Assembly: GCA_017460835.1 (NCBI GenBank)
Contig: JAFUAD010000027.1
Location: forward strand, 1-42,863
Reading direction: 5' to 3'
From: Oscillospiraceae bacterium
Lineage (GTDB): Bacteria > Bacillota > Clostridia > Oscillospirales > Ruminococcaceae
DNA length: 42,863 nucleotides
The notes under the pieces were generated by a model. It did not search any database, was not told where the DNA came from, and was given only the letters and a program-made list of their open reading frames with translations. Numbering within the stretch: position 1 is the first letter of the stretch; every line of letters starts with the position of its first letter. This document shows, piece by piece, positions 1 through 42,863 of this stretch. The position numbers and the translations under genes were made by a program.

Positions 1-213
1 CGCTCCGCAGAGCGCGAAACTCCCCTAGCGTGCAAAGAGCTCGGCGGGCTTGGGAACCCCATGTTTGCCGAAGGCAAACTGCGCAGTTTCGCTTTGCGAA
101 ACATGGGCGATAGAGGTCCCCATTCCAAAATAGCATCCGCGCAGCGGATACCTTATAAACGCATAAAAGCTGCATTTGCGGAAATTTCGTTCATTCAAAC
201 GGGAGCGAATTAT
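1..213. other. Intergenic start of window, no gene seen
   Basis: No credible coding region is visible before the ferredoxin gene at 214. The stretch holds a small hairpin at the very start and a hairpin-rich repeat at 75-105 that recurs inverted at 22845-22875. The other subunits expected for a split glutamate synthase (amidotransferase and FMN-synthase parts) are not present here and would have to lie upstream of the window. Confidence 0.5.
75..105 (+). repeat. 31-bp hairpin-forming dispersed repeat, copy 1
   Basis: This 31-bp stretch is an exact reverse complement of 22845-22875. It contains two adjacent palindromes: AAACTGCGCAGTTT, and GTTTCGC/GCGAAAC around a short loop. The second copy lies inside a MITE-like element, so this is probably a fragment or relative of the same dispersed family. 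Only two copies occur in the window. Confidence 0.7.
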
Positions 214-657
214 ATGAAACGAATCTATGTAAAAGAGGAATGGTGCCTGGGGTGCCATCTGTGCGAATATAACTGCGCATTTGCCAATTCCGGCATGACG
301 GATATGGTCAAGGCGCTGCGCGGCAAAACGCTGTATCCGCGCATTCAGGTCGAGACCGACCGGAACGGCGTGACCTATGCCGTCTCCTGCCGGCACTGCA
401 CCGACCCGGTCTGCGTCAAGAGCTGCATCGCAGGGGCGCTCTCCAAGCGGGACGGCGTCATTGAGATCGACCATGACAAATGCGTCGGCTGCCTGACCTG
501 CGTGCTGGTATGTCCCTACGGCGCAGTCATCGAGGACGGCAGCGGCGTTGCGCAGAAATGTGAGCTGTGCATGAAGAATGCCTGCGGCGCGCCGGCGTGC
601 GTCAAGGGCTGCCCGAACGGTGCGATTGTCTATGAGGAAAGGGGAGAAGCGGAATGA
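214..657 (+). CDS. Polyferredoxin subunit, four [4Fe-4S] clusters (glutamate synthase-associated)
   Basis: A 147-residue HycB/DmsB-type electron-transfer protein. Four cysteine groups are visible in order: CLGCHLCEYNC near the N-terminus, CRHCTDPVCVKSC, CVGCLTCVLVC, and CELC...CGAPACVKGC, enough for four [4Fe-4S] clusters. The start at 214 is chosen because it follows a GGGAG ribosome site and gives the family N-terminus MKRIYVKEEWC; the frame is open further upstream but that part is the noncoding repeat region. Its stop overlaps the ATG of the FAD oxidoreductase (ATGA), and that gene abuts a GltB GXGXG-domain gene. In split (archaeal-type) glutamate synthases, such ferredoxin and FAD subunits feed electrons to the FMN-synthase subunit. 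The role is inferred from this neighbourhood. Cytoplasmic. Confidence 0.85.
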   Translation: MKRIYVKEEWCLGCHLCEYNCAFANSGMTDMVKALRGKTLYPRIQVETDRNGVTYAVSCRHCTDPVCVKSCIAGALSKRDGVIEIDHDKCVGCLTCVLVCPYGAVIEDGSGVAQKCELCMKNACGAPACVKGCPNGAIVYEERGEAE

Positions 658-1892
658 AGCGCTATGTCATTATCGGTAACGGCGTTGCGGCTGCGGGATG
701 TATCGAAGGCATCCGGAGCGTCGAGCAGGAGAGCGACATTACCGTCATCTCCGCGGAGCAGCATCCGGTATACTGCCGCCCGCTGATCTCCTATTATCTC
801 GAAAAAAAGACCGATTTGCAGCGTATGCATTACCGCGCACCGTCCTTTTATGCGGACAACGGCGTGAAGGTGCTCTACGGGAAGCGTGCGGTGAAAATCG
901 ACGCAGATACGCGGCAGATCACGCTCGACAGCGGCGAATCGCTGCCCTATGACGCGCTCTGCGACGCCTCCGGCTCCTCGCCGTTCGTGCCGCCGATGAA
1001 GGGGCTCGAAACCGTGAAAAAGCAGTTCACGTTCATGACGATCGACGACACGCTTGCGCTGGAGCAGGCGATCACGCCCGAAAGCCGCGTGCTCATCATC
1101 GGCGCGGGTCTGATCGGACTGAAATGCGCGGAGGGGCTGCACAGCCGCGTGAAGCAGATCACGGTCTGCGATCTGGCACCGCGGGTGCTGTCCTCCATTC
1201 TCGATGACAAATGCGCCGCGATGATGCAGCGCCGTCTCGAAGCAAACGGCATCGCCTTCCTGCTCGGCAACAGCGCAAAGGAATTCAAAGGAAATCTGGC
1301 GATCATGCAGAACGGCGAAACAGTGGAATTCGATGTGCTGGTGCTCGCGGTCGGCGTCCGGGCAAATACGGCGCTTATCAAGGAAGCGGGCGGCAATGTC
1401 AGCCGCGGAATTGCCGTGGATGATGCGTGCCGGACCAGTCTGCCGGATATCTATGCGGCGGGGGACTGCACGGAATATCACGATATTTCGTCCGATACGG
1501 TCAAGGTCATGGCGCTGATGCCGAATGCCTACATGCAGGGGCATACCGCGGGGGTCAATATGGCGGGCGGCACGGCCTCGTTTGACAATGCGATTCCGAT
1601 GAATTCCATCGGCTTCTTCGGGCTGCACTGCCACACCGCAGGCTCCCAGCCGGAGGGCTGCGAAATGTACGAAGAAGCGGACGAAACACATATCAAGCGG
1701 CTGTTTGTGAAGGATGACAGGCTCACGGGCTTCATGCTGATCGGGCAGACGCACCGCACCGGCATTTACACCGCGCTGATCCGCAGCCGGACACCGCTTT
1801 CGTCGGTTGATTTTGCGCGGCTGAAGATCGAGCCGCAGCTTGCGGCAATGGGAGAAGAATACCGGAACAATGTGCTGAAGGGGGCAGTCTGA
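654..1892 (+). CDS. FAD-dependent pyridine nucleotide-disulfide oxidoreductase (glutamate synthase-associated)
   Basis: A 412-residue flavoprotein of the Pyr_redox_2 (rubredoxin/nitrite reductase-like) family. The N-terminal FAD dinucleotide-binding motif is VIIGNGVAAAG at residues 5-15, a second Rossmann motif IIGAGLIGLKCAEG lies near residue 150 for NAD(P)H, and the FAD-contacting segment IYAAGDCTEYHD is near residue 270. It overlaps the ferredoxin stop by 4 bp and its own stop is followed immediately by the next ATG, so the three genes are translationally coupled. The likely job is to move electrons between NAD(P)H and the ferredoxin subunit for glutamate synthesis. No redox-active CxxC disulfide is evident. 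Pyridine nucleotide preference cannot be told from the sequence. Confidence 0.85.
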   Translation: MKRYVIIGNGVAAAGCIEGIRSVEQESDITVISAEQHPVYCRPLISYYLEKKTDLQRMHYRAPSFYADNGVKVLYGKRAVKIDADTRQITLDSGESLPYDALCDASGSSPFVPPMKGLETVKKQFTFMTIDDTLALEQAITPESRVLIIGAGLIGLKCAEGLHSRVKQITVCDLAPRVLSSILDDKCAAMMQRRLEANGIAFLLGNSAKEFKGNLAIMQNGETVEFDVLVLAVGVRANTALIKEAGGNVSRGIAVDDACRTSLPDIYAAGDCTEYHDISSDTVKVMALMPNAYMQGHTAGVNMAGGTASFDNAIPMNSIGFFGLHCHTAGSQPEGCEMYEEADETHIKRLFVKDDRLTGFMLIGQTHRTGIYTALIRSRTPLSSVDFARLKIEPQLAAMGEEYRNNVLKGAV

Positions 1893-2615
1893 ATGGAACT
1901 GAATGTATCGGAGATGAGCTTTTCCGAGGTCAATGAACAGATGCGGGCAGCAGCGGACAGCGAAATTACGCTGACGGGCTGCATCGGGCAGCGCTTCCTT
2001 GCGGCCGGAACCGGCGGAAAATATGTGAAGATCCGCGGAATCGCGGGCAATGCGCTCGGCGCATACCTCAACGGCTCGGTCATCGAGACCTTCGGGAATG
2101 CGCAGGATGCCGTCGGCGACACGATGAACGGGGGCGAGATCATCGTTCACGGCAACATCGGCGATGCGGCGGGCTATGCCATGCGCGGGGGTAAAATCTT
2201 CGTGCAGGGCAATGCCGGATACCGCGCGGGCATCCATATGAAGGCGTATCAGGACAAGGTGCCGGTCATGGTGATCGGCGGGCGGACAGGCAGCTTCCTC
2301 GGCGAATATCAGGCAGGCGGCATCATCATCGTGCTGGGGCTCTCCGGCGGCGAGCGCCCGATCGTCAGCAATTTCCCCTGTACCGGCATGCACGGGGGCA
2401 GGCTCTTCCTGCGCTCGGACTGCGCCGGAATCCACTTCCCGCATCAGGTGCATCACAGGGCGGCATCTGCGGAGGAGCTCGCGGAAATACGGGGATATAT
2501 CGAGGAATTCTGCGCGCATTTCGGCGGCGACCCCGATGAGATTCTGAACGCGCAGTTCACGCTTGTCACGCCGGACAGCGGCAACCCCTACCAGCAGATG
2601 TACGTTGCCAACTGA
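1893..2615 (+). CDS. Glutamate synthase GXGXG-domain subunit (GltB3-like)
   Basis: A 240-residue protein consisting of the C-terminal GXGXG beta-helix domain of glutamate synthase large subunit. The repeated Gly-rich turns are clear: GIAGNALGAYLNG, GNAQDAVGDTMNGGEI, GNIGDAAGYAMRGGKI, GNAGYRAGIHMK, GGRTGSFLGEYQAGG. In full-length GltB this domain is the structural spacer between the amidotransferase and FMN-synthase domains; in split systems it is a separate gene. The start directly follows the preceding stop (TGA then ATG). The C-terminal 50 residues form a helical extension (AEELAEIRGYIEEFC) common in this subfamily. The partner catalytic subunits are not in this window. Confidence 0.85.
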   Translation: MELNVSEMSFSEVNEQMRAAADSEITLTGCIGQRFLAAGTGGKYVKIRGIAGNALGAYLNGSVIETFGNAQDAVGDTMNGGEIIVHGNIGDAAGYAMRGGKIFVQGNAGYRAGIHMKAYQDKVPVMVIGGRTGSFLGEYQAGGIIIVLGLSGGERPIVSNFPCTGMHGGRLFLRSDCAGIHFPHQVHHRAASAEELAEIRGYIEEFCAHFGGDPDEILNAQFTLVTPDSGNPYQQMYVAN

Positions 2616-2630
2616 ACGGGGGCGGTGCAT

Positions 2631-4229
2631 ATGACAAAGTATATTTTTGTGACCGGCGGCGTGGTGTCCGGGCTCGGCAAGGGCATCACGGCGGCCTCGC
2701 TCGGCAGGCTGCTCAAAAGCCGCGGACTCAAGGTCGCCGCGCAGAAGCTCGACCCCTATATCAATGTTGATCCCGGCACGATGAGCCCCTATCAGCACGG
2801 CGAGGTCTATGTCACCGAGGACGGCGCGGAGACCGACCTCGACCTCGGCCACTATGAGCGCTTCATCGACGAGGACCTCAACCGCTTCTCCAACCTGACG
2901 ACCGGAAAGGTCTATGCGAATGTGCTGCACAAGGAGCGCCACGGCGAATACCTCGGCAGAACCGTGCAGATCATCCCGCACATCACTGACGAGATCAAGC
3001 GCTTCATTTACAGCGTCGGCGAAAAGGGCAATGCCGATGTCGTCATCACGGAGATCGGCGGCACGACCGGCGATATCGAGAGCCAGCCCTTCCTCGAAGC
3101 GATCCGCCAGCTCCGGACGGAGGTCGGGCGCGAGAATACGCTCTATATCCATGTGACGCTCGTGCCGTATCTTAAGGCTTCGGGCGAGCACAAATCCAAG
3201 CCGACGCAGCACTCCGTCAAGGAATTGCAGGGCTTCGGCATCTCGCCGGATATTATCGTGCTCCGCACCGACGAGCCGATCACAGACCGGAGCATTTTTA
3301 CAAAGATCGCGGGCTTCTGCAATGTCAAGCCGGACTGCGTCATCGAAAACCTGACGCTGCAAAGTCTCTATGAGGCGCCGCTGATGCTCGAACAAGCGCA
3401 TCTCTCCGAGATCGTCTGCCGCGAGCTGGATTTACAGACGCCCCCGCCTGATCTTTCCGAATGGGAGGCGCTCTGTCAGCGCATCCGGCAGCCGCGCAGG
3501 CAGGTCACGATCGCGCTCGTCGGAAAATATGTGCAGCTCCATGACGCCTATCTTTCGGTCGCCGAGGCGCTGCATCACGCGGGCTATCAGCTCGGCGCGG
3601 ATGTGCAGATCGACTGGATTGATTCGGAGCAGATCACAAACGAAAACGCTGCCGGAATTCTCGGCAGCGCAGACGGGATTCTGATTCCCGGCGGCTTCGG
3701 GCAGCGCGGGATCGAGGGCATGATTTCGGCGGCGCAGTATGCGCGGGAATCGGGGAAGCCGTTTCTCGGCATCTGCCTCGGCATGCAGATCGCGGTCATC
3801 GAATTTGCGCGGCACAAAGCGGGGATTCCCGATGCACATTCGGGAGAATTCGCGCCGCACTGTGAACACAAGGTCATCGACTTCATGGACGGGCAGTCCG
3901 ACAGCATCGACAAGGGCGGGACGCTCCGGCTCGGAAGCTGCCCCTGTGTCATCGCGCCGGACACGACGATGATGTGCTGCTACGGTCAGCCGCAAATCGC
4001 GGAGCGGCACCGCCACCGCTATGAATTCAACAACGCCTTCCGCGATGTGCTGACGGAAGCGGGGCTCTGCATCAGCGGCACCTCGCCGGACGGCAGTCTC
4101 GTCGAGACCGTCGAGCTGACGGCGCTGCCGTTTTATGTCGGGGTGCAGTATCATCCGGAATTCAAGAGCCGCCCGAATAAGCCGCATCCGCTGTTTCTGG
4201 GGCTGGTCAGGGCGGCATTGGGGGCATGA
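2631..4229 (+). CDS. pyrG: CTP synthase
   Basis: A 532-residue CTP synthase: UTP + ATP + glutamine to CTP. It starts [20 protein letters not shown], the standard N-terminus, so the ATG at 2631 is preferred over the in-frame GTG two codons upstream. The synthase domain carries the P-loop GLGKG and the Mg/UTP segment [11 protein letters not shown]. The C-terminal class I glutamine amidotransferase domain carries the nucleophile in [14 protein letters not shown] and the His/Glu pair in [12 protein letters not shown]. Length is normal. It sits 15 bp after the GltB3-like gene and 1 bp before purF, apparently in one operon. Confidence 0.97.
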
Positions 4230-4230
4230 A

Positions 4231-5649
4231 ATGAATCATATCCACGAAGAATGCGGTGTGTTCGGCATCATGACGCCGCAGCCGGAGGAGCTTGCGCATC
4301 TGACCTACTGCGGGCTGTTTGCATTGCAGCACCGCGGGCAGGAGGGCGCGGGCATCTCCGTCAACGACGACGGCGTATTCACGACACACAAGGATCTGGG
4401 GCTGGTTGACCATGTGTTCACGCCGCAGGTGCTCAGCGGCTTTCCGCGGGGCAGAATGGCAGTCGGGCACACGCGCTACGGCACGACCGGCGGCAGCCAG
4501 CGCCGGAACTGTCAGCCGATGGAGGTCAATCACCAGAAGGGCAAGATGGCGCTGGTTCACAACGGCAACCTCAGCAATGCCGGCAGGCTGCGCAGTGTAC
4601 TAGAGCAGCGCGGCGCGATCTTCCACTCGACCAGCGACACCGAGATCATCGCCTATCTCATCACGCAGGCGCGGCTGCAAACCGATTCGATCGAGGATGC
4701 CGTCCGCCTTGCGATTCCGCAGCTTGAGGGCGCGTTTTCGCTGATTCTCATGTCCGCGCAGAAGCTCATTGCGGTGCGCGACCCCCACGGCTTCCGGCCG
4801 CTCTGCATCGGCAGGCTGCCGCGCGGCGGCTATGTGCTGGCCTCGGAGACCTGCGCGCTCACGGCCGTCGGAGCAGAGCCTGTGCGCGATGTCGAGGCGG
4901 GCGAAATGATCATTCTGACGGCGGACGGCGGGCTGCGCTCCGACCGGCGATACACCGGAACCGCGCCAAAGCGCACCTGCATTTTTGAGTATATCTATTT
5001 TGCGCGTCCGGATTCGGTTCTGGACGGCGTTTCCGTTCACGGCGCAAGAAAGAAGGCGGGCGCACTGCTCGCCGCGGCGCACCCGGCAGAGGCGGATGTC
5101 ATCATCGGCGTGCCGGACTCGGGACTCGATGCGGCACTCGGCTATGCGGAGGCCTCCGGCATCCCATACGGCATCGGGCTCATCAAGAACAAGTACATCG
5201 GGCGAACCTTCATCGTGCCGTCGCAGTCTGAGCGCGACAGCGGCGTACAGCTCAAGCTCAGCCCGATCCGCGAGACCGTCGCGGGGCGCCGCGTTGTGCT
5301 GATCGACGATTCGATCGTTCGCGGCACGACCAGCCGCAGGATTGTGACGCTGCTGCGCAATGCCGGCGCGAGGGAAATCCACATGCGGATCTCATCGCCG
5401 CCATTCCTGCATCCGTGCTATTACGGCACGGATATTGATTCTGAGGAAAACCTGATCGCATGTCATCATACCGTGCAGGAGATCGCGGAGATCATCGGGG
5501 CGGATTCGCTCGGCTTTCTGCCGGTTGAGACGCTGCCGCAGCTCTGCGGTTCGGCGGAAATCTGCACGGCATGCTTTACCGGCGAATACCCGACTGCCGT
5601 CGAGCAGGATGAGTCAAAGGATCGCTTTGAACGGAAAATTCACGGTTGA
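4231..5649 (+). CDS. purF: Amidophosphoribosyltransferase
   Basis: A 472-residue PurF, the first committed step of purine synthesis (PRPP + glutamine to phosphoribosylamine). The start at 4231 gives MNHIHEECGVFGI; Cys8 is the N-terminal nucleophile exposed after propeptide removal in the Bacillus-type enzyme. The Ntn domain continues with LQHRGQEGAGI and GHTRYGTTGG. The C-terminal phosphoribosyltransferase domain has the PRPP loop VVLIDDSIVRGTTSRR. Bacillus-type enzymes bind a [4Fe-4S] cluster through Cys residues in this part; several Cys are present near the C-terminus (CHHTV, CGSAEICTACF). It follows pyrG by 1 bp. The -35 box of the next promoter overlaps its stop codon. Confidence 0.96.
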   Translation: MNHIHEECGVFGIMTPQPEELAHLTYCGLFALQHRGQEGAGISVNDDGVFTTHKDLGLVDHVFTPQVLSGFPRGRMAVGHTRYGTTGGSQRRNCQPMEVNHQKGKMALVHNGNLSNAGRLRSVLEQRGAIFHSTSDTEIIAYLITQARLQTDSIEDAVRLAIPQLEGAFSLILMSAQKLIAVRDPHGFRPLCIGRLPRGGYVLASETCALTAVGAEPVRDVEAGEMIILTADGGLRSDRRYTGTAPKRTCIFEYIYFARPDSVLDGVSVHGARKKAGALLAAAHPAEADVIIGVPDSGLDAALGYAEASGIPYGIGLIKNKYIGRTFIVPSQSERDSGVQLKLSPIRETVAGRRVVLIDDSIVRGTTSRRIVTLLRNAGAREIHMRISSPPFLHPCYYGTDIDSEENLIACHHTVQEIAEIIGADSLGFLPVETLPQLCGSAEICTACFTGEYPTAVEQDESKDRFERKIHG

Positions 5650-5675
5650 CAAGCACCTGCGGCATGTGATATGAT
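5646..5675 (+). promoter_or_regulatory. Sigma-A promoter for the type I glutamine synthetase
   Basis: TTGACA at 5646-5651 and TATGAT at 5670-5675 with an 18-bp spacer. The -35 box overlaps the purF stop codon. Initiation would fall near 5682, leaving a leader of under 20 nt before the ATG at 5698. This also argues against the upstream in-frame ATG at 5671. Confidence 0.75.
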
Positions 5676-5697
5676 AGATGCGAAAGGATGTGGTGAT

Positions 5698-6924
5698 ATG
5701 CTGAGTGTTTCGCAGCGTGAGGCCGCGGAGCTGATCGGAAGCAGCGATATCAAATTTGTGCGCCTTGCCTTCTGTGATGTGTTCGGCGTGCAGAAGAATA
5801 TTTCCGTGCAGGCATCGGAGCTCGAACGGGCATTTGAACAGGGCATCGCATTTGATGCCTCGTCGATCGCGGGCTTCCGCGACCCTTCGCATTCCGATCT
5901 GTTCCTGTTTCCGGATCCGGAAACGGCGGTGCTGCTGCCGTGGCGCCCCTCAAGAGGCGGTGTTGCGCGGTTTTTCTGTGAGATCCGCAACCCGGACGGC
6001 ACGCCCTTTTCTGCGGACAGCCGATGTTATCTCGCCGATACCGAACGGCTGCTCTCGGAGCACGGGCTGCGCTGTGATATCGGCGCGGAATGCGAATTCT
6101 ATCTCTTTAAGCTCGATGAAAACGGGAATCCCACCGATATCCCGCTCGACCGCGCCGGATATTTTGATATTGCACCGGCGGACGGCGGCGAAAATATCCG
6201 CAGGGAAATCTGCCAGACGCTTGAGGCAATGGGCATTCAGCCCGAGCGCTCGCACCATGAGCAGGGGCCGGGGCAGAATGAGATCGACTTCCGGTACAGC
6301 AGCGCGCTCAGTGCCGCGGACAATGTCGTGACCTTCAAGCAGGTCGTCAGCACGGTCGCTGCGCGCAACGGGCTCTGGGCGTCGTTTGCGCCGAAGCCGC
6401 TCGCCGATGAGCCGGGAAACGGATTCCATATCAACTGCTCGATCGCGCAGGCGGATGTCCGCGCAGGTGTGAATGAAGCGCTGTTTCAGTCGTTCATGGC
6501 GGGGGTGCTGCTGCATACGCCGGAGATGACGGCTGTTCTGAATCCGCTCGGCGCGTCCTATGCGCGGCTCGGACGGGACAAGGCGCCCGGAAGGGTGTCG
6601 TGGTCGCCCTCGAACCGCTCGCAGCTCATCCGGATTCCCGCAGCAGATGTATCGCATCAGCGCATGGAGCTCCGCTCGCCGGACGCCTCTGCGAACCCGT
6701 ATCTCGCCTTTGCGCTCGTCATGCGCGCCGGGCTGGACGGCATCCTCCGGGAGCTGACGCCGCGGCCCTGCTGCAACGAAAATCTGACGGATGCGCCCGA
6801 CGAAATTGCGGCGCAGTATCCGGCGCTGCCTGCCGATCTGCATGCCGCAAGAAAACTCATGCGGGAGAGCAGCTTTATGCAGCAGTCGATGCCGGCGCAT
6901 CTGTTTGCGGCGTATACGGAGTGA
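5698..6924 (+). CDS. glnA: Glutamine synthetase, short type I
   Basis: A 408-residue GlnA-family protein, shorter than typical GSI (about 440-470 residues). The N-terminal beta-grasp contains DIKFVRLAFCDVFGVQKNI and the catalytic barrel contains IGAECEFYLF, GPGQNEIDFRYS, NRSQLIRIP and MELRSPDASANPYLAFAL. The usual SGMHxH/N segment is replaced by GNGFHINCSI, so substrate preference (ammonia plus glutamate versus other gamma-glutamyl acceptors) should not be taken for granted. The start at 5698 follows AAAGGA and lies downstream of the mapped promoter. It is followed 6 bp later by the ANTAR regulator, suggesting co-expression. No obvious adenylylation-site tyrosine context was seen. Confidence 0.88.
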   Translation: MLSVSQREAAELIGSSDIKFVRLAFCDVFGVQKNISVQASELERAFEQGIAFDASSIAGFRDPSHSDLFLFPDPETAVLLPWRPSRGGVARFFCEIRNPDGTPFSADSRCYLADTERLLSEHGLRCDIGAECEFYLFKLDENGNPTDIPLDRAGYFDIAPADGGENIRREICQTLEAMGIQPERSHHEQGPGQNEIDFRYSSALSAADNVVTFKQVVSTVAARNGLWASFAPKPLADEPGNGFHINCSIAQADVRAGVNEALFQSFMAGVLLHTPEMTAVLNPLGASYARLGRDKAPGRVSWSPSNRSQLIRIPAADVSHQRMELRSPDASANPYLAFALVMRAGLDGILRELTPRPCCNENLTDAPDEIAAQYPALPADLHAARKLMRESSFMQQSMPAHLFAAYTE

Positions 6925-6930
6925 GGCGCC

Positions 6931-7521
6931 ATGCTGACGCGCTTTGAACAAAAAGAGGTTTTTGTCATTTCCTCGAATGAGAATTTTCACCGCTATGTGC
7001 GGGAGAACCTGCCGGACGGCGATTTCACGGTCTCCGGCGGCGCGGGCTCCTGCACGGAGGCACGCCAAAAAATGATGGGCAGCCGATGTGCGGTCGTCCT
7101 CATCAACATTCCGCTCGCGGATGAATGCGGCACTGAGCTTGCGGGCGATCTGGCGGAAAATACCGCCTCCTCCGTCATTGCCGTTGTGAAAAACGAGCAG
7201 GAGCCGGAATACCGGCAGTCGCTGGAGCCCGCAGGCGTTTTTGTCCTCGGCAGGCCGTTTCCGCATTCCTCGTTTCATCAGGTGCTCTATGACGCTGCCT
7301 CGGCATATGCCCGCTCGCAGATCATGTCGCAGGAGAATCAGCGGCTTCAGATCAAGCTGATCGACCTGCGCATCGTCAACCGCGCCAAGTATGCGCTGAT
7401 CCGGTATCTCGGCATGACTGAGGAGCAGGCGCATCAGTATATCGAGCAGCAGGCGATGAACCAGCGGATCCCGAAGCGGACGGCTGCGGAAAATATCCTA
7501 AAAACCTATGAGAACCATTGA
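6931..7521 (+). CDS. ANTAR-domain antitermination protein with pseudo-receiver domain
   Basis: A 196-residue protein: an N-terminal response-regulator-like domain (about 8-125) and a C-terminal three-helix ANTAR RNA-binding domain (about 135-190; LIDLRIVNRAKYALIRYLGM...EEQAHQYIEQQAM). ANTAR proteins bind paired hexaloop hairpins and prevent transcription termination. The receiver lacks the standard phosphorylation chemistry: the phosphoacceptor position is Asn59 (VLINIPL), the N-terminal acidic pair is SSN, and the conserved Lys before Pro is Arg108. It therefore probably responds to a protein partner or ligand rather than to phosphorylation. It is encoded between two glutamine synthetase genes, immediately upstream of a leader that fits its expected target. 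Confidence 0.88.
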   Translation: MLTRFEQKEVFVISSNENFHRYVRENLPDGDFTVSGGAGSCTEARQKMMGSRCAVVLINIPLADECGTELAGDLAENTASSVIAVVKNEQEPEYRQSLEPAGVFVLGRPFPHSSFHQVLYDAASAYARSQIMSQENQRLQIKLIDLRIVNRAKYALIRYLGMTEEQAHQYIEQQAMNQRIPKRTAAENILKTYENH

Positions 7522-7568
7522 GGATTCATGGGCAAACTGTAAAACTTTGTGAAATTCTTGTCAAACTC

Positions 7569-7597
7569 TTGACAATCGACGCAAAATATGCTATGAT
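7569..7597 (+). promoter_or_regulatory. Sigma-A promoter for glnN
   Basis: TTGACA at 7569-7574 and TATGAT at 7592-7597 with a 17-bp spacer. Transcription would start near 7604, directly before the antiterminator/terminator leader. Confidence 0.85.
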
Positions 7598-7606
7598 GTG
7601 ATACAG

Positions 7607-7662
7607 AAAACAGCAACGGCGCTGTTTCGGGATGATTCCCGTACTGCCGTTGCTGTTTTTTT
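7607..7662 (+). promoter_or_regulatory. ANTAR-type antiterminator / terminator switch upstream of glnN
   Basis: Hairpin P1 has a 7-bp stem, AAACAGC (7608-7614) with GCTGTTT (7621-7627), and a hexaloop AACGGC with A at position 1 and G at position 4, the ANTAR-RNA signature. Hairpin P2 is CGGG (7628-7631) with CCCG (7638-7641) and loop ATGATT, which has A1 but not G4. The 14-bp terminator stem pairs 7607-7620 with 7646-7659 and is followed by a T run ending at 7662. P1 and the terminator share the same left arm, so they exclude each other. A protein that stabilises P1/P2 would allow read-through into glnN. Confidence 0.8.
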
Positions 7663-7690
7663 GTTTATTGCAAAGAAAGGATGTAGAATT

Positions 7691-9760
7691 ATGAAACCGA
7701 CTGATGTATTCGGAAGCCTTGTGTTCAATGACGCCGTTATGCAGGAGCGCCTGCCGAAGGCGGTCTACAAATCTCTGCACGAGACCATCGCAAACGGCAA
7801 GGACATCGACCCGACCGTCGCGGATGTGGTCGCGAGCGCGATGCGCGAATGGGCCGTGGAGAACGGTGCGACGCACTACACCCACTGGTTCCAGCCGATG
7901 ACCGGCATCACCGCCGAGAAGCACGACAGCTTCCTCTCCCCGGACGGAAACGGCGGCGCGATCCTCGAATTCTCCGGCAAGGAGCTCATCAAGGGCGAAC
8001 CGGATGCATCCTCGTTCCCCTCGGGCGGCCTGCGCGCAACCTTTGAGGCGAGGGGCTATACCGCATGGGACCCGACCTCCTATGCGTTCATCAAGGAAAA
8101 CAGCCTGTGCATCCCGACCGCATTCTATTCGTACAGCGGCGAGGCACTCGATAAGAAAACACCGCTGCTGCGCTCGATGGAGGCTGTCAGCGAGCAGGCC
8201 GTGAAGGTGCTGCACCAGCTTGGCTTTGCCGATGTGAAGCGCGTCAGCGGAACCGTCGGGCCGGAGCAGGAATATTTCCTCATCGACCGCGAAATGGCAA
8301 AGAAGCGCAAGGATCTCATCTTCACCGGCAGAACGCTCTTTGGTGCGAAGGCTCCGAAGGGGCAGGAGATGGAGGATCACTATTTCGGCGTGATCCGGCC
8401 GCGTGTGCAGGCGTTCATGAAGGATCTGAACGAGGAACTCTGGAAGCTCGGCATCTATGCCAAAACCGAGCACAACGAGGTTGCGCCGGCACAGCACGAG
8501 CTCGCGCCGGTCTACACGACCATGAACCTCGCCTGTGACCACAATCAGCTCACAATGGAGATCATGAAGAAGGTCGCGGAGCGCCACGGGCTGATGTGCC
8601 TGCTGCACGAAAAGCCCTTCGCCGGCGTCAACGGCAGCGGAAAGCACAACAACTGGTCGCTCTCGACCGACACCGGCATCAACCTTTTTGCGCCGGGCAA
8701 AACGCCGGAGCGCAAGCGCCTGTTTTTGCTGATGGTCGCGGCGGTTGTTGCGGCGGTAGACGAGCATCAGGATCTGCTGAGAATGTCGGTTGCATCGGCG
8801 GGTAACGATCACAGACTCGGTGCCAATGAAGCGCCGCCCGCGATCGTTTCGGTCTACCTCGGAAATGACCTCCAGCTCCAGCTTGAGGCTGCCGCAGAGG
8901 GCAGAGATGAGGAAACACACCGCGAGACCTTCGCGACCGGGGTCCATGTTCTCCCGGATTTCCGGAAGGATACCGGCGACCGCAACCGCACCTCGCCGAT
9001 GGCATTTACCGGAAACAAGTTCGAGTTCCGGATGCTCGGCTCGGAAAATTCGATCGCGGATACCAACATCGCACTGAACACGATTTTTGCCGAAGCGCTG
9101 TGCAATTTCGCTGAGAAGCTGGAGGGCGCGGAGGATGTCGCCGCGGCAGTACAGCAGATTCTCGCGGACACGCTGAAGGAGCACGGCCGCATCATCTTCA
9201 ACGGCAACAACTATTCGCAGGAATGGGTCGCTGAGGCGGAGCGCCGCGGGCTGCTCAATCTGCGGACAACGGCAGACGCAATGCACGCATTTGCGACAGA
9301 AAAGAATGTCGCGCTGTTCAAGAAATTCGGCGTATACAACCACAGCGAGATCGTCTCGCGCAAGGACATTCTGCTGGAGAATTACACAAAGCTCATCGCG
9401 ATCGAGGCAAACACGATGATCGACATGGCGAGAACGCAGATCATCCCGGCGGGCTTCCGCTACGGCGAATCGCTCGCGGACAGTGCGCTCAAGAAGAAGG
9501 AGCTCGGCGTACAGAGCACCGCGGAGACCGATCTGCTCCGCAGAGTCAGTGCGCTGACCGACGAGATCGCCGCAAAGACCGAGGCGCTCGAAAATGTGCT
9601 GATCGGGCTCTACGACAACGAGCATCCGTCCTACTTCTGCCGCGACACGGTCATCCCGGCGATGAACGAGCTGCGCGCCGCTGCCGATCAGCTCGAACCT
9701 CTGACCGCGAAGGAATATCAGCCCTTCCCGACCTACGCTGATCTGCTTTACAGCGTTTGA
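7691..9760 (+). CDS. glnN: Glutamine synthetase type III
   Basis: A 689-residue GSIII (ammonia + glutamate + ATP to glutamine), the large dodecameric class found in Bacteroides, Ruminococcus and relatives. Typical segments are present: [47 protein letters not shown] and [16 protein letters not shown]. The start at 7691 (MKPTDVFGS) follows AAAGGATG; the frame is open upstream through the leader but that part is the RNA switch. Expression should depend on the ANTAR-type leader at 7607-7662 and so on the regulator encoded just upstream. Length is normal for GSIII (about 690-730). Confidence 0.96.
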
Positions 9761-9778
9761 TTATGAGAATATTGCGGT

Positions 9779-9803
9779 GCCGCATTGCAGAACGCAGTGC
9801 GGC
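9779..9803 (+). terminator. Strong hairpin between glnN and carA, no U-tract
   Basis: A 10-bp stem, GCCGCATTGC (9779-9788) with GCAGTGCGGC (9794-9803), one G-U pair and a 5-nt loop. No T run follows, so it may protect the glnN mRNA 3' end or attenuate rather than fully terminate. The carA ribosome site lies about 20 nt downstream. Confidence 0.45.
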
Positions 9804-9830
9804 TTGCCGTGTAATCTGAGGGGTGAGGAA

Positions 9831-10934
9831 ATGATCGGAACGGAATCAAAGCCGGGCTGTCTGGTGCTGGAAAACGGTGCCGTTTTTCACGGGACGCGGC
9901 TCGGCTCGATGAATAATACAACGGCGGAGATCGTCTTTGCGACGGGCATGAACGGGTATCTCGAAACGCTGACCGACCCGAGCTACTGCGGGCAGGGGGT
10001 CGTGCAGACCTTCCCGCTGATCGGAAATTACGGCGTGATACCGGAGGATTTTGAATCGGAAAAGCCGCATTTATCGGCGTATATTGCTTCGGAGATTTGC
10101 GGGGAGCCGTCGAATTTTCGCAGCCGCGGCAGGCTGATCGACTGGCTCACGGAGCAGGATATTCCGGTGCTCAGCGGTGTCGATACACGGACGCTGACGC
10201 GCATGCTCCGCGATCGCGGTACGATGAACGGGATGATCTGCGATACGCCGGAGCAGGCCGATCTTGCGCAGATACGCGCTTATCGCGTGAAGGATACCGT
10301 GAAGCGGACGACATGCAGTGCGGCTTATTCACTCGGCGATGCCAGTGCAACGCGGCACATCGTTTTGCTGGATTTCGGAGCAAAGGCCAATATCGCGCGG
10401 TCGTTGGTACAGCGCGGCTGCCGGGTCACGGTCATGCCGGCTGATACAAAATGCGAGGAAATTGCGAAGCTCGAACCGGACGGCATCATGCTCTCAAACG
10501 GCGCAGGCGATCCGGCGGATAACCCGGAGATCATCGCGGAGCTGAAAAAGATCATCGCGCTGAATATTCCGATCATGGCGATCTGCCTCGGGCATCAGCT
10601 TCTCGCGCTGGCAAACGGCATCCCGACCGCAAAGCTCAAATTCGGGCACCGCGGCGCGAATCAGCCGGTGCTGAATCTTGAAACAAACCGCATGGCAATC
10701 ACGTCGCAGAATCACGGCTATCAGGTGCAATATAATCCAAATGATGCGCACTGCCGCGAGACCGCTGATCTGCTGTATCTCAACCTCAACGACAACACCT
10801 GCGAGGGGCTGCGCTACCGGAAATTTCCGGCGATATCGGTGCAGTTTCATCCGGAGGCGTGCGCCGGCCCGCAGGATACTGCGTTCCTGTTCGATGAATT
10901 CATGCAGATGACGGAGGTGCAAAAATGCCGCTGA
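9831..10934 (+). CDS. carA: Carbamoyl-phosphate synthase small (glutaminase) subunit
   Basis: A 367-residue CarA supplying ammonia from glutamine to CarB. The N-terminal domain shows LVLENGAVFHGTRLG and ATGMNGYLETLTDPSYCGQ; the C-terminal class I amidotransferase shows LSNGAGDPAD, the nucleophile in IMAICLGHQLLALA and the His/Glu pair in VQFHPEA. The start at 9831 follows GGGGTGAGGAA. Its last codons overlap the carB start by 10 bp, giving translational coupling. The product serves arginine and pyrimidine synthesis, which fits the nearby pyrG. Confidence 0.96.
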   Translation: MIGTESKPGCLVLENGAVFHGTRLGSMNNTTAEIVFATGMNGYLETLTDPSYCGQGVVQTFPLIGNYGVIPEDFESEKPHLSAYIASEICGEPSNFRSRGRLIDWLTEQDIPVLSGVDTRTLTRMLRDRGTMNGMICDTPEQADLAQIRAYRVKDTVKRTTCSAAYSLGDASATRHIVLLDFGAKANIARSLVQRGCRVTVMPADTKCEEIAKLEPDGIMLSNGAGDPADNPEIIAELKKIIALNIPIMAICLGHQLLALANGIPTAKLKFGHRGANQPVLNLETNRMAITSQNHGYQVQYNPNDAHCRETADLLYLNLNDNTCEGLRYRKFPAISVQFHPEACAGPQDTAFLFDEFMQMTEVQKCR

Positions 10935-13900
10935 ATCGTGATATTCATAAGGTTCTGGTCATCGGCTCCGGCCCGATTGTGATTGGTCAGGCGGCGGAAT
11001 TTGACTACTCCGGCACGCAAGCCTGCCGCGCACTGAAGGAGGAGGGCATCGAGGTCGTGCTCGTCAACTCGAACCCCGCGACGATCATGACGGACAGCCG
11101 CATCGCCGACCGGATTTACATGGAGCCGCTGAAATCCGAGGTCATAAAGCGAATCTGCCGCATGGAGCGGCCGGACAGCATCCTCTCCGGCCTCGGCGGG
11201 CAGACCGGCCTGAACCTCTGCGCGGAGCTCGCCGAGAGCGGATTCCTCGCGGAGCAGGGCATCCGGCTGCTCGGCGCGAATCCGGAAACCATCGCGCGCG
11301 CGGAGGACCGCAGGCTGTTCAAGGAGACGATGGATTCGATCGGGCAGCCGTGCATCCCCTCTGACATCGCCGAGGACATGGAATCCGCGCGGCGGATCGC
11401 GGCAGAGATCGGCTACCCGGTCATCATCCGCCCCGCGTTTACGCTCGGCGGAACGGGCGGCGGCATCGCGGAATCGCCGGAGGATTTGGAACATATTGCG
11501 GAGGCCGGACTTCGGCTTTCTCCGATTCATCAGATTCTCGTGGAGCGGTGCATTGCCGGATGGAAGGAGATCGAATTCGAGATCATCCGCGATGCAGACG
11601 GCAATAAGCTGACCGTCTGCTCGATGGAGAATTTTGACCCTGTCGGCATTCATACCGGCGATTCCATCGTCATTGCGCCGGCGGTCACACTTTCCGACAA
11701 GGAATATCAAATGCTGCGCACAGCCGCGCTGAAAATCGCGGAGGTGCTGAAAATTGAGGGCGGCTGCAACTGCCAGTTTGCGCTCAATCCCGATTCATTT
11801 GAATATGCGGTGATCGAAGTCAATCCGCGCGTATCGCGCTCCTCTGCACTCGCCTCGAAGGCGACCGGCTACCCGATCGCAAAGGTCGCAGCGAAAATCG
11901 CAGTCGGATACCGGCTGTATGAAATCGCGAACAAGGTCACAGGAAAAACGAGCGCGGCATTTGAGCCTGCTTTGGATTATGTTGCGGTCAAGATGCCGAA
12001 GTTTCCGTTCGAGAAATTTGCCGGTGCATCGCATCGGCTCGGCACACAGATGAAGGCGACCGGCGAGGTCATGGCGATCTCCGACAGCTTTGAGTCGGCG
12101 CTGCTGAAGGCGCTGCGCGGCGCAGAGGTCAAGCACAGCGCACTGCTCGTTCGGGCGCTGCGGGATATGCCTGACGAAGCACTGCGCGAGCATCTGATTC
12201 ATGCGGATGATATTCGGTTGTTCGCAGTTTCTGAGGCACTGCGCCGCGGGTACAGTGTGGATGAAATCCACGCATTATCGAAGATTGACGCATGGTTTCT
12301 CCATAAAATTGTAAATCTGATCAAATGTGAATGTTCCCTCGAATCCGAACCGCTGACCGATGATCTGTACCGCAGGGCGAAGCGCTTTGGGTACCCGGAT
12401 GCTGCGATCAAAGCGATCTCCGGGCAGGAAATCCCGCAGAACAAAATCCGCCCGATCTTCCGCATGGTCGATACCTGCGCGGGCGAATTTGCAGCAGAAA
12501 CGCCCTATTTCTACGGCGTTTGCCTGCCGGATGCCGTGCCGGAGGCGAACGAGGCAGCACAGTTCCTCGCGGGGAAGGCGCATCGCACGGTCGCGGTGCT
12601 CGGCAGCGGACCCATCCGCATCGGGCAGGGCATCGAATTCGATTATTCGGCGGTGCATTGCGTGCAGGTGCTGAAGCAGGCGGGCTACGAGGTCGTGCTC
12701 ATCAACAACAACCCCGAAACGGTCTCGACGGACTTTGACACTGCCGATCGACTGTATTTCGAGCCGCTGACGCCGGAGGATGTGCTTGCGATTCTCGCGC
12801 TGGAGCGCCCTGTCGGTGTGGTGACGGCGTTCGGCGGGCAGACCGCGATCCGGCTTGCGCGGACGATCGAGGAGGCGGGCTACCGTCTGCTCGGCGCATC
12901 TGCGGACAGCATCGACCTCGCGGAGGATCGCGAGCGGTTTGATGCGCTGCTGGAATCGCTGCAAATCGAGCGGCCGCGCGGCTGCACGGTCAATACGCTC
13001 GATGAGGCTGCGGAGGCCGTCCGGACGCTCGGGCTGCCGGTGCTGGTGCGGCCGTCCTATGTCCTCGGCGGGCAGAATATGAACATCGCCTTCGAGGAAA
13101 ATGACGTTTCTGCGTTCATGCAGAATATCCTCGCGGACGGCATCGACAACCCCGTGCTGATCGACCAGTACATCCGCGGGACGGAGATCGAGGTGGACGC
13201 GATCTGCGACGGACGCGACATTCTCATCCCCGGCATCATGGAGCATATCGAGCGCACGGGCGTTCATTCCGGCGACTCGATCGCGATTTGTCCGCCGGTT
13301 CACATCGACGACGATATGCGAAAGAAAATCCTCACAGATACGAAGAAAATCTGCCTCGGCCTGCATGCGGTCGGGCTGATCAATCTGCAATACATTGTCA
13401 AGGGGCAGTCGCTCTATGTGATCGAGGTCAACCCGCGTGCATCGCGAACCGTGCCGTTCATGAGCAAGCTGACGGGGCTGCCGCTCTGCGACTGCGCAAT
13501 GCGCGTGTGCCTCGGCGAAAAGCTCGCGGAAACGGAATTCGGCACGGGCTATTACAAGACGCCGCCCTATACCGCGGTCAAGGTGCCGGTGTTCTCGTTT
13601 GAGAAGATCGGCGGCGAATCGCAGCTCGGGCCGGAGATGAAATCGACGGGCGAGGTCATCGGCATCGGCAAGACGCTGACCGAGGCGCTCTACAAGGGGC
13701 TGCGCGCGGCGGGCTACCGCCTTGAGGATACGGGCGGGAATCGGAAGGGCGTTCTGCTGACGGTCTGTGATGCGGATAAGCCCGATATCGTCGAAATTGC
13801 GCGAAAATTCGCAAAACTTGGCTTTGTGCTCTATGCGACGGGCGGCACGGCTGCGGCGCTTTCGCGTGCCGGACTTGCCGTACATACGCTGCAAAAGCTG

Positions 13901-14986
13901 CATACCGGCGACACCGAGACCTTCACCCTCATGGAGAACGGCACGATCCGCTACATCGTCTCGACCGACGCCAATGCGCGCATGGCTGCCCGCGACGGCG
14001 CGAAGATCCGGAAAAAGGCAGTGGAGCTCGGCATTCCCTGCCTGACCTGCACCGATACCGCGGCGGCAGTCGCAAACTGCCTGCACACGGGCTATCGGGA
14101 TTCCAATGTGGAGCTGATGAATATGAATCATCTGAGAACGGCAAAGCGCCGCATCCCGTTTGTGAAAATGCACGGCTGCGGCAATGACTATATCTATGTG
14201 AACTGCATCGAAAAGCGCATATCTGCGCCGGAATCGCTCAGCGTCCAGCTCTCCGACCGGCATTTCGGCATCGGCGGCGACGGGCTCGTGCTGATCGAAT
14301 CCTCCGACATTGCGGATGCGCGGATGCGGATGTTCAATCTCGACGGCAGCGAGGGCAATATGTGCGGCAATGCGATCCGCTGCGTCGCAAAATATCTCTA
14401 TGACAACGGAATCTGCCCGAAAAAGGACATTGTCATCGAGACAAAAAGCGGCCTGCGCACCGTCACCGTGACTACGCAAAACGGCGTTGTCACAAAAGCG
14501 GCGGTGAACATGGGCAGCGCGATCTTTGACACAAAGCGGATTCCGGTTCGCTCGGATGCCGGGGAAATGATCGCGAAGCCGCTGACCGTCTGCGGGAGGG
14601 AGTACACCGTCACCTGCGTGTCGATGGGCAACCCGCACTGCGTGGTCTTCGGCGATAACCCCGAGGCACTGGAGCTCAAAGCGATCGGCCCGGAATTTGA
14701 GCATCATCCCGCTTTTCCGGAGGGGGTCAACACGGAATTCGTGCAGGTCATCGACGATCACACGCTGCGGATGCGCGTCTGGGAGCGCGGCTCCGGCGAG
14801 ACAATGGCCTGCGGCACAGGCGCCTGCGCGACCGTTGCGGCGGCCGTGAAAAACGGCTTCTGCCGACCCGACACCGATGTGACCGTGCATCTGAACGGCG
14901 GCGACCTCGTGATCCGGTATACGGAGGAGGCCGTGTTCATGACCGGCGAGGCGGTGCTGGTATTCAGCGGAGAAATTGAGGTATAA
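10925..14986 (+). CDS. carB-dapF: Carbamoyl-phosphate synthase large subunit fused to diaminopimelate epimerase
   Basis: One uninterrupted 1353-residue frame. Residues about 1-1065 are a complete CarB: first half starting VLVIGSGPIVIGQAAEFDYSG, second half starting near 554 with VAVLGSGPIRIGQGIEFDYS, and a C-terminal MGS-like allosteric domain (about 940-1060). From about 1076 the sequence is a complete DapF: PFVKMHGCGNDYIYVN, FGIGGDGLVLI, catalytic Cys1147 (NMCGNAIRC) and Cys1296 (MACGTGACATV). CarB makes carbamoyl phosphate; DapF isomerises LL- to meso-diaminopimelate. Near the junction lie two Met codons (1065, 1067) preceded by GGAG, so internal initiation could also yield free DapF. The dapL and lysA genes follow. 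A lost stop codon is the simplest origin; a sequencing error cannot be excluded. Confidence 0.9.
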   Translation: MPLNRDIHKVLVIGSGPIVIGQAAEFDYSGTQACRALKEEGIEVVLVNSNPATIMTDSRIADRIYMEPLKSEVIKRICRMERPDSILSGLGGQTGLNLCAELAESGFLAEQGIRLLGANPETIARAEDRRLFKETMDSIGQPCIPSDIAEDMESARRIAAEIGYPVIIRPAFTLGGTGGGIAESPEDLEHIAEAGLRLSPIHQILVERCIAGWKEIEFEIIRDADGNKLTVCSMENFDPVGIHTGDSIVIAPAVTLSDKEYQMLRTAALKIAEVLKIEGGCNCQFALNPDSFEYAVIEVNPRVSRSSALASKATGYPIAKVAAKIAVGYRLYEIANKVTGKTSAAFEPALDYVAVKMPKFPFEKFAGASHRLGTQMKATGEVMAISDSFESALLKALRGAEVKHSALLVRALRDMPDEALREHLIHADDIRLFAVSEALRRGYSVDEIHALSKIDAWFLHKIVNLIKCECSLESEPLTDDLYRRAKRFGYPDAAIKAISGQEIPQNKIRPIFRMVDTCAGEFAAETPYFYGVCLPDAVPEANEAAQFLAGKAHRTVAVLGSGPIRIGQGIEFDYSAVHCVQVLKQAGYEVVLINNNPETVSTDFDTADRLYFEPLTPEDVLAILALERPVGVVTAFGGQTAIRLARTIEEAGYRLLGASADSIDLAEDRERFDALLESLQIERPRGCTVNTLDEAAEAVRTLGLPVLVRPSYVLGGQNMNIAFEENDVSAFMQNILADGIDNPVLIDQYIRGTEIEVDAICDGRDILIPGIMEHIERTGVHSGDSIAICPPVHIDDDMRKKILTDTKKICLGLHAVGLINLQYIVKGQSLYVIEVNPRASRTVPFMSKLTGLPLCDCAMRVCLGEKLAETEFGTGYYKTPPYTAVKVPVFSFEKIGGESQLGPEMKSTGEVIGIGKTLTEALYKGLRAAGYRLEDTGGNRKGVLLTVCDADKPDIVEIARKFAKLGFVLYATGGTAAALSRAGLAVHTLQKLHTGDTETFTLMENGTIRYIVSTDANARMAARDGAKIRKKAVELGIPCLTCTDTAAAVANCLHTGYRDSNVELMNMNHLRTAKRRIPFVKMHGCGNDYIYVNCIEKRISAPESLSVQLSDRHFGIGGDGLVLIESSDIADARMRMFNLDGSEGNMCGNAIRCVAKYLYDNGICPKKDIVIETKSGLRTVTVTTQNGVVTKAAVNMGSAIFDTKRIPVRSDAGEMIAKPLTVCGREYTVTCVSMGNPHCVVFGDNPEALELKAIGPEFEHHPAFPEGVNTEFVQVIDDHTLRMRVWERGSGETMACGTGACATVAAAVKNGFCRPDTDVTVHLNGGDLVIRYTEEAVFMTGEAVLVFSGEIEV

Positions 14987-15012
14987 CCGCATCACAGAAA
15001 GGAAATGAGAAT

Positions 15013-16188
15013 ATGAAGGTCAATCATCACGCTCTGGAGCTGGAGCAGAATTATCTGTTTTCGGAGGTCGCAAGGCGCATTCGCACATTTCAGGCAGAAA
15101 ACCCCGGCAGGGAGCTGCTGAAGCTCAGCATCGGGGATGTGACCCGGCCGCTCAGCCCGATTATCACGGAGGAAATGAAGGCCGCCGCCGAGGAAATGGC
15201 ACATGCGGAGACCTTTCACGGCTACGGCGCGGAGCAGGGCGAGGCGTTCCTGCGCGAGGCGATCGCGGGCTATTATCAGCAGCGCGGCATGGACATCGCG
15301 GCGGAGGATGTGTTCGTCAGCGACGGCGCAAAATGCGATCTCGGCAATCTCTGCGACCTGTTCGATTCGGACAACACCGTGCTGCTGCCGAATCCGGTTT
15401 ATCCGGTCTATTACGACACGAGCATCATGGCGGGGCGGCGCGTGATCTTCGCAGACGGCACAAAGGAAAACGGCTTCCTGCCGATGCCGGACGCAAGCAT
15501 ACAGGCCGATCTCATCTATCTCTGCTCGCCGAATAACCCGACCGGCGCAGTCTACAACAAGGCGCAGCTCGCTGAATGGATCGCGTATGCGCAGGCACAG
15601 GGCGCACTGATCCTGTTTGATGCGGCCTATGAGGCATACATCCGCGACCCGGCGCTGCCGCACAGCATTTTTGAAATTCCCGGCGCGGAGACCTGCGCAA
15701 TCGAGATCAACTCGCTCTCCAAGACCGCCGGATTTACCGGCGTCCGCTGCGGCTGGACGGTTGTGCCGCGGACGCTGCAATTTGACGGCGCCTCGCTGCA
15801 TGACATGTGGTTCCGGCGCATGGCGACCAAGTACAACGGCACCTCGTATATCATCCAGTGCGCCGCCGCAAAGGTGTTCACGCCGGAGGGACTCCATGCC
15901 GTGCGGCAGGATATTCACTATTATATGGAAAATGCGCGCATCATCAAGGAGGCGCTCAACCGTGCGGGCATCCACTCGGTCGGCGGCGAAAATGCGCCCT
16001 ATGTGTGGATGCAGTGCCCGGAGCAGGCTGATTCGTGGGCGTATTTCGACCATCTGCTGCATGCCTTTGGCATCGCCGGAACGCCCGGCGCGGGCTTCGG
16101 CACGGCAGGACAGGGCTGGCTGCGGTTCTCGTCCTTCGGTACGCGGGAAACCGTCGAAAAGGCTGCGGCATATCTCGAAAGACTGTAA
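15013..16188 (+). CDS. dapL: LL-diaminopimelate aminotransferase
   Basis: A 391-residue class I/II PLP aminotransferase converting tetrahydrodipicolinate directly to LL-diaminopimelate. Family segments are present: LKLSIGDVTRPLSP, GAKCDLGNLCDLF, YLCSPNNPTGAVY, and the PLP lysine K237 in NSLSKTAGFTGVRCGW. Length is normal. The start at 15013 follows AGAAAGGAAATGAG. It lies between the DapF domain and lysA, so the operon encodes the last three lysine steps of the DapL route. No succinylase or acetylase dap genes are seen here, which fits this route. Confidence 0.93.
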   Translation: MKVNHHALELEQNYLFSEVARRIRTFQAENPGRELLKLSIGDVTRPLSPIITEEMKAAAEEMAHAETFHGYGAEQGEAFLREAIAGYYQQRGMDIAAEDVFVSDGAKCDLGNLCDLFDSDNTVLLPNPVYPVYYDTSIMAGRRVIFADGTKENGFLPMPDASIQADLIYLCSPNNPTGAVYNKAQLAEWIAYAQAQGALILFDAAYEAYIRDPALPHSIFEIPGAETCAIEINSLSKTAGFTGVRCGWTVVPRTLQFDGASLHDMWFRRMATKYNGTSYIIQCAAAKVFTPEGLHAVRQDIHYYMENARIIKEALNRAGIHSVGGENAPYVWMQCPEQADSWAYFDHLLHAFGIAGTPGAGFGTAGQGWLRFSSFGTRETVEKAAAYLERL

Positions 16189-16212
16189 ATACAGCGGACT
16201 GTAAATACAGCG
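16181..16212 (+). repeat. Tandem 16-bp duplication at the dapL stop
   Basis: The unit GACTGTAAATACAGCG occurs twice in a row (16181-16196 and 16197-16212). The first copy contains the dapL stop codon TAA. The duplication only lengthens the dapL-lysA spacer and does not change either protein. Confidence 0.85.
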
Positions 16213-16246
16213 GATTTCAAAATTTGTAAGGATCAGGAGATACACA

Positions 16247-17515
16247 ATGAAAAAAATACCGTTTCTTTCAAAAGAACAGGCGGAGGAAATCGCGGCACAG
16301 TACCCGACGCCGTTTCATATCTACGACGAGCGGGGCATCCGCGAAAATGTCCGCCTCGTGAAGCAGGCATTCTCATGGAACAAGGGCTTCCGCGAGTATT
16401 TTGCGGTCAAGGCGACGCCGAATCCCTTTATCCTGAACATTCTGAGGGAGGAGGGCTGCGGCGCGGACTGCTCCTCGCTGACCGAGCTGCAAATGGCGGA
16501 TGCCTGCGGCTTTTCCGGCAGCGAGATCATGTTTTCCTCGAATGTGACGCCGGCTGCGGATTATCAGCTCGCGCATCAGCTCGGCGCCTACATCAATCTC
16601 GACGATATCACGCATATCGAATATCTTGAGCAGCTCACCGGCATCCCGGAGACGATCTGCTGCCGGTACAATGCGGGCGGAGAATTCACGATCTCCACCT
16701 TTGTCATGGACAAGCCGCAGGAGGCCAAATACGGCTTTACCCGCGAGCAGATGTTCGAGGGCTTCCGGCTGCTGATGCAGAAGGGCGCAAAGCACTTCGG
16801 GATTCATGCGTTTCTGGCATCCAATACGCTGACGAATGACTATTACCCGACGCTCGCGGCGCAGATGTTCCGGCTCGCGGCCGATCTGAAGCGCGAAACC
16901 GGCGCGGATATCCGCTTCATCAATCTGTCCGGCGGGGTCGGCGTGGCGTATCACCCGGAGCAGACACCGAACGATATCCTCGCGATCGGTGAGGGCGTCC
17001 GCAGGGTGTACGAGGAGATTCTCGTTCCGGCCGGGCTCGGCGATGTCGCAATTTTCACGGAAATGGGCAGATTCATGCTCGCGCCTTACGGTGCGCTGGT
17101 CACGCGCGTGCTGCATCAGAAGCATATTTACAAGGAATACGTCGGCTGCGATGCCTGCGCGGCAAATCTCATGCGGCCGGCGATGTACGGCGCATACCAT
17201 CACATCACGGTGCTCGGCAAGGAGGATGTCCCCTGCACTTATCTCTGCGATGTGACGGGCGGGCTCTGCGAAAACAACGACAAATTTGCGGTTGACCGGC
17301 TGCTGCCGCCGGTGGAGATCGGCGATCTGATCTATATTCACGACACCGGCGCGCACGGCTTCTCGATGGGGTACAATTACAACGGCAGGCTGCGCTCTGC
17401 GGAGCTGCTGCTCTGTGAGGACGGCAGTGTGAAGCTGATTCGCCGCGCGGAGACACCGGCAGATTACTTTGCGACATTCGATTTCTGCGGGATCATGGAC
17501 AAATACCGGAAGTAA
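16247..17515 (+). CDS. lysA: Diaminopimelate decarboxylase
   Basis: A 422-residue fold-type III PLP decarboxylase producing lysine from meso-diaminopimelate. The PLP lysine is K55 in YFAVKATPNP, the glycine-rich phosphate-binding segment is NLSGGVGVAY, and the C-terminal domain carries the Cys-containing segment CDVTGGLCENNDKF. It differs somewhat from Bacillus LysA and resembles the clostridial LysA/NspC-like branch, but position directly after dapF-dapL supports diaminopimelate as substrate. An AGGAG ribosome site precedes the ATG. A strong bidirectional terminator lies downstream at 17660-17703. Confidence 0.9.
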   Translation: MKKIPFLSKEQAEEIAAQYPTPFHIYDERGIRENVRLVKQAFSWNKGFREYFAVKATPNPFILNILREEGCGADCSSLTELQMADACGFSGSEIMFSSNVTPAADYQLAHQLGAYINLDDITHIEYLEQLTGIPETICCRYNAGGEFTISTFVMDKPQEAKYGFTREQMFEGFRLLMQKGAKHFGIHAFLASNTLTNDYYPTLAAQMFRLAADLKRETGADIRFINLSGGVGVAYHPEQTPNDILAIGEGVRRVYEEILVPAGLGDVAIFTEMGRFMLAPYGALVTRVLHQKHIYKEYVGCDACAANLMRPAMYGAYHHITVLGKEDVPCTYLCDVTGGLCENNDKFAVDRLLPPVEIGDLIYIHDTGAHGFSMGYNYNGRLRSAELLLCEDGSVKLIRRAETPADYFATFDFCGIMDKYRK

Positions 17516-17730
17516 AGATGTATCTCCGATGGATTGATAATGGGGCTCTCCTCCAAACCTCGCTTAAGGGACATTGTCTTAGAATTCCGTTATAAGTAAA
17601 TGCTGGATTATGCGTACATTTTACATTTCTTCTCATATTGATCTTTCCCGACAAAATAGAGCTTCGCTCAGGCCGTTTCAAATGCCTGAGCGAAGCTGTT
17701 TTTCTAATGAGCATCCGCCGCCGTCACCGC
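17516..17730. other. Intergenic spacer between convergent genes
   Basis: No gene is recognised. The first 130 bp are more AT-rich than the flanks and resemble nothing I can name. The terminator hairpin occupies the second half. Confidence 0.4.
17660..17703 (+). terminator. Bidirectional terminator between lysA and the cysteine desulfurase
   Basis: A perfect 14-bp stem pairs 17660-17673 with 17684-17697, with a 10-nt loop. A T run follows on the plus strand and an A-rich stretch precedes it, so it can terminate lysA and also the convergent minus-strand operon. Confidence 0.85.
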
Positions 17731-18855
17731 TCAGCCCGTCTCCGCAATGATCTCATTCAATACGGAAAGAAACTGCGCGATCTCCTCCTCTGCGGTCAGA
17801 TGCGATAGACTGATGCGCCAGGAGCTGAGCGCATTTTTCCGGTCATGCGTGATCGCCATAACCGCGCGGGAGGGCGTATTCGGCACGGAGCAGGCAGATT
17901 TCACGGATACCGCAATGCCCCGTGCATCCAGCAGGCGCCGCATTTCCTCGCCCTTGATGCCGCTGACCGAAATATTCAGGATATGCGGAACGGCGCTCTC
18001 CGGGCTGTTGATGCGGATGCGCGGGTTCTCTGCAAGCGCTGCCCGCAGGCTCCGATGCAGCGCCGCGGTGCGCTCCAGCCGCGAGTCAAATTCGTCCAGC
18101 GCCAGCTCCAGTGCCTTTGCGCAGGCAGCAGCAGCCGGTGCGTCCGGTGTACCGCTGCGGTAGATCGTTGTGCTGGCGCCGCCGTGAATCAGCGGCTCCA
18201 TGACTACGCCCTTTGCCTTATACAGCACGCCGCAGCCCTTCAGCCCGTAGAATTTGTGCGGTGCAAGGCTCGCGGTATGCACGCCGCTGAGATCAAGCGG
18301 AATTTTGCCCGCTGCCTGTGTTGCATCGAGATGCAGCCGGCAGTTTGGGTAATTTTTGAGTATCTCCGCGATTTCCTGCACCGGCTGCACCGTGCCGAGC
18401 TCACTGTCCACGGCACAGACCGCGCAAAGCACGGTATCCTGCCGCAGCAGCGATTGCAGATGCGCAAGGTCGATTCTGCCGTCCGGCTGGATGTTTACAA
18501 GGTCGATCTCCCAGCCCTGCTCCTGCAAAAAGGTCAGTGCGCCGCTGACGGAGCTGTGCTCCAGAAACGTGGAAATGATATGTCTGCCGCGGCGGCGGTT
18601 TGCAAATGCAATGCCCTTGACGGCAAGATTATTCGCTTCGCTCGCGCCGCTCGTGAAGATCAGCTCATCCGGCGAAATATGCAGCAGCTCCGCGATTTTC
18701 ATAAGAGCATCATCGACGGCGTTCTTCGCGCTTATGCCAAAGCTGTGCGCGGAATTCGGATTGGCAAAGCATGCCCGCGCCGTCTCCGTATATACGGAAA
18801 GCACCCGCTCGTCGGCGGGTGTGTCCGCTGTGTAATCAAGATAGATCCTGTCCAT
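17731..18855 (-). CDS. Cysteine desulfurase (NifS/IscS family)
   Basis: A 374-residue PLP enzyme releasing sulfur from cysteine as a persulfide. The start at 18855 gives MDRIYLDYTADTP, the family N-terminus, and overlaps the upstream TtcA-like gene by 20 bp. His100 (LEHSS), the HLDATQAAGKIPLD segment, the PLP lysine K201 (APHKFYG) and the catalytic Cys322 in KSACSVPNTP are all visible. The overlap with a tRNA thiolase suggests that this enzyme supplies sulfur for tRNA 2-thiocytidine. A general role in Fe-S assembly is possible, but no IscU-like scaffold is adjacent. Confidence 0.9.
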   Translation of the reverse strand: MDRIYLDYTADTPADERVLSVYTETARACFANPNSAHSFGISAKNAVDDALMKIAELLHISPDELIFTSGASEANNLAVKGIAFANRRRGRHIISTFLEHSSVSGALTFLQEQGWEIDLVNIQPDGRIDLAHLQSLLRQDTVLCAVCAVDSELGTVQPVQEIAEILKNYPNCRLHLDATQAAGKIPLDLSGVHTASLAPHKFYGLKGCGVLYKAKGVVMEPLIHGGASTTIYRSGTPDAPAAAACAKALELALDEFDSRLERTAALHRSLRAALAENPRIRINSPESAVPHILNISVSGIKGEEMRRLLDARGIAVSVKSACSVPNTPSRAVMAITHDRKNALSSWRISLSHLTAEEEIAQFLSVLNEIIAETG

Positions 18856-19741
18856 CGTGTGCCTCCGCCTGTGTGCCGCGCACACTCCTGCCCTCGTCAA
18901 AATCATCGAGGAAATGGTGATATTCGCCGCCGCGGTGATAGGAAATGACCGTTTGCAGATTCACATTTTCCACGCTCCGGAAGATGTTCATATCGACCGC
19001 CGGATTGACCGCGCGGAGCTGCTTGAGCAGCGCCTTGATCTCCTGCCGCTTGGAGCCCCCGCCGCCGTTGTCGCACATCGTGCAGTTTTCCGTGAAGCGG
19101 CAGGCGCACTGGATAAACTGCAAATCATTGTACTGCTTCCAGCGGATGATGTCCGCCTCGCGCACCAGATACATCGGGCGGATGAGCTGCATCCCGGCAT
19201 AGTTTTCGCTGTGCAGCTTCGGCATCATGGTCTGCACCTGCGAGCCGTAGAGCATCCCCATCAGAATCGTTTCGATCACATCGTCAAAATGGTGTCCGAG
19301 TGCGATCTTATTGCAGCCGAGCGCCTGCGCCGTCTTATAGAGATGCCCCCTGCGCATCCGCGCACAGAGATAGCACGGGTGCTGATCGACCTTCGCAACG
19401 GCATCGAAAATGTCGGTTTCAAAGACCTGGATCGGAATGTTCAGCAGTTCGGCATTTTCCTGTATTTTCTGATAATTGATCTCGTTGTAGCCGGGATTCA
19501 TGACCAGAAACACGACCTCAAACGGCACCTTGGAATACCGCTGCAGGCGCTTCATGCACATTGCCATGAGCATCGAATCCTTGCCGCCGGAGATGCAGAC
19601 CGCGATCTTGTCGCCCTCTTTGATCAGATCATATTCCCTGATGCCCTTGAGAAATTTCGTCCAGACCGTTTTGCGGAATTTGTTGACGATCGAGAGCTCG
19701 ATCTCATTCGGCATTTCGGTTCTTACTGGCTTTTCCGTCAT
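18836..19741 (-). CDS. ttcA: TtcA-like tRNA 2-thiocytidine synthetase
   Basis: A 301-residue PP-loop ATPase of the TtcA/TtuA family that thiolates tRNA. The start at 19741 is set by AGGGAGGAG five bases upstream; an in-frame ATG eight codons earlier would precede the ribosome site. The PP-loop is SGGKDS (51-56), the central Cys pair is CYLC (123/126), and another Cys group CAC...CTMC (212-223) may complete Fe-S or zinc sites. GHHFDDVIET is the conserved ATP-binding segment. It is followed by the overlapping cysteine desulfurase. Exact tRNA position (C32 in TtcA) is assigned by family only. Confidence 0.85.
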   Translation of the reverse strand: MTEKPVRTEMPNEIELSIVNKFRKTVWTKFLKGIREYDLIKEGDKIAVCISGGKDSMLMAMCMKRLQRYSKVPFEVVFLVMNPGYNEINYQKIQENAELLNIPIQVFETDIFDAVAKVDQHPCYLCARMRRGHLYKTAQALGCNKIALGHHFDDVIETILMGMLYGSQVQTMMPKLHSENYAGMQLIRPMYLVREADIIRWKQYNDLQFIQCACRFTENCTMCDNGGGGSKRQEIKALLKQLRAVNPAVDMNIFRSVENVNLQTVISYHRGGEYHHFLDDFDEGRSVRGTQAEAHDGQDLS

Positions 19742-19779
19742 ACGGCTCCTCCCTTTACAAAACATATCAAAGCAGTATG

Positions 19780-19808
19780 ATTATAGCATACAAATCGGGT
19801 TTTGTCAA
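19780..19808 (-). promoter_or_regulatory. Sigma-A promoter for the ttcA-like / desulfurase operon
   Basis: Read on the minus strand: TTGACA (19808-19803), a 17-bp spacer and TATAAT (19785-19780). The operon ATG is about 38 nt downstream of the -10 box. Confidence 0.88.
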
Positions 19809-19916
19809 CGCAGGATCCGTCAGAAAACCGGCAAATCCGGGTGCTTGCGGTTTCGGGAATGATGCAGATAGGGAGCTTCGCCCCACTATCAGTCCGTACC
19901 TATTTTGACAGACTGA

Positions 19917-19948
19917 GAGCCTCCTGCTTTGATACAGGAGGCTCTTTT
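19917..19948 (+). terminator. Hairpin with plus-strand U-tract, no plus-strand gene
   Basis: A 10-bp perfect stem pairs 19917-19926 with 19935-19944 and is followed by TTTT on the plus strand. It lies just past the end of the minus-strand sensor gene, where no T run follows on the minus strand. It could still serve that gene weakly, or end an unannotated plus-strand transcript. Confidence 0.5.
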
Positions 19949-19958
19949 GTGCGCCGGG

Positions 19959-22163
19959 TCATATCCCGGATGCTTCAAGCTGAACCGTAAACTGCTCCGA
20001 TAACTGGCAGTCCTTGTCCGTTTCGATGACAAGATGCCATTCCGCCATATCTTCCGTCCCAATCTCCGGAACCAGCCGCTTCACCGTTACGCTGTGCTGC
20101 GTGAGCGCGGTCACCTCATGCCGGACGCTTCCGCTGGTCTCCTCCAGCAGCACGAGCACAAGCTGATGCGTCTCAAACCAGTCGTCGGTATAATTTGTCA
20201 GGATATCCCGGAATCCGGGCGTATAGTCCGCCTCGCCGATGCTTCCGTAGCCCTCAAAATCATACAGCGATTCATTCCGGCTGATATAATCATCGAGCTC
20301 CTCGCGGCTCCGGATGATGCACACCTGCGGATACCGCACGCCGCTGTGATAGCCGTTTGTCCGGATATACTGCGCCGAGAACGGGTACGGTTCCGACGGG
20401 GTATCGCCGGTATGATTGAAATAGATATGCGGAATTTTCCAGCGCTCGTAGAAATACTGCCGGTGCTCGTCGTCATAGCGGAAATAGCTGATGCCGTCGG
20501 TGTCGTGAACCAGAATAAACTCTTTGCCCTGATCGTCGAGCCAGATCTCCATGCAGAGAATGCCGGAGGTCCATTCCACATCCCAGCCGCCCTCCTCGAG
20601 CAGCGCGTACATCGCCTCTGTGCAGCCGTATGCGTCACAGATCTCCTTTGCCCGCTCCTTTGTGAGACGCGGCGCATCTCCTCTGTCTTCGTTGAAATGA
20701 AAGAAAACAGAAGGGTCGAGCTCCGATTCCCATGCATTCTTATAAGGGAGCATCCGGTAGCACTGAATCTCATCGGTGCGCTCGGCGGTGTGCTCCGGCG
20801 GAATATACAGTATGTCGTCCTCCTCGGTGACATATCCGTAGGAATTGTCGCCCATGACATCCTCCGGCGGCGCGGCATGCTTCAGGTATTTTGTCTGCAT
20901 GCCGCCGTCAATCTGCACATATTCCGCGTTGTTTACAGCCGGCTGCGGAAGATTGAAAATCAGCAGATTGTCCGCCTGCGTAAAAATGAGCACGGTTCCG
21001 ATTGCGTCCTGCTCAGTCTGCGCATTCCAGAGCTGATCGCTCTGCACGGAAAACAGCTCCTGTTCCGTTTCCGGCTCATCATAGCGGATGCTGCAAACGC
21101 GCCACTGTCCGTCGCCGTTATGCACGGAATAGATGACAGAATCGCCGAGATAATACGGCCCGTCATAGCCTTTCTTGCCAACCGGCATAATGTTTTTGTC
21201 CTCTGATGTCAGATCAATGCAATAGCAGCCGAGCCCGGCACTGCTCGATAACTGATAGTCCATATCATCGGAGCTCACATAGTTAGAGGTAAAATAGAGC
21301 TTGTCGCCGGAAAGGCGCAGATCGCTCATATTCCGCATAACCGGATAGATTTCTTCGCAGAAATCGCGGTCGGTGAAGCTGTGCCGGCAGACGTAGCCTT
21401 TTTCATAATCGACCTCGTAATAGCCCGTGCCGTCTCCAGTTGCAGATGGGTTCCATAGGGACGCACGCTCTGCGGAGAGAATCTCCTGCGATGCGGCATT
21501 GTAGATGACCTCATAGAGCTCGACGGCATCCTCCTGCGGGAACTGATAGCGGATCGCGTACCAGTCGCCGGTGAGATGCTGCACGCCCGTGAACATCAGC
21601 AGATCCTCCGTGAGATTATAGCCGGGGCAGTCCGTTGTCAGTGTGAAAAATGCGGTCAGAACGCCCTTGCTGTCGATGAGCCAGAGCTTGCGCCATTCCG
21701 CCTCGTACATGCGCTCGCCGTCTGACAGAATGTGATGATCTGTGCTGATCGCCTCCATGATGATGCTGTCGCCGTCCGCGGTGTCGTCCGGGCGCCAGCG
21801 GTTCATCATCAGCAGCTCGTCGGATGCCGCAACCGGCATCATGTAGCAGTATTCCGCATCCCGCAGAAGAATCTGATCGCCCGTGCTGAGATACGGCCTG
21901 AGCTCGCCGTGCCCGCCGAGGAAATTCTGTTCGCTCTCGCTGAGTGCCGGCGGTGCAGAGCGTGTTTCGGGTTTGTTTTTGCGTGCGCTGAAGAATAAAA
22001 ATCCTGAAACCACGGCAATTGACGCCGCGATGCCGCAGATGCCGAGGGTCATGCGGCGGATCTCGCGCGAATGCTTCCGCTCGCTGCCGTCCCATGTCAC
22101 GGCCTCCTCAATATAGTCCCGGCGGATTCCGCTCATGATCTCCGTGTATTTGGTCTCATTCAC
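19959..22163 (-). CDS. Large single-pass membrane protein, putative anti-sigma / sensor
   Basis: A 734-residue protein not recognised as a named family. Residues 1-37 are a charged cytoplasmic tail, about 38-60 are one membrane segment (ICGIAASIAVVSGFLFFSA) and the remaining 670 residues should be outside the cell. The ectodomain has repeated short beta units (LRLSGDKLYFTSNY, YYLGDSVIYSVHNG, IGTVLIFTQADNLLIF) suggesting a propeller, then a C-terminal part (about 620-730) with HQLVLVLLEETSGSVRHEVTAL, weakly reminiscent of PrcB C-terminal domains. Its ATG overlaps the stop of the ECF sigma gene, the classical arrangement for a cognate anti-sigma factor, and the tail-plus-membrane layout agrees. 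No zinc-binding anti-sigma motif is seen. Confidence 0.65.
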   Translation of the reverse strand: MNETKYTEIMSGIRRDYIEEAVTWDGSERKHSREIRRMTLGICGIAASIAVVSGFLFFSARKNKPETRSAPPALSESEQNFLGGHGELRPYLSTGDQILLRDAEYCYMMPVAASDELLMMNRWRPDDTADGDSIIMEAISTDHHILSDGERMYEAEWRKLWLIDSKGVLTAFFTLTTDCPGYNLTEDLLMFTGVQHLTGDWYAIRYQFPQEDAVELYEVIYNAASQEILSAERASLWNPSATGDGTGYYEVDYEKGYVCRHSFTDRDFCEEIYPVMRNMSDLRLSGDKLYFTSNYVSSDDMDYQLSSSAGLGCYCIDLTSEDKNIMPVGKKGYDGPYYLGDSVIYSVHNGDGQWRVCSIRYDEPETEQELFSVQSDQLWNAQTEQDAIGTVLIFTQADNLLIFNLPQPAVNNAEYVQIDGGMQTKYLKHAAPPEDVMGDNSYGYVTEEDDILYIPPEHTAERTDEIQCYRMLPYKNAWESELDPSVFFHFNEDRGDAPRLTKERAKEICDAYGCTEAMYALLEEGGWDVEWTSGILCMEIWLDDQGKEFILVHDTDGISYFRYDDEHRQYFYERWKIPHIYFNHTGDTPSEPYPFSAQYIRTNGYHSGVRYPQVCIIRSREELDDYISRNESLYDFEGYGSIGEADYTPGFRDILTNYTDDWFETHQLVLVLLEETSGSVRHEVTALTQHSVTVKRLVPEIGTEDMAEWHLVIETDKDCQLSEQFTVQLEASGI

Positions 22164-22726
22164 AGTAATTCCTCCTTTTCAAGCTGTTTCCTCAGCGCAT
22201 TTCGGGTACGCAGGAGCGTCATTTTCGTCTTGCTCTGGCTGATGCCGCATTTCTCCGCGATCTCCTTAATGCTGAGATTGCCCCAGTATCGCAGGACGAA
22301 GATGACGCGGGTCTCCTTCGGCAGAGTGCCGAGAAAGCGGTTCAGCGCATCGCTGAGCGCAATGGTGTCGATCGACTGCTCCGGCGTATCCGGATGCGCG
22401 AGGGTGTTTTCGATCTCGGAGAGCGCGGTGCAGATGACGCCGCTGCCGCGCTTTTCGGCGTGCTGCGCGGCGCGCCGGTTGCAGGCGAGGTTCCGCACAA
22501 TGACGGAGAGGAAGGCGGCAAACCGGTTCGGCCGGTTTGGCGGGATGGATTCCCACAGCTTCATAAGGGAGTCGTTGAGGCATTCCTCCGCGTCCTCGCG
22601 GCTGCCGAGGATACCGTATGCGATGCTGCTGCACAGCTTGCCGTATTTTTGCTGGGTCGCGGCGAGCGCCTGCTGATCGCGGCAGAAATACAGCTCGATG
22701 ATCTCCTCGTCAGTGAGATTCTGCAT
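22160..22726 (-). CDS. ECF-type RNA polymerase sigma factor
   Basis: A 188-residue sigma-70 family protein with region 2 (YGKLCSSIAYGILGSREDAEECLNDSLMKLW) and region 4 helix-turn-helix (LPKETRVIFVLRYWGNLSIKEIAEKCGIS). The start at 22726 (MQNLTDEE) follows AAGGAG; the frame is open upstream but runs into a MITE-like element. Its stop overlaps the start of the membrane protein gene by 4 bp. The pair is probably a sigma/anti-sigma switch responding to an extracellular signal. Target genes are unknown. Confidence 0.9.
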   Translation of the reverse strand: MQNLTDEEIIELYFCRDQQALAATQQKYGKLCSSIAYGILGSREDAEECLNDSLMKLWESIPPNRPNRFAAFLSVIVRNLACNRRAAQHAEKRGSGVICTALSEIENTLAHPDTPEQSIDTIALSDALNRFLGTLPKETRVIFVLRYWGNLSIKEIAEKCGISQSKTKMTLLRTRNALRKQLEKEELL

Positions 22727-22754
22727 GGCACACACTCCTTTCTGTCTGATTTGA

Positions 22755-22992
22755 GGCAACACCGCGCAAAGCCCGCCTGACGGCTTGGCGGCACATCTGC
22801 TTGCAGATTTTCCGCCATCTTGCACGAAAACTCCATGCCGGGCGCATGTTTCGCAAAGCGAAACTGCGCAGTTTGCAAGCAAACGTGCGACAGCCCAGCG
22901 GCGTCGTTTTCATACAATCTGACGAAAAATCTGACTGGTCAAACGAGTTTGACCGAAAGCATCCTGCACCACCAGCTCTGTGCGGTGTTACC
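22755..22992. mobile_element. MITE-like element with imperfect terminal inverted repeats
   Basis: A 238-bp noncoding unit with 14-bp imperfect terminal inverted repeats, GGCAACACCGCGCA (22755-22768) and TGTGCGGTGTTACC (22979-22992), matching at 12 of 14 positions, flanked on both sides by TTGA (22751-22754 and 22993-22996), a possible target duplication. The inside is full of palindromes: ATCTGC/GCAGAT, GTTTCGC/GCGAAAC, AAACTGCGCAGTTT and GGTCAAAC/GTTTGACC. It contains the 31-bp repeat shared with 75-105. It encodes no protein and sits in the 5' leader of the ECF sigma gene. Confidence 0.6.
22845..22875 (-). repeat. 31-bp hairpin-forming dispersed repeat, copy 2
   Basis: Exact reverse complement of 75-105, lying within the MITE-like element. 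Confidence 0.75.
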
Positions 22993-23061
22993 TTGAATGA
23001 TCACTCTATCTATTACGACAGCATTGCGCCGCATTGCGTCACACTTTTTGCGATGAAAAAT

Positions 23062-23098
23062 AAAAAAACAGGCGGATCCCTTTCGGAATTCGCCTGTT
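23062..23098 (-). terminator. Terminator of the 6S-like RNA
   Basis: The stem CAGGCG.../...CGCCTG has an internal mismatch and is followed on the minus strand by seven T residues. Confidence 0.8.
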
Positions 23099-23245
23099 GT
23101 TCGCATGTCTCCGCCTTGCCGTCGCCTGAAGAATAAAACCCGCTTGAAGCAGGTGGGTATCTGCCTGCGCCGCGCATGCTCCCTGCTACCGCCGAAGGCG
23201 GGAGGTCTGCAATTCTGACACAGAGCCGGATTCCCTGGTTACATA
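23062..23245 (-). ncRNA. ssrS: Small RNA of about 185 nt, 6S RNA candidate
   Basis: An independent minus-strand unit: consensus-like promoter at 23280-23252, start near 23245, and an intrinsic terminator at 23098-23062 with a strong U run. No reading frame of note. Length matches 6S RNA (about 180-200 nt). Internally it has a CTCCC/GGGAG hairpin with CCGCC/GGCGG inside and a CACCTGC/GCGGGT-type helix; short 5' (TATGT) and 3' (ACATG) segments can pair as a closing stem. The overall look agrees with clostridial 6S RNAs as I remember them, but this is recognition by resemblance. SRP RNA, tmRNA and RNase P RNA were considered and do not fit. Confidence 0.55.
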
Positions 23246-23251
23246 TGTTGG

Positions 23252-23280
23252 ATTATATCAAATCAGGCTTGCTCGCACAA
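23252..23280 (-). promoter_or_regulatory. Promoter of the 6S-like RNA
   Basis: Minus strand: TTGTGC (23280-23275), 17-bp spacer, TATAAT (23257-23252). Confidence 0.75.
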
Positions 23281-23379
23281 GGCAGAATCTGCTTTGCTGC
23301 TATTAGTATATCATGAATGCACCGAAAAATCAACCGGTAAATTCAACTAATATTTCCGCTCAATTTTGGATACTTTTAC

Positions 23380-23730
23380 TTATTCTGCCGATTCTTCCTC
23401 GTCTTCATCCTCGTCCTCGAAGTCCTCGTCCAGACGGTCAATGAAGATCTGCGCGATGCGCTCGTATTCCTCGTCGCTCTCGATCGGCTCCAGAATATCG
23501 CCGCCGTCCTCGTCCTCGGCAACGGACAGCACGACCAGCTCGCACTCGCCCTCGAGCAGCTCCTCCGGATTTTCCACATGCGGAATCAGTGCAAAATACA
23601 CCTTGCCCTCTTCCTCGTAAATATCAATCAGCTCAAACAGCTTTTCATTGCCGTCCTCATCGACCAGCGTGTAGAGCTCCGGCGAATCCATCAGTTCATC
23701 CAGTTCATTTGGCGTGTTTTGATCAAGCAT
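23380..23730 (-). CDS. DUF1292 family acidic protein
   Basis: A 116-residue very acidic protein with the DUF1292 (YrzB-like) core: YTLVDEDGNEKLFELIDIYEEEGKVYFALIP followed by a short beta segment (CELVVLSVAED) and an Asp/Glu tail (DEDFEDEDEDEEES). The start at 23730 (MLDQNTPNE) follows GGGAG. The function of the family is unknown; in many Firmicutes it lies in the yrrK/ruvX neighbourhood, but not here. Its own consensus promoter is at 23821-23793, back to back with the promoter of the large noncoding RNA. Confidence 0.85.
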   Translation of the reverse strand: MLDQNTPNELDELMDSPELYTLVDEDGNEKLFELIDIYEEEGKVYFALIPHVENPEELLEGECELVVLSVAEDEDGGDILEPIESDEEYERIAQIFIDRLDEDFEDEDEDEEESAE

Positions 23731-23792
23731 ACTATACTCCCGTTCTGCCGGACGCATCCGGACGCAAATTTGCGGGTTCCCCGCATGCTATT

Positions 23793-23821
23793 ATTTTACC
23801 AGTTTTTTCCGTAAATGTCAA
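23793..23821 (-). promoter_or_regulatory. Sigma-A promoter for the DUF1292 gene
   Basis: Minus strand: TTGACA (23821-23816), 17-bp spacer, TAAAAT (23798-23793). Confidence 0.85.
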
Positions 23822-23876
23822 GTCCTATCTTTCTCAAAGAAATTCTAAAATTTCCAAAAAAAGTTGCCGAAAACTA

Positions 23877-23905
23877 TTGACAAAACATAAAGAATGTGCT
23901 ATAAT
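23877..23905 (+). promoter_or_regulatory. Sigma-A promoter for the large noncoding RNA
   Basis: TTGACA at 23877-23882, 17-bp spacer, TATAAT at 23900-23905: a perfect consensus promoter, expected to be strong. Confidence 0.9.
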
Positions 23906-23911
23906 AAGACC

Positions 23912-24677
23912 ATAGAGAACAGATCGGTCAATTCCGAGGCGGCGGCTCTGAAGGCAAAGAAATCTTCCGCTGCTTCTGTTACAGCTTTTTCCCTGTTCTT
24001 TATGAATCCATGCGGCATTTCCGGGCTGTGAAAAAGCCCCCCGGAACACTGTGCAGCGGCACAGCGGGATCTGCCGCAGAATCTGATTCCGAAAGGTGCG
24101 TGAGTCCAATGGAAATGACGGAAACTGTCCCGGTCATTGACGTCGGCTCGTGCAGCAGCAATGCAGCGTTTTCTGTGTAACATTTCTGCACTCTTCGCCG
24201 TCGGTTGTGTGTGAGTCAAGCACAAGGAGAACCGACCATGCGGGTGCGCTTCCGATCCGGAAACCGGCACAGAAAACCGTTGCTCGACGGAGCAGCGAGA
24301 CTGCTTGCCGGCGCACAGCCGCAATTCAGCAGAACGGAATATGAAACTGCAATCGGTGCAGTTGACGGCGGGGATCGCCTGACTGCGGGAGTGACCGCAC
24401 AGCGATCGGCTGACCGCCGGAAAAACGGTATCAGCGTCAATGCCAGAAGGGGAATGTGATCCATCCTCTGTGCGGCTGTGTCTGAATGCACGATCAGATA
24501 CAGATTCGCTGGAGACTGAAAGAGGCGTATGTCCGAACATACGGTGCGGTCTCCTCACAAATACGGCTACCTCCTTTGAGGGTCTTGCCTGTATTGACAT
24601 ATCTTTCCCATCTATACCGTTACAATTGAATAAAAAATAAGGGGAGGCTTTGAACAGAAAGCCTCCTTTATTTTTTT
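23912..24677 (+). ncRNA. Large structured noncoding RNA, about 766 nt, class not identified
   Basis: A transcription unit with a perfect promoter and a long terminator but no credible gene. Many perfect helices can be drawn. Two nested long-range helices close the molecule: 23927-23932 with 24593-24598 and 23952-23957 with 24585-24590. Local domains: a 7-bp helix 24011-24017/24072-24078 enclosing hairpins 24019-24046 and 24049-24064; 24114-24119/24133-24138; 24200-24206/24230-24236; 24281-24285/24290-24294; a three-tier arm 24366-24371/24414-24419, 24373-24378/24402-24407, 24384-24388/24395-24399; and an arm 24511-24516/24549-24554 with 24526-24532/24537-24543. Size and ornament recall large bacterial RNAs such as ROOL, GOLLD or OLE, but I cannot assign a class. 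No RNase P or tmRNA signatures were found. Confidence 0.75.
24635..24677 (+). terminator. Terminator of the large noncoding RNA
   Basis: A stem of about 16 bp pairs AAATAAG...GGCTTT (24635-24651) with AAAGCC...TTATTT (24658-24673), 6-nt loop, followed by a T run. Confidence 0.92.
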
Positions 24678-24707
24678 GCGCTGCGCCGATGAAATGTGAA
24701 AAACCGC

Positions 24708-24736
24708 TTGCTTTTTTGCCTGAAATATGGTACAAT
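24708..24736 (+). promoter_or_regulatory. Promoter for the SseB-family gene
   Basis: TTGCTT at 24708-24713, 17-bp spacer, TACAAT at 24731-24736. Confidence 0.7.
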
Positions 24737-24788
24737 GAACATAACCGCCGGATTACGGCGAAATACCGAAAAAACAGGAGGACTTGCA

Positions 24789-25718
24789 ATGGCAGAGCCG
24801 AATCGTAAAATGGACCCGGTCACCAATCCCGTCCTTGTGGATGCAATGGCGACCTTTAAGCTCGATCTGACAAACCGCGAGCATGAAAAGGCTTTTCTGG
24901 AAGCGGCACTTGAAGCAAAGTATCTGCTTCCTGCGAAAATTGAACAGCTGAAGGATCAGGCAACACCGGACGGACAGGTTCCGACCCGGATGGCGTTTTC
25001 TGTATTGACCAATGCAAACGGCGACAAGTTTATGCCGGCATTTACCGACGAGATCGAGCTGAAGAAAAACCGCAAGGGGCTCGAAAATGAGCCGCTTCAG
25101 ATCGCAGTCGTCGATTTCCGCGCGCTTTACAGCTTCATCAAGCAGAGCGAGGAGATCAAGGGCATCGTCATCAACCCGTTCGGCAGCGCACTGTGCCTTG
25201 TAAGGCAGCAGGTGCTCGCAATCGGCGAAAACGGATTCAAAATCGTCGTTGCGCCGCCGAAGCAGCAGGTCTTTGACCTCACCACGCCGCCCGCTCCGAA
25301 GCCTGCCAATGTGCTCGGCGCACCGGAGGACGACAGCAAGGCGCGCGCGGATATGATCCGTCAGGCAATGGCGGATATGGAGGCTGCGAAGGATTCTGAG
25401 GACACCGAGGAGGAGACCGCCGATCCGCTGACCGACGAGCTGCTGACCGCGATGAAGGGTTCGCTGAAAAAGCAGAAGGCTGTCAAGAAGGCGTATATCA
25501 AGGCGGAAAAGGATAACGGCGAGCGCTTCCTGCTGGTCGCGCTGGAATCCGATGCTTCCGATTCCGAGCTGGAGGATATCGGCAACTCGGTCAGAGAGGA
25601 CTGCGCCGATTACACCGATCTCGCATTCGATTTCATCAAGGCGGATTCCATTCGCGCAAAGGATCTGGTCGCGGAGGAAAAGCCGTTCTATGAGAAGAAG
25701 CGCTTTGGCTTCTTCTGA
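24789..25718 (+). CDS. SseB-family protein
   Basis: A 309-residue protein with an N-terminal SseB domain (about 20-150; HEKAFLEAALEAKYLLPAKIE, then FMPAFTDEIELKK and GIVINPFGSALCLVRQQV), an acidic linker (about 175-215) and a C-terminal SseB-C domain (KKAYIKAEKDNGERFLLVALE). SseB was named for serine sensitivity in E. coli; its biochemical role is not established. The start at 24789 follows AGGAGG. It has its own promoter and a downstream terminator, so it is monocistronic and independent of the upstream RNA. Confidence 0.85.
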   Translation: MAEPNRKMDPVTNPVLVDAMATFKLDLTNREHEKAFLEAALEAKYLLPAKIEQLKDQATPDGQVPTRMAFSVLTNANGDKFMPAFTDEIELKKNRKGLENEPLQIAVVDFRALYSFIKQSEEIKGIVINPFGSALCLVRQQVLAIGENGFKIVVAPPKQQVFDLTTPPAPKPANVLGAPEDDSKARADMIRQAMADMEAAKDSEDTEEETADPLTDELLTAMKGSLKKQKAVKKAYIKAEKDNGERFLLVALESDASDSELEDIGNSVREDCADYTDLAFDFIKADSIRAKDLVAEEKPFYEKKRFGFF

Positions 25719-25748
25719 GCCGTAAACCGGTTACGGGCTTATTTCGGA

Positions 25749-25775
25749 AAAAACAGCAAAGAGGGCGCTGTTTTT
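25749..25775 (+). terminator. Terminator after the SseB-family gene
   Basis: A 9-bp stem pairs AAAAACAGC (25749-25757) with GCTGTTTTT (25767-25775), 9-nt loop. The CAGC/GCTG stem resembles the glnN leader but the loop is not a hexaloop, so it is taken as a plain terminator. Confidence 0.75.
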
Positions 25776-25831
25776 CATAATCCGAAAGCGCTGCGCCGGA
25801 TCGCGCAGCAGCGAAAAGAGGGGGAATTACC

Positions 25832-27667
25832 ATGAAAAGAAAAGCCTTGCCGGCACTGTTGCTGGCAGCGGTTCTGTCTGCGAATCTCGCAGCGGGGCCG
25901 GTCAGAGAGAACGGGGCTGTTCTCTCTGCGAATGCGGCAGCCTCCGATACCAATGACGACTGGCTGCATGCAAAGGGAAGCCGCCTGTATGACAAGGACG
26001 GCAACGAGGTCTGGCTGACCGGTGCAAACTGGTTCGGCTTCAACTGTACCGAGAATGTGCTGCACTATCTCTGGAGCGGTGATATCAACGATATGGTGAA
26101 ATCCATCGCCGATCACGGCATCAATGTGCTGCGGATTCCGGTCTCGACCGAGCTGCTCTATAACTGGATGATCGGCGACCCCGATCCGATCGCGAGCGTC
26201 AATCCGAATAATGATCCGTATTATCCGTTTAATATTGATCTCATCAACGAGGACGGCTCGGTCATGAACAGCCAGCAGGTCTTTGATGTCCTGCTGAAAA
26301 AGTGCAAGGAAAACGGCGTGAAGGTCTTTATCGACATCCACAGCCCGGAATCCAACAACTCCGGCCATAACTACGGCCTCTGGTACGGCAAGAGCTTTAC
26401 CGCCAACAACGGCAAGACCGTTGAGGTGACGACCGATGTCTGGATCGAAACCCTTGCATGGACGGCAGATTATTACAAGAATGACGACACACTGATCGGC
26501 TTTGATCTCAAGAATGAGCCGCACAGCAAGTACGGCGGCGCGCCCGTCGATGCGATCTGGGATGACTCCAGTGCCCCGAACAACTGGAAGCAGGCTGCAC
26601 AGGACTGCGCAGATGCCATCCTCGCAAAGAACCCCTACGCGCTGATTCTGATTGAAGGCAATGAGGGCTTTGAGGGACACGGCGCATGGTGGGGCGGCAA
26701 CCTCAGAGGTGTTGCGAAATACCCGGTCATGCCCGCCTCCGGCACCAGCCAGATCGTCTATTCTCCGCATGACTACGGCCCGATCGTCAGCCAGCAGACA
26801 TGGTTTGAAAAGAACTTCACCGAGCAGACCCTGCTCGATGATTACTGGTATGACACATGGGCCTATCTGAACGACAAGGATCAGTATCCGCTGCTGATCG
26901 GCGAATGGGGCGCACTGCTGCCCGCTTCGTTCGATGAGAGCACGATCCTGACCGCAGACGCAACCAAGATGACCGATCAGGAGAAGAACGTCAGATGGCT
27001 GCTGCTGCTCCGCAATTACATGATCAAGCACCATATCAACCACACATTCTGGTGCCTGAACGATGACTCCGGCGATACCGGCGGCCTCTGGAAGGGCATC
27101 CAGTACAATCCGACGACCGGCACCACGATCGAATGGGATACCGTGAAATACGGCATCTTCGAGGAGGCGCTCTGGCAGACGCAGAAGACCGGCAAGTACA
27201 TCGGCCTTGATCACCAGAAGGCACTCGGCGCAAACGGCATCTCGCTCGGCGAGTTCTATTCGTCCTATGCTGCAACAGAGGGCAGCAACCTCGACGGCGG
27301 AACGATCTCGAGCGGCGGCACCGGCCCGAGCATCAGCACGGTCAGCACGACCACCACAACCTCTACAACCTCAACCACAACCACATCTTCCACCAGCTCG
27401 ACCACAACCAGCTCGACGACAAGCTCGTCGAGCGATGAAAGGCCCGGCAGCATCGTTTACGGCGACGCAGATTGCAGTCATAGTGTTGACGTGCTTGATG
27501 CTGTGCTTATCGCTCGTGTTGCTGCTGAGGACACGAGCTCGGGCATCACGGCGGAAGGGAAAATAAACGGCGATGTGACCGGCGACGGTACGATCTCGCC
27601 GGCGGATCTCAGCAAGCTCCTGAAATATCTCGCGAATCTGATTACGGAAGAACAGCTCAAGCCGTAA
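25832..27667 (+). CDS. Secreted GH5 glycanase with C-terminal dockerin (A)
   Basis: A 611-residue secreted enzyme. Order: signal peptide (about 1-36), GH5 barrel (about 40-480), Thr/Ser linker (about 500-540), type I dockerin (about 545-605). The putative acid/base is E229 in DLKNEPH and the nucleophile E358 in LIGEWG; WWGGNLRG and NHTFWCLN match cellulase-type GH5. The dockerin has two calcium loops, GDADCSHSVDVLDAVLIAR and NGDVTGDGTISPADLSKLL, so the enzyme should dock to a cohesin scaffold. The start follows AGAGGGGGAA. It is closely paralogous to the next gene, suggesting tandem duplication. Beta-1,4-glucanase activity is likely, but mannanase or xyloglucanase cannot be excluded. Confidence 0.93.
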   Translation: MKRKALPALLLAAVLSANLAAGPVRENGAVLSANAAASDTNDDWLHAKGSRLYDKDGNEVWLTGANWFGFNCTENVLHYLWSGDINDMVKSIADHGINVLRIPVSTELLYNWMIGDPDPIASVNPNNDPYYPFNIDLINEDGSVMNSQQVFDVLLKKCKENGVKVFIDIHSPESNNSGHNYGLWYGKSFTANNGKTVEVTTDVWIETLAWTADYYKNDDTLIGFDLKNEPHSKYGGAPVDAIWDDSSAPNNWKQAAQDCADAILAKNPYALILIEGNEGFEGHGAWWGGNLRGVAKYPVMPASGTSQIVYSPHDYGPIVSQQTWFEKNFTEQTLLDDYWYDTWAYLNDKDQYPLLIGEWGALLPASFDESTILTADATKMTDQEKNVRWLLLLRNYMIKHHINHTFWCLNDDSGDTGGLWKGIQYNPTTGTTIEWDTVKYGIFEEALWQTQKTGKYIGLDHQKALGANGISLGEFYSSYAATEGSNLDGGTISSGGTGPSISTVSTTTTTSTTSTTTTSSTSSTTTSSTTSSSSDERPGSIVYGDADCSHSVDVLDAVLIARVAAEDTSSGITAEGKINGDVTGDGTISPADLSKLLKYLANLITEEQLKP

Positions 27668-27673
27668 TAAACC

Positions 27674-27708
27674 CGGAAGCCCCCCTTTTACCGGAAGGAG
27701 GGCTTCCG
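27674..27708 (+). terminator. Hairpin after GH5 gene A
   Basis: A 9-bp stem pairs CGGAAGCCC (27674-27682) with GGGCTTCCG (27700-27708); no T run follows, so termination may be partial. A second hairpin, GACAGCA/TGCTGTC (27728-27747), lies in the leader of the next gene. Confidence 0.55.
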
Positions 27709-27800
27709 CTGTAACAAATGTCTGCACGACAGCAGGAGGGTGCTGTCTGCATATATCATCGTGTGTGTACCCACACGAAATCAAATGAGGGGGTATCTCT

Positions 27801-29648
27801 GTGAAGAAAAAAGGATTGCTGTCAGTGGCACTGGCAGCGGTCATCGCAGCAGGCGGCACACTGTCGCCGGCGAGCACAGTGCTGCAAAGCCCGGCACTGT
27901 CGGCCTCTGCTGCCGATGACACAAACGACGACTGGCTGCATGCCGAGGGCAGCCGCCTGTTCGACAAGGACGGCAATGAGGTCTGGCTGACCGGCGCAAA
28001 CTGGTTCGGGATGAACTGTACCGAGAACATTCCGCACGGCCTGTATGCGGTCGATCTGGATTTCATGCTGAGCAATGTCGCCGATCACGGCGTCAACATC
28101 ATCCGCTTCCCGATCTCGACCGAGCTGCTGCTTTCGTGGATGAACGGCGCACCGCTTCCGGTCAGCTCGGTCAATGCGAGCTATGATCCGCCGGTGGATA
28201 AGGTCGGCGAGGACGGCACGATTACAAAGGCGGGCACCTACGGCGACATCAACCGCTATTTCGTGGAATCGGACGGCAAAACGCTCAAGAATTCGATGGA
28301 CATTTTCGATGTGATCATGAAAAAGTGCAAGGAGTACGGCATCAAGGCGCTGATCGACGTTCACAGCCCGGCATCGCACAACTCCGGCCACAATTACACG
28401 CTCTGGTACTATCAGGACGGTGCCGAGGACGCCGACAATATGGCGGTCGGGCACTTCAGCGGGGAGCAGATCACATGGGACGACTGGATCGACTCGATCA
28501 CATGGCTCGCGAAGAAATACGCGAACGACGACACGATCATTGCCTACGACCTGAAAAATGAGCCGCACGGCAAGCGCGGATACAGCGGCGATACCTGCCC
28601 GACTACCATTGCGAAATGGGACGATTCGACGGACAAGAACAACTGGAAATATTCCGCAGAGCAGTGCGCGAATTCGATTCTCGCGGTCAATCCGAATGCG
28701 CTGATTCTCGTCGAGGGCATCGAGCAGTCGCCGATGTTCGATCAGGGCTATGACTGGAATACGCCGGATCAGTGGATCTCGCAGCCGACCGATAAGCCGA
28801 AGTGGTACGGCGCATGGTGGGGCGGAAACCTCCGCGGCGTCAGAGACCTGCCGATCTCGCCGAAATCCGGCAAAACGCAGATCGTATATTCGCCGCACGA
28901 CTACGGCCCCTCCGTGTATCCGCAGACATGGTTTGACAAGGATTTCACCGAGGAGACGCTGCTGGACGATTACTGGCGCGACACATGGGCATACATTAAC
29001 GAGGAGAACATCGCGCCGCTGCTGATCGGCGAGTGGGGCGGCAAAATGGAGCCCGCGAACAAGAAGTGGATGGAGCTGCTGCGCGATTACATGATCAGGC
29101 ATCACATCAACCACACCTTCTGGTGCCTGAACCCGAATTCGGGCGACACCGAGGGCCTGCTCGATACGCAGTTCACGAACTGGGACGAGGCAAAGTACGC
29201 GCTCTTTGAGGAGTCGCTCTGGCAGACGCAGCAGTCCGGCAAATACATCGGACTTGACCACCAGAAGGCGCTCGGCAAAAACGGCATTTCGCTCGGCGAG
29301 TTCTATGCGAGCTACGCAAGCACCGAGGGCAGCAACCTCGACGGCGGCACGATCGGCGGAAACCACGGCTCGACTGCCACGACACCGACCACGACGACTA
29401 CCACGACCACTACGACCTCGACCGAGCCGACTCCGATCGGCGACTTTGTCTGGGGCGATGCGGATTGCAGCGGCACGGCAGATGTGCTCGATGCGGTCAT
29501 GGTCGCGAGAATCGCCTCGGAGGACACCTCGACCGGCATCACCGACCAGGGAAAGAAGAATGCGGATGTCACGCAGGACGGCTCTGTCAAGAGCGACGAC
29601 CTTAGCCTGCTGCTGAAATTCCTCGCAGGCAAATACACACCGACATAA
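27801..29648 (+). CDS. Secreted GH5 glycanase with C-terminal dockerin (B)
   Basis: A 615-residue paralog of the preceding enzyme with a GTG start after GAGGGGG. Order: signal peptide (about 1-36), GH5 barrel, Thr-rich linker with Pro/Glu (about 530-550), dockerin. The putative acid/base is E254 (DLKNEPHG) and the nucleophile E411 (LIGEWGG). It differs from enzyme A in two surface segments: a longer loop around residues 120-165 (SVNASYDPPVDKVGEDGT) and an insertion before WWGGNLRG (MFDQGYDWNTPDQW...), both near the expected substrate cleft, so specificity may differ. Dockerin loops: GDADCSGTADVLDAVMVAR and NADVTQDGSVKSDDLSLLL. Confidence 0.93.
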   Translation: MKKKGLLSVALAAVIAAGGTLSPASTVLQSPALSASAADDTNDDWLHAEGSRLFDKDGNEVWLTGANWFGMNCTENIPHGLYAVDLDFMLSNVADHGVNIIRFPISTELLLSWMNGAPLPVSSVNASYDPPVDKVGEDGTITKAGTYGDINRYFVESDGKTLKNSMDIFDVIMKKCKEYGIKALIDVHSPASHNSGHNYTLWYYQDGAEDADNMAVGHFSGEQITWDDWIDSITWLAKKYANDDTIIAYDLKNEPHGKRGYSGDTCPTTIAKWDDSTDKNNWKYSAEQCANSILAVNPNALILVEGIEQSPMFDQGYDWNTPDQWISQPTDKPKWYGAWWGGNLRGVRDLPISPKSGKTQIVYSPHDYGPSVYPQTWFDKDFTEETLLDDYWRDTWAYINEENIAPLLIGEWGGKMEPANKKWMELLRDYMIRHHINHTFWCLNPNSGDTEGLLDTQFTNWDEAKYALFEESLWQTQQSGKYIGLDHQKALGKNGISLGEFYASYASTEGSNLDGGTIGGNHGSTATTPTTTTTTTTTTSTEPTPIGDFVWGDADCSGTADVLDAVMVARIASEDTSTGITDQGKKNADVTQDGSVKSDDLSLLLKFLAGKYTPT

Positions 29649-29659
29649 ACAGCAAAAAA

Positions 29660-29690
29660 GAACCGCTCTCAGCTTCGAGAGCGGTTCTTT
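29660..29690 (+). terminator. Bidirectional terminator between GH5 gene B and pilin gene
   Basis: An 11-bp perfect stem pairs 29660-29670 with 29677-29687, T run on the plus side and A run on the minus side, serving both convergent units. Confidence 0.88.
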
Positions 29691-29708
29691 CATAGATTGG
29701 ATATCAGA

Positions 29709-30263
29709 TCAGCCGCCGGAGGGGTCAATGCCGAGCTGTGTGAGAAGAAATGTCATCGCACTGTCAGCATCCCATTCATTGCCGGCATCCTGTTCTTTTC
29801 TGAATTCCTGAACTGTGATCTTGATCGGGCTGGTACCCGGATAGCCTTTCATCATACACGCAACAGCCGGAACCTCGTCATCCTTGATATAGAATGAAAC
29901 GCCGTCCAGCTTCTTCACATCCGTGAAGTAGTTGTAAACCTTTGCGTAAAAAAGGTTCAGCAGATCAGCCCGGTTCGACAGATCAAAGCCGGCGTCATTA
30001 GCGCTGACTGTGCGGGCGGCATAGATCGTCGCGCCGTCTGTGCTGATGGTGCCGTCGAGCTGCCTCGGCGCGATATCATACGCCATCATTTCGACATTCG
30101 CGATCTGCGCACCGTTCCGGAGGCTCTTTGCAGCAGCATTGGCAGACTGCAATTTTGACTTTGAAATATACCCCATCATTGCCGGAACGAGGATCGCAGC
30201 GAGCACGCCGATGATGGCAATGACGACGATCAGCTCGATCAGCGTAAAGCCCTTTTTTTTCAT
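29709..30263 (-). CDS. Type IV pilin-like protein (1)
   Basis: A 184-residue pseudopilin/pilin with the class III signal MKKKG/FTLIELIVVIAIIGVL: prepilin peptidase would cut after Gly5, leaving Phe1 and Glu5 and a hydrophobic N-terminal helix. The start at 30263 is preferred over an in-frame ATG six codons upstream because it matches the prepilin leader length and follows GAGAGGGTAGAG. The C-terminal domain is unrelated in detail to the second pilin beyond residue 50. No assembly ATPase or prepilin peptidase is in the window. In cellulolytic ruminococci, pilin-type proteins have been linked to cellulose adhesion, and the position beside two cellulase-like genes fits. Confidence 0.9.
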   Translation of the reverse strand: MKKKGFTLIELIVVIAIIGVLAAILVPAMMGYISKSKLQSANAAAKSLRNGAQIANVEMMAYDIAPRQLDGTISTDGATIYAARTVSANDAGFDLSNRADLLNLFYAKVYNYFTDVKKLDGVSFYIKDDEVPAVACMMKGYPGTSPIKITVQEFRKEQDAGNEWDADSAMTFLLTQLGIDPSGG

Positions 30264-30304
30264 CTCTCTACCCTCTCTCATACAGAAACCGCAGTGTTTA
30301 GAAG

Positions 30305-30330
30305 AAAAGCCCCCAAAAAAGGGGGCTTTT
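30305..30330 (-). terminator. Hairpin between the two pilin genes
   Basis: Stem AAAAGCCCCC (30305-30314) with GGGGGCTTTT (30321-30330), symmetric, with Ts on either strand. On the minus strand it follows the upstream pilin gene and may reduce read-through into the second. Confidence 0.8.
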
Positions 30331-30374
30331 CGTGTTTACTTTGTTTGAATCATCTGTTGAAATGCAATCGATCA

Positions 30375-30869
30375 TTACGAAATTGCATATGCCAGAGCAC
30401 CAGCAGCGGTCTTGGCGGAGAGCTTCTCATAGGAGTCAACAGTCATCTGCTTCGGATGAGAACCGCAGTAGTTGTTCTTATCCTGCACGCCAACGCCCTC
30501 AACCTCATAGTTTGCGTTCAGCTTAACCTGTGCTGCGGTCAGCTTGGTAGCATCGGTGAAGTACACATAGACTCTGTACTTGAACTTGTTGAGAGCGGAA
30601 TCGCTGGTGTTCGGAGCGGTGGTGACAGCGCTGGAACCGCCGACCTCAATACCGGCGGTGCCCAGACCGGTCATTTCAGCATCTTCTGCGTTCATATCGG
30701 TGATTGCAGACTGTGCGCCGGTGTAGATGGACTTAGCAGCAGAGTTCGCGGAAGTGATCTTGGACTTCTTAACATAGCCCATCATAGCCGGAACAAGGAT
30801 AGCTGCCAGAACGCCGATGATCGCGATAACGACGATCAGCTCAATCAGGGTAAAACCTTTCTTTTTCAT
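30375..30869 (-). CDS. Type IV pilin-like protein (2)
   Basis: A 164-residue pilin-like protein with the same first 30 residues as its neighbour (MKKKG/FTLIELIVVIAIIGVLAAIL). The start at 30869 follows GAGGAGG. The C-terminal domain is alanine/threonine-rich and contains one cysteine (NNYCGSHPK). With its own strong promoter 100 nt upstream and a terminator directly downstream, it is probably the more abundant of the two, a candidate major pilin. Confidence 0.9.
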   Translation of the reverse strand: MKKKGFTLIELIVVIAIIGVLAAILVPAMMGYVKKSKITSANSAAKSIYTGAQSAITDMNAEDAEMTGLGTAGIEVGGSSAVTTAPNTSDSALNKFKYRVYVYFTDATKLTAAQVKLNANYEVEGVGVQDKNNYCGSHPKQMTVDSYEKLSAKTAAGALAYAIS

Positions 30870-30973
30870 GATAAATAACCTCCTCAAAAATTGTAACAGA
30901 TTTTCTGCCTTCATAGAGACGGATATGCAATACTCCGCAGACGTCATACGTCGTATTTGCTTTCCATGGTTTT

Positions 30974-31002
30974 AGTATAGCACATCCAAAGAGAAAAGTC
31001 AA
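30974..31002 (-). promoter_or_regulatory. Sigma-A promoter for the pilin genes
   Basis: Minus strand: TTGACT (31002-30997), 17-bp spacer, TATACT (30979-30974); the leader to the ATG is about 100 nt. Confidence 0.82.
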
Positions 31003-31199
31003 GTCTTTTCCGCAATTTTACGAGAATGTGAACAAACTTTTACGAAAGCCGTTTTTTTCGCCGCTTTTTTGGTATCGTCTTTGGCAATCTGCACAAAAAG
31101 TATGACAAAGATGTAACAATCAACAGATTCGGGATGCGGGCTGTCAGAATACCGGGCTGCTTTTTCGCGCTGTTCCGCCGGTTTGTGCGCAGATTGTCA

Positions 31200-31228
31200 T
31201 TGACTTTTCTTCAGCAATGTGATAAAAC
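31200..31228 (+). promoter_or_regulatory. Promoter for the small toxin-like peptide
   Basis: TTGACT at 31200-31205, 17-bp spacer, TAAAAC at 31223-31228. The start near 31235 would give a leader of about 60 nt. Confidence 0.6.
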
Positions 31229-31269
31229 AGATAGAGTGTCTGCATAATCGGCAGGCGGTTCGATTCTGT

Positions 31270-31285
31270 CCTCCGGAAACGGAGG
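31270..31285 (+). promoter_or_regulatory. Hairpin sequestering the toxin ribosome site
   Basis: CCTCCG (31270-31275), GAAA tetraloop, CGGAGG (31280-31285). The 3' arm is part of the Shine-Dalgarno GGAGGTGAT for the ATG at 31295, so initiation should be restrained by this fold. Confidence 0.7.
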
Positions 31286-31294
31286 TGATTTGTC

Positions 31295-31378
31295 ATGGGA
31301 ACGCTGGAAATATTAACGCTGCTGTTAGTTGTGTTTACTGCTCTGGAATACATCGACAAACGGAACAAAAAGAATTAA
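31295..31378 (+). CDS. 27-residue hydrophobic peptide, holin-like type I toxin candidate
   Basis: A very small reading frame with a perfect ribosome site. The peptide is a short hydrophobic helix (LEILTLLLVVFTALEY) ending in the charged tail IDKRNKKN. This pattern, a single membrane helix followed by YIDKRNK, matches the putative holin-like toxin (Hol_Tox/TxpA-like) peptides of Firmicutes. It is followed by a 15-bp inverted repeat and a convergent promoter that would make an antisense RNA over its 3' end, the txpA/ratA layout. Toxicity is inferred. Membrane location expected. Confidence 0.75.
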   Translation: MGTLEILTLLLVVFTALEYIDKRNKKN

Positions 31379-31457
31379 CCGCCCCCAATCCTACGGTCGG
31401 CGGTTAATTCTTTAACCCATACCGGAGGAGAGCCGCATGTCGCCGGCACCCCTTCTT
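31365..31457 (-). ncRNA. Candidate antisense antitoxin RNA
   Basis: A transcript of about 93 nt starting near 31457 from a consensus promoter and ending at the 15-bp stem 31413-31369 with a U run on the minus strand. It is fully complementary to the 3' end of the toxin mRNA. No reading frame. It fits a RatA-like type I antitoxin that pairs with the mRNA tail. Confidence 0.65.
31369..31413. terminator. Bidirectional terminator shared by toxin and antisense RNA
   Basis: A 15-bp perfect stem pairs 31369-31383 with 31399-31413, 15-nt loop. The T run is stronger on the minus strand. Confidence 0.85.
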
Positions 31458-31463
31458 TCTTCT

Positions 31464-31492
31464 ATTGTATCACATCACTGCGGATTTGTCAA
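31464..31492 (-). promoter_or_regulatory. Sigma-A promoter for the antisense RNA
   Basis: Minus strand: TTGACA (31492-31487), 17-bp spacer, TACAAT (31469-31464). It is stronger than the toxin promoter, as expected for an antitoxin. No gene lies between it and the toxin 3' end. Confidence 0.82.
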
Positions 31493-31504
31493 GCCGCATT
31501 ATTT

Positions 31505-33559
31505 TTATTTCAGCCATTTCAGCGCGCCGGTCGGGCAGGCCGCGGCGCATTTTCCGCATGTCATGCAGACGGCAACCGTCTCCGGATTCTGAAATTCCGG
31601 TTTGACCGCGGTCGGGAAGCCGCGCCCGACGAGCCCCAGAATGCCCTGCTTTGCGTCCTCGTCGCAGATGCGCACGCACAGCCCGCAGAGGATACACTTG
31701 CCGCTGTCCCGCTCGATACAGACGAGTCTGCGTTCTTTTTCTGCTTCATGGCGCACGCCGCCGAAGCGTTCCGGTTGAATCACATGCATATTTGCGTAGC
31801 GGATCAGCTTGCAGTCCGTGTAGTCGTGGCAGCCGCATTCGAGACAGCGCTTTGCCTCCTTCCGAACAGTTTCGTCGTCGAATCCGAGATACACCGGCGC
31901 AAAATCCCTTGCACGCTCTGCCGCCGGGCGAACCGGCATCTGACAGCGCGGCTGCTTTTCGCGGTCTGCCAGATCGGCAGCCGTGACCGTTTTCTTCGAG
32001 TAATACGGCGCACGGTACGGCTTCATCTGCCCGCGCAGCGCCGAATCGACCACAGCAGCGCAGCGCCCCGCCTCGCCGATCGCCTCAATTGCGATCGAAG
32101 CGCCGCGGTTTGTCGCGTCCCCAATTGCGTATACATTGTCGAGATTGGTGCGGAAGGTGCTTTCGTCCGCCGCGATCGTGCCCTTTTTCGTCAGCTCGAT
32201 GCCGTCGAGCCCCGCCGGGTCGAGCCGCTGGCCGATCGCCATGATGACGAGATCGACGTCGAGGAGCTCAAACTTCCCCTCGACCGGCTGCGGAGCACGC
32301 CGCCCGGAGGCGTCCGGCTCGCCGAGCTCCATGATTTGCAGCCTGATCTGCTTCACATGCCCGTTTTCGCCGAGGATTTCCGCGGGATTCGTCAGGAATT
32401 TGTAGGTGACGCCCTCCTCAATCGACTCCTCGATCTCGATATCTTCTGCCGGCATTTCGCCGCGCGTTCTGCGGTAGATGACATAGATCGTCTCCGCACC
32501 GCAGCGGATCGCCGTGCGGCAGGCATCCATTGCGGTATTGCCGCCGCCGCAGACCGCGACCTTTTTTCCGCGCAGATCGGGGACATCGCCCTCGCCGGAG
32601 CTGATATCATGCAAAAACTGAATGCCGCCGGTCACGCCCGCGAGCTCCTCGCCGGGGCAGCGCATCTTCATGCTGCTCCATGCGCCCGTCGCGAGAATCA
32701 CCGCATCGTAATCGGCGCGGAGCTGTTCAAGTGTGATATCAGCCCCGAGCCGCACATTGTTTTTCATCGTGACGCCCAGCGCCTCGATCTCCGCGATTTC
32801 GCGGTCGAGCAAATCCTTCGGGAGCCGGTACGCCGGGATGCCGTAGCGCAGCATGCCGCCCATTTTTGCCGCCGCATCATAAACCGTGACATCATGGCCT
32901 TTTATATATAAATAGTATGCCGCGGTCAGGCCGCCCGGCCCGCCGCCGACAACCGCGACCCGCTTTCCGGAGCGCGGCGCTGCCTCGGGGCAATAGGTGT
33001 CGCCCGCAAGATCGCGGTCGGCAGCATGCGCCTTCAGGAAAGCAATCGAAATCGGCTGCTCGACCAGTCCTCTGCGGCAGTTCTGCTCACAGGGATGCGG
33101 GCACACTCTGCCGATTGCCGCGGGCAGCGGAATCTTCTGCTTGATGATCTCGACCGCGCCGCGGAAATCGCCCTCCGCGATGCGCCTGACATAGCCCTGA
33201 CAGTCCGTTCCGGCGGGGCAGTTGAGCTGACACGGCCCGCGGCAGTCGCCGGTGTGGTCGCTCATCAGCAGCTCAAGCGCGATTTTCCGCGAGCGGTTTA
33301 CGCGGTCGGTATCGAGCCGGACGGCATAGCCCTCCATGACCTTCGCCGAGCATGCGCGCAGCAGCTTTGGAACCGGTTTGCCTCTGCCGTCATCGGTCAC
33401 CTCGACCGCGCAAAGCCCGCAGGCGCCGTATACGCGGACGCTTTCGTCATTGCACAGGTTCGGGATTTCGATGCCGTTTGCCTTTGCCGCCTGCAAAATG
33501 CTCATGCCCTCCTCGGCGGCGCAGGGGAGCCCGTTGATTGTAAAATGAATTTGCTGCAT
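31505..33559 (-). CDS. Ferredoxin-NfnB-like fused flavoprotein (Stn-type transhydrogenase subunit candidate)
   Basis: A 684-residue multidomain redox protein. Residues 1-80 are a [2Fe-2S] ferredoxin domain (NLCNDESVRVYGACGLCAVEV, then LRACSAK). Next is an N-terminal [4Fe-4S] region of the GltD/NfnB type (GPCQLNCPAGTDCQGY; CPHPCEQNCRRG), then two dinucleotide-binding domains (VAVVGGGPGGLTAAYYL for FAD, KVAVCGGGNTAMDACR for NAD(P)H, AIGDATNRGASIAIEAIGE). A Cys segment CLECGCHDYTDC follows, and the C-terminus has two [4Fe-4S] motifs (CILCGLCVRICDE; CMTCGKCAAACPTG). The start at 33559 follows AAGGAGG. It lies 14 bp after the NuoF-like gene and should form one complex with it. The reaction is inferred: coupling NADPH, NADH and ferredoxin. 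Confidence 0.85.
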   Translation of the reverse strand: MQQIHFTINGLPCAAEEGMSILQAAKANGIEIPNLCNDESVRVYGACGLCAVEVTDDGRGKPVPKLLRACSAKVMEGYAVRLDTDRVNRSRKIALELLMSDHTGDCRGPCQLNCPAGTDCQGYVRRIAEGDFRGAVEIIKQKIPLPAAIGRVCPHPCEQNCRRGLVEQPISIAFLKAHAADRDLAGDTYCPEAAPRSGKRVAVVGGGPGGLTAAYYLYIKGHDVTVYDAAAKMGGMLRYGIPAYRLPKDLLDREIAEIEALGVTMKNNVRLGADITLEQLRADYDAVILATGAWSSMKMRCPGEELAGVTGGIQFLHDISSGEGDVPDLRGKKVAVCGGGNTAMDACRTAIRCGAETIYVIYRRTRGEMPAEDIEIEESIEEGVTYKFLTNPAEILGENGHVKQIRLQIMELGEPDASGRRAPQPVEGKFELLDVDLVIMAIGQRLDPAGLDGIELTKKGTIAADESTFRTNLDNVYAIGDATNRGASIAIEAIGEAGRCAAVVDSALRGQMKPYRAPYYSKKTVTAADLADREKQPRCQMPVRPAAERARDFAPVYLGFDDETVRKEAKRCLECGCHDYTDCKLIRYANMHVIQPERFGGVRHEAEKERRLVCIERDSGKCILCGLCVRICDEDAKQGILGLVGRGFPTAVKPEFQNPETVAVCMTCGKCAAACPTGALKWLK

Positions 33560-33573
33560 GATTCTGCCCCTCC

Positions 33574-35331
33574 TTATTCCACCGTAATCGCGTCGAATTT
33601 GCAGGTCGCGATGCACTGTCCGCAGCGGATGCACTTGCTTTGGTCGATGACATGCGGCTGCTTTACGGTGCCGCTGATCGCCTGAACCGGACATTTTCTC
33701 GCGCATGCCGTACAGCCGCGGCACTTGTCTGCATGAATCTCATAGTGCAGCAGATCGGTGCAGGTGTGCGCCGGACAGCGCTTTTCCGTGATATGCGCCT
33801 CAAATTCATCGCGGAAATACCGAAGCGTCGAGAGAACCGGGTTCGGCGCGGTCTGCCCGAGGCCGCAGAGTGCGCCGTCTCGGACGGCATTGCACAGCTC
33901 CTCCAGCAGCTCGATGTCGCCCTCTCTGCCCCTGCCCTCGACAATGCGCGTCAGAATCTCCTGAAGCCGCTTTGTGCCGATCCGGCAGTGTATGCATTTT
34001 CCGCAGGATTCCTTCGCGGTGAAATCGAGGAAGAATTTTGCCATGCTGACCATGCAGGTGCTCTCGTCCATGACGACCATGCCGCCAGAGCCCATGATCG
34101 CGCCGGTCGCCGCGAGCTTTTTGTAGTCGATGACGGTATCGAGCAGCTCTGCGGGGATGCACCCGCCGGAGGGGCCGCCCATCTGCACCGCCTTGAACGC
34201 CTTTCCGCCGCGGATGCCGCCGCCGATATCAAAGATCACGTCGCGGAGCGTCATGCCCATCGGAATCTCGACAAGGCCGCCGCGCCGGATCTTTCCGGTC
34301 AGCGCAAAGACCTTTGTGCCCTTGGAGTCCTCTGTTCCCATTGCCGCGAACGCCTCGCCGCCGTTGTTGAGAATCCACGCGACATTGGCGTAGGTTTCGA
34401 CATTGTTGATGTTCGAGGGCTTGTACCAGTAGCCCGCAGCAGCCGGGAACGGGGGCTTGAGACGCGGCATGCCGCGCTGCCCCTGCAAGGACTCGATCAG
34501 CGCCGTTTCCTCGCCGCAGACGAATGCGCCCGCGCCCGCCTTGATACGGAACTCGCACGAAAAATCCGTATCCATGATGTTTTTGCCGATGTATCCCGCG
34601 GCGCGCGCCTCGCCGATCGCCCGCTCCAGCCGCTTGATCGCAAGCGGATACTCCGCACGGACATAGACGATCGCCTCCTGCGCGCCGATCGCATAGGCGC
34701 CGATCAGCATCCCCTCGATCAGCGTGTGCGGGTCGGATTCGATCACCGCGCGGTCCATGAATGCGCCGGGGTCGCCCTCGTCCGCATTGCAGATCAGATA
34801 TTTTTCCTCTCCGGGAGACTGCCGCGCCGCATTCCACTTGAACCATGTCGGGAAGCCCGCGCCGCCTCTGCCCGCGAGCCCGGATATCTTGATGCACGCG
34901 ATGACGTCCTCGGGCGTCACGCCGTCGCGCAGAATGTGCGAGATTGCCGTATAGGCGCCCGCAGCCTTTGCGCTTTCAATCGAATCGGGGTCGATGATGC
35001 CGCAGTTGCGCAGCGCAATGCGCGTCTGCTTTTGCAGGAATGCCGCGTCGTCATCTGTAATGATCAGATCGGAAATCGACGAAAAATCGCCGTTTTTCGC
35101 AGCATCGGCGATGCGCGGCGCGTCCTCCGGCTTCACCTGCACCAGCCTTGCCTTGAGTGCGTCTCCGTCATAGAGATCGACGATCGGCTCGAGCCAGCAC
35201 ATGCCGATGCAGCCGACTGTTCCCAGCGGAATCCCGCTGCCGGCGAGCAGGGGAGCGAGCGCCTCCGAAACCTTCGCCGCGCCCGCCGCGATGCCGCAGC
35301 TTCCCTTTCCGACCGCAATGCGAATGCTCAT
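33574..35331 (-). CDS. NuoF/HydB-like FMN and NADH-binding subunit
   Basis: A 585-residue NADH-binding subunit. The N-terminal thioredoxin-like region (1-95) has Cys12, Cys41 and Cys45 but I see only three cysteines there, one fewer than needed for a classical [2Fe-2S] site. The FMN/NADH core starts at about 151 with GLAGRGGAGFPTWFKW, then NADEGDPGAFMDR, an SLBB-like region, and the [4Fe-4S] motif ESCGKCIHCRIGTKR. The C-terminus adds two ferredoxin motifs (CRGCTACARKCP; CIRCGQCIATCK). The start at 35331 overlaps the NuoE-like stop (ATGA). This architecture is shared by HydB of bifurcating hydrogenases and by Stn; no [FeFe] hydrogenase gene is present here. Confidence 0.92.
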   Translation of the reverse strand: MSIRIAVGKGSCGIAAGAAKVSEALAPLLAGSGIPLGTVGCIGMCWLEPIVDLYDGDALKARLVQVKPEDAPRIADAAKNGDFSSISDLIITDDDAAFLQKQTRIALRNCGIIDPDSIESAKAAGAYTAISHILRDGVTPEDVIACIKISGLAGRGGAGFPTWFKWNAARQSPGEEKYLICNADEGDPGAFMDRAVIESDPHTLIEGMLIGAYAIGAQEAIVYVRAEYPLAIKRLERAIGEARAAGYIGKNIMDTDFSCEFRIKAGAGAFVCGEETALIESLQGQRGMPRLKPPFPAAAGYWYKPSNINNVETYANVAWILNNGGEAFAAMGTEDSKGTKVFALTGKIRRGGLVEIPMGMTLRDVIFDIGGGIRGGKAFKAVQMGGPSGGCIPAELLDTVIDYKKLAATGAIMGSGGMVVMDESTCMVSMAKFFLDFTAKESCGKCIHCRIGTKRLQEILTRIVEGRGREGDIELLEELCNAVRDGALCGLGQTAPNPVLSTLRYFRDEFEAHITEKRCPAHTCTDLLHYEIHADKCRGCTACARKCPVQAISGTVKQPHVIDQSKCIRCGQCIATCKFDAITVE

Positions 35332-35825
35332 AGCGCGCCCTCCTTTGCCCGGATCTCCTTGAGAATATCGAGCACCTTCGCCGGCGTCAGAGAGCCGTAG
35401 GTGTCCTCGTTGATCATCATGACCGGCGACAGCGAGCAGCAGCCGAGGCATGCCACAATGCTGAACGAAAACAGACCGTCCCCGGTCGTGCCGCCGTTTT
35501 CCACATGCAGATACTCCTGCACGGCGTCCGCGATGCGCGCGCTGCCGTTGACATGGCAGGCGGTGCCGTCGCAGAGCATGATGAGATACTTTCCGACCGG
35601 CTGAAACCGGAACTGCGTATAAAATGTCGCGACGCCCATGACGCGGGCGGGCGTGGTGCCGGTCTGCTCCGCGATGTGATACATCACATCGACCGGCAGA
35701 TAGCCGTAAATTTCCTGTGCCTTCTGCAAAATCGTGATGAGGCTGCCGGGGACGGCAGCGTATTCGCTGAGCACCGGCGCGAGCAGCGAGAGGTCGCTCG
35801 GCGCCCCCTGACATCGGCAATTCAT
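35328..35825 (-). CDS. NuoE/HydC-like [2Fe-2S] thioredoxin-fold subunit
   Basis: A 165-residue NuoE-family protein. The four ligands are visible as CDGTAC and, about 35 residues later, CLGCC, in a thioredoxin fold; FYTQFRFQPVGKY is the family signature before the first pair. The start at 35825 follows AAAGGAG; fourteen upstream in-frame codons precede the ribosome site and are excluded. It is the first gene of the three-gene operon driven by the promoter at 35938-35909 and passes electrons between the FMN subunit and other clusters. Confidence 0.92.
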   Translation of the reverse strand: MNCRCQGAPSDLSLLAPVLSEYAAVPGSLITILQKAQEIYGYLPVDVMYHIAEQTGTTPARVMGVATFYTQFRFQPVGKYLIMLCDGTACHVNGSARIADAVQEYLHVENGGTTGDGLFSFSIVACLGCCSLSPVMMINEDTYGSLTPAKVLDILKEIRAKEGAL

Positions 35826-35908
35826 AGGTCTTAACTCCTTTCGGTCCCCGCTTGGCGGGTTAGACAAAGCTGACAGATTTTGCGTAAAATCCGCTTTGCA
35901 TTCTATTT

Positions 35909-35938
35909 ATTATAGCATGAACCGTATCCCGATGTCAA
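35909..35938 (-). promoter_or_regulatory. Sigma-A promoter for the transhydrogenase operon
   Basis: Minus strand: TTGACA (35938-35933), 18-bp spacer, TATAAT (35914-35909). The leader of about 75 nt can form nested hairpins (CAAAGC/GCTTTG enclosing GATTTT/AAAATC) and a CCCGC/GCGGG hairpin near the ribosome site. Confidence 0.85.
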
Positions 35939-35971
35939 GAAAAACCCGCCAAAAAACCGATTTTTCCCGGT

Positions 35972-36005
35972 AAAAAAAAGACCGCGCTGCGATCAGGCAG
36001 CGCGG
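35972..36005 (-). terminator. Terminator of the first dockerin-protein pair
   Basis: A 9-bp stem pairs CCGCGCTGC (36005-35997, minus strand) with GCAGCGCGG (35990-35982), followed by eight T residues on the minus strand. Confidence 0.92.
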
Positions 36006-36030
36006 AGACAGGCGGAAAGCGGGTATCATA

Positions 36031-36594
36031 TCATTCCCGCACTTTTTGAACAGAACAGGTATAGTAATATTGAAGGGTCCGTACCACATTTCCCTGTACA
36101 ACAGAATAAGAATAATACGGAGTCGGCGTATCAACCGGCTTTGCGTTTGCGTATTCATCTGCAAGGATCTCCTGAAAATGCTCATCTGCACTGACCCAGC
36201 CCTCAAAGCTCTGATCTGTTTTCTGTGCAAGATCATCCACATAATACATCAGAATGGACTGTGCATCAATCACATTGATGACAGTGGTAACCACTTCGGT
36301 CCGCTCTTCTTCCGGGTACACCCGTGTTGCTGTAGTTGTGAATCCCCTTACACACCCCAGAAGCTGCTGCTCATAGGGGATATTCTTAAACGGCAGAACA
36401 GCAAGAGTATCTGCATAGCATTGCAGCGCAAGCTGCGCATCATCCACATCGACAATCCCGTCCATCGTGATATCGCCGAGCTGATACTGCGAATAATCGA
36501 CCGGCTTCGTTTCCTCGGCAAAGGCACCGCCTCCCATTGCACAGCAGGAACACATTGCAGCGCCTAAGATTGCAAGAGTTTTTTTCGTTTTCAT
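36031..36594 (-). CDS. Secreted dockerin-like protein (D1)
   Basis: A 187-residue secreted protein without a catalytic domain. The signal peptide (1-27) has an unusual CSCC cluster and a likely cut at AFA/EE. A dockerin-type calcium loop follows, LGDITMDGIVDVDDAQLALQ. A second half-site, VINVIDAQSILMYYVDDLAQ, keeps the helix but has lost most of the calcium-loop aspartates and is separated by an insertion. The C-terminal 60 residues are unique. It is one of four paralogs in the window whose first 55 residues are nearly the same. It follows the next paralog by 17 bp in one operon. Function unknown; cohesin binding is the obvious hypothesis. Confidence 0.85.
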   Translation of the reverse strand: MKTKKTLAILGAAMCSCCAMGGGAFAEETKPVDYSQYQLGDITMDGIVDVDDAQLALQCYADTLAVLPFKNIPYEQQLLGCVRGFTTTATRVYPEEERTEVVTTVINVIDAQSILMYYVDDLAQKTDQSFEGWVSADEHFQEILADEYANAKPVDTPTPYYSYSVVQGNVVRTLQYYYTCSVQKVRE

Positions 36595-36611
36595 AATGAC
36601 ACCCCCTCCGG

Positions 36612-37136
36612 TTATCTCACTTTCTCCACTGTTAATGTTTCGTAGCCTGTAAATGAGCCGAGCGTGCTGTCGCGGAAGGTTCTCGGTCCGGTTTTCTGAT
36701 TCGCTTGCGCCAGATCATATTCATAGCAATTCCGGATCAGCTCTTCATCAAAGCCGGCAGTGCCTTTTTCTGCAAGAGAATCCGCGTAGTATACAAGAAT
36801 CATCGTGCTGTCCAAAAGATCGGCAACATACGGATTGCGCCTCACAATAGTTCCGTTCTCGTCTTCAATGACATACGTCCTTGTATATCCCTTTACACAG
36901 CCGAGAAGCTGCTGTTCATAGGGAATGTGCTGCGGAAGCTCGGCAAGAGACAATGTATAGCATTGCAGCGCAAGCTGTGCGTCATCCACATCGACAATCC
37001 CGTCCATCGTGATATCGCCGAGCTGATACTGCGAATAATCAACCGGCTCCGTTTCCTCGGCAAAGGCGGCACCGCCCACTGCGCAGCAGGAACACATCGC
37101 AGCGCCTAAGATTGCGAGAATCTTTTTCGTTTTCAT
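36612..37136 (-). CDS. Secreted dockerin-like protein (D2)
   Basis: A 174-residue paralog of D1. The start at 37136 (MKTKKILAIL) follows GAAGGAGGGATT; the frame is open further upstream but the signal peptide sets the start. Signal peptide with CSCC, cut near AFA/EE, then QLGDITMDGIVDVDDAQLALQ. The second half (LLDSTMILVYYADSLAEKG) has a degenerate loop preceded by a 30-residue insert (GYTRTYVIEDENGTIVRR). The C-terminal tail differs from D1. It is first in the operon, with the promoter at 37301-37273. Confidence 0.85.
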   Translation of the reverse strand: MKTKKILAILGAAMCSCCAVGGAAFAEETEPVDYSQYQLGDITMDGIVDVDDAQLALQCYTLSLAELPQHIPYEQQLLGCVKGYTRTYVIEDENGTIVRRNPYVADLLDSTMILVYYADSLAEKGTAGFDEELIRNCYEYDLAQANQKTGPRTFRDSTLGSFTGYETLTVEKVR

Positions 37137-37272
37137 GGTCAATCCCTCCTTCATGGGCATGCGGCACAGCCCATTCTGTGCCTTCATATCATAAGTACTC
37201 TTTTTTCGGAAAAGGTTACACTTTTTTGAAAGAAATTTTCCGGATGCCGCGCCGTGTCCTGTACTTGTGTAT

Positions 37273-37301
37273 ATTATACATGGCTGCGGTGCGATAGTCA
37301 A
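37273..37301 (-). promoter_or_regulatory. Sigma-A promoter for the D2-D1 operon
   Basis: Minus strand: TTGACT (37301-37296), 17-bp spacer, TATAAT (37278-37273). The leader is about 130 nt. Confidence 0.82.
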
Positions 37302-37538
37302 GGGTGAATCTGCACAAAGAATTCGCTGAATACTGTCGGGGTTTTTGCAGTATTACCAAAGCGAGCCGCAGCCAAATCCCGCCGGATTTAGAGGGGATGC
37401 ACAATTCCCCGTGCCGATATTTGTGCAAAAAAGAGAAATCTCCGCGAAAAAGAGGATTTTCGGCGCGCCGTGCGTATCACTTATAAAAGGACAACACATT
37501 TCCGACCGACTGTTCAGACCGTATATGAGGTGATACAC
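37302..37538. other. Divergent intergenic region
   Basis: Between the D2 promoter and the lipoprotein gene. Short hairpins (AAATCC/GGATTT; GGGGA/TCCCC) occur near 37375-37412. No confident plus-strand promoter was found; a TATAAA near 37481 lacks a good -35 partner. Confidence 0.4.
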
Positions 37539-38333
37539 ATGAAAATTGAGATGAAACCGATCGCAGCAGCGAAAAAGCCGCGCTATGCCGCAGCACTGGC
37601 GGTGCTGGCCTCTGCGGCGATGCTGACCGGCTGCGGAACAGCCGGCGAGACGGAGGAGGGAACCCTCGTACCGGGCATGAACCCCGGCGTTTCCGAGGAT
37701 GACCTGCAAATCATGGGGCTGGAGGCGACCTATACGGAGCCCGCCGTCACGGAGCGGCAGCCGGAGCTTGCGGGCGTCGCGCCGATCTACACGCTGCCGG
37801 AGGACGATCCGGTTGCCCTCGGCGGCGATGTCGCGATCGACGACCCGGTCATGCTGGAGGGCGAGGCAGTGCCGATCGACGAGCCCGCCGACCCGCAGGA
37901 GGTTCTGGCGCCCGATCCGGAGTGCAGCCGGGATTTTGCCGCGGCCAATGTGCAGGCATGGGCAGACCGCGGCGCCGAGATCAAGCTGATCGCGGAGGCA
38001 GTGCGGAAGCGGAATGACGGGACGCCCGCCCCGCAGGAGGCCTGCGAGGATATCACGGTCGGCGGCGTACCGTTCACGGCTTACGGCATGCTGCCAAACG
38101 GAATCGGGCTGTTTGTCCGATACAACGGGCAGGCGGAATCCGACGGCATCACCGAGCGCGAATGGCTCGAAGCGCTGACCGCAGCCTATGAAACCGAGCA
38201 GTTTTCGTGGGGCATGACCGTGCTCGGCACCTATAACGGGAACCCGTGCGTGATCGTGTTCATCGACTGCTCGCTCTATGACAGCATGACGCCGGACTAC
38301 GCGGCGGCGATTGCGGAGGATCTGTTTGCATGA
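37539..38333 (+). CDS. Lipoprotein coupled to a radical SAM enzyme, function unknown
   Basis: A 264-residue lipoprotein: lipobox LTGC with Cys32, then an acidic, Pro/Glu/Asp-rich extended region (about 35-125) and a compact C-terminal domain (about 130-264) with segments FTAYGMLPNGIGLFVRYNG and CVIVFIDCSLY. The mature part has four further cysteines (PEC, EAC, NPC, IDC). The start at 37539 follows GAGGTGAT. The last codon overlaps the start of the radical SAM gene (ATGA), so the two are made together. It may be the substrate or membrane anchor partner of that enzyme. No family recognised. Confidence 0.8.
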   Translation: MKIEMKPIAAAKKPRYAAALAVLASAAMLTGCGTAGETEEGTLVPGMNPGVSEDDLQIMGLEATYTEPAVTERQPELAGVAPIYTLPEDDPVALGGDVAIDDPVMLEGEAVPIDEPADPQEVLAPDPECSRDFAAANVQAWADRGAEIKLIAEAVRKRNDGTPAPQEACEDITVGGVPFTAYGMLPNGIGLFVRYNGQAESDGITEREWLEALTAAYETEQFSWGMTVLGTYNGNPCVIVFIDCSLYDSMTPDYAAAIAEDLFA

Positions 38334-39391
38334 ATCTGACACTGCATCTGACGGAGGGCTGCAATCTGCGGTGCAGCTATTGCGTGCGCGTGAAGCAGCC
38401 GGTTTCCATGCAGGAGGATGTGCTGAAGGCGGCGTGCGATCTGGCATTTTCTGCCGGGGGACATGCCGGGCTCTGTTTCTTCGGCGGCGAGCCGATGCTG
38501 GAGCGGGAGAAGATTCTGCTCGCACTGGATTACTGCGCGGAGAAATCCGCCGAAACGGGCAAGCCGGTGCAGTACAAAATGACCACCAACGGCACGCTGC
38601 TCGATGCGGAATTTCTGCGGCGGGCAGCGGCGGTGCATATGGGAATCGGGCTCTCCTTCGACGGCATTGCGCAGGACACCTGCCGCTGTGACGCCGCCGG
38701 CAGAGGCACACGCGCGCTGCTTGAGGAAAAGGCGAAGCTGCTGCTGCGGTATCTGCCGGATTCCTGCGCCATGATGACCGTCGCGCCGCAGGCTGCGGGA
38801 GATTTTGCCGCATCGGTGAAATATCTGCATCAGCTCGGGTTTCAGCGGATTTCCGCAGTGCCGGCATACGGCAGGCTCGTCAAATGGACAGATGAGAGCT
38901 TTTCGTTGCTGACGGAGCAGCTTCATGCGGCTGCGGACTATTATACGGAGCAGTTTTTGCAGGGGAAGCCGTTTTTCTTCAGCCCGCTGCACAGCAAGAT
39001 CCGGGACTGCATCGCCGGGGTGAACCCCTCTGAGCGCTGTCATCTCGGCTTTCGGCAGATGCCGGTTGCGTCGGACGGGAAAATCTACGCATGTACGCAG
39101 TTTATCGGCGACGGCGCGTTCCTGCTCGGCGATGTGTTCACGGGGCTTGACCGCGAGCGGCAGCGGCAGCTTGCCATGCGGCACGCGACGCCGGAGACCT
39201 GCAAGGACTGCGCGCTCCGGAGCCGCTGCACGAATTCCTGCGGCTGCACGAACCGGCTCGAAACCGGCGATGAAAACCGCGTTTCGCCGATGCAGTGCAG
39301 CTATGAGCGCATGCTGATCGCGCTTGCCGACGAGACCGCAGACCGGCTCTATGACGCTGACCCGCAGCAGTTTCAATCATATTTTGTATAA
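38330..39391 (+). CDS. Radical SAM/SPASM-domain maturase
   Basis: A 353-residue radical SAM enzyme. The SAM-cluster motif is CNLRCSYC (Cys11, 15, 18), followed by CFFGGEPML, the SAM-binding GGE motif, and KMTTNGT. The C-terminal SPASM region has CHLGFRQMPVASDGKIYAC and then CKDCALRSRCTNSCGC with a final Cys (MQC), enough for two auxiliary [4Fe-4S] clusters. This is the architecture of peptide- and sulfatase-modifying maturases. No sulfatase and no short precursor peptide gene is adjacent; the only coupled gene is the lipoprotein. The substrate is unknown. Confidence 0.88.
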   Translation: MNLTLHLTEGCNLRCSYCVRVKQPVSMQEDVLKAACDLAFSAGGHAGLCFFGGEPMLEREKILLALDYCAEKSAETGKPVQYKMTTNGTLLDAEFLRRAAAVHMGIGLSFDGIAQDTCRCDAAGRGTRALLEEKAKLLLRYLPDSCAMMTVAPQAAGDFAASVKYLHQLGFQRISAVPAYGRLVKWTDESFSLLTEQLHAAADYYTEQFLQGKPFFFSPLHSKIRDCIAGVNPSERCHLGFRQMPVASDGKIYACTQFIGDGAFLLGDVFTGLDRERQRQLAMRHATPETCKDCALRSRCTNSCGCTNRLETGDENRVSPMQCSYERMLIALADETADRLYDADPQQFQSYFV

Positions 39392-39427
39392 ATCCATCGC
39401 GCAGCGATACATCTTTTAATACACCAA

Positions 39428-39457
39428 CCGCCGCCTGCAAGAAAGAGCAGGCGGCGG
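39428..39457. terminator. Bidirectional hairpin between convergent genes
   Basis: An 11-bp perfect GC-rich stem pairs 39428-39438 with 39447-39457. Flanking T-runs are weak on both strands. Confidence 0.7.
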
Positions 39458-39479
39458 ATTATTGTGTATGAAACGGCGA

Positions 39480-40931
39480 TTATTGCCCCAGTGTGATCCG
39501 GAATGTGCTGCCCTTTCCGGGCTCGGATTCCGCTTCGCAGGAACCGTGATGCAGCGCGACCGTCTGCCTGACGATCGCGAGCCCGAGGCCCGAAACGCCC
39601 TTTCCTCTGCGCTGCCGGTTTGTATAATAGCGCTCCCAGATCCGTTCGAGATCCTCCTTTGCAATGCCGCTGCCGTGATCGGAAACCTCGATGACGGCGG
39701 CATCCTCTGCTTCTCTCAGCGTAATGCCGACCCATGCATCCGCACCGGCATGGCGCACCGCATTATCCACGAGATTATAGACCGCTCTTTGCAGCCGGGA
39801 GGCATTGCCCGTGATGCGCACATGCTCCGCGATCTGCCGCTCAAAGGTGAAGCCGTCCTTTGCATACAGATTCTCAAAGCTGTCCGCGACCGCATTCACA
39901 ATGTCCGTCAGGTCGGCATCCTCCATGACCGGCTCCCGGTCGGTCATCTGCAATTCCGAGTATTCGAGAATCTCATTCACCAGTCCGGTCAGGCGGTCGG
40001 TTTCCTCGACGATCACGGCAACATCCGCCGCGCACTGCTGCGCGTCCTCGCGGGAAATATCGCGGATCATTTCCGCATAGCCCTTGATCATGGTCAGCGG
40101 CGTGCGCAGGTCGTGCGAGACATTTGCGAGAAATTCATTCTGGAATTCCCGCGACTGTTCGAGCTTTTCTGCGGTCTGATCCAGTGTCGTATTCAGCTCG
40201 TCGAGCTCGGTGCAGAAGCCGTCCCGGAAGGGGAGCTCCCGCTCATTTTCCCCGAGCCTGTGCGCTTTTTCGGTGAGCTGCGCGATCGGGCGTGAGAAGC
40301 TCTTGGACATAAACCATGCCAATATAAAGCCGATGACAACCGACAGCGCCGTGACCAGAATCAACTGATACCGGATGATCTTCGCCGCCGAGCCGACCGC
40401 ATTCAGCGTCGTGCCGAGGTATAATACCGCAGTCTCCCCGCCGTAATCCACATACCGCCCGCAGACATAGAGCGCGTCCGTTTCGATCTCGGCGGTTCCG
40501 TCCGAGGATGCTTTGAGCAGCGCCAGAAATTCGTCATAGTTTTCGGGAAGCTCCCGGTAATTCCCGCGGCCGCGCATATCCCGCAGCCCGCCGCGTTCAT
40601 CGCGTTCTTCGCGTTCATCCCGTTCATCATGAAATTTCTGCCCCTGCTTGAATTCATCCGAGCTGTAAAGGAGATTGCCCGCCGTGTCGGTCACAAACAC
40701 CAGAACCGAATTCTCGCGGGAGAGTTCGTCAATGTATTCCGTGATGCCGCTGCTGCCGCATTTTTCCGCAATTTTCTCCGAAAGGGATGCGGTATTGCGG
40801 ATGACCATTCCGTTATAAAACCGCTGCAAAAAGACGGTTTGCAGCAGCCACAGAACGCCGAAGATCACGGCTGTGAAGAGCATGAAATACAAAAACAGCT
40901 TTCTCTGAAAGGAGCCCTTTTTATGCTTCAA
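39480..40931 (-). CDS. Sensor histidine kinase
   Basis: A 483-residue two-component kinase. Membrane segment 1 is about 12-34, an extracellular domain of about 150 residues follows, segment 2 is about 188-208, then HAMP (209-262), the dimerisation domain with His273 (NVSHDLRTPLTMIKGYAEMI) and the ATPase domain (NLVDNAVRHA, DHGSGI, GLGLAIVRQ). The extracellular part contains a charged repeat DERDEREERDER encoded by a 9-bp tandem repeat (40593-40628). It overlaps the response regulator gene by 11 bp. The signal is unknown. Confidence 0.94.
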   Translation of the reverse strand: MKHKKGSFQRKLFLYFMLFTAVIFGVLWLLQTVFLQRFYNGMVIRNTASLSEKIAEKCGSSGITEYIDELSRENSVLVFVTDTAGNLLYSSDEFKQGQKFHDERDEREERDERGGLRDMRGRGNYRELPENYDEFLALLKASSDGTAEIETDALYVCGRYVDYGGETAVLYLGTTLNAVGSAAKIIRYQLILVTALSVVIGFILAWFMSKSFSRPIAQLTEKAHRLGENERELPFRDGFCTELDELNTTLDQTAEKLEQSREFQNEFLANVSHDLRTPLTMIKGYAEMIRDISREDAQQCAADVAVIVEETDRLTGLVNEILEYSELQMTDREPVMEDADLTDIVNAVADSFENLYAKDGFTFERQIAEHVRITGNASRLQRAVYNLVDNAVRHAGADAWVGITLREAEDAAVIEVSDHGSGIAKEDLERIWERYYTNRQRRGKGVSGLGLAIVRQTVALHHGSCEAESEPGKGSTFRITLGQ

Positions 40932-41598
40932 ATTTATATCCCACCCCTCGGATCGTTTTGATGCTGTCGCGGTACTGCCCGAGCTTGTTCCGCAGCAGCT
41001 TGATCTGCCAGTCTACGGTTCTGTCCACGACCGTGCTGTCATAGCCCCAGACCTCGTTCAGGATTTTGTCGCGGGAGAGCACAATGCCGCGGTTGCTGAC
41101 AAGATACAGCAGCAGCGCATATTCCTTCGCGGTCAGCTCGGCGGGCTCGCCGTCAACGGTCACGGTCATGCCGGGCGTGTCGATGACAATGCCGCCGATT
41201 CTGAGGATGCTGTCCTCCTTTTTGGGCGGCTCTTTCGCACTGCGGCGCTTCAGCGCGACCTTGATCCGCGCCATGAGCTCCATCGGCGAAAACGGCTTTG
41301 TCACATAATCGTCGGCGCCGACCTCAAACCCGAACAGCTTGTCGAATTCGGTGCCCCTCGCAGAGAGCATGATGACCGGCGCATCCGAAAACTCCCGGAT
41401 CTTTTTGCAGGCGGTGTAGCCGTCTGTGTCCGGCATCATCACATCTAGGATAATCACATCAAATTCCGTATGCCCGCAGGCCTCGATCGCCTGTCTGCCG
41501 TCTGAGACGGCCGTGACCTCCCAGCCCTCGCGCTCTGCATAGCGGGAGATCATGGTCACAATATTCGGCTCGTCATCCGCAATCAGAATTTTCGCCAT
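40921..41598 (-). CDS. OmpR/PhoB-family response regulator
   Basis: A 225-residue regulator. Receiver: IADDEPN, phosphoacceptor Asp52 (ILDVMMPDTDG), switch Ser/Thr (MLSARG) and VTKPFSPMEL. DNA-binding winged helix: LTAKEYALLLYLVSNRG...VWGYDSTVVDRTVDWQIKLLRNKL...IRGVGYKF. The ATG at 41598 follows GGAGGTG. Promoter at 41658-41630. It is transcribed ahead of its kinase. Targets may include neighbouring dockerin or lipoprotein genes, but no operator repeats were recognised. Confidence 0.95.
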   Translation of the reverse strand: MAKILIADDEPNIVTMISRYAEREGWEVTAVSDGRQAIEACGHTEFDVIILDVMMPDTDGYTACKKIREFSDAPVIMLSARGTEFDKLFGFEVGADDYVTKPFSPMELMARIKVALKRRSAKEPPKKEDSILRIGGIVIDTPGMTVTVDGEPAELTAKEYALLLYLVSNRGIVLSRDKILNEVWGYDSTVVDRTVDWQIKLLRNKLGQYRDSIKTIRGVGYKFEA

Positions 41599-41629
41599 AC
41601 CGCACCTCCGCAGGATAGTTTACAGCTTT

Positions 41630-41658
41630 ATTATACACAAAATCCGCGCCCTTGTAAA
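41630..41658 (-). promoter_or_regulatory. Sigma-A promoter for the two-component operon
   Basis: Minus strand: TTTACA (41658-41653), 17-bp spacer, TATAAT (41635-41630). Confidence 0.82.
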
Positions 41659-41672
41659 GAGCAGGGGAGTGC

Positions 41673-41708
41673 AAAAAAGCCCCGCGCTGATTTTTTCTCA
41701 GCGCGGGG
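41673..41708 (-). terminator. Terminator of the second dockerin-protein pair
   Basis: An 11-bp perfect stem pairs 41708-41698 with 41690-41680 on the minus strand, followed by six T residues. It separates the D4-D3 operon from the two-component promoter. Confidence 0.92.
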
Positions 41709-41774
41709 GTATGATTTTTCCGTTGCAGTCCGATTCTGCTGCCGTGCCGGGAATTGCGAGCAGCCTCGCGGTTT

Positions 41775-42203
41775 TCATGATGCCGCTGATTGCTTAAAAT
41801 GATACTCGTTCCAGTGTGCAGAATATTCATCCATCGGGATTTCCGGAATCTTCTCGCACAGTCTGTCCGAATAATAGCAAAGGATCAGGTATGCATCCTC
41901 AATACTCACAGGAGAGACCGTGCCGCAAATGTATTCATCAATGCCGTCAACATCACCGAGCGCAAGCCGTTCTTTTGTGATATAACCGCTTGCGAAGATA
42001 TCGCGCTGTGCCAGCAGATCTGTATAGATTTGCAGCGCAAGCTGCGCGTCCTCAATGTCTATTTTTCCGTCCATCGTGATATCACCAAGCTGATACTGCG
42101 AGTAATCAACCGGCTCTGTTTCCTCGGCAAAGGCGGTTCCTCCGAGCGCACAGCAGGAAAGCATTGCCGCGCTGAGGACTGCGAGCAGCTTTTTGATTTT
42201 CAT
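41775..42203 (-). CDS. Secreted dockerin-like protein (D3)
   Basis: A 142-residue paralog of D1/D2. Signal peptide with LSCC and a cut near AFA/EE, first calcium loop QLGDITMDGKIDIEDAQLALQ, then TKERLALGDVDG followed by an insert and VSIEDAYLILCYYSDRLCEK. Here the second calcium loop is better kept than in D1/D2: GDVDG at its start and VSIEDA at its end, with about 10 residues inserted (IDEYICGTVSP). No other domain. GAAAGGATG ribosome site. It is 40 bp downstream of D4, likely the same operon. Confidence 0.85.
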   Translation of the reverse strand: MKIKKLLAVLSAAMLSCCALGGTAFAEETEPVDYSQYQLGDITMDGKIDIEDAQLALQIYTDLLAQRDIFASGYITKERLALGDVDGIDEYICGTVSPVSIEDAYLILCYYSDRLCEKIPEIPMDEYSAHWNEYHFKQSAAS

Positions 42204-42243
42204 GATGATTCATCCTTTCATATATTTAGGCTTTGATCCTGTT

Positions 42244-42672
42244 TTACTGTTCATTCAAATGTAAATAATCCACTGCATATTCTTCCAGAGTTTTGCCGTT
42301 AAGCTTTTGTGCAAGGCTGTCGGTATAGTACATTAACACGCACAATGCTTCCGACAGATCAATCGGAAACTCAATCGTATCGCCGTGCTTATTGGTCTCT
42401 ATGAAGGATTGCCTGTCAATATTACCGAGCTTAATCTGTTGCTCTGTTACAATGCCGTATTCGACGGGATTCTTCCACGCTAAACAGTATGTATAAGCAT
42501 CTGCCATAAGATGCACATCCTCCACATCGACAACCCCGTCCATCGTGATATCGCCGAGCTGATACTGCGAGTAATCTACCGGCTCTGTTTCCTCGGCAAA
42601 GGCGGCACCTCCGAGCGCGCAGCAGGAAAGCATTGCCGCGCCTAAGATTGCGAGCAGTTTCGTTGTTTTCAT
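42244..42672 (-). CDS. Secreted dockerin-like protein (D4)
   Basis: A 142-residue paralog. Signal peptide with LSCC and AFA/EE, first loop QLGDITMDGVVDVEDVHLMAD, second half LGNIDRQSF, an insert (IETNKHGDTIEF), then IDLSEALCVLMYYTDSLAQKL. The first 50 residues match D1-D3, the rest diverges. AAAGGATG ribosome site. Confidence 0.85.
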   Translation of the reverse strand: MKTTKLLAILGAAMLSCCALGGAAFAEETEPVDYSQYQLGDITMDGVVDVEDVHLMADAYTYCLAWKNPVEYGIVTEQQIKLGNIDRQSFIETNKHGDTIEFPIDLSEALCVLMYYTDSLAQKLNGKTLEEYAVDYLHLNEQ

Positions 42673-42863
42673 AATCGTTCATCCTTTCATAATTTCAGTT
42701 TTTCGTGTTCAGAGCGTGCCTCTTTCCCGTATCAGGTGCATCGGAACCATCTCCCTTCCTGACGCATATCCGCGTTCTTGCCCTTATATGCTTTTTTTGC
42801 CCTGTTTTCTTAGCAGTTTTTCTCAGAAAAATAAAACTTTGTATACTTGCACAAATTTCACAG
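42673..42863 (-). other. Leader of the D4-D3 operon
   Basis: No gene is visible. On the minus strand it should hold the operon promoter, but I find no clean -35/-10 pair; the AT-rich part at 42780-42863 is the likeliest place. Confidence 0.35.

Follow-up and report, generated by a model that had tools for sequence, protein, structure and literature searches.

On the evidence of sequence comparison, positions 23877–24673 of the 42,863-nt stretch of DNA analyzed here (the window) are a stand-alone RNA gene with its own promoter and terminator, and the data support its assignment to a new class of large structured RNA that is absent from Rfam 15. In the reading we prefer, to which we give a probability of about one half, this terminator-ended RNA of ∼760 nt, from a family outside Rfam, couples its fold to translation of a short internal reading frame (ORF1) and so would sense the availability or activity of ribosomes. 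New here are the relatives, found in 52 of 63 motif matches, the neighboring 6S RNA gene, a Shine-Dalgarno (SD)-like motif with an ORF that lies over helices, and the mini-ORFs of one clade of relatives (clade B).

The promoter seen in the initial annotation, TTGACA-17-TATAAT, agrees with the consensus throughout and carries a TG ahead of its −10 element. All 25 loci checked in clade A, the clade of the window, have an identical perfect promoter including the TG, the window copy being counted. The predicted intrinsic terminator was likewise recovered, on the same (+) strand 0.73 kb beyond the promoter, and its stem is conserved (Table 1). Strong expression of the RNA would be expected, judging from the promoter only.

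Table 1. The RNA gene, its predicted elements and the adjoining genes, in window coordinates
Feature	Position	Strand	Evidence
6S RNA (RF00013)	23104–23291	−	52.3 bits against 46.4 for gathering; ∼0.6 kb upstream of the RNA
DUF1292 gene between 6S and the RNA	23380–23757	−	Pfam PF06949, E 9e-16
Promoter TTGACA-17-TATAAT, sigma-70, TG-extended −10	23877–23905	+	12/12 consensus matches
RNA gene, putative transcript ∼760 nt, start ∼23912	23912–24673	+	Promoter-to-terminator homologs in relatives
5′ domain closed by helix P1, 23912–23922/23993–24003	23912–24003	+	At least 9/11 positions pairable in 16/19 sequences, 11/11 in 7
Multi-hairpin junction with inner hairpins, 24005–24009/24085–24089 and 24011–24022/24067–24078	24005–24089	+	91/95 and 182/190 cells; 3 and 4 compensated pairs
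SD-like motif GAAAGGnGnGTGAGTCCN ahead of start codon	24091–24108	+	Only match in the window; 0 in 100 shuffles
ORF1, 23 codons, MEMTETVPVIDVGSCSSNAAFSV, stop TAA 24178–24180	24109–24180	+	Conserved start motif and open frame
Long-range helix Pa, 24134–24143/24434–24443, 5′ strand within ORF1	24134–24443	+	176/190 cells; 7/10 pairs compensated
Long-range helix Pb, 24145–24154/24312–24320, 5′ strand within ORF1	24145–24320	+	153/166 cells; 3 compensated pairs
Long-range helix Pc, 24168–24178/24267–24277, 5′ strand ending on first base of ORF1 stop	24168–24277	+	196/209 cells; 7 compensated pairs
Inner arm, 24188–24193/24242–24247, 24200–24205/24231–24236 and 24250–24254/24258–24262	24188–24262	+	93/108, 96/113 and 94/95 cells
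Hairpin 24279–24285/24290–24296	24279–24296	+	128/133 cells; 5 compensated pairs
Hairpin 24345–24351/24357–24363	24345–24363	+	99/112 cells; 4 compensated pairs
Arm, 24366–24371/24414–24419 and 24373–24378/24402–24407	24366–24419	+	93/102 and 95/114 cells; 2 and 5 compensated pairs
Hairpin 24469–24476/24485–24492, weaker	24469–24492	+	107/128 cells; 1 compensated pair
Arm, 24511–24517/24549–24555 and 24526–24531/24538–24543	24511–24555	+	113/126 and 90/90 cells; 4 and 2 compensated pairs
Stem 24560–24564/24591–24595	24560–24595	+	78/87 cells; 4 compensated pairs
Intrinsic terminator and T-tail; conserved stem extends 24635–24673	24640–24669	+	296/296 cells paired; 5 compensated pairs
SseB-like gene downstream of the RNA	24789–25718	+	Pfam PF07179, PF14581

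The fold was obtained with RNAalifold from an alignment of 19 sequences (A1), which omits L012, L018, L020, L021, L053 (divergent), L066 (taken as the same record as L111) and L113 (a near-copy of L112). Compensatory change among homologs had been set beforehand as a test, and the fold passes it: 74 of its 158 pairs are compensated, with 2639 of 2878 cells paired and 268 changed on both sides, against at most 53 such pairs and 105 such cells in 200 shuffles; slid versions reach no more than 30 pairs. Since a structure fitted to the alignment on which it is scored is favored, we also derived the structure from one half of A1 and scored it on the other half, a strong but not fully independent test, as both halves come from one joint alignment of related sequences. 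Training on 9 sequences and testing on 10 leaves 1375 of 1612 cells paired (85%) and 47 pairs compensated (shuffle maximum 37); training on 10 and testing on 9 gives 1388 of 1676 cells (83%) and 67 pairs (shuffle maximum 45; 300 shuffles each). When slid, the halves are 34%–45% paired. Folding energy alone proves little, because the antisense strand (z −5.4) folds nearly as well as the sense strand (−299 kcal/mol, z −6.5, 20 shuffles).

Several helices proposed at the outset are borne out by the homologs, namely the multi-hairpin junction at 24011–24078, the arm at 24511–24554 and the two outer tiers of a three-tier arm at 24366–24419. The two nested long-range closing helices are not conserved, with 60 of 113 cells pairing in 23927–23932/24593–24598 and 22 of 60 in 23952–23957/24585–24590. 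P1 is absent from that first list of helices. With its 5′ strand shuffled, 21% of trials reach 9 pairable positions and 0.1% reach 11, P1 itself being the best of many placements at a site that is not fixed in every sequence.

No Rfam 15 family matches 23877–24680 at the gathering threshold, and a search of 23700–24800 at E ≤ 5 returned eight rows, far below gathering and none of them OLE, ROOL or GOLLD; raiA and the other Rfam 15 families likewise give no covariance-model match for the RNA. Across the whole window, cmscan at gathering score reports one RNA only, the 6S RNA, and in the loci of 51 relatives only 6S RNA, tRNA and T-box reach that score. The initial annotation had offered a divergent member of the ROOL, GOLLD or OLE classes or a new class. 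Covariation, the held-out tests, the conserved promoter and the lack of an Rfam match point to a new class, and the last of these speaks against a divergent member. A tmRNA was rejected, as ARAGORN finds none in the window and Rfam gives no match. ROOL and GOLLD are likewise large; few known bacterial RNA classes reach the size of this one, and the function of several is unsettled. We recognized no description of the RNA in the literature at the level of titles and the beginnings of abstracts, and a folded RNA of ∼760 nt from Ruminococcus-type gut and rumen bacteria is apparently undescribed.

Nucleotide searches with the window RNA match 25 of 61 genomes, some through the promoter only, and those with a relative as second query match 22 of 30 genomes of the genus. 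R1, a covariance model made from 19 sequences and covering the 5′ junction together with the start motif (142 positions), matches 27 of these 30 genomes at E ≤ 0.01 and 25 at E ≤ 8.4e-6; of the 25, 19 are sources of the model, so that their match is built in, and six are not (G006, G007, G008, G013, G014 and G028, the last being close to a source genome). By this measure, the RNA is conserved in at least 25 of the 30 genus genomes examined.

The best-conserved stretch, at 24091–24113, reads GAAAGGTGCGTGAGTCCAATGGA. A degenerate form of this motif has matches in 63 genome contigs, from which 52 relatives were retained by hand sorting; the other 11 (L040, L042, L048, L050, L056, L070, L072, L082, L084, L088 and L094) were dropped as chance matches on taxon, context and translation, before ORF1 was listed. 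The relatives comprise clade A (20 contigs of the window type), clade B (23 contigs, R. flavefaciens FD-1 among them) and clade C (9 contigs, from Neglectibacter, Acutalibacter and kin). A similar promoter lies 116–137 nt ahead of the motif in 18 of 25 clade B loci examined, and promoter-like sites lie 287–340 nt ahead of it in 5 of 9 in clade C. R1, a clade A model, scores the clade C member L069 well (40 bits) but fails to separate most members of clades B and C from chance matches. The proposed kinship of the three clades rests on the 23-nt motif, the promoter, ORF1 and partial 6S synteny. Strict searches with the exact motif, own genome included, find it in 6 of 396 family genomes and 2 of 394 order genomes, both of which are lower bounds. 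One match on a viral contig (L102) looks like chance. On one 8.1-kb contig (L052), the RNA locus occurs twice, 3,842 bases apart; shifted by this distance, the contig agrees with itself at 3921 of 4158 bases, the result of either a tandem duplication or an assembly effect.

The initial annotation saw no credible gene in the region. This stands for long frames, none of which is kept in all homologs; it does not stand for short ones, as ORF1 lies inside the RNA. Searches by tblastn with five window ORFs gave partial matches, many with stops, and a hidden protein gene was rejected because no frame stays open across all homologs. Two antisense matches to 24216–24491 (L013 and L009, 32%–33% identity) are nearly full length and stop-free; Pfam gives no match at E 0.001 for the antisense ORF of 296 amino acids that spans the region. 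A stop-free frame covers 24216–24491 in 4 of 19 homologs in sense and 9 of 19 in antisense, in differing phases (shuffled, 1.3 and 3.7), and 24238–24459 in 6 and 12 of 19 (shuffled, 2.5 and 6.6). The antisense strand is thus somewhat more open than chance, with no frame open throughout. The frame from 24238 (MRVRF...) was also rejected: it runs for 9 to 95 codons in 15 sequences, and its conservation is read as structural because of this variable length and the want of a consistent SD.

ORF1 is a different case. Its ATG, set by the conserved motif, opens a frame of 16–26 codons in 51 of 51 listed relatives (the 52nd, L051, is too short downstream to be listed), although such lengths are often expected by chance and related sequences are not independent. 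In each of the sets tested (A20, A23 and B), variation is greatest at the third codon position, and frame 0 is stop-free in all 38 sequences of the codon test, an openness that for A20 and A23, picked by ORF length, is partly by construction. The synonymous fraction is 0.236 in A20, 0.205 in A23 and 0.258 in clade B, against 0.219, 0.230 and 0.196 in shuffled columns (70, 109 and 27 of 200 shuffles as high), in a test confined to clades A and B, with 15 of the 20 listed clade A contigs. The codon signal is therefore weak, with a synonymous excess that is small or absent. A reading frame conserved across homologs had been named in the initial annotation as grounds for giving up a noncoding RNA, and what is found goes part of the way, a frame of this length with little codon signal. 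That the best-conserved stretch of the RNA consists of the SD-like motif and the ORF1 start, in all 51 listed relatives, makes the description "purely noncoding" doubtful.

ORF1 also overlaps the fold. In clade A, it contains the 5′ strand of each of Pa, Pb and Pc, the last reaching as far as the first base of the stop codon; in three members (L053, L055 and L077) the usual stop is gone and the frame closes some codons further on. In clade B (16 sequences), two strands within ORF1 and a third that begins at its stop have pairing partners downstream. Compensated pairs number 5, 2 and 8 in these three helices, jointly 15 of 24, compared with at most 11 in 300 shuffles. A competing helix of GUGAG in the start motif with CUCGC in ORF1, noticed by eye, was rejected: it is broken in L112, again by eye, and conflicts with Pb. 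In clade C, an ORF1 hairpin occurs in phase 0, 1 or 2, and in all 8 distinct sequences frame 0 is open with its stop 3–9 nt behind the hairpin; 1 of 16 shifted frames (L065) likewise stops just behind it. Because the stop tracks a hairpin that shifts phase, selection looks to act on the position at which a ribosome would stop, not on the peptide. The ORF1 peptides are similar within clades and strongly different between them.

These features suggest a model in which ribosomes would load at the SD-like motif, in the linker behind the 5′ junction, and read through ORF1. Their passage would melt Pa, Pb and Pc by freeing the 5′ strands of these helices, with termination falling at the far edge of Pc. 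Frequent initiation would hold the central domain open, and rare initiation would let the RNA close into a compact form, so that the RNA could report ribosome availability or activity with the peptide sequence being of little importance. Candidates for what the RNA would act on are a protein that it binds, RNA polymerase, the 30S subunit and another RNA.

The main rival is a purely noncoding ornate RNA, a scaffold or protein-binding molecule, whose start-like motif and open frame arise incidentally from the conservation of structure and sequence. We regard this as possible, if on the unlikely side. The covariation is very strong, the codon signal of ORF1 is weak, and the best-supported helices overlap ORF1 and could by themselves explain its conserved sequence. 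Such an RNA would not be expected, however, to keep a stop just behind the clade C hairpin as this shifts among three phases, and it accounts poorly for the frame-specific mini-ORFs of clade B. Downstream of ORF1, that clade has recurrent RBS-like elements with tiny frames, such as ATG AGA TAA, ATG AGA AGT TGA, ATG AGA ATT TAG and others. Among 51 RBS-preceded ATGs in 21 clade B loci (four of the 25, L051, L075, L093 and L108, were dropped), 33 stop within 3 codons in frame. The corresponding figure is 6 of 51 in each shifted frame and 36 of 147 for other ATGs, and 300 shuffles average 12.0 with a maximum of 22; the RBS pattern behind this count was written after viewing the same sequences, the FD-1 repeats enter it repeatedly, and kinship among the loci makes them non-independent. 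Also against a purely noncoding RNA, 16 of 20 listed clade B loci have the stop of their second ORF at codon 3 or 4, and all three stop codons (TAA, TAG and TGA) occur there.

The mini-ORFs admit a further reading, a ribosome or tRNA trap in which the strong binding sites and very short ORFs of an abundant RNA would titrate 30S subunits or cause peptidyl-tRNA drop-off. It draws on R. flavefaciens FD-1, where the relative of the RNA contains tandem 70-nt units (L092, 3067–3328; 3.8 copies by TRF) with four RBS-like motifs at 70-nt spacing, each followed by ATG AGA TAA. The lambda bar minigenes are such two-codon minigenes. According to PMC8708949, citing others, toxicity is highest for minigenes of two codons and rises further with a strong SD and with a UAA stop; yet the native minigene studied in that paper itself is not toxic and acts in cis. 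The window RNA has a single 23-codon ORF and no mini-ORF array, which also argues against a trap, and clade A has no comparable RBS-led mini-ORFs. Coincidences of an SD-like element and an ATG in clade A, before the loop at 24250–24262 and in the terminator loop, were rejected as mini-ORFs because their lengths vary widely or they lie inside the terminator. We consider a trap improbable.

We give little credence to a short mRNA that acts through the small peptides it encodes. Peptide similarity clade by clade and the variable third codon position would fit it, but the peptides diverge strongly between clades, their second half is read in different phases in clade C, and structure gives the strongest signal. 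Least credible of all is a long leader that controls the next gene: a same-strand gene, here the SseB-like gene, does start ∼115 nt beyond the terminator, but it lies downstream of the RNA in three loci (L001, L002 and L012) and on its other side in six (L005, L006, L009, L014, L027 and L030), three clade C loci (L060, L080 and L098) have a different protein there, by eye one with an HD domain, and a strong terminator intervenes. A cis-acting uORF or attenuator leader was rejected on the same grounds.

On its other side, the RNA often adjoins 6S RNA: of 51 loci scanned, 24 (10/15 + 8/18 + 6/18) have a 6S RNA gene upstream in opposite orientation, with a gap of roughly 0.5–0.7 kb in loci measured by hand. 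Among loci that reach far enough, counted by hand, the neighbor is present in 11 of 14 in clade A (absent from L004, L007 and L014; 7 further loci are too short), 7 of 7 in clade C (2 too short) and 6 of 18 in clade B (absent from L041, L043, L046, L052, L058, L061, L062, L063, L064, L067, L075 and L086; 3 too short). From these counts, the neighborhood looks ancestral, with loss in much of clade B. In clade A, 19 of 20 loci have a DUF1292 gene beside the RNA, upstream and in opposite orientation; in the window, a second near-perfect promoter, TTGACA-17-TAAAAT (23793–23821, −; 11/12), is directed at this gene. An ECF-type sigma factor gene (22160–22882, −) lies close to the 6S RNA, as also in L002 and L003. 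Farther downstream, two adjacent genes (25832–27667 and 27801–29648, +) encode GH5 cellulases with type I dockerins, enzymes of the cellulosome type.

Building on our preferred reading, in which translation of ORF1 refolds the RNA, one may speculate that Oscillospirales-type bacteria carry a new class of self-contained RNA devices, often beside 6S, that read ribosome activity through refolding driven by an ORF of ∼20 codons, with additional minigenes of 2–3 codons in the R. flavefaciens clade. Such devices would be a translation-side counterpart of the transcription-side sensing by 6S RNA. This broader proposal is rated lower, as a doubtful one, because 12 of 18 testable clade B loci lack a 6S neighbor. 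The locus nevertheless adds a further large bacterial RNA with a covariation-backed fold, a frequent 6S neighbor and a relative in a named strain, R. flavefaciens FD-1. Its built-in ORF offers a direct handle on whether a ribosome can drive a large structured RNA, and the FD-1 array of two-codon ORFs, if translated, would be an unusual use of minigenes.

Like OLE, ROOL and GOLLD, the RNA stands alone, is large and has many helices; unlike them, it has a conserved RBS-like motif and a short ORF and often adjoins 6S RNA, and no Rfam model matches it. 6S RNA (RF00013) itself is a frequent neighbor on the opposite strand, and its model does not match the new RNA. With the leader ORFs and uORF attenuators covered in PMC11109978 the RNA shares a short ORF that overlaps RNA structure, and it is proposed to work somewhat as they do; but it has no consistent downstream gene and ends in a terminator, and by the criteria given there it is not a uORF. 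The ATG AGA TAA frames behind RBS-like motifs in clade B resemble the two-codon minigenes of PMC8708949, but these units, of which the window RNA has none, are arrayed inside a structured, stand-alone RNA.
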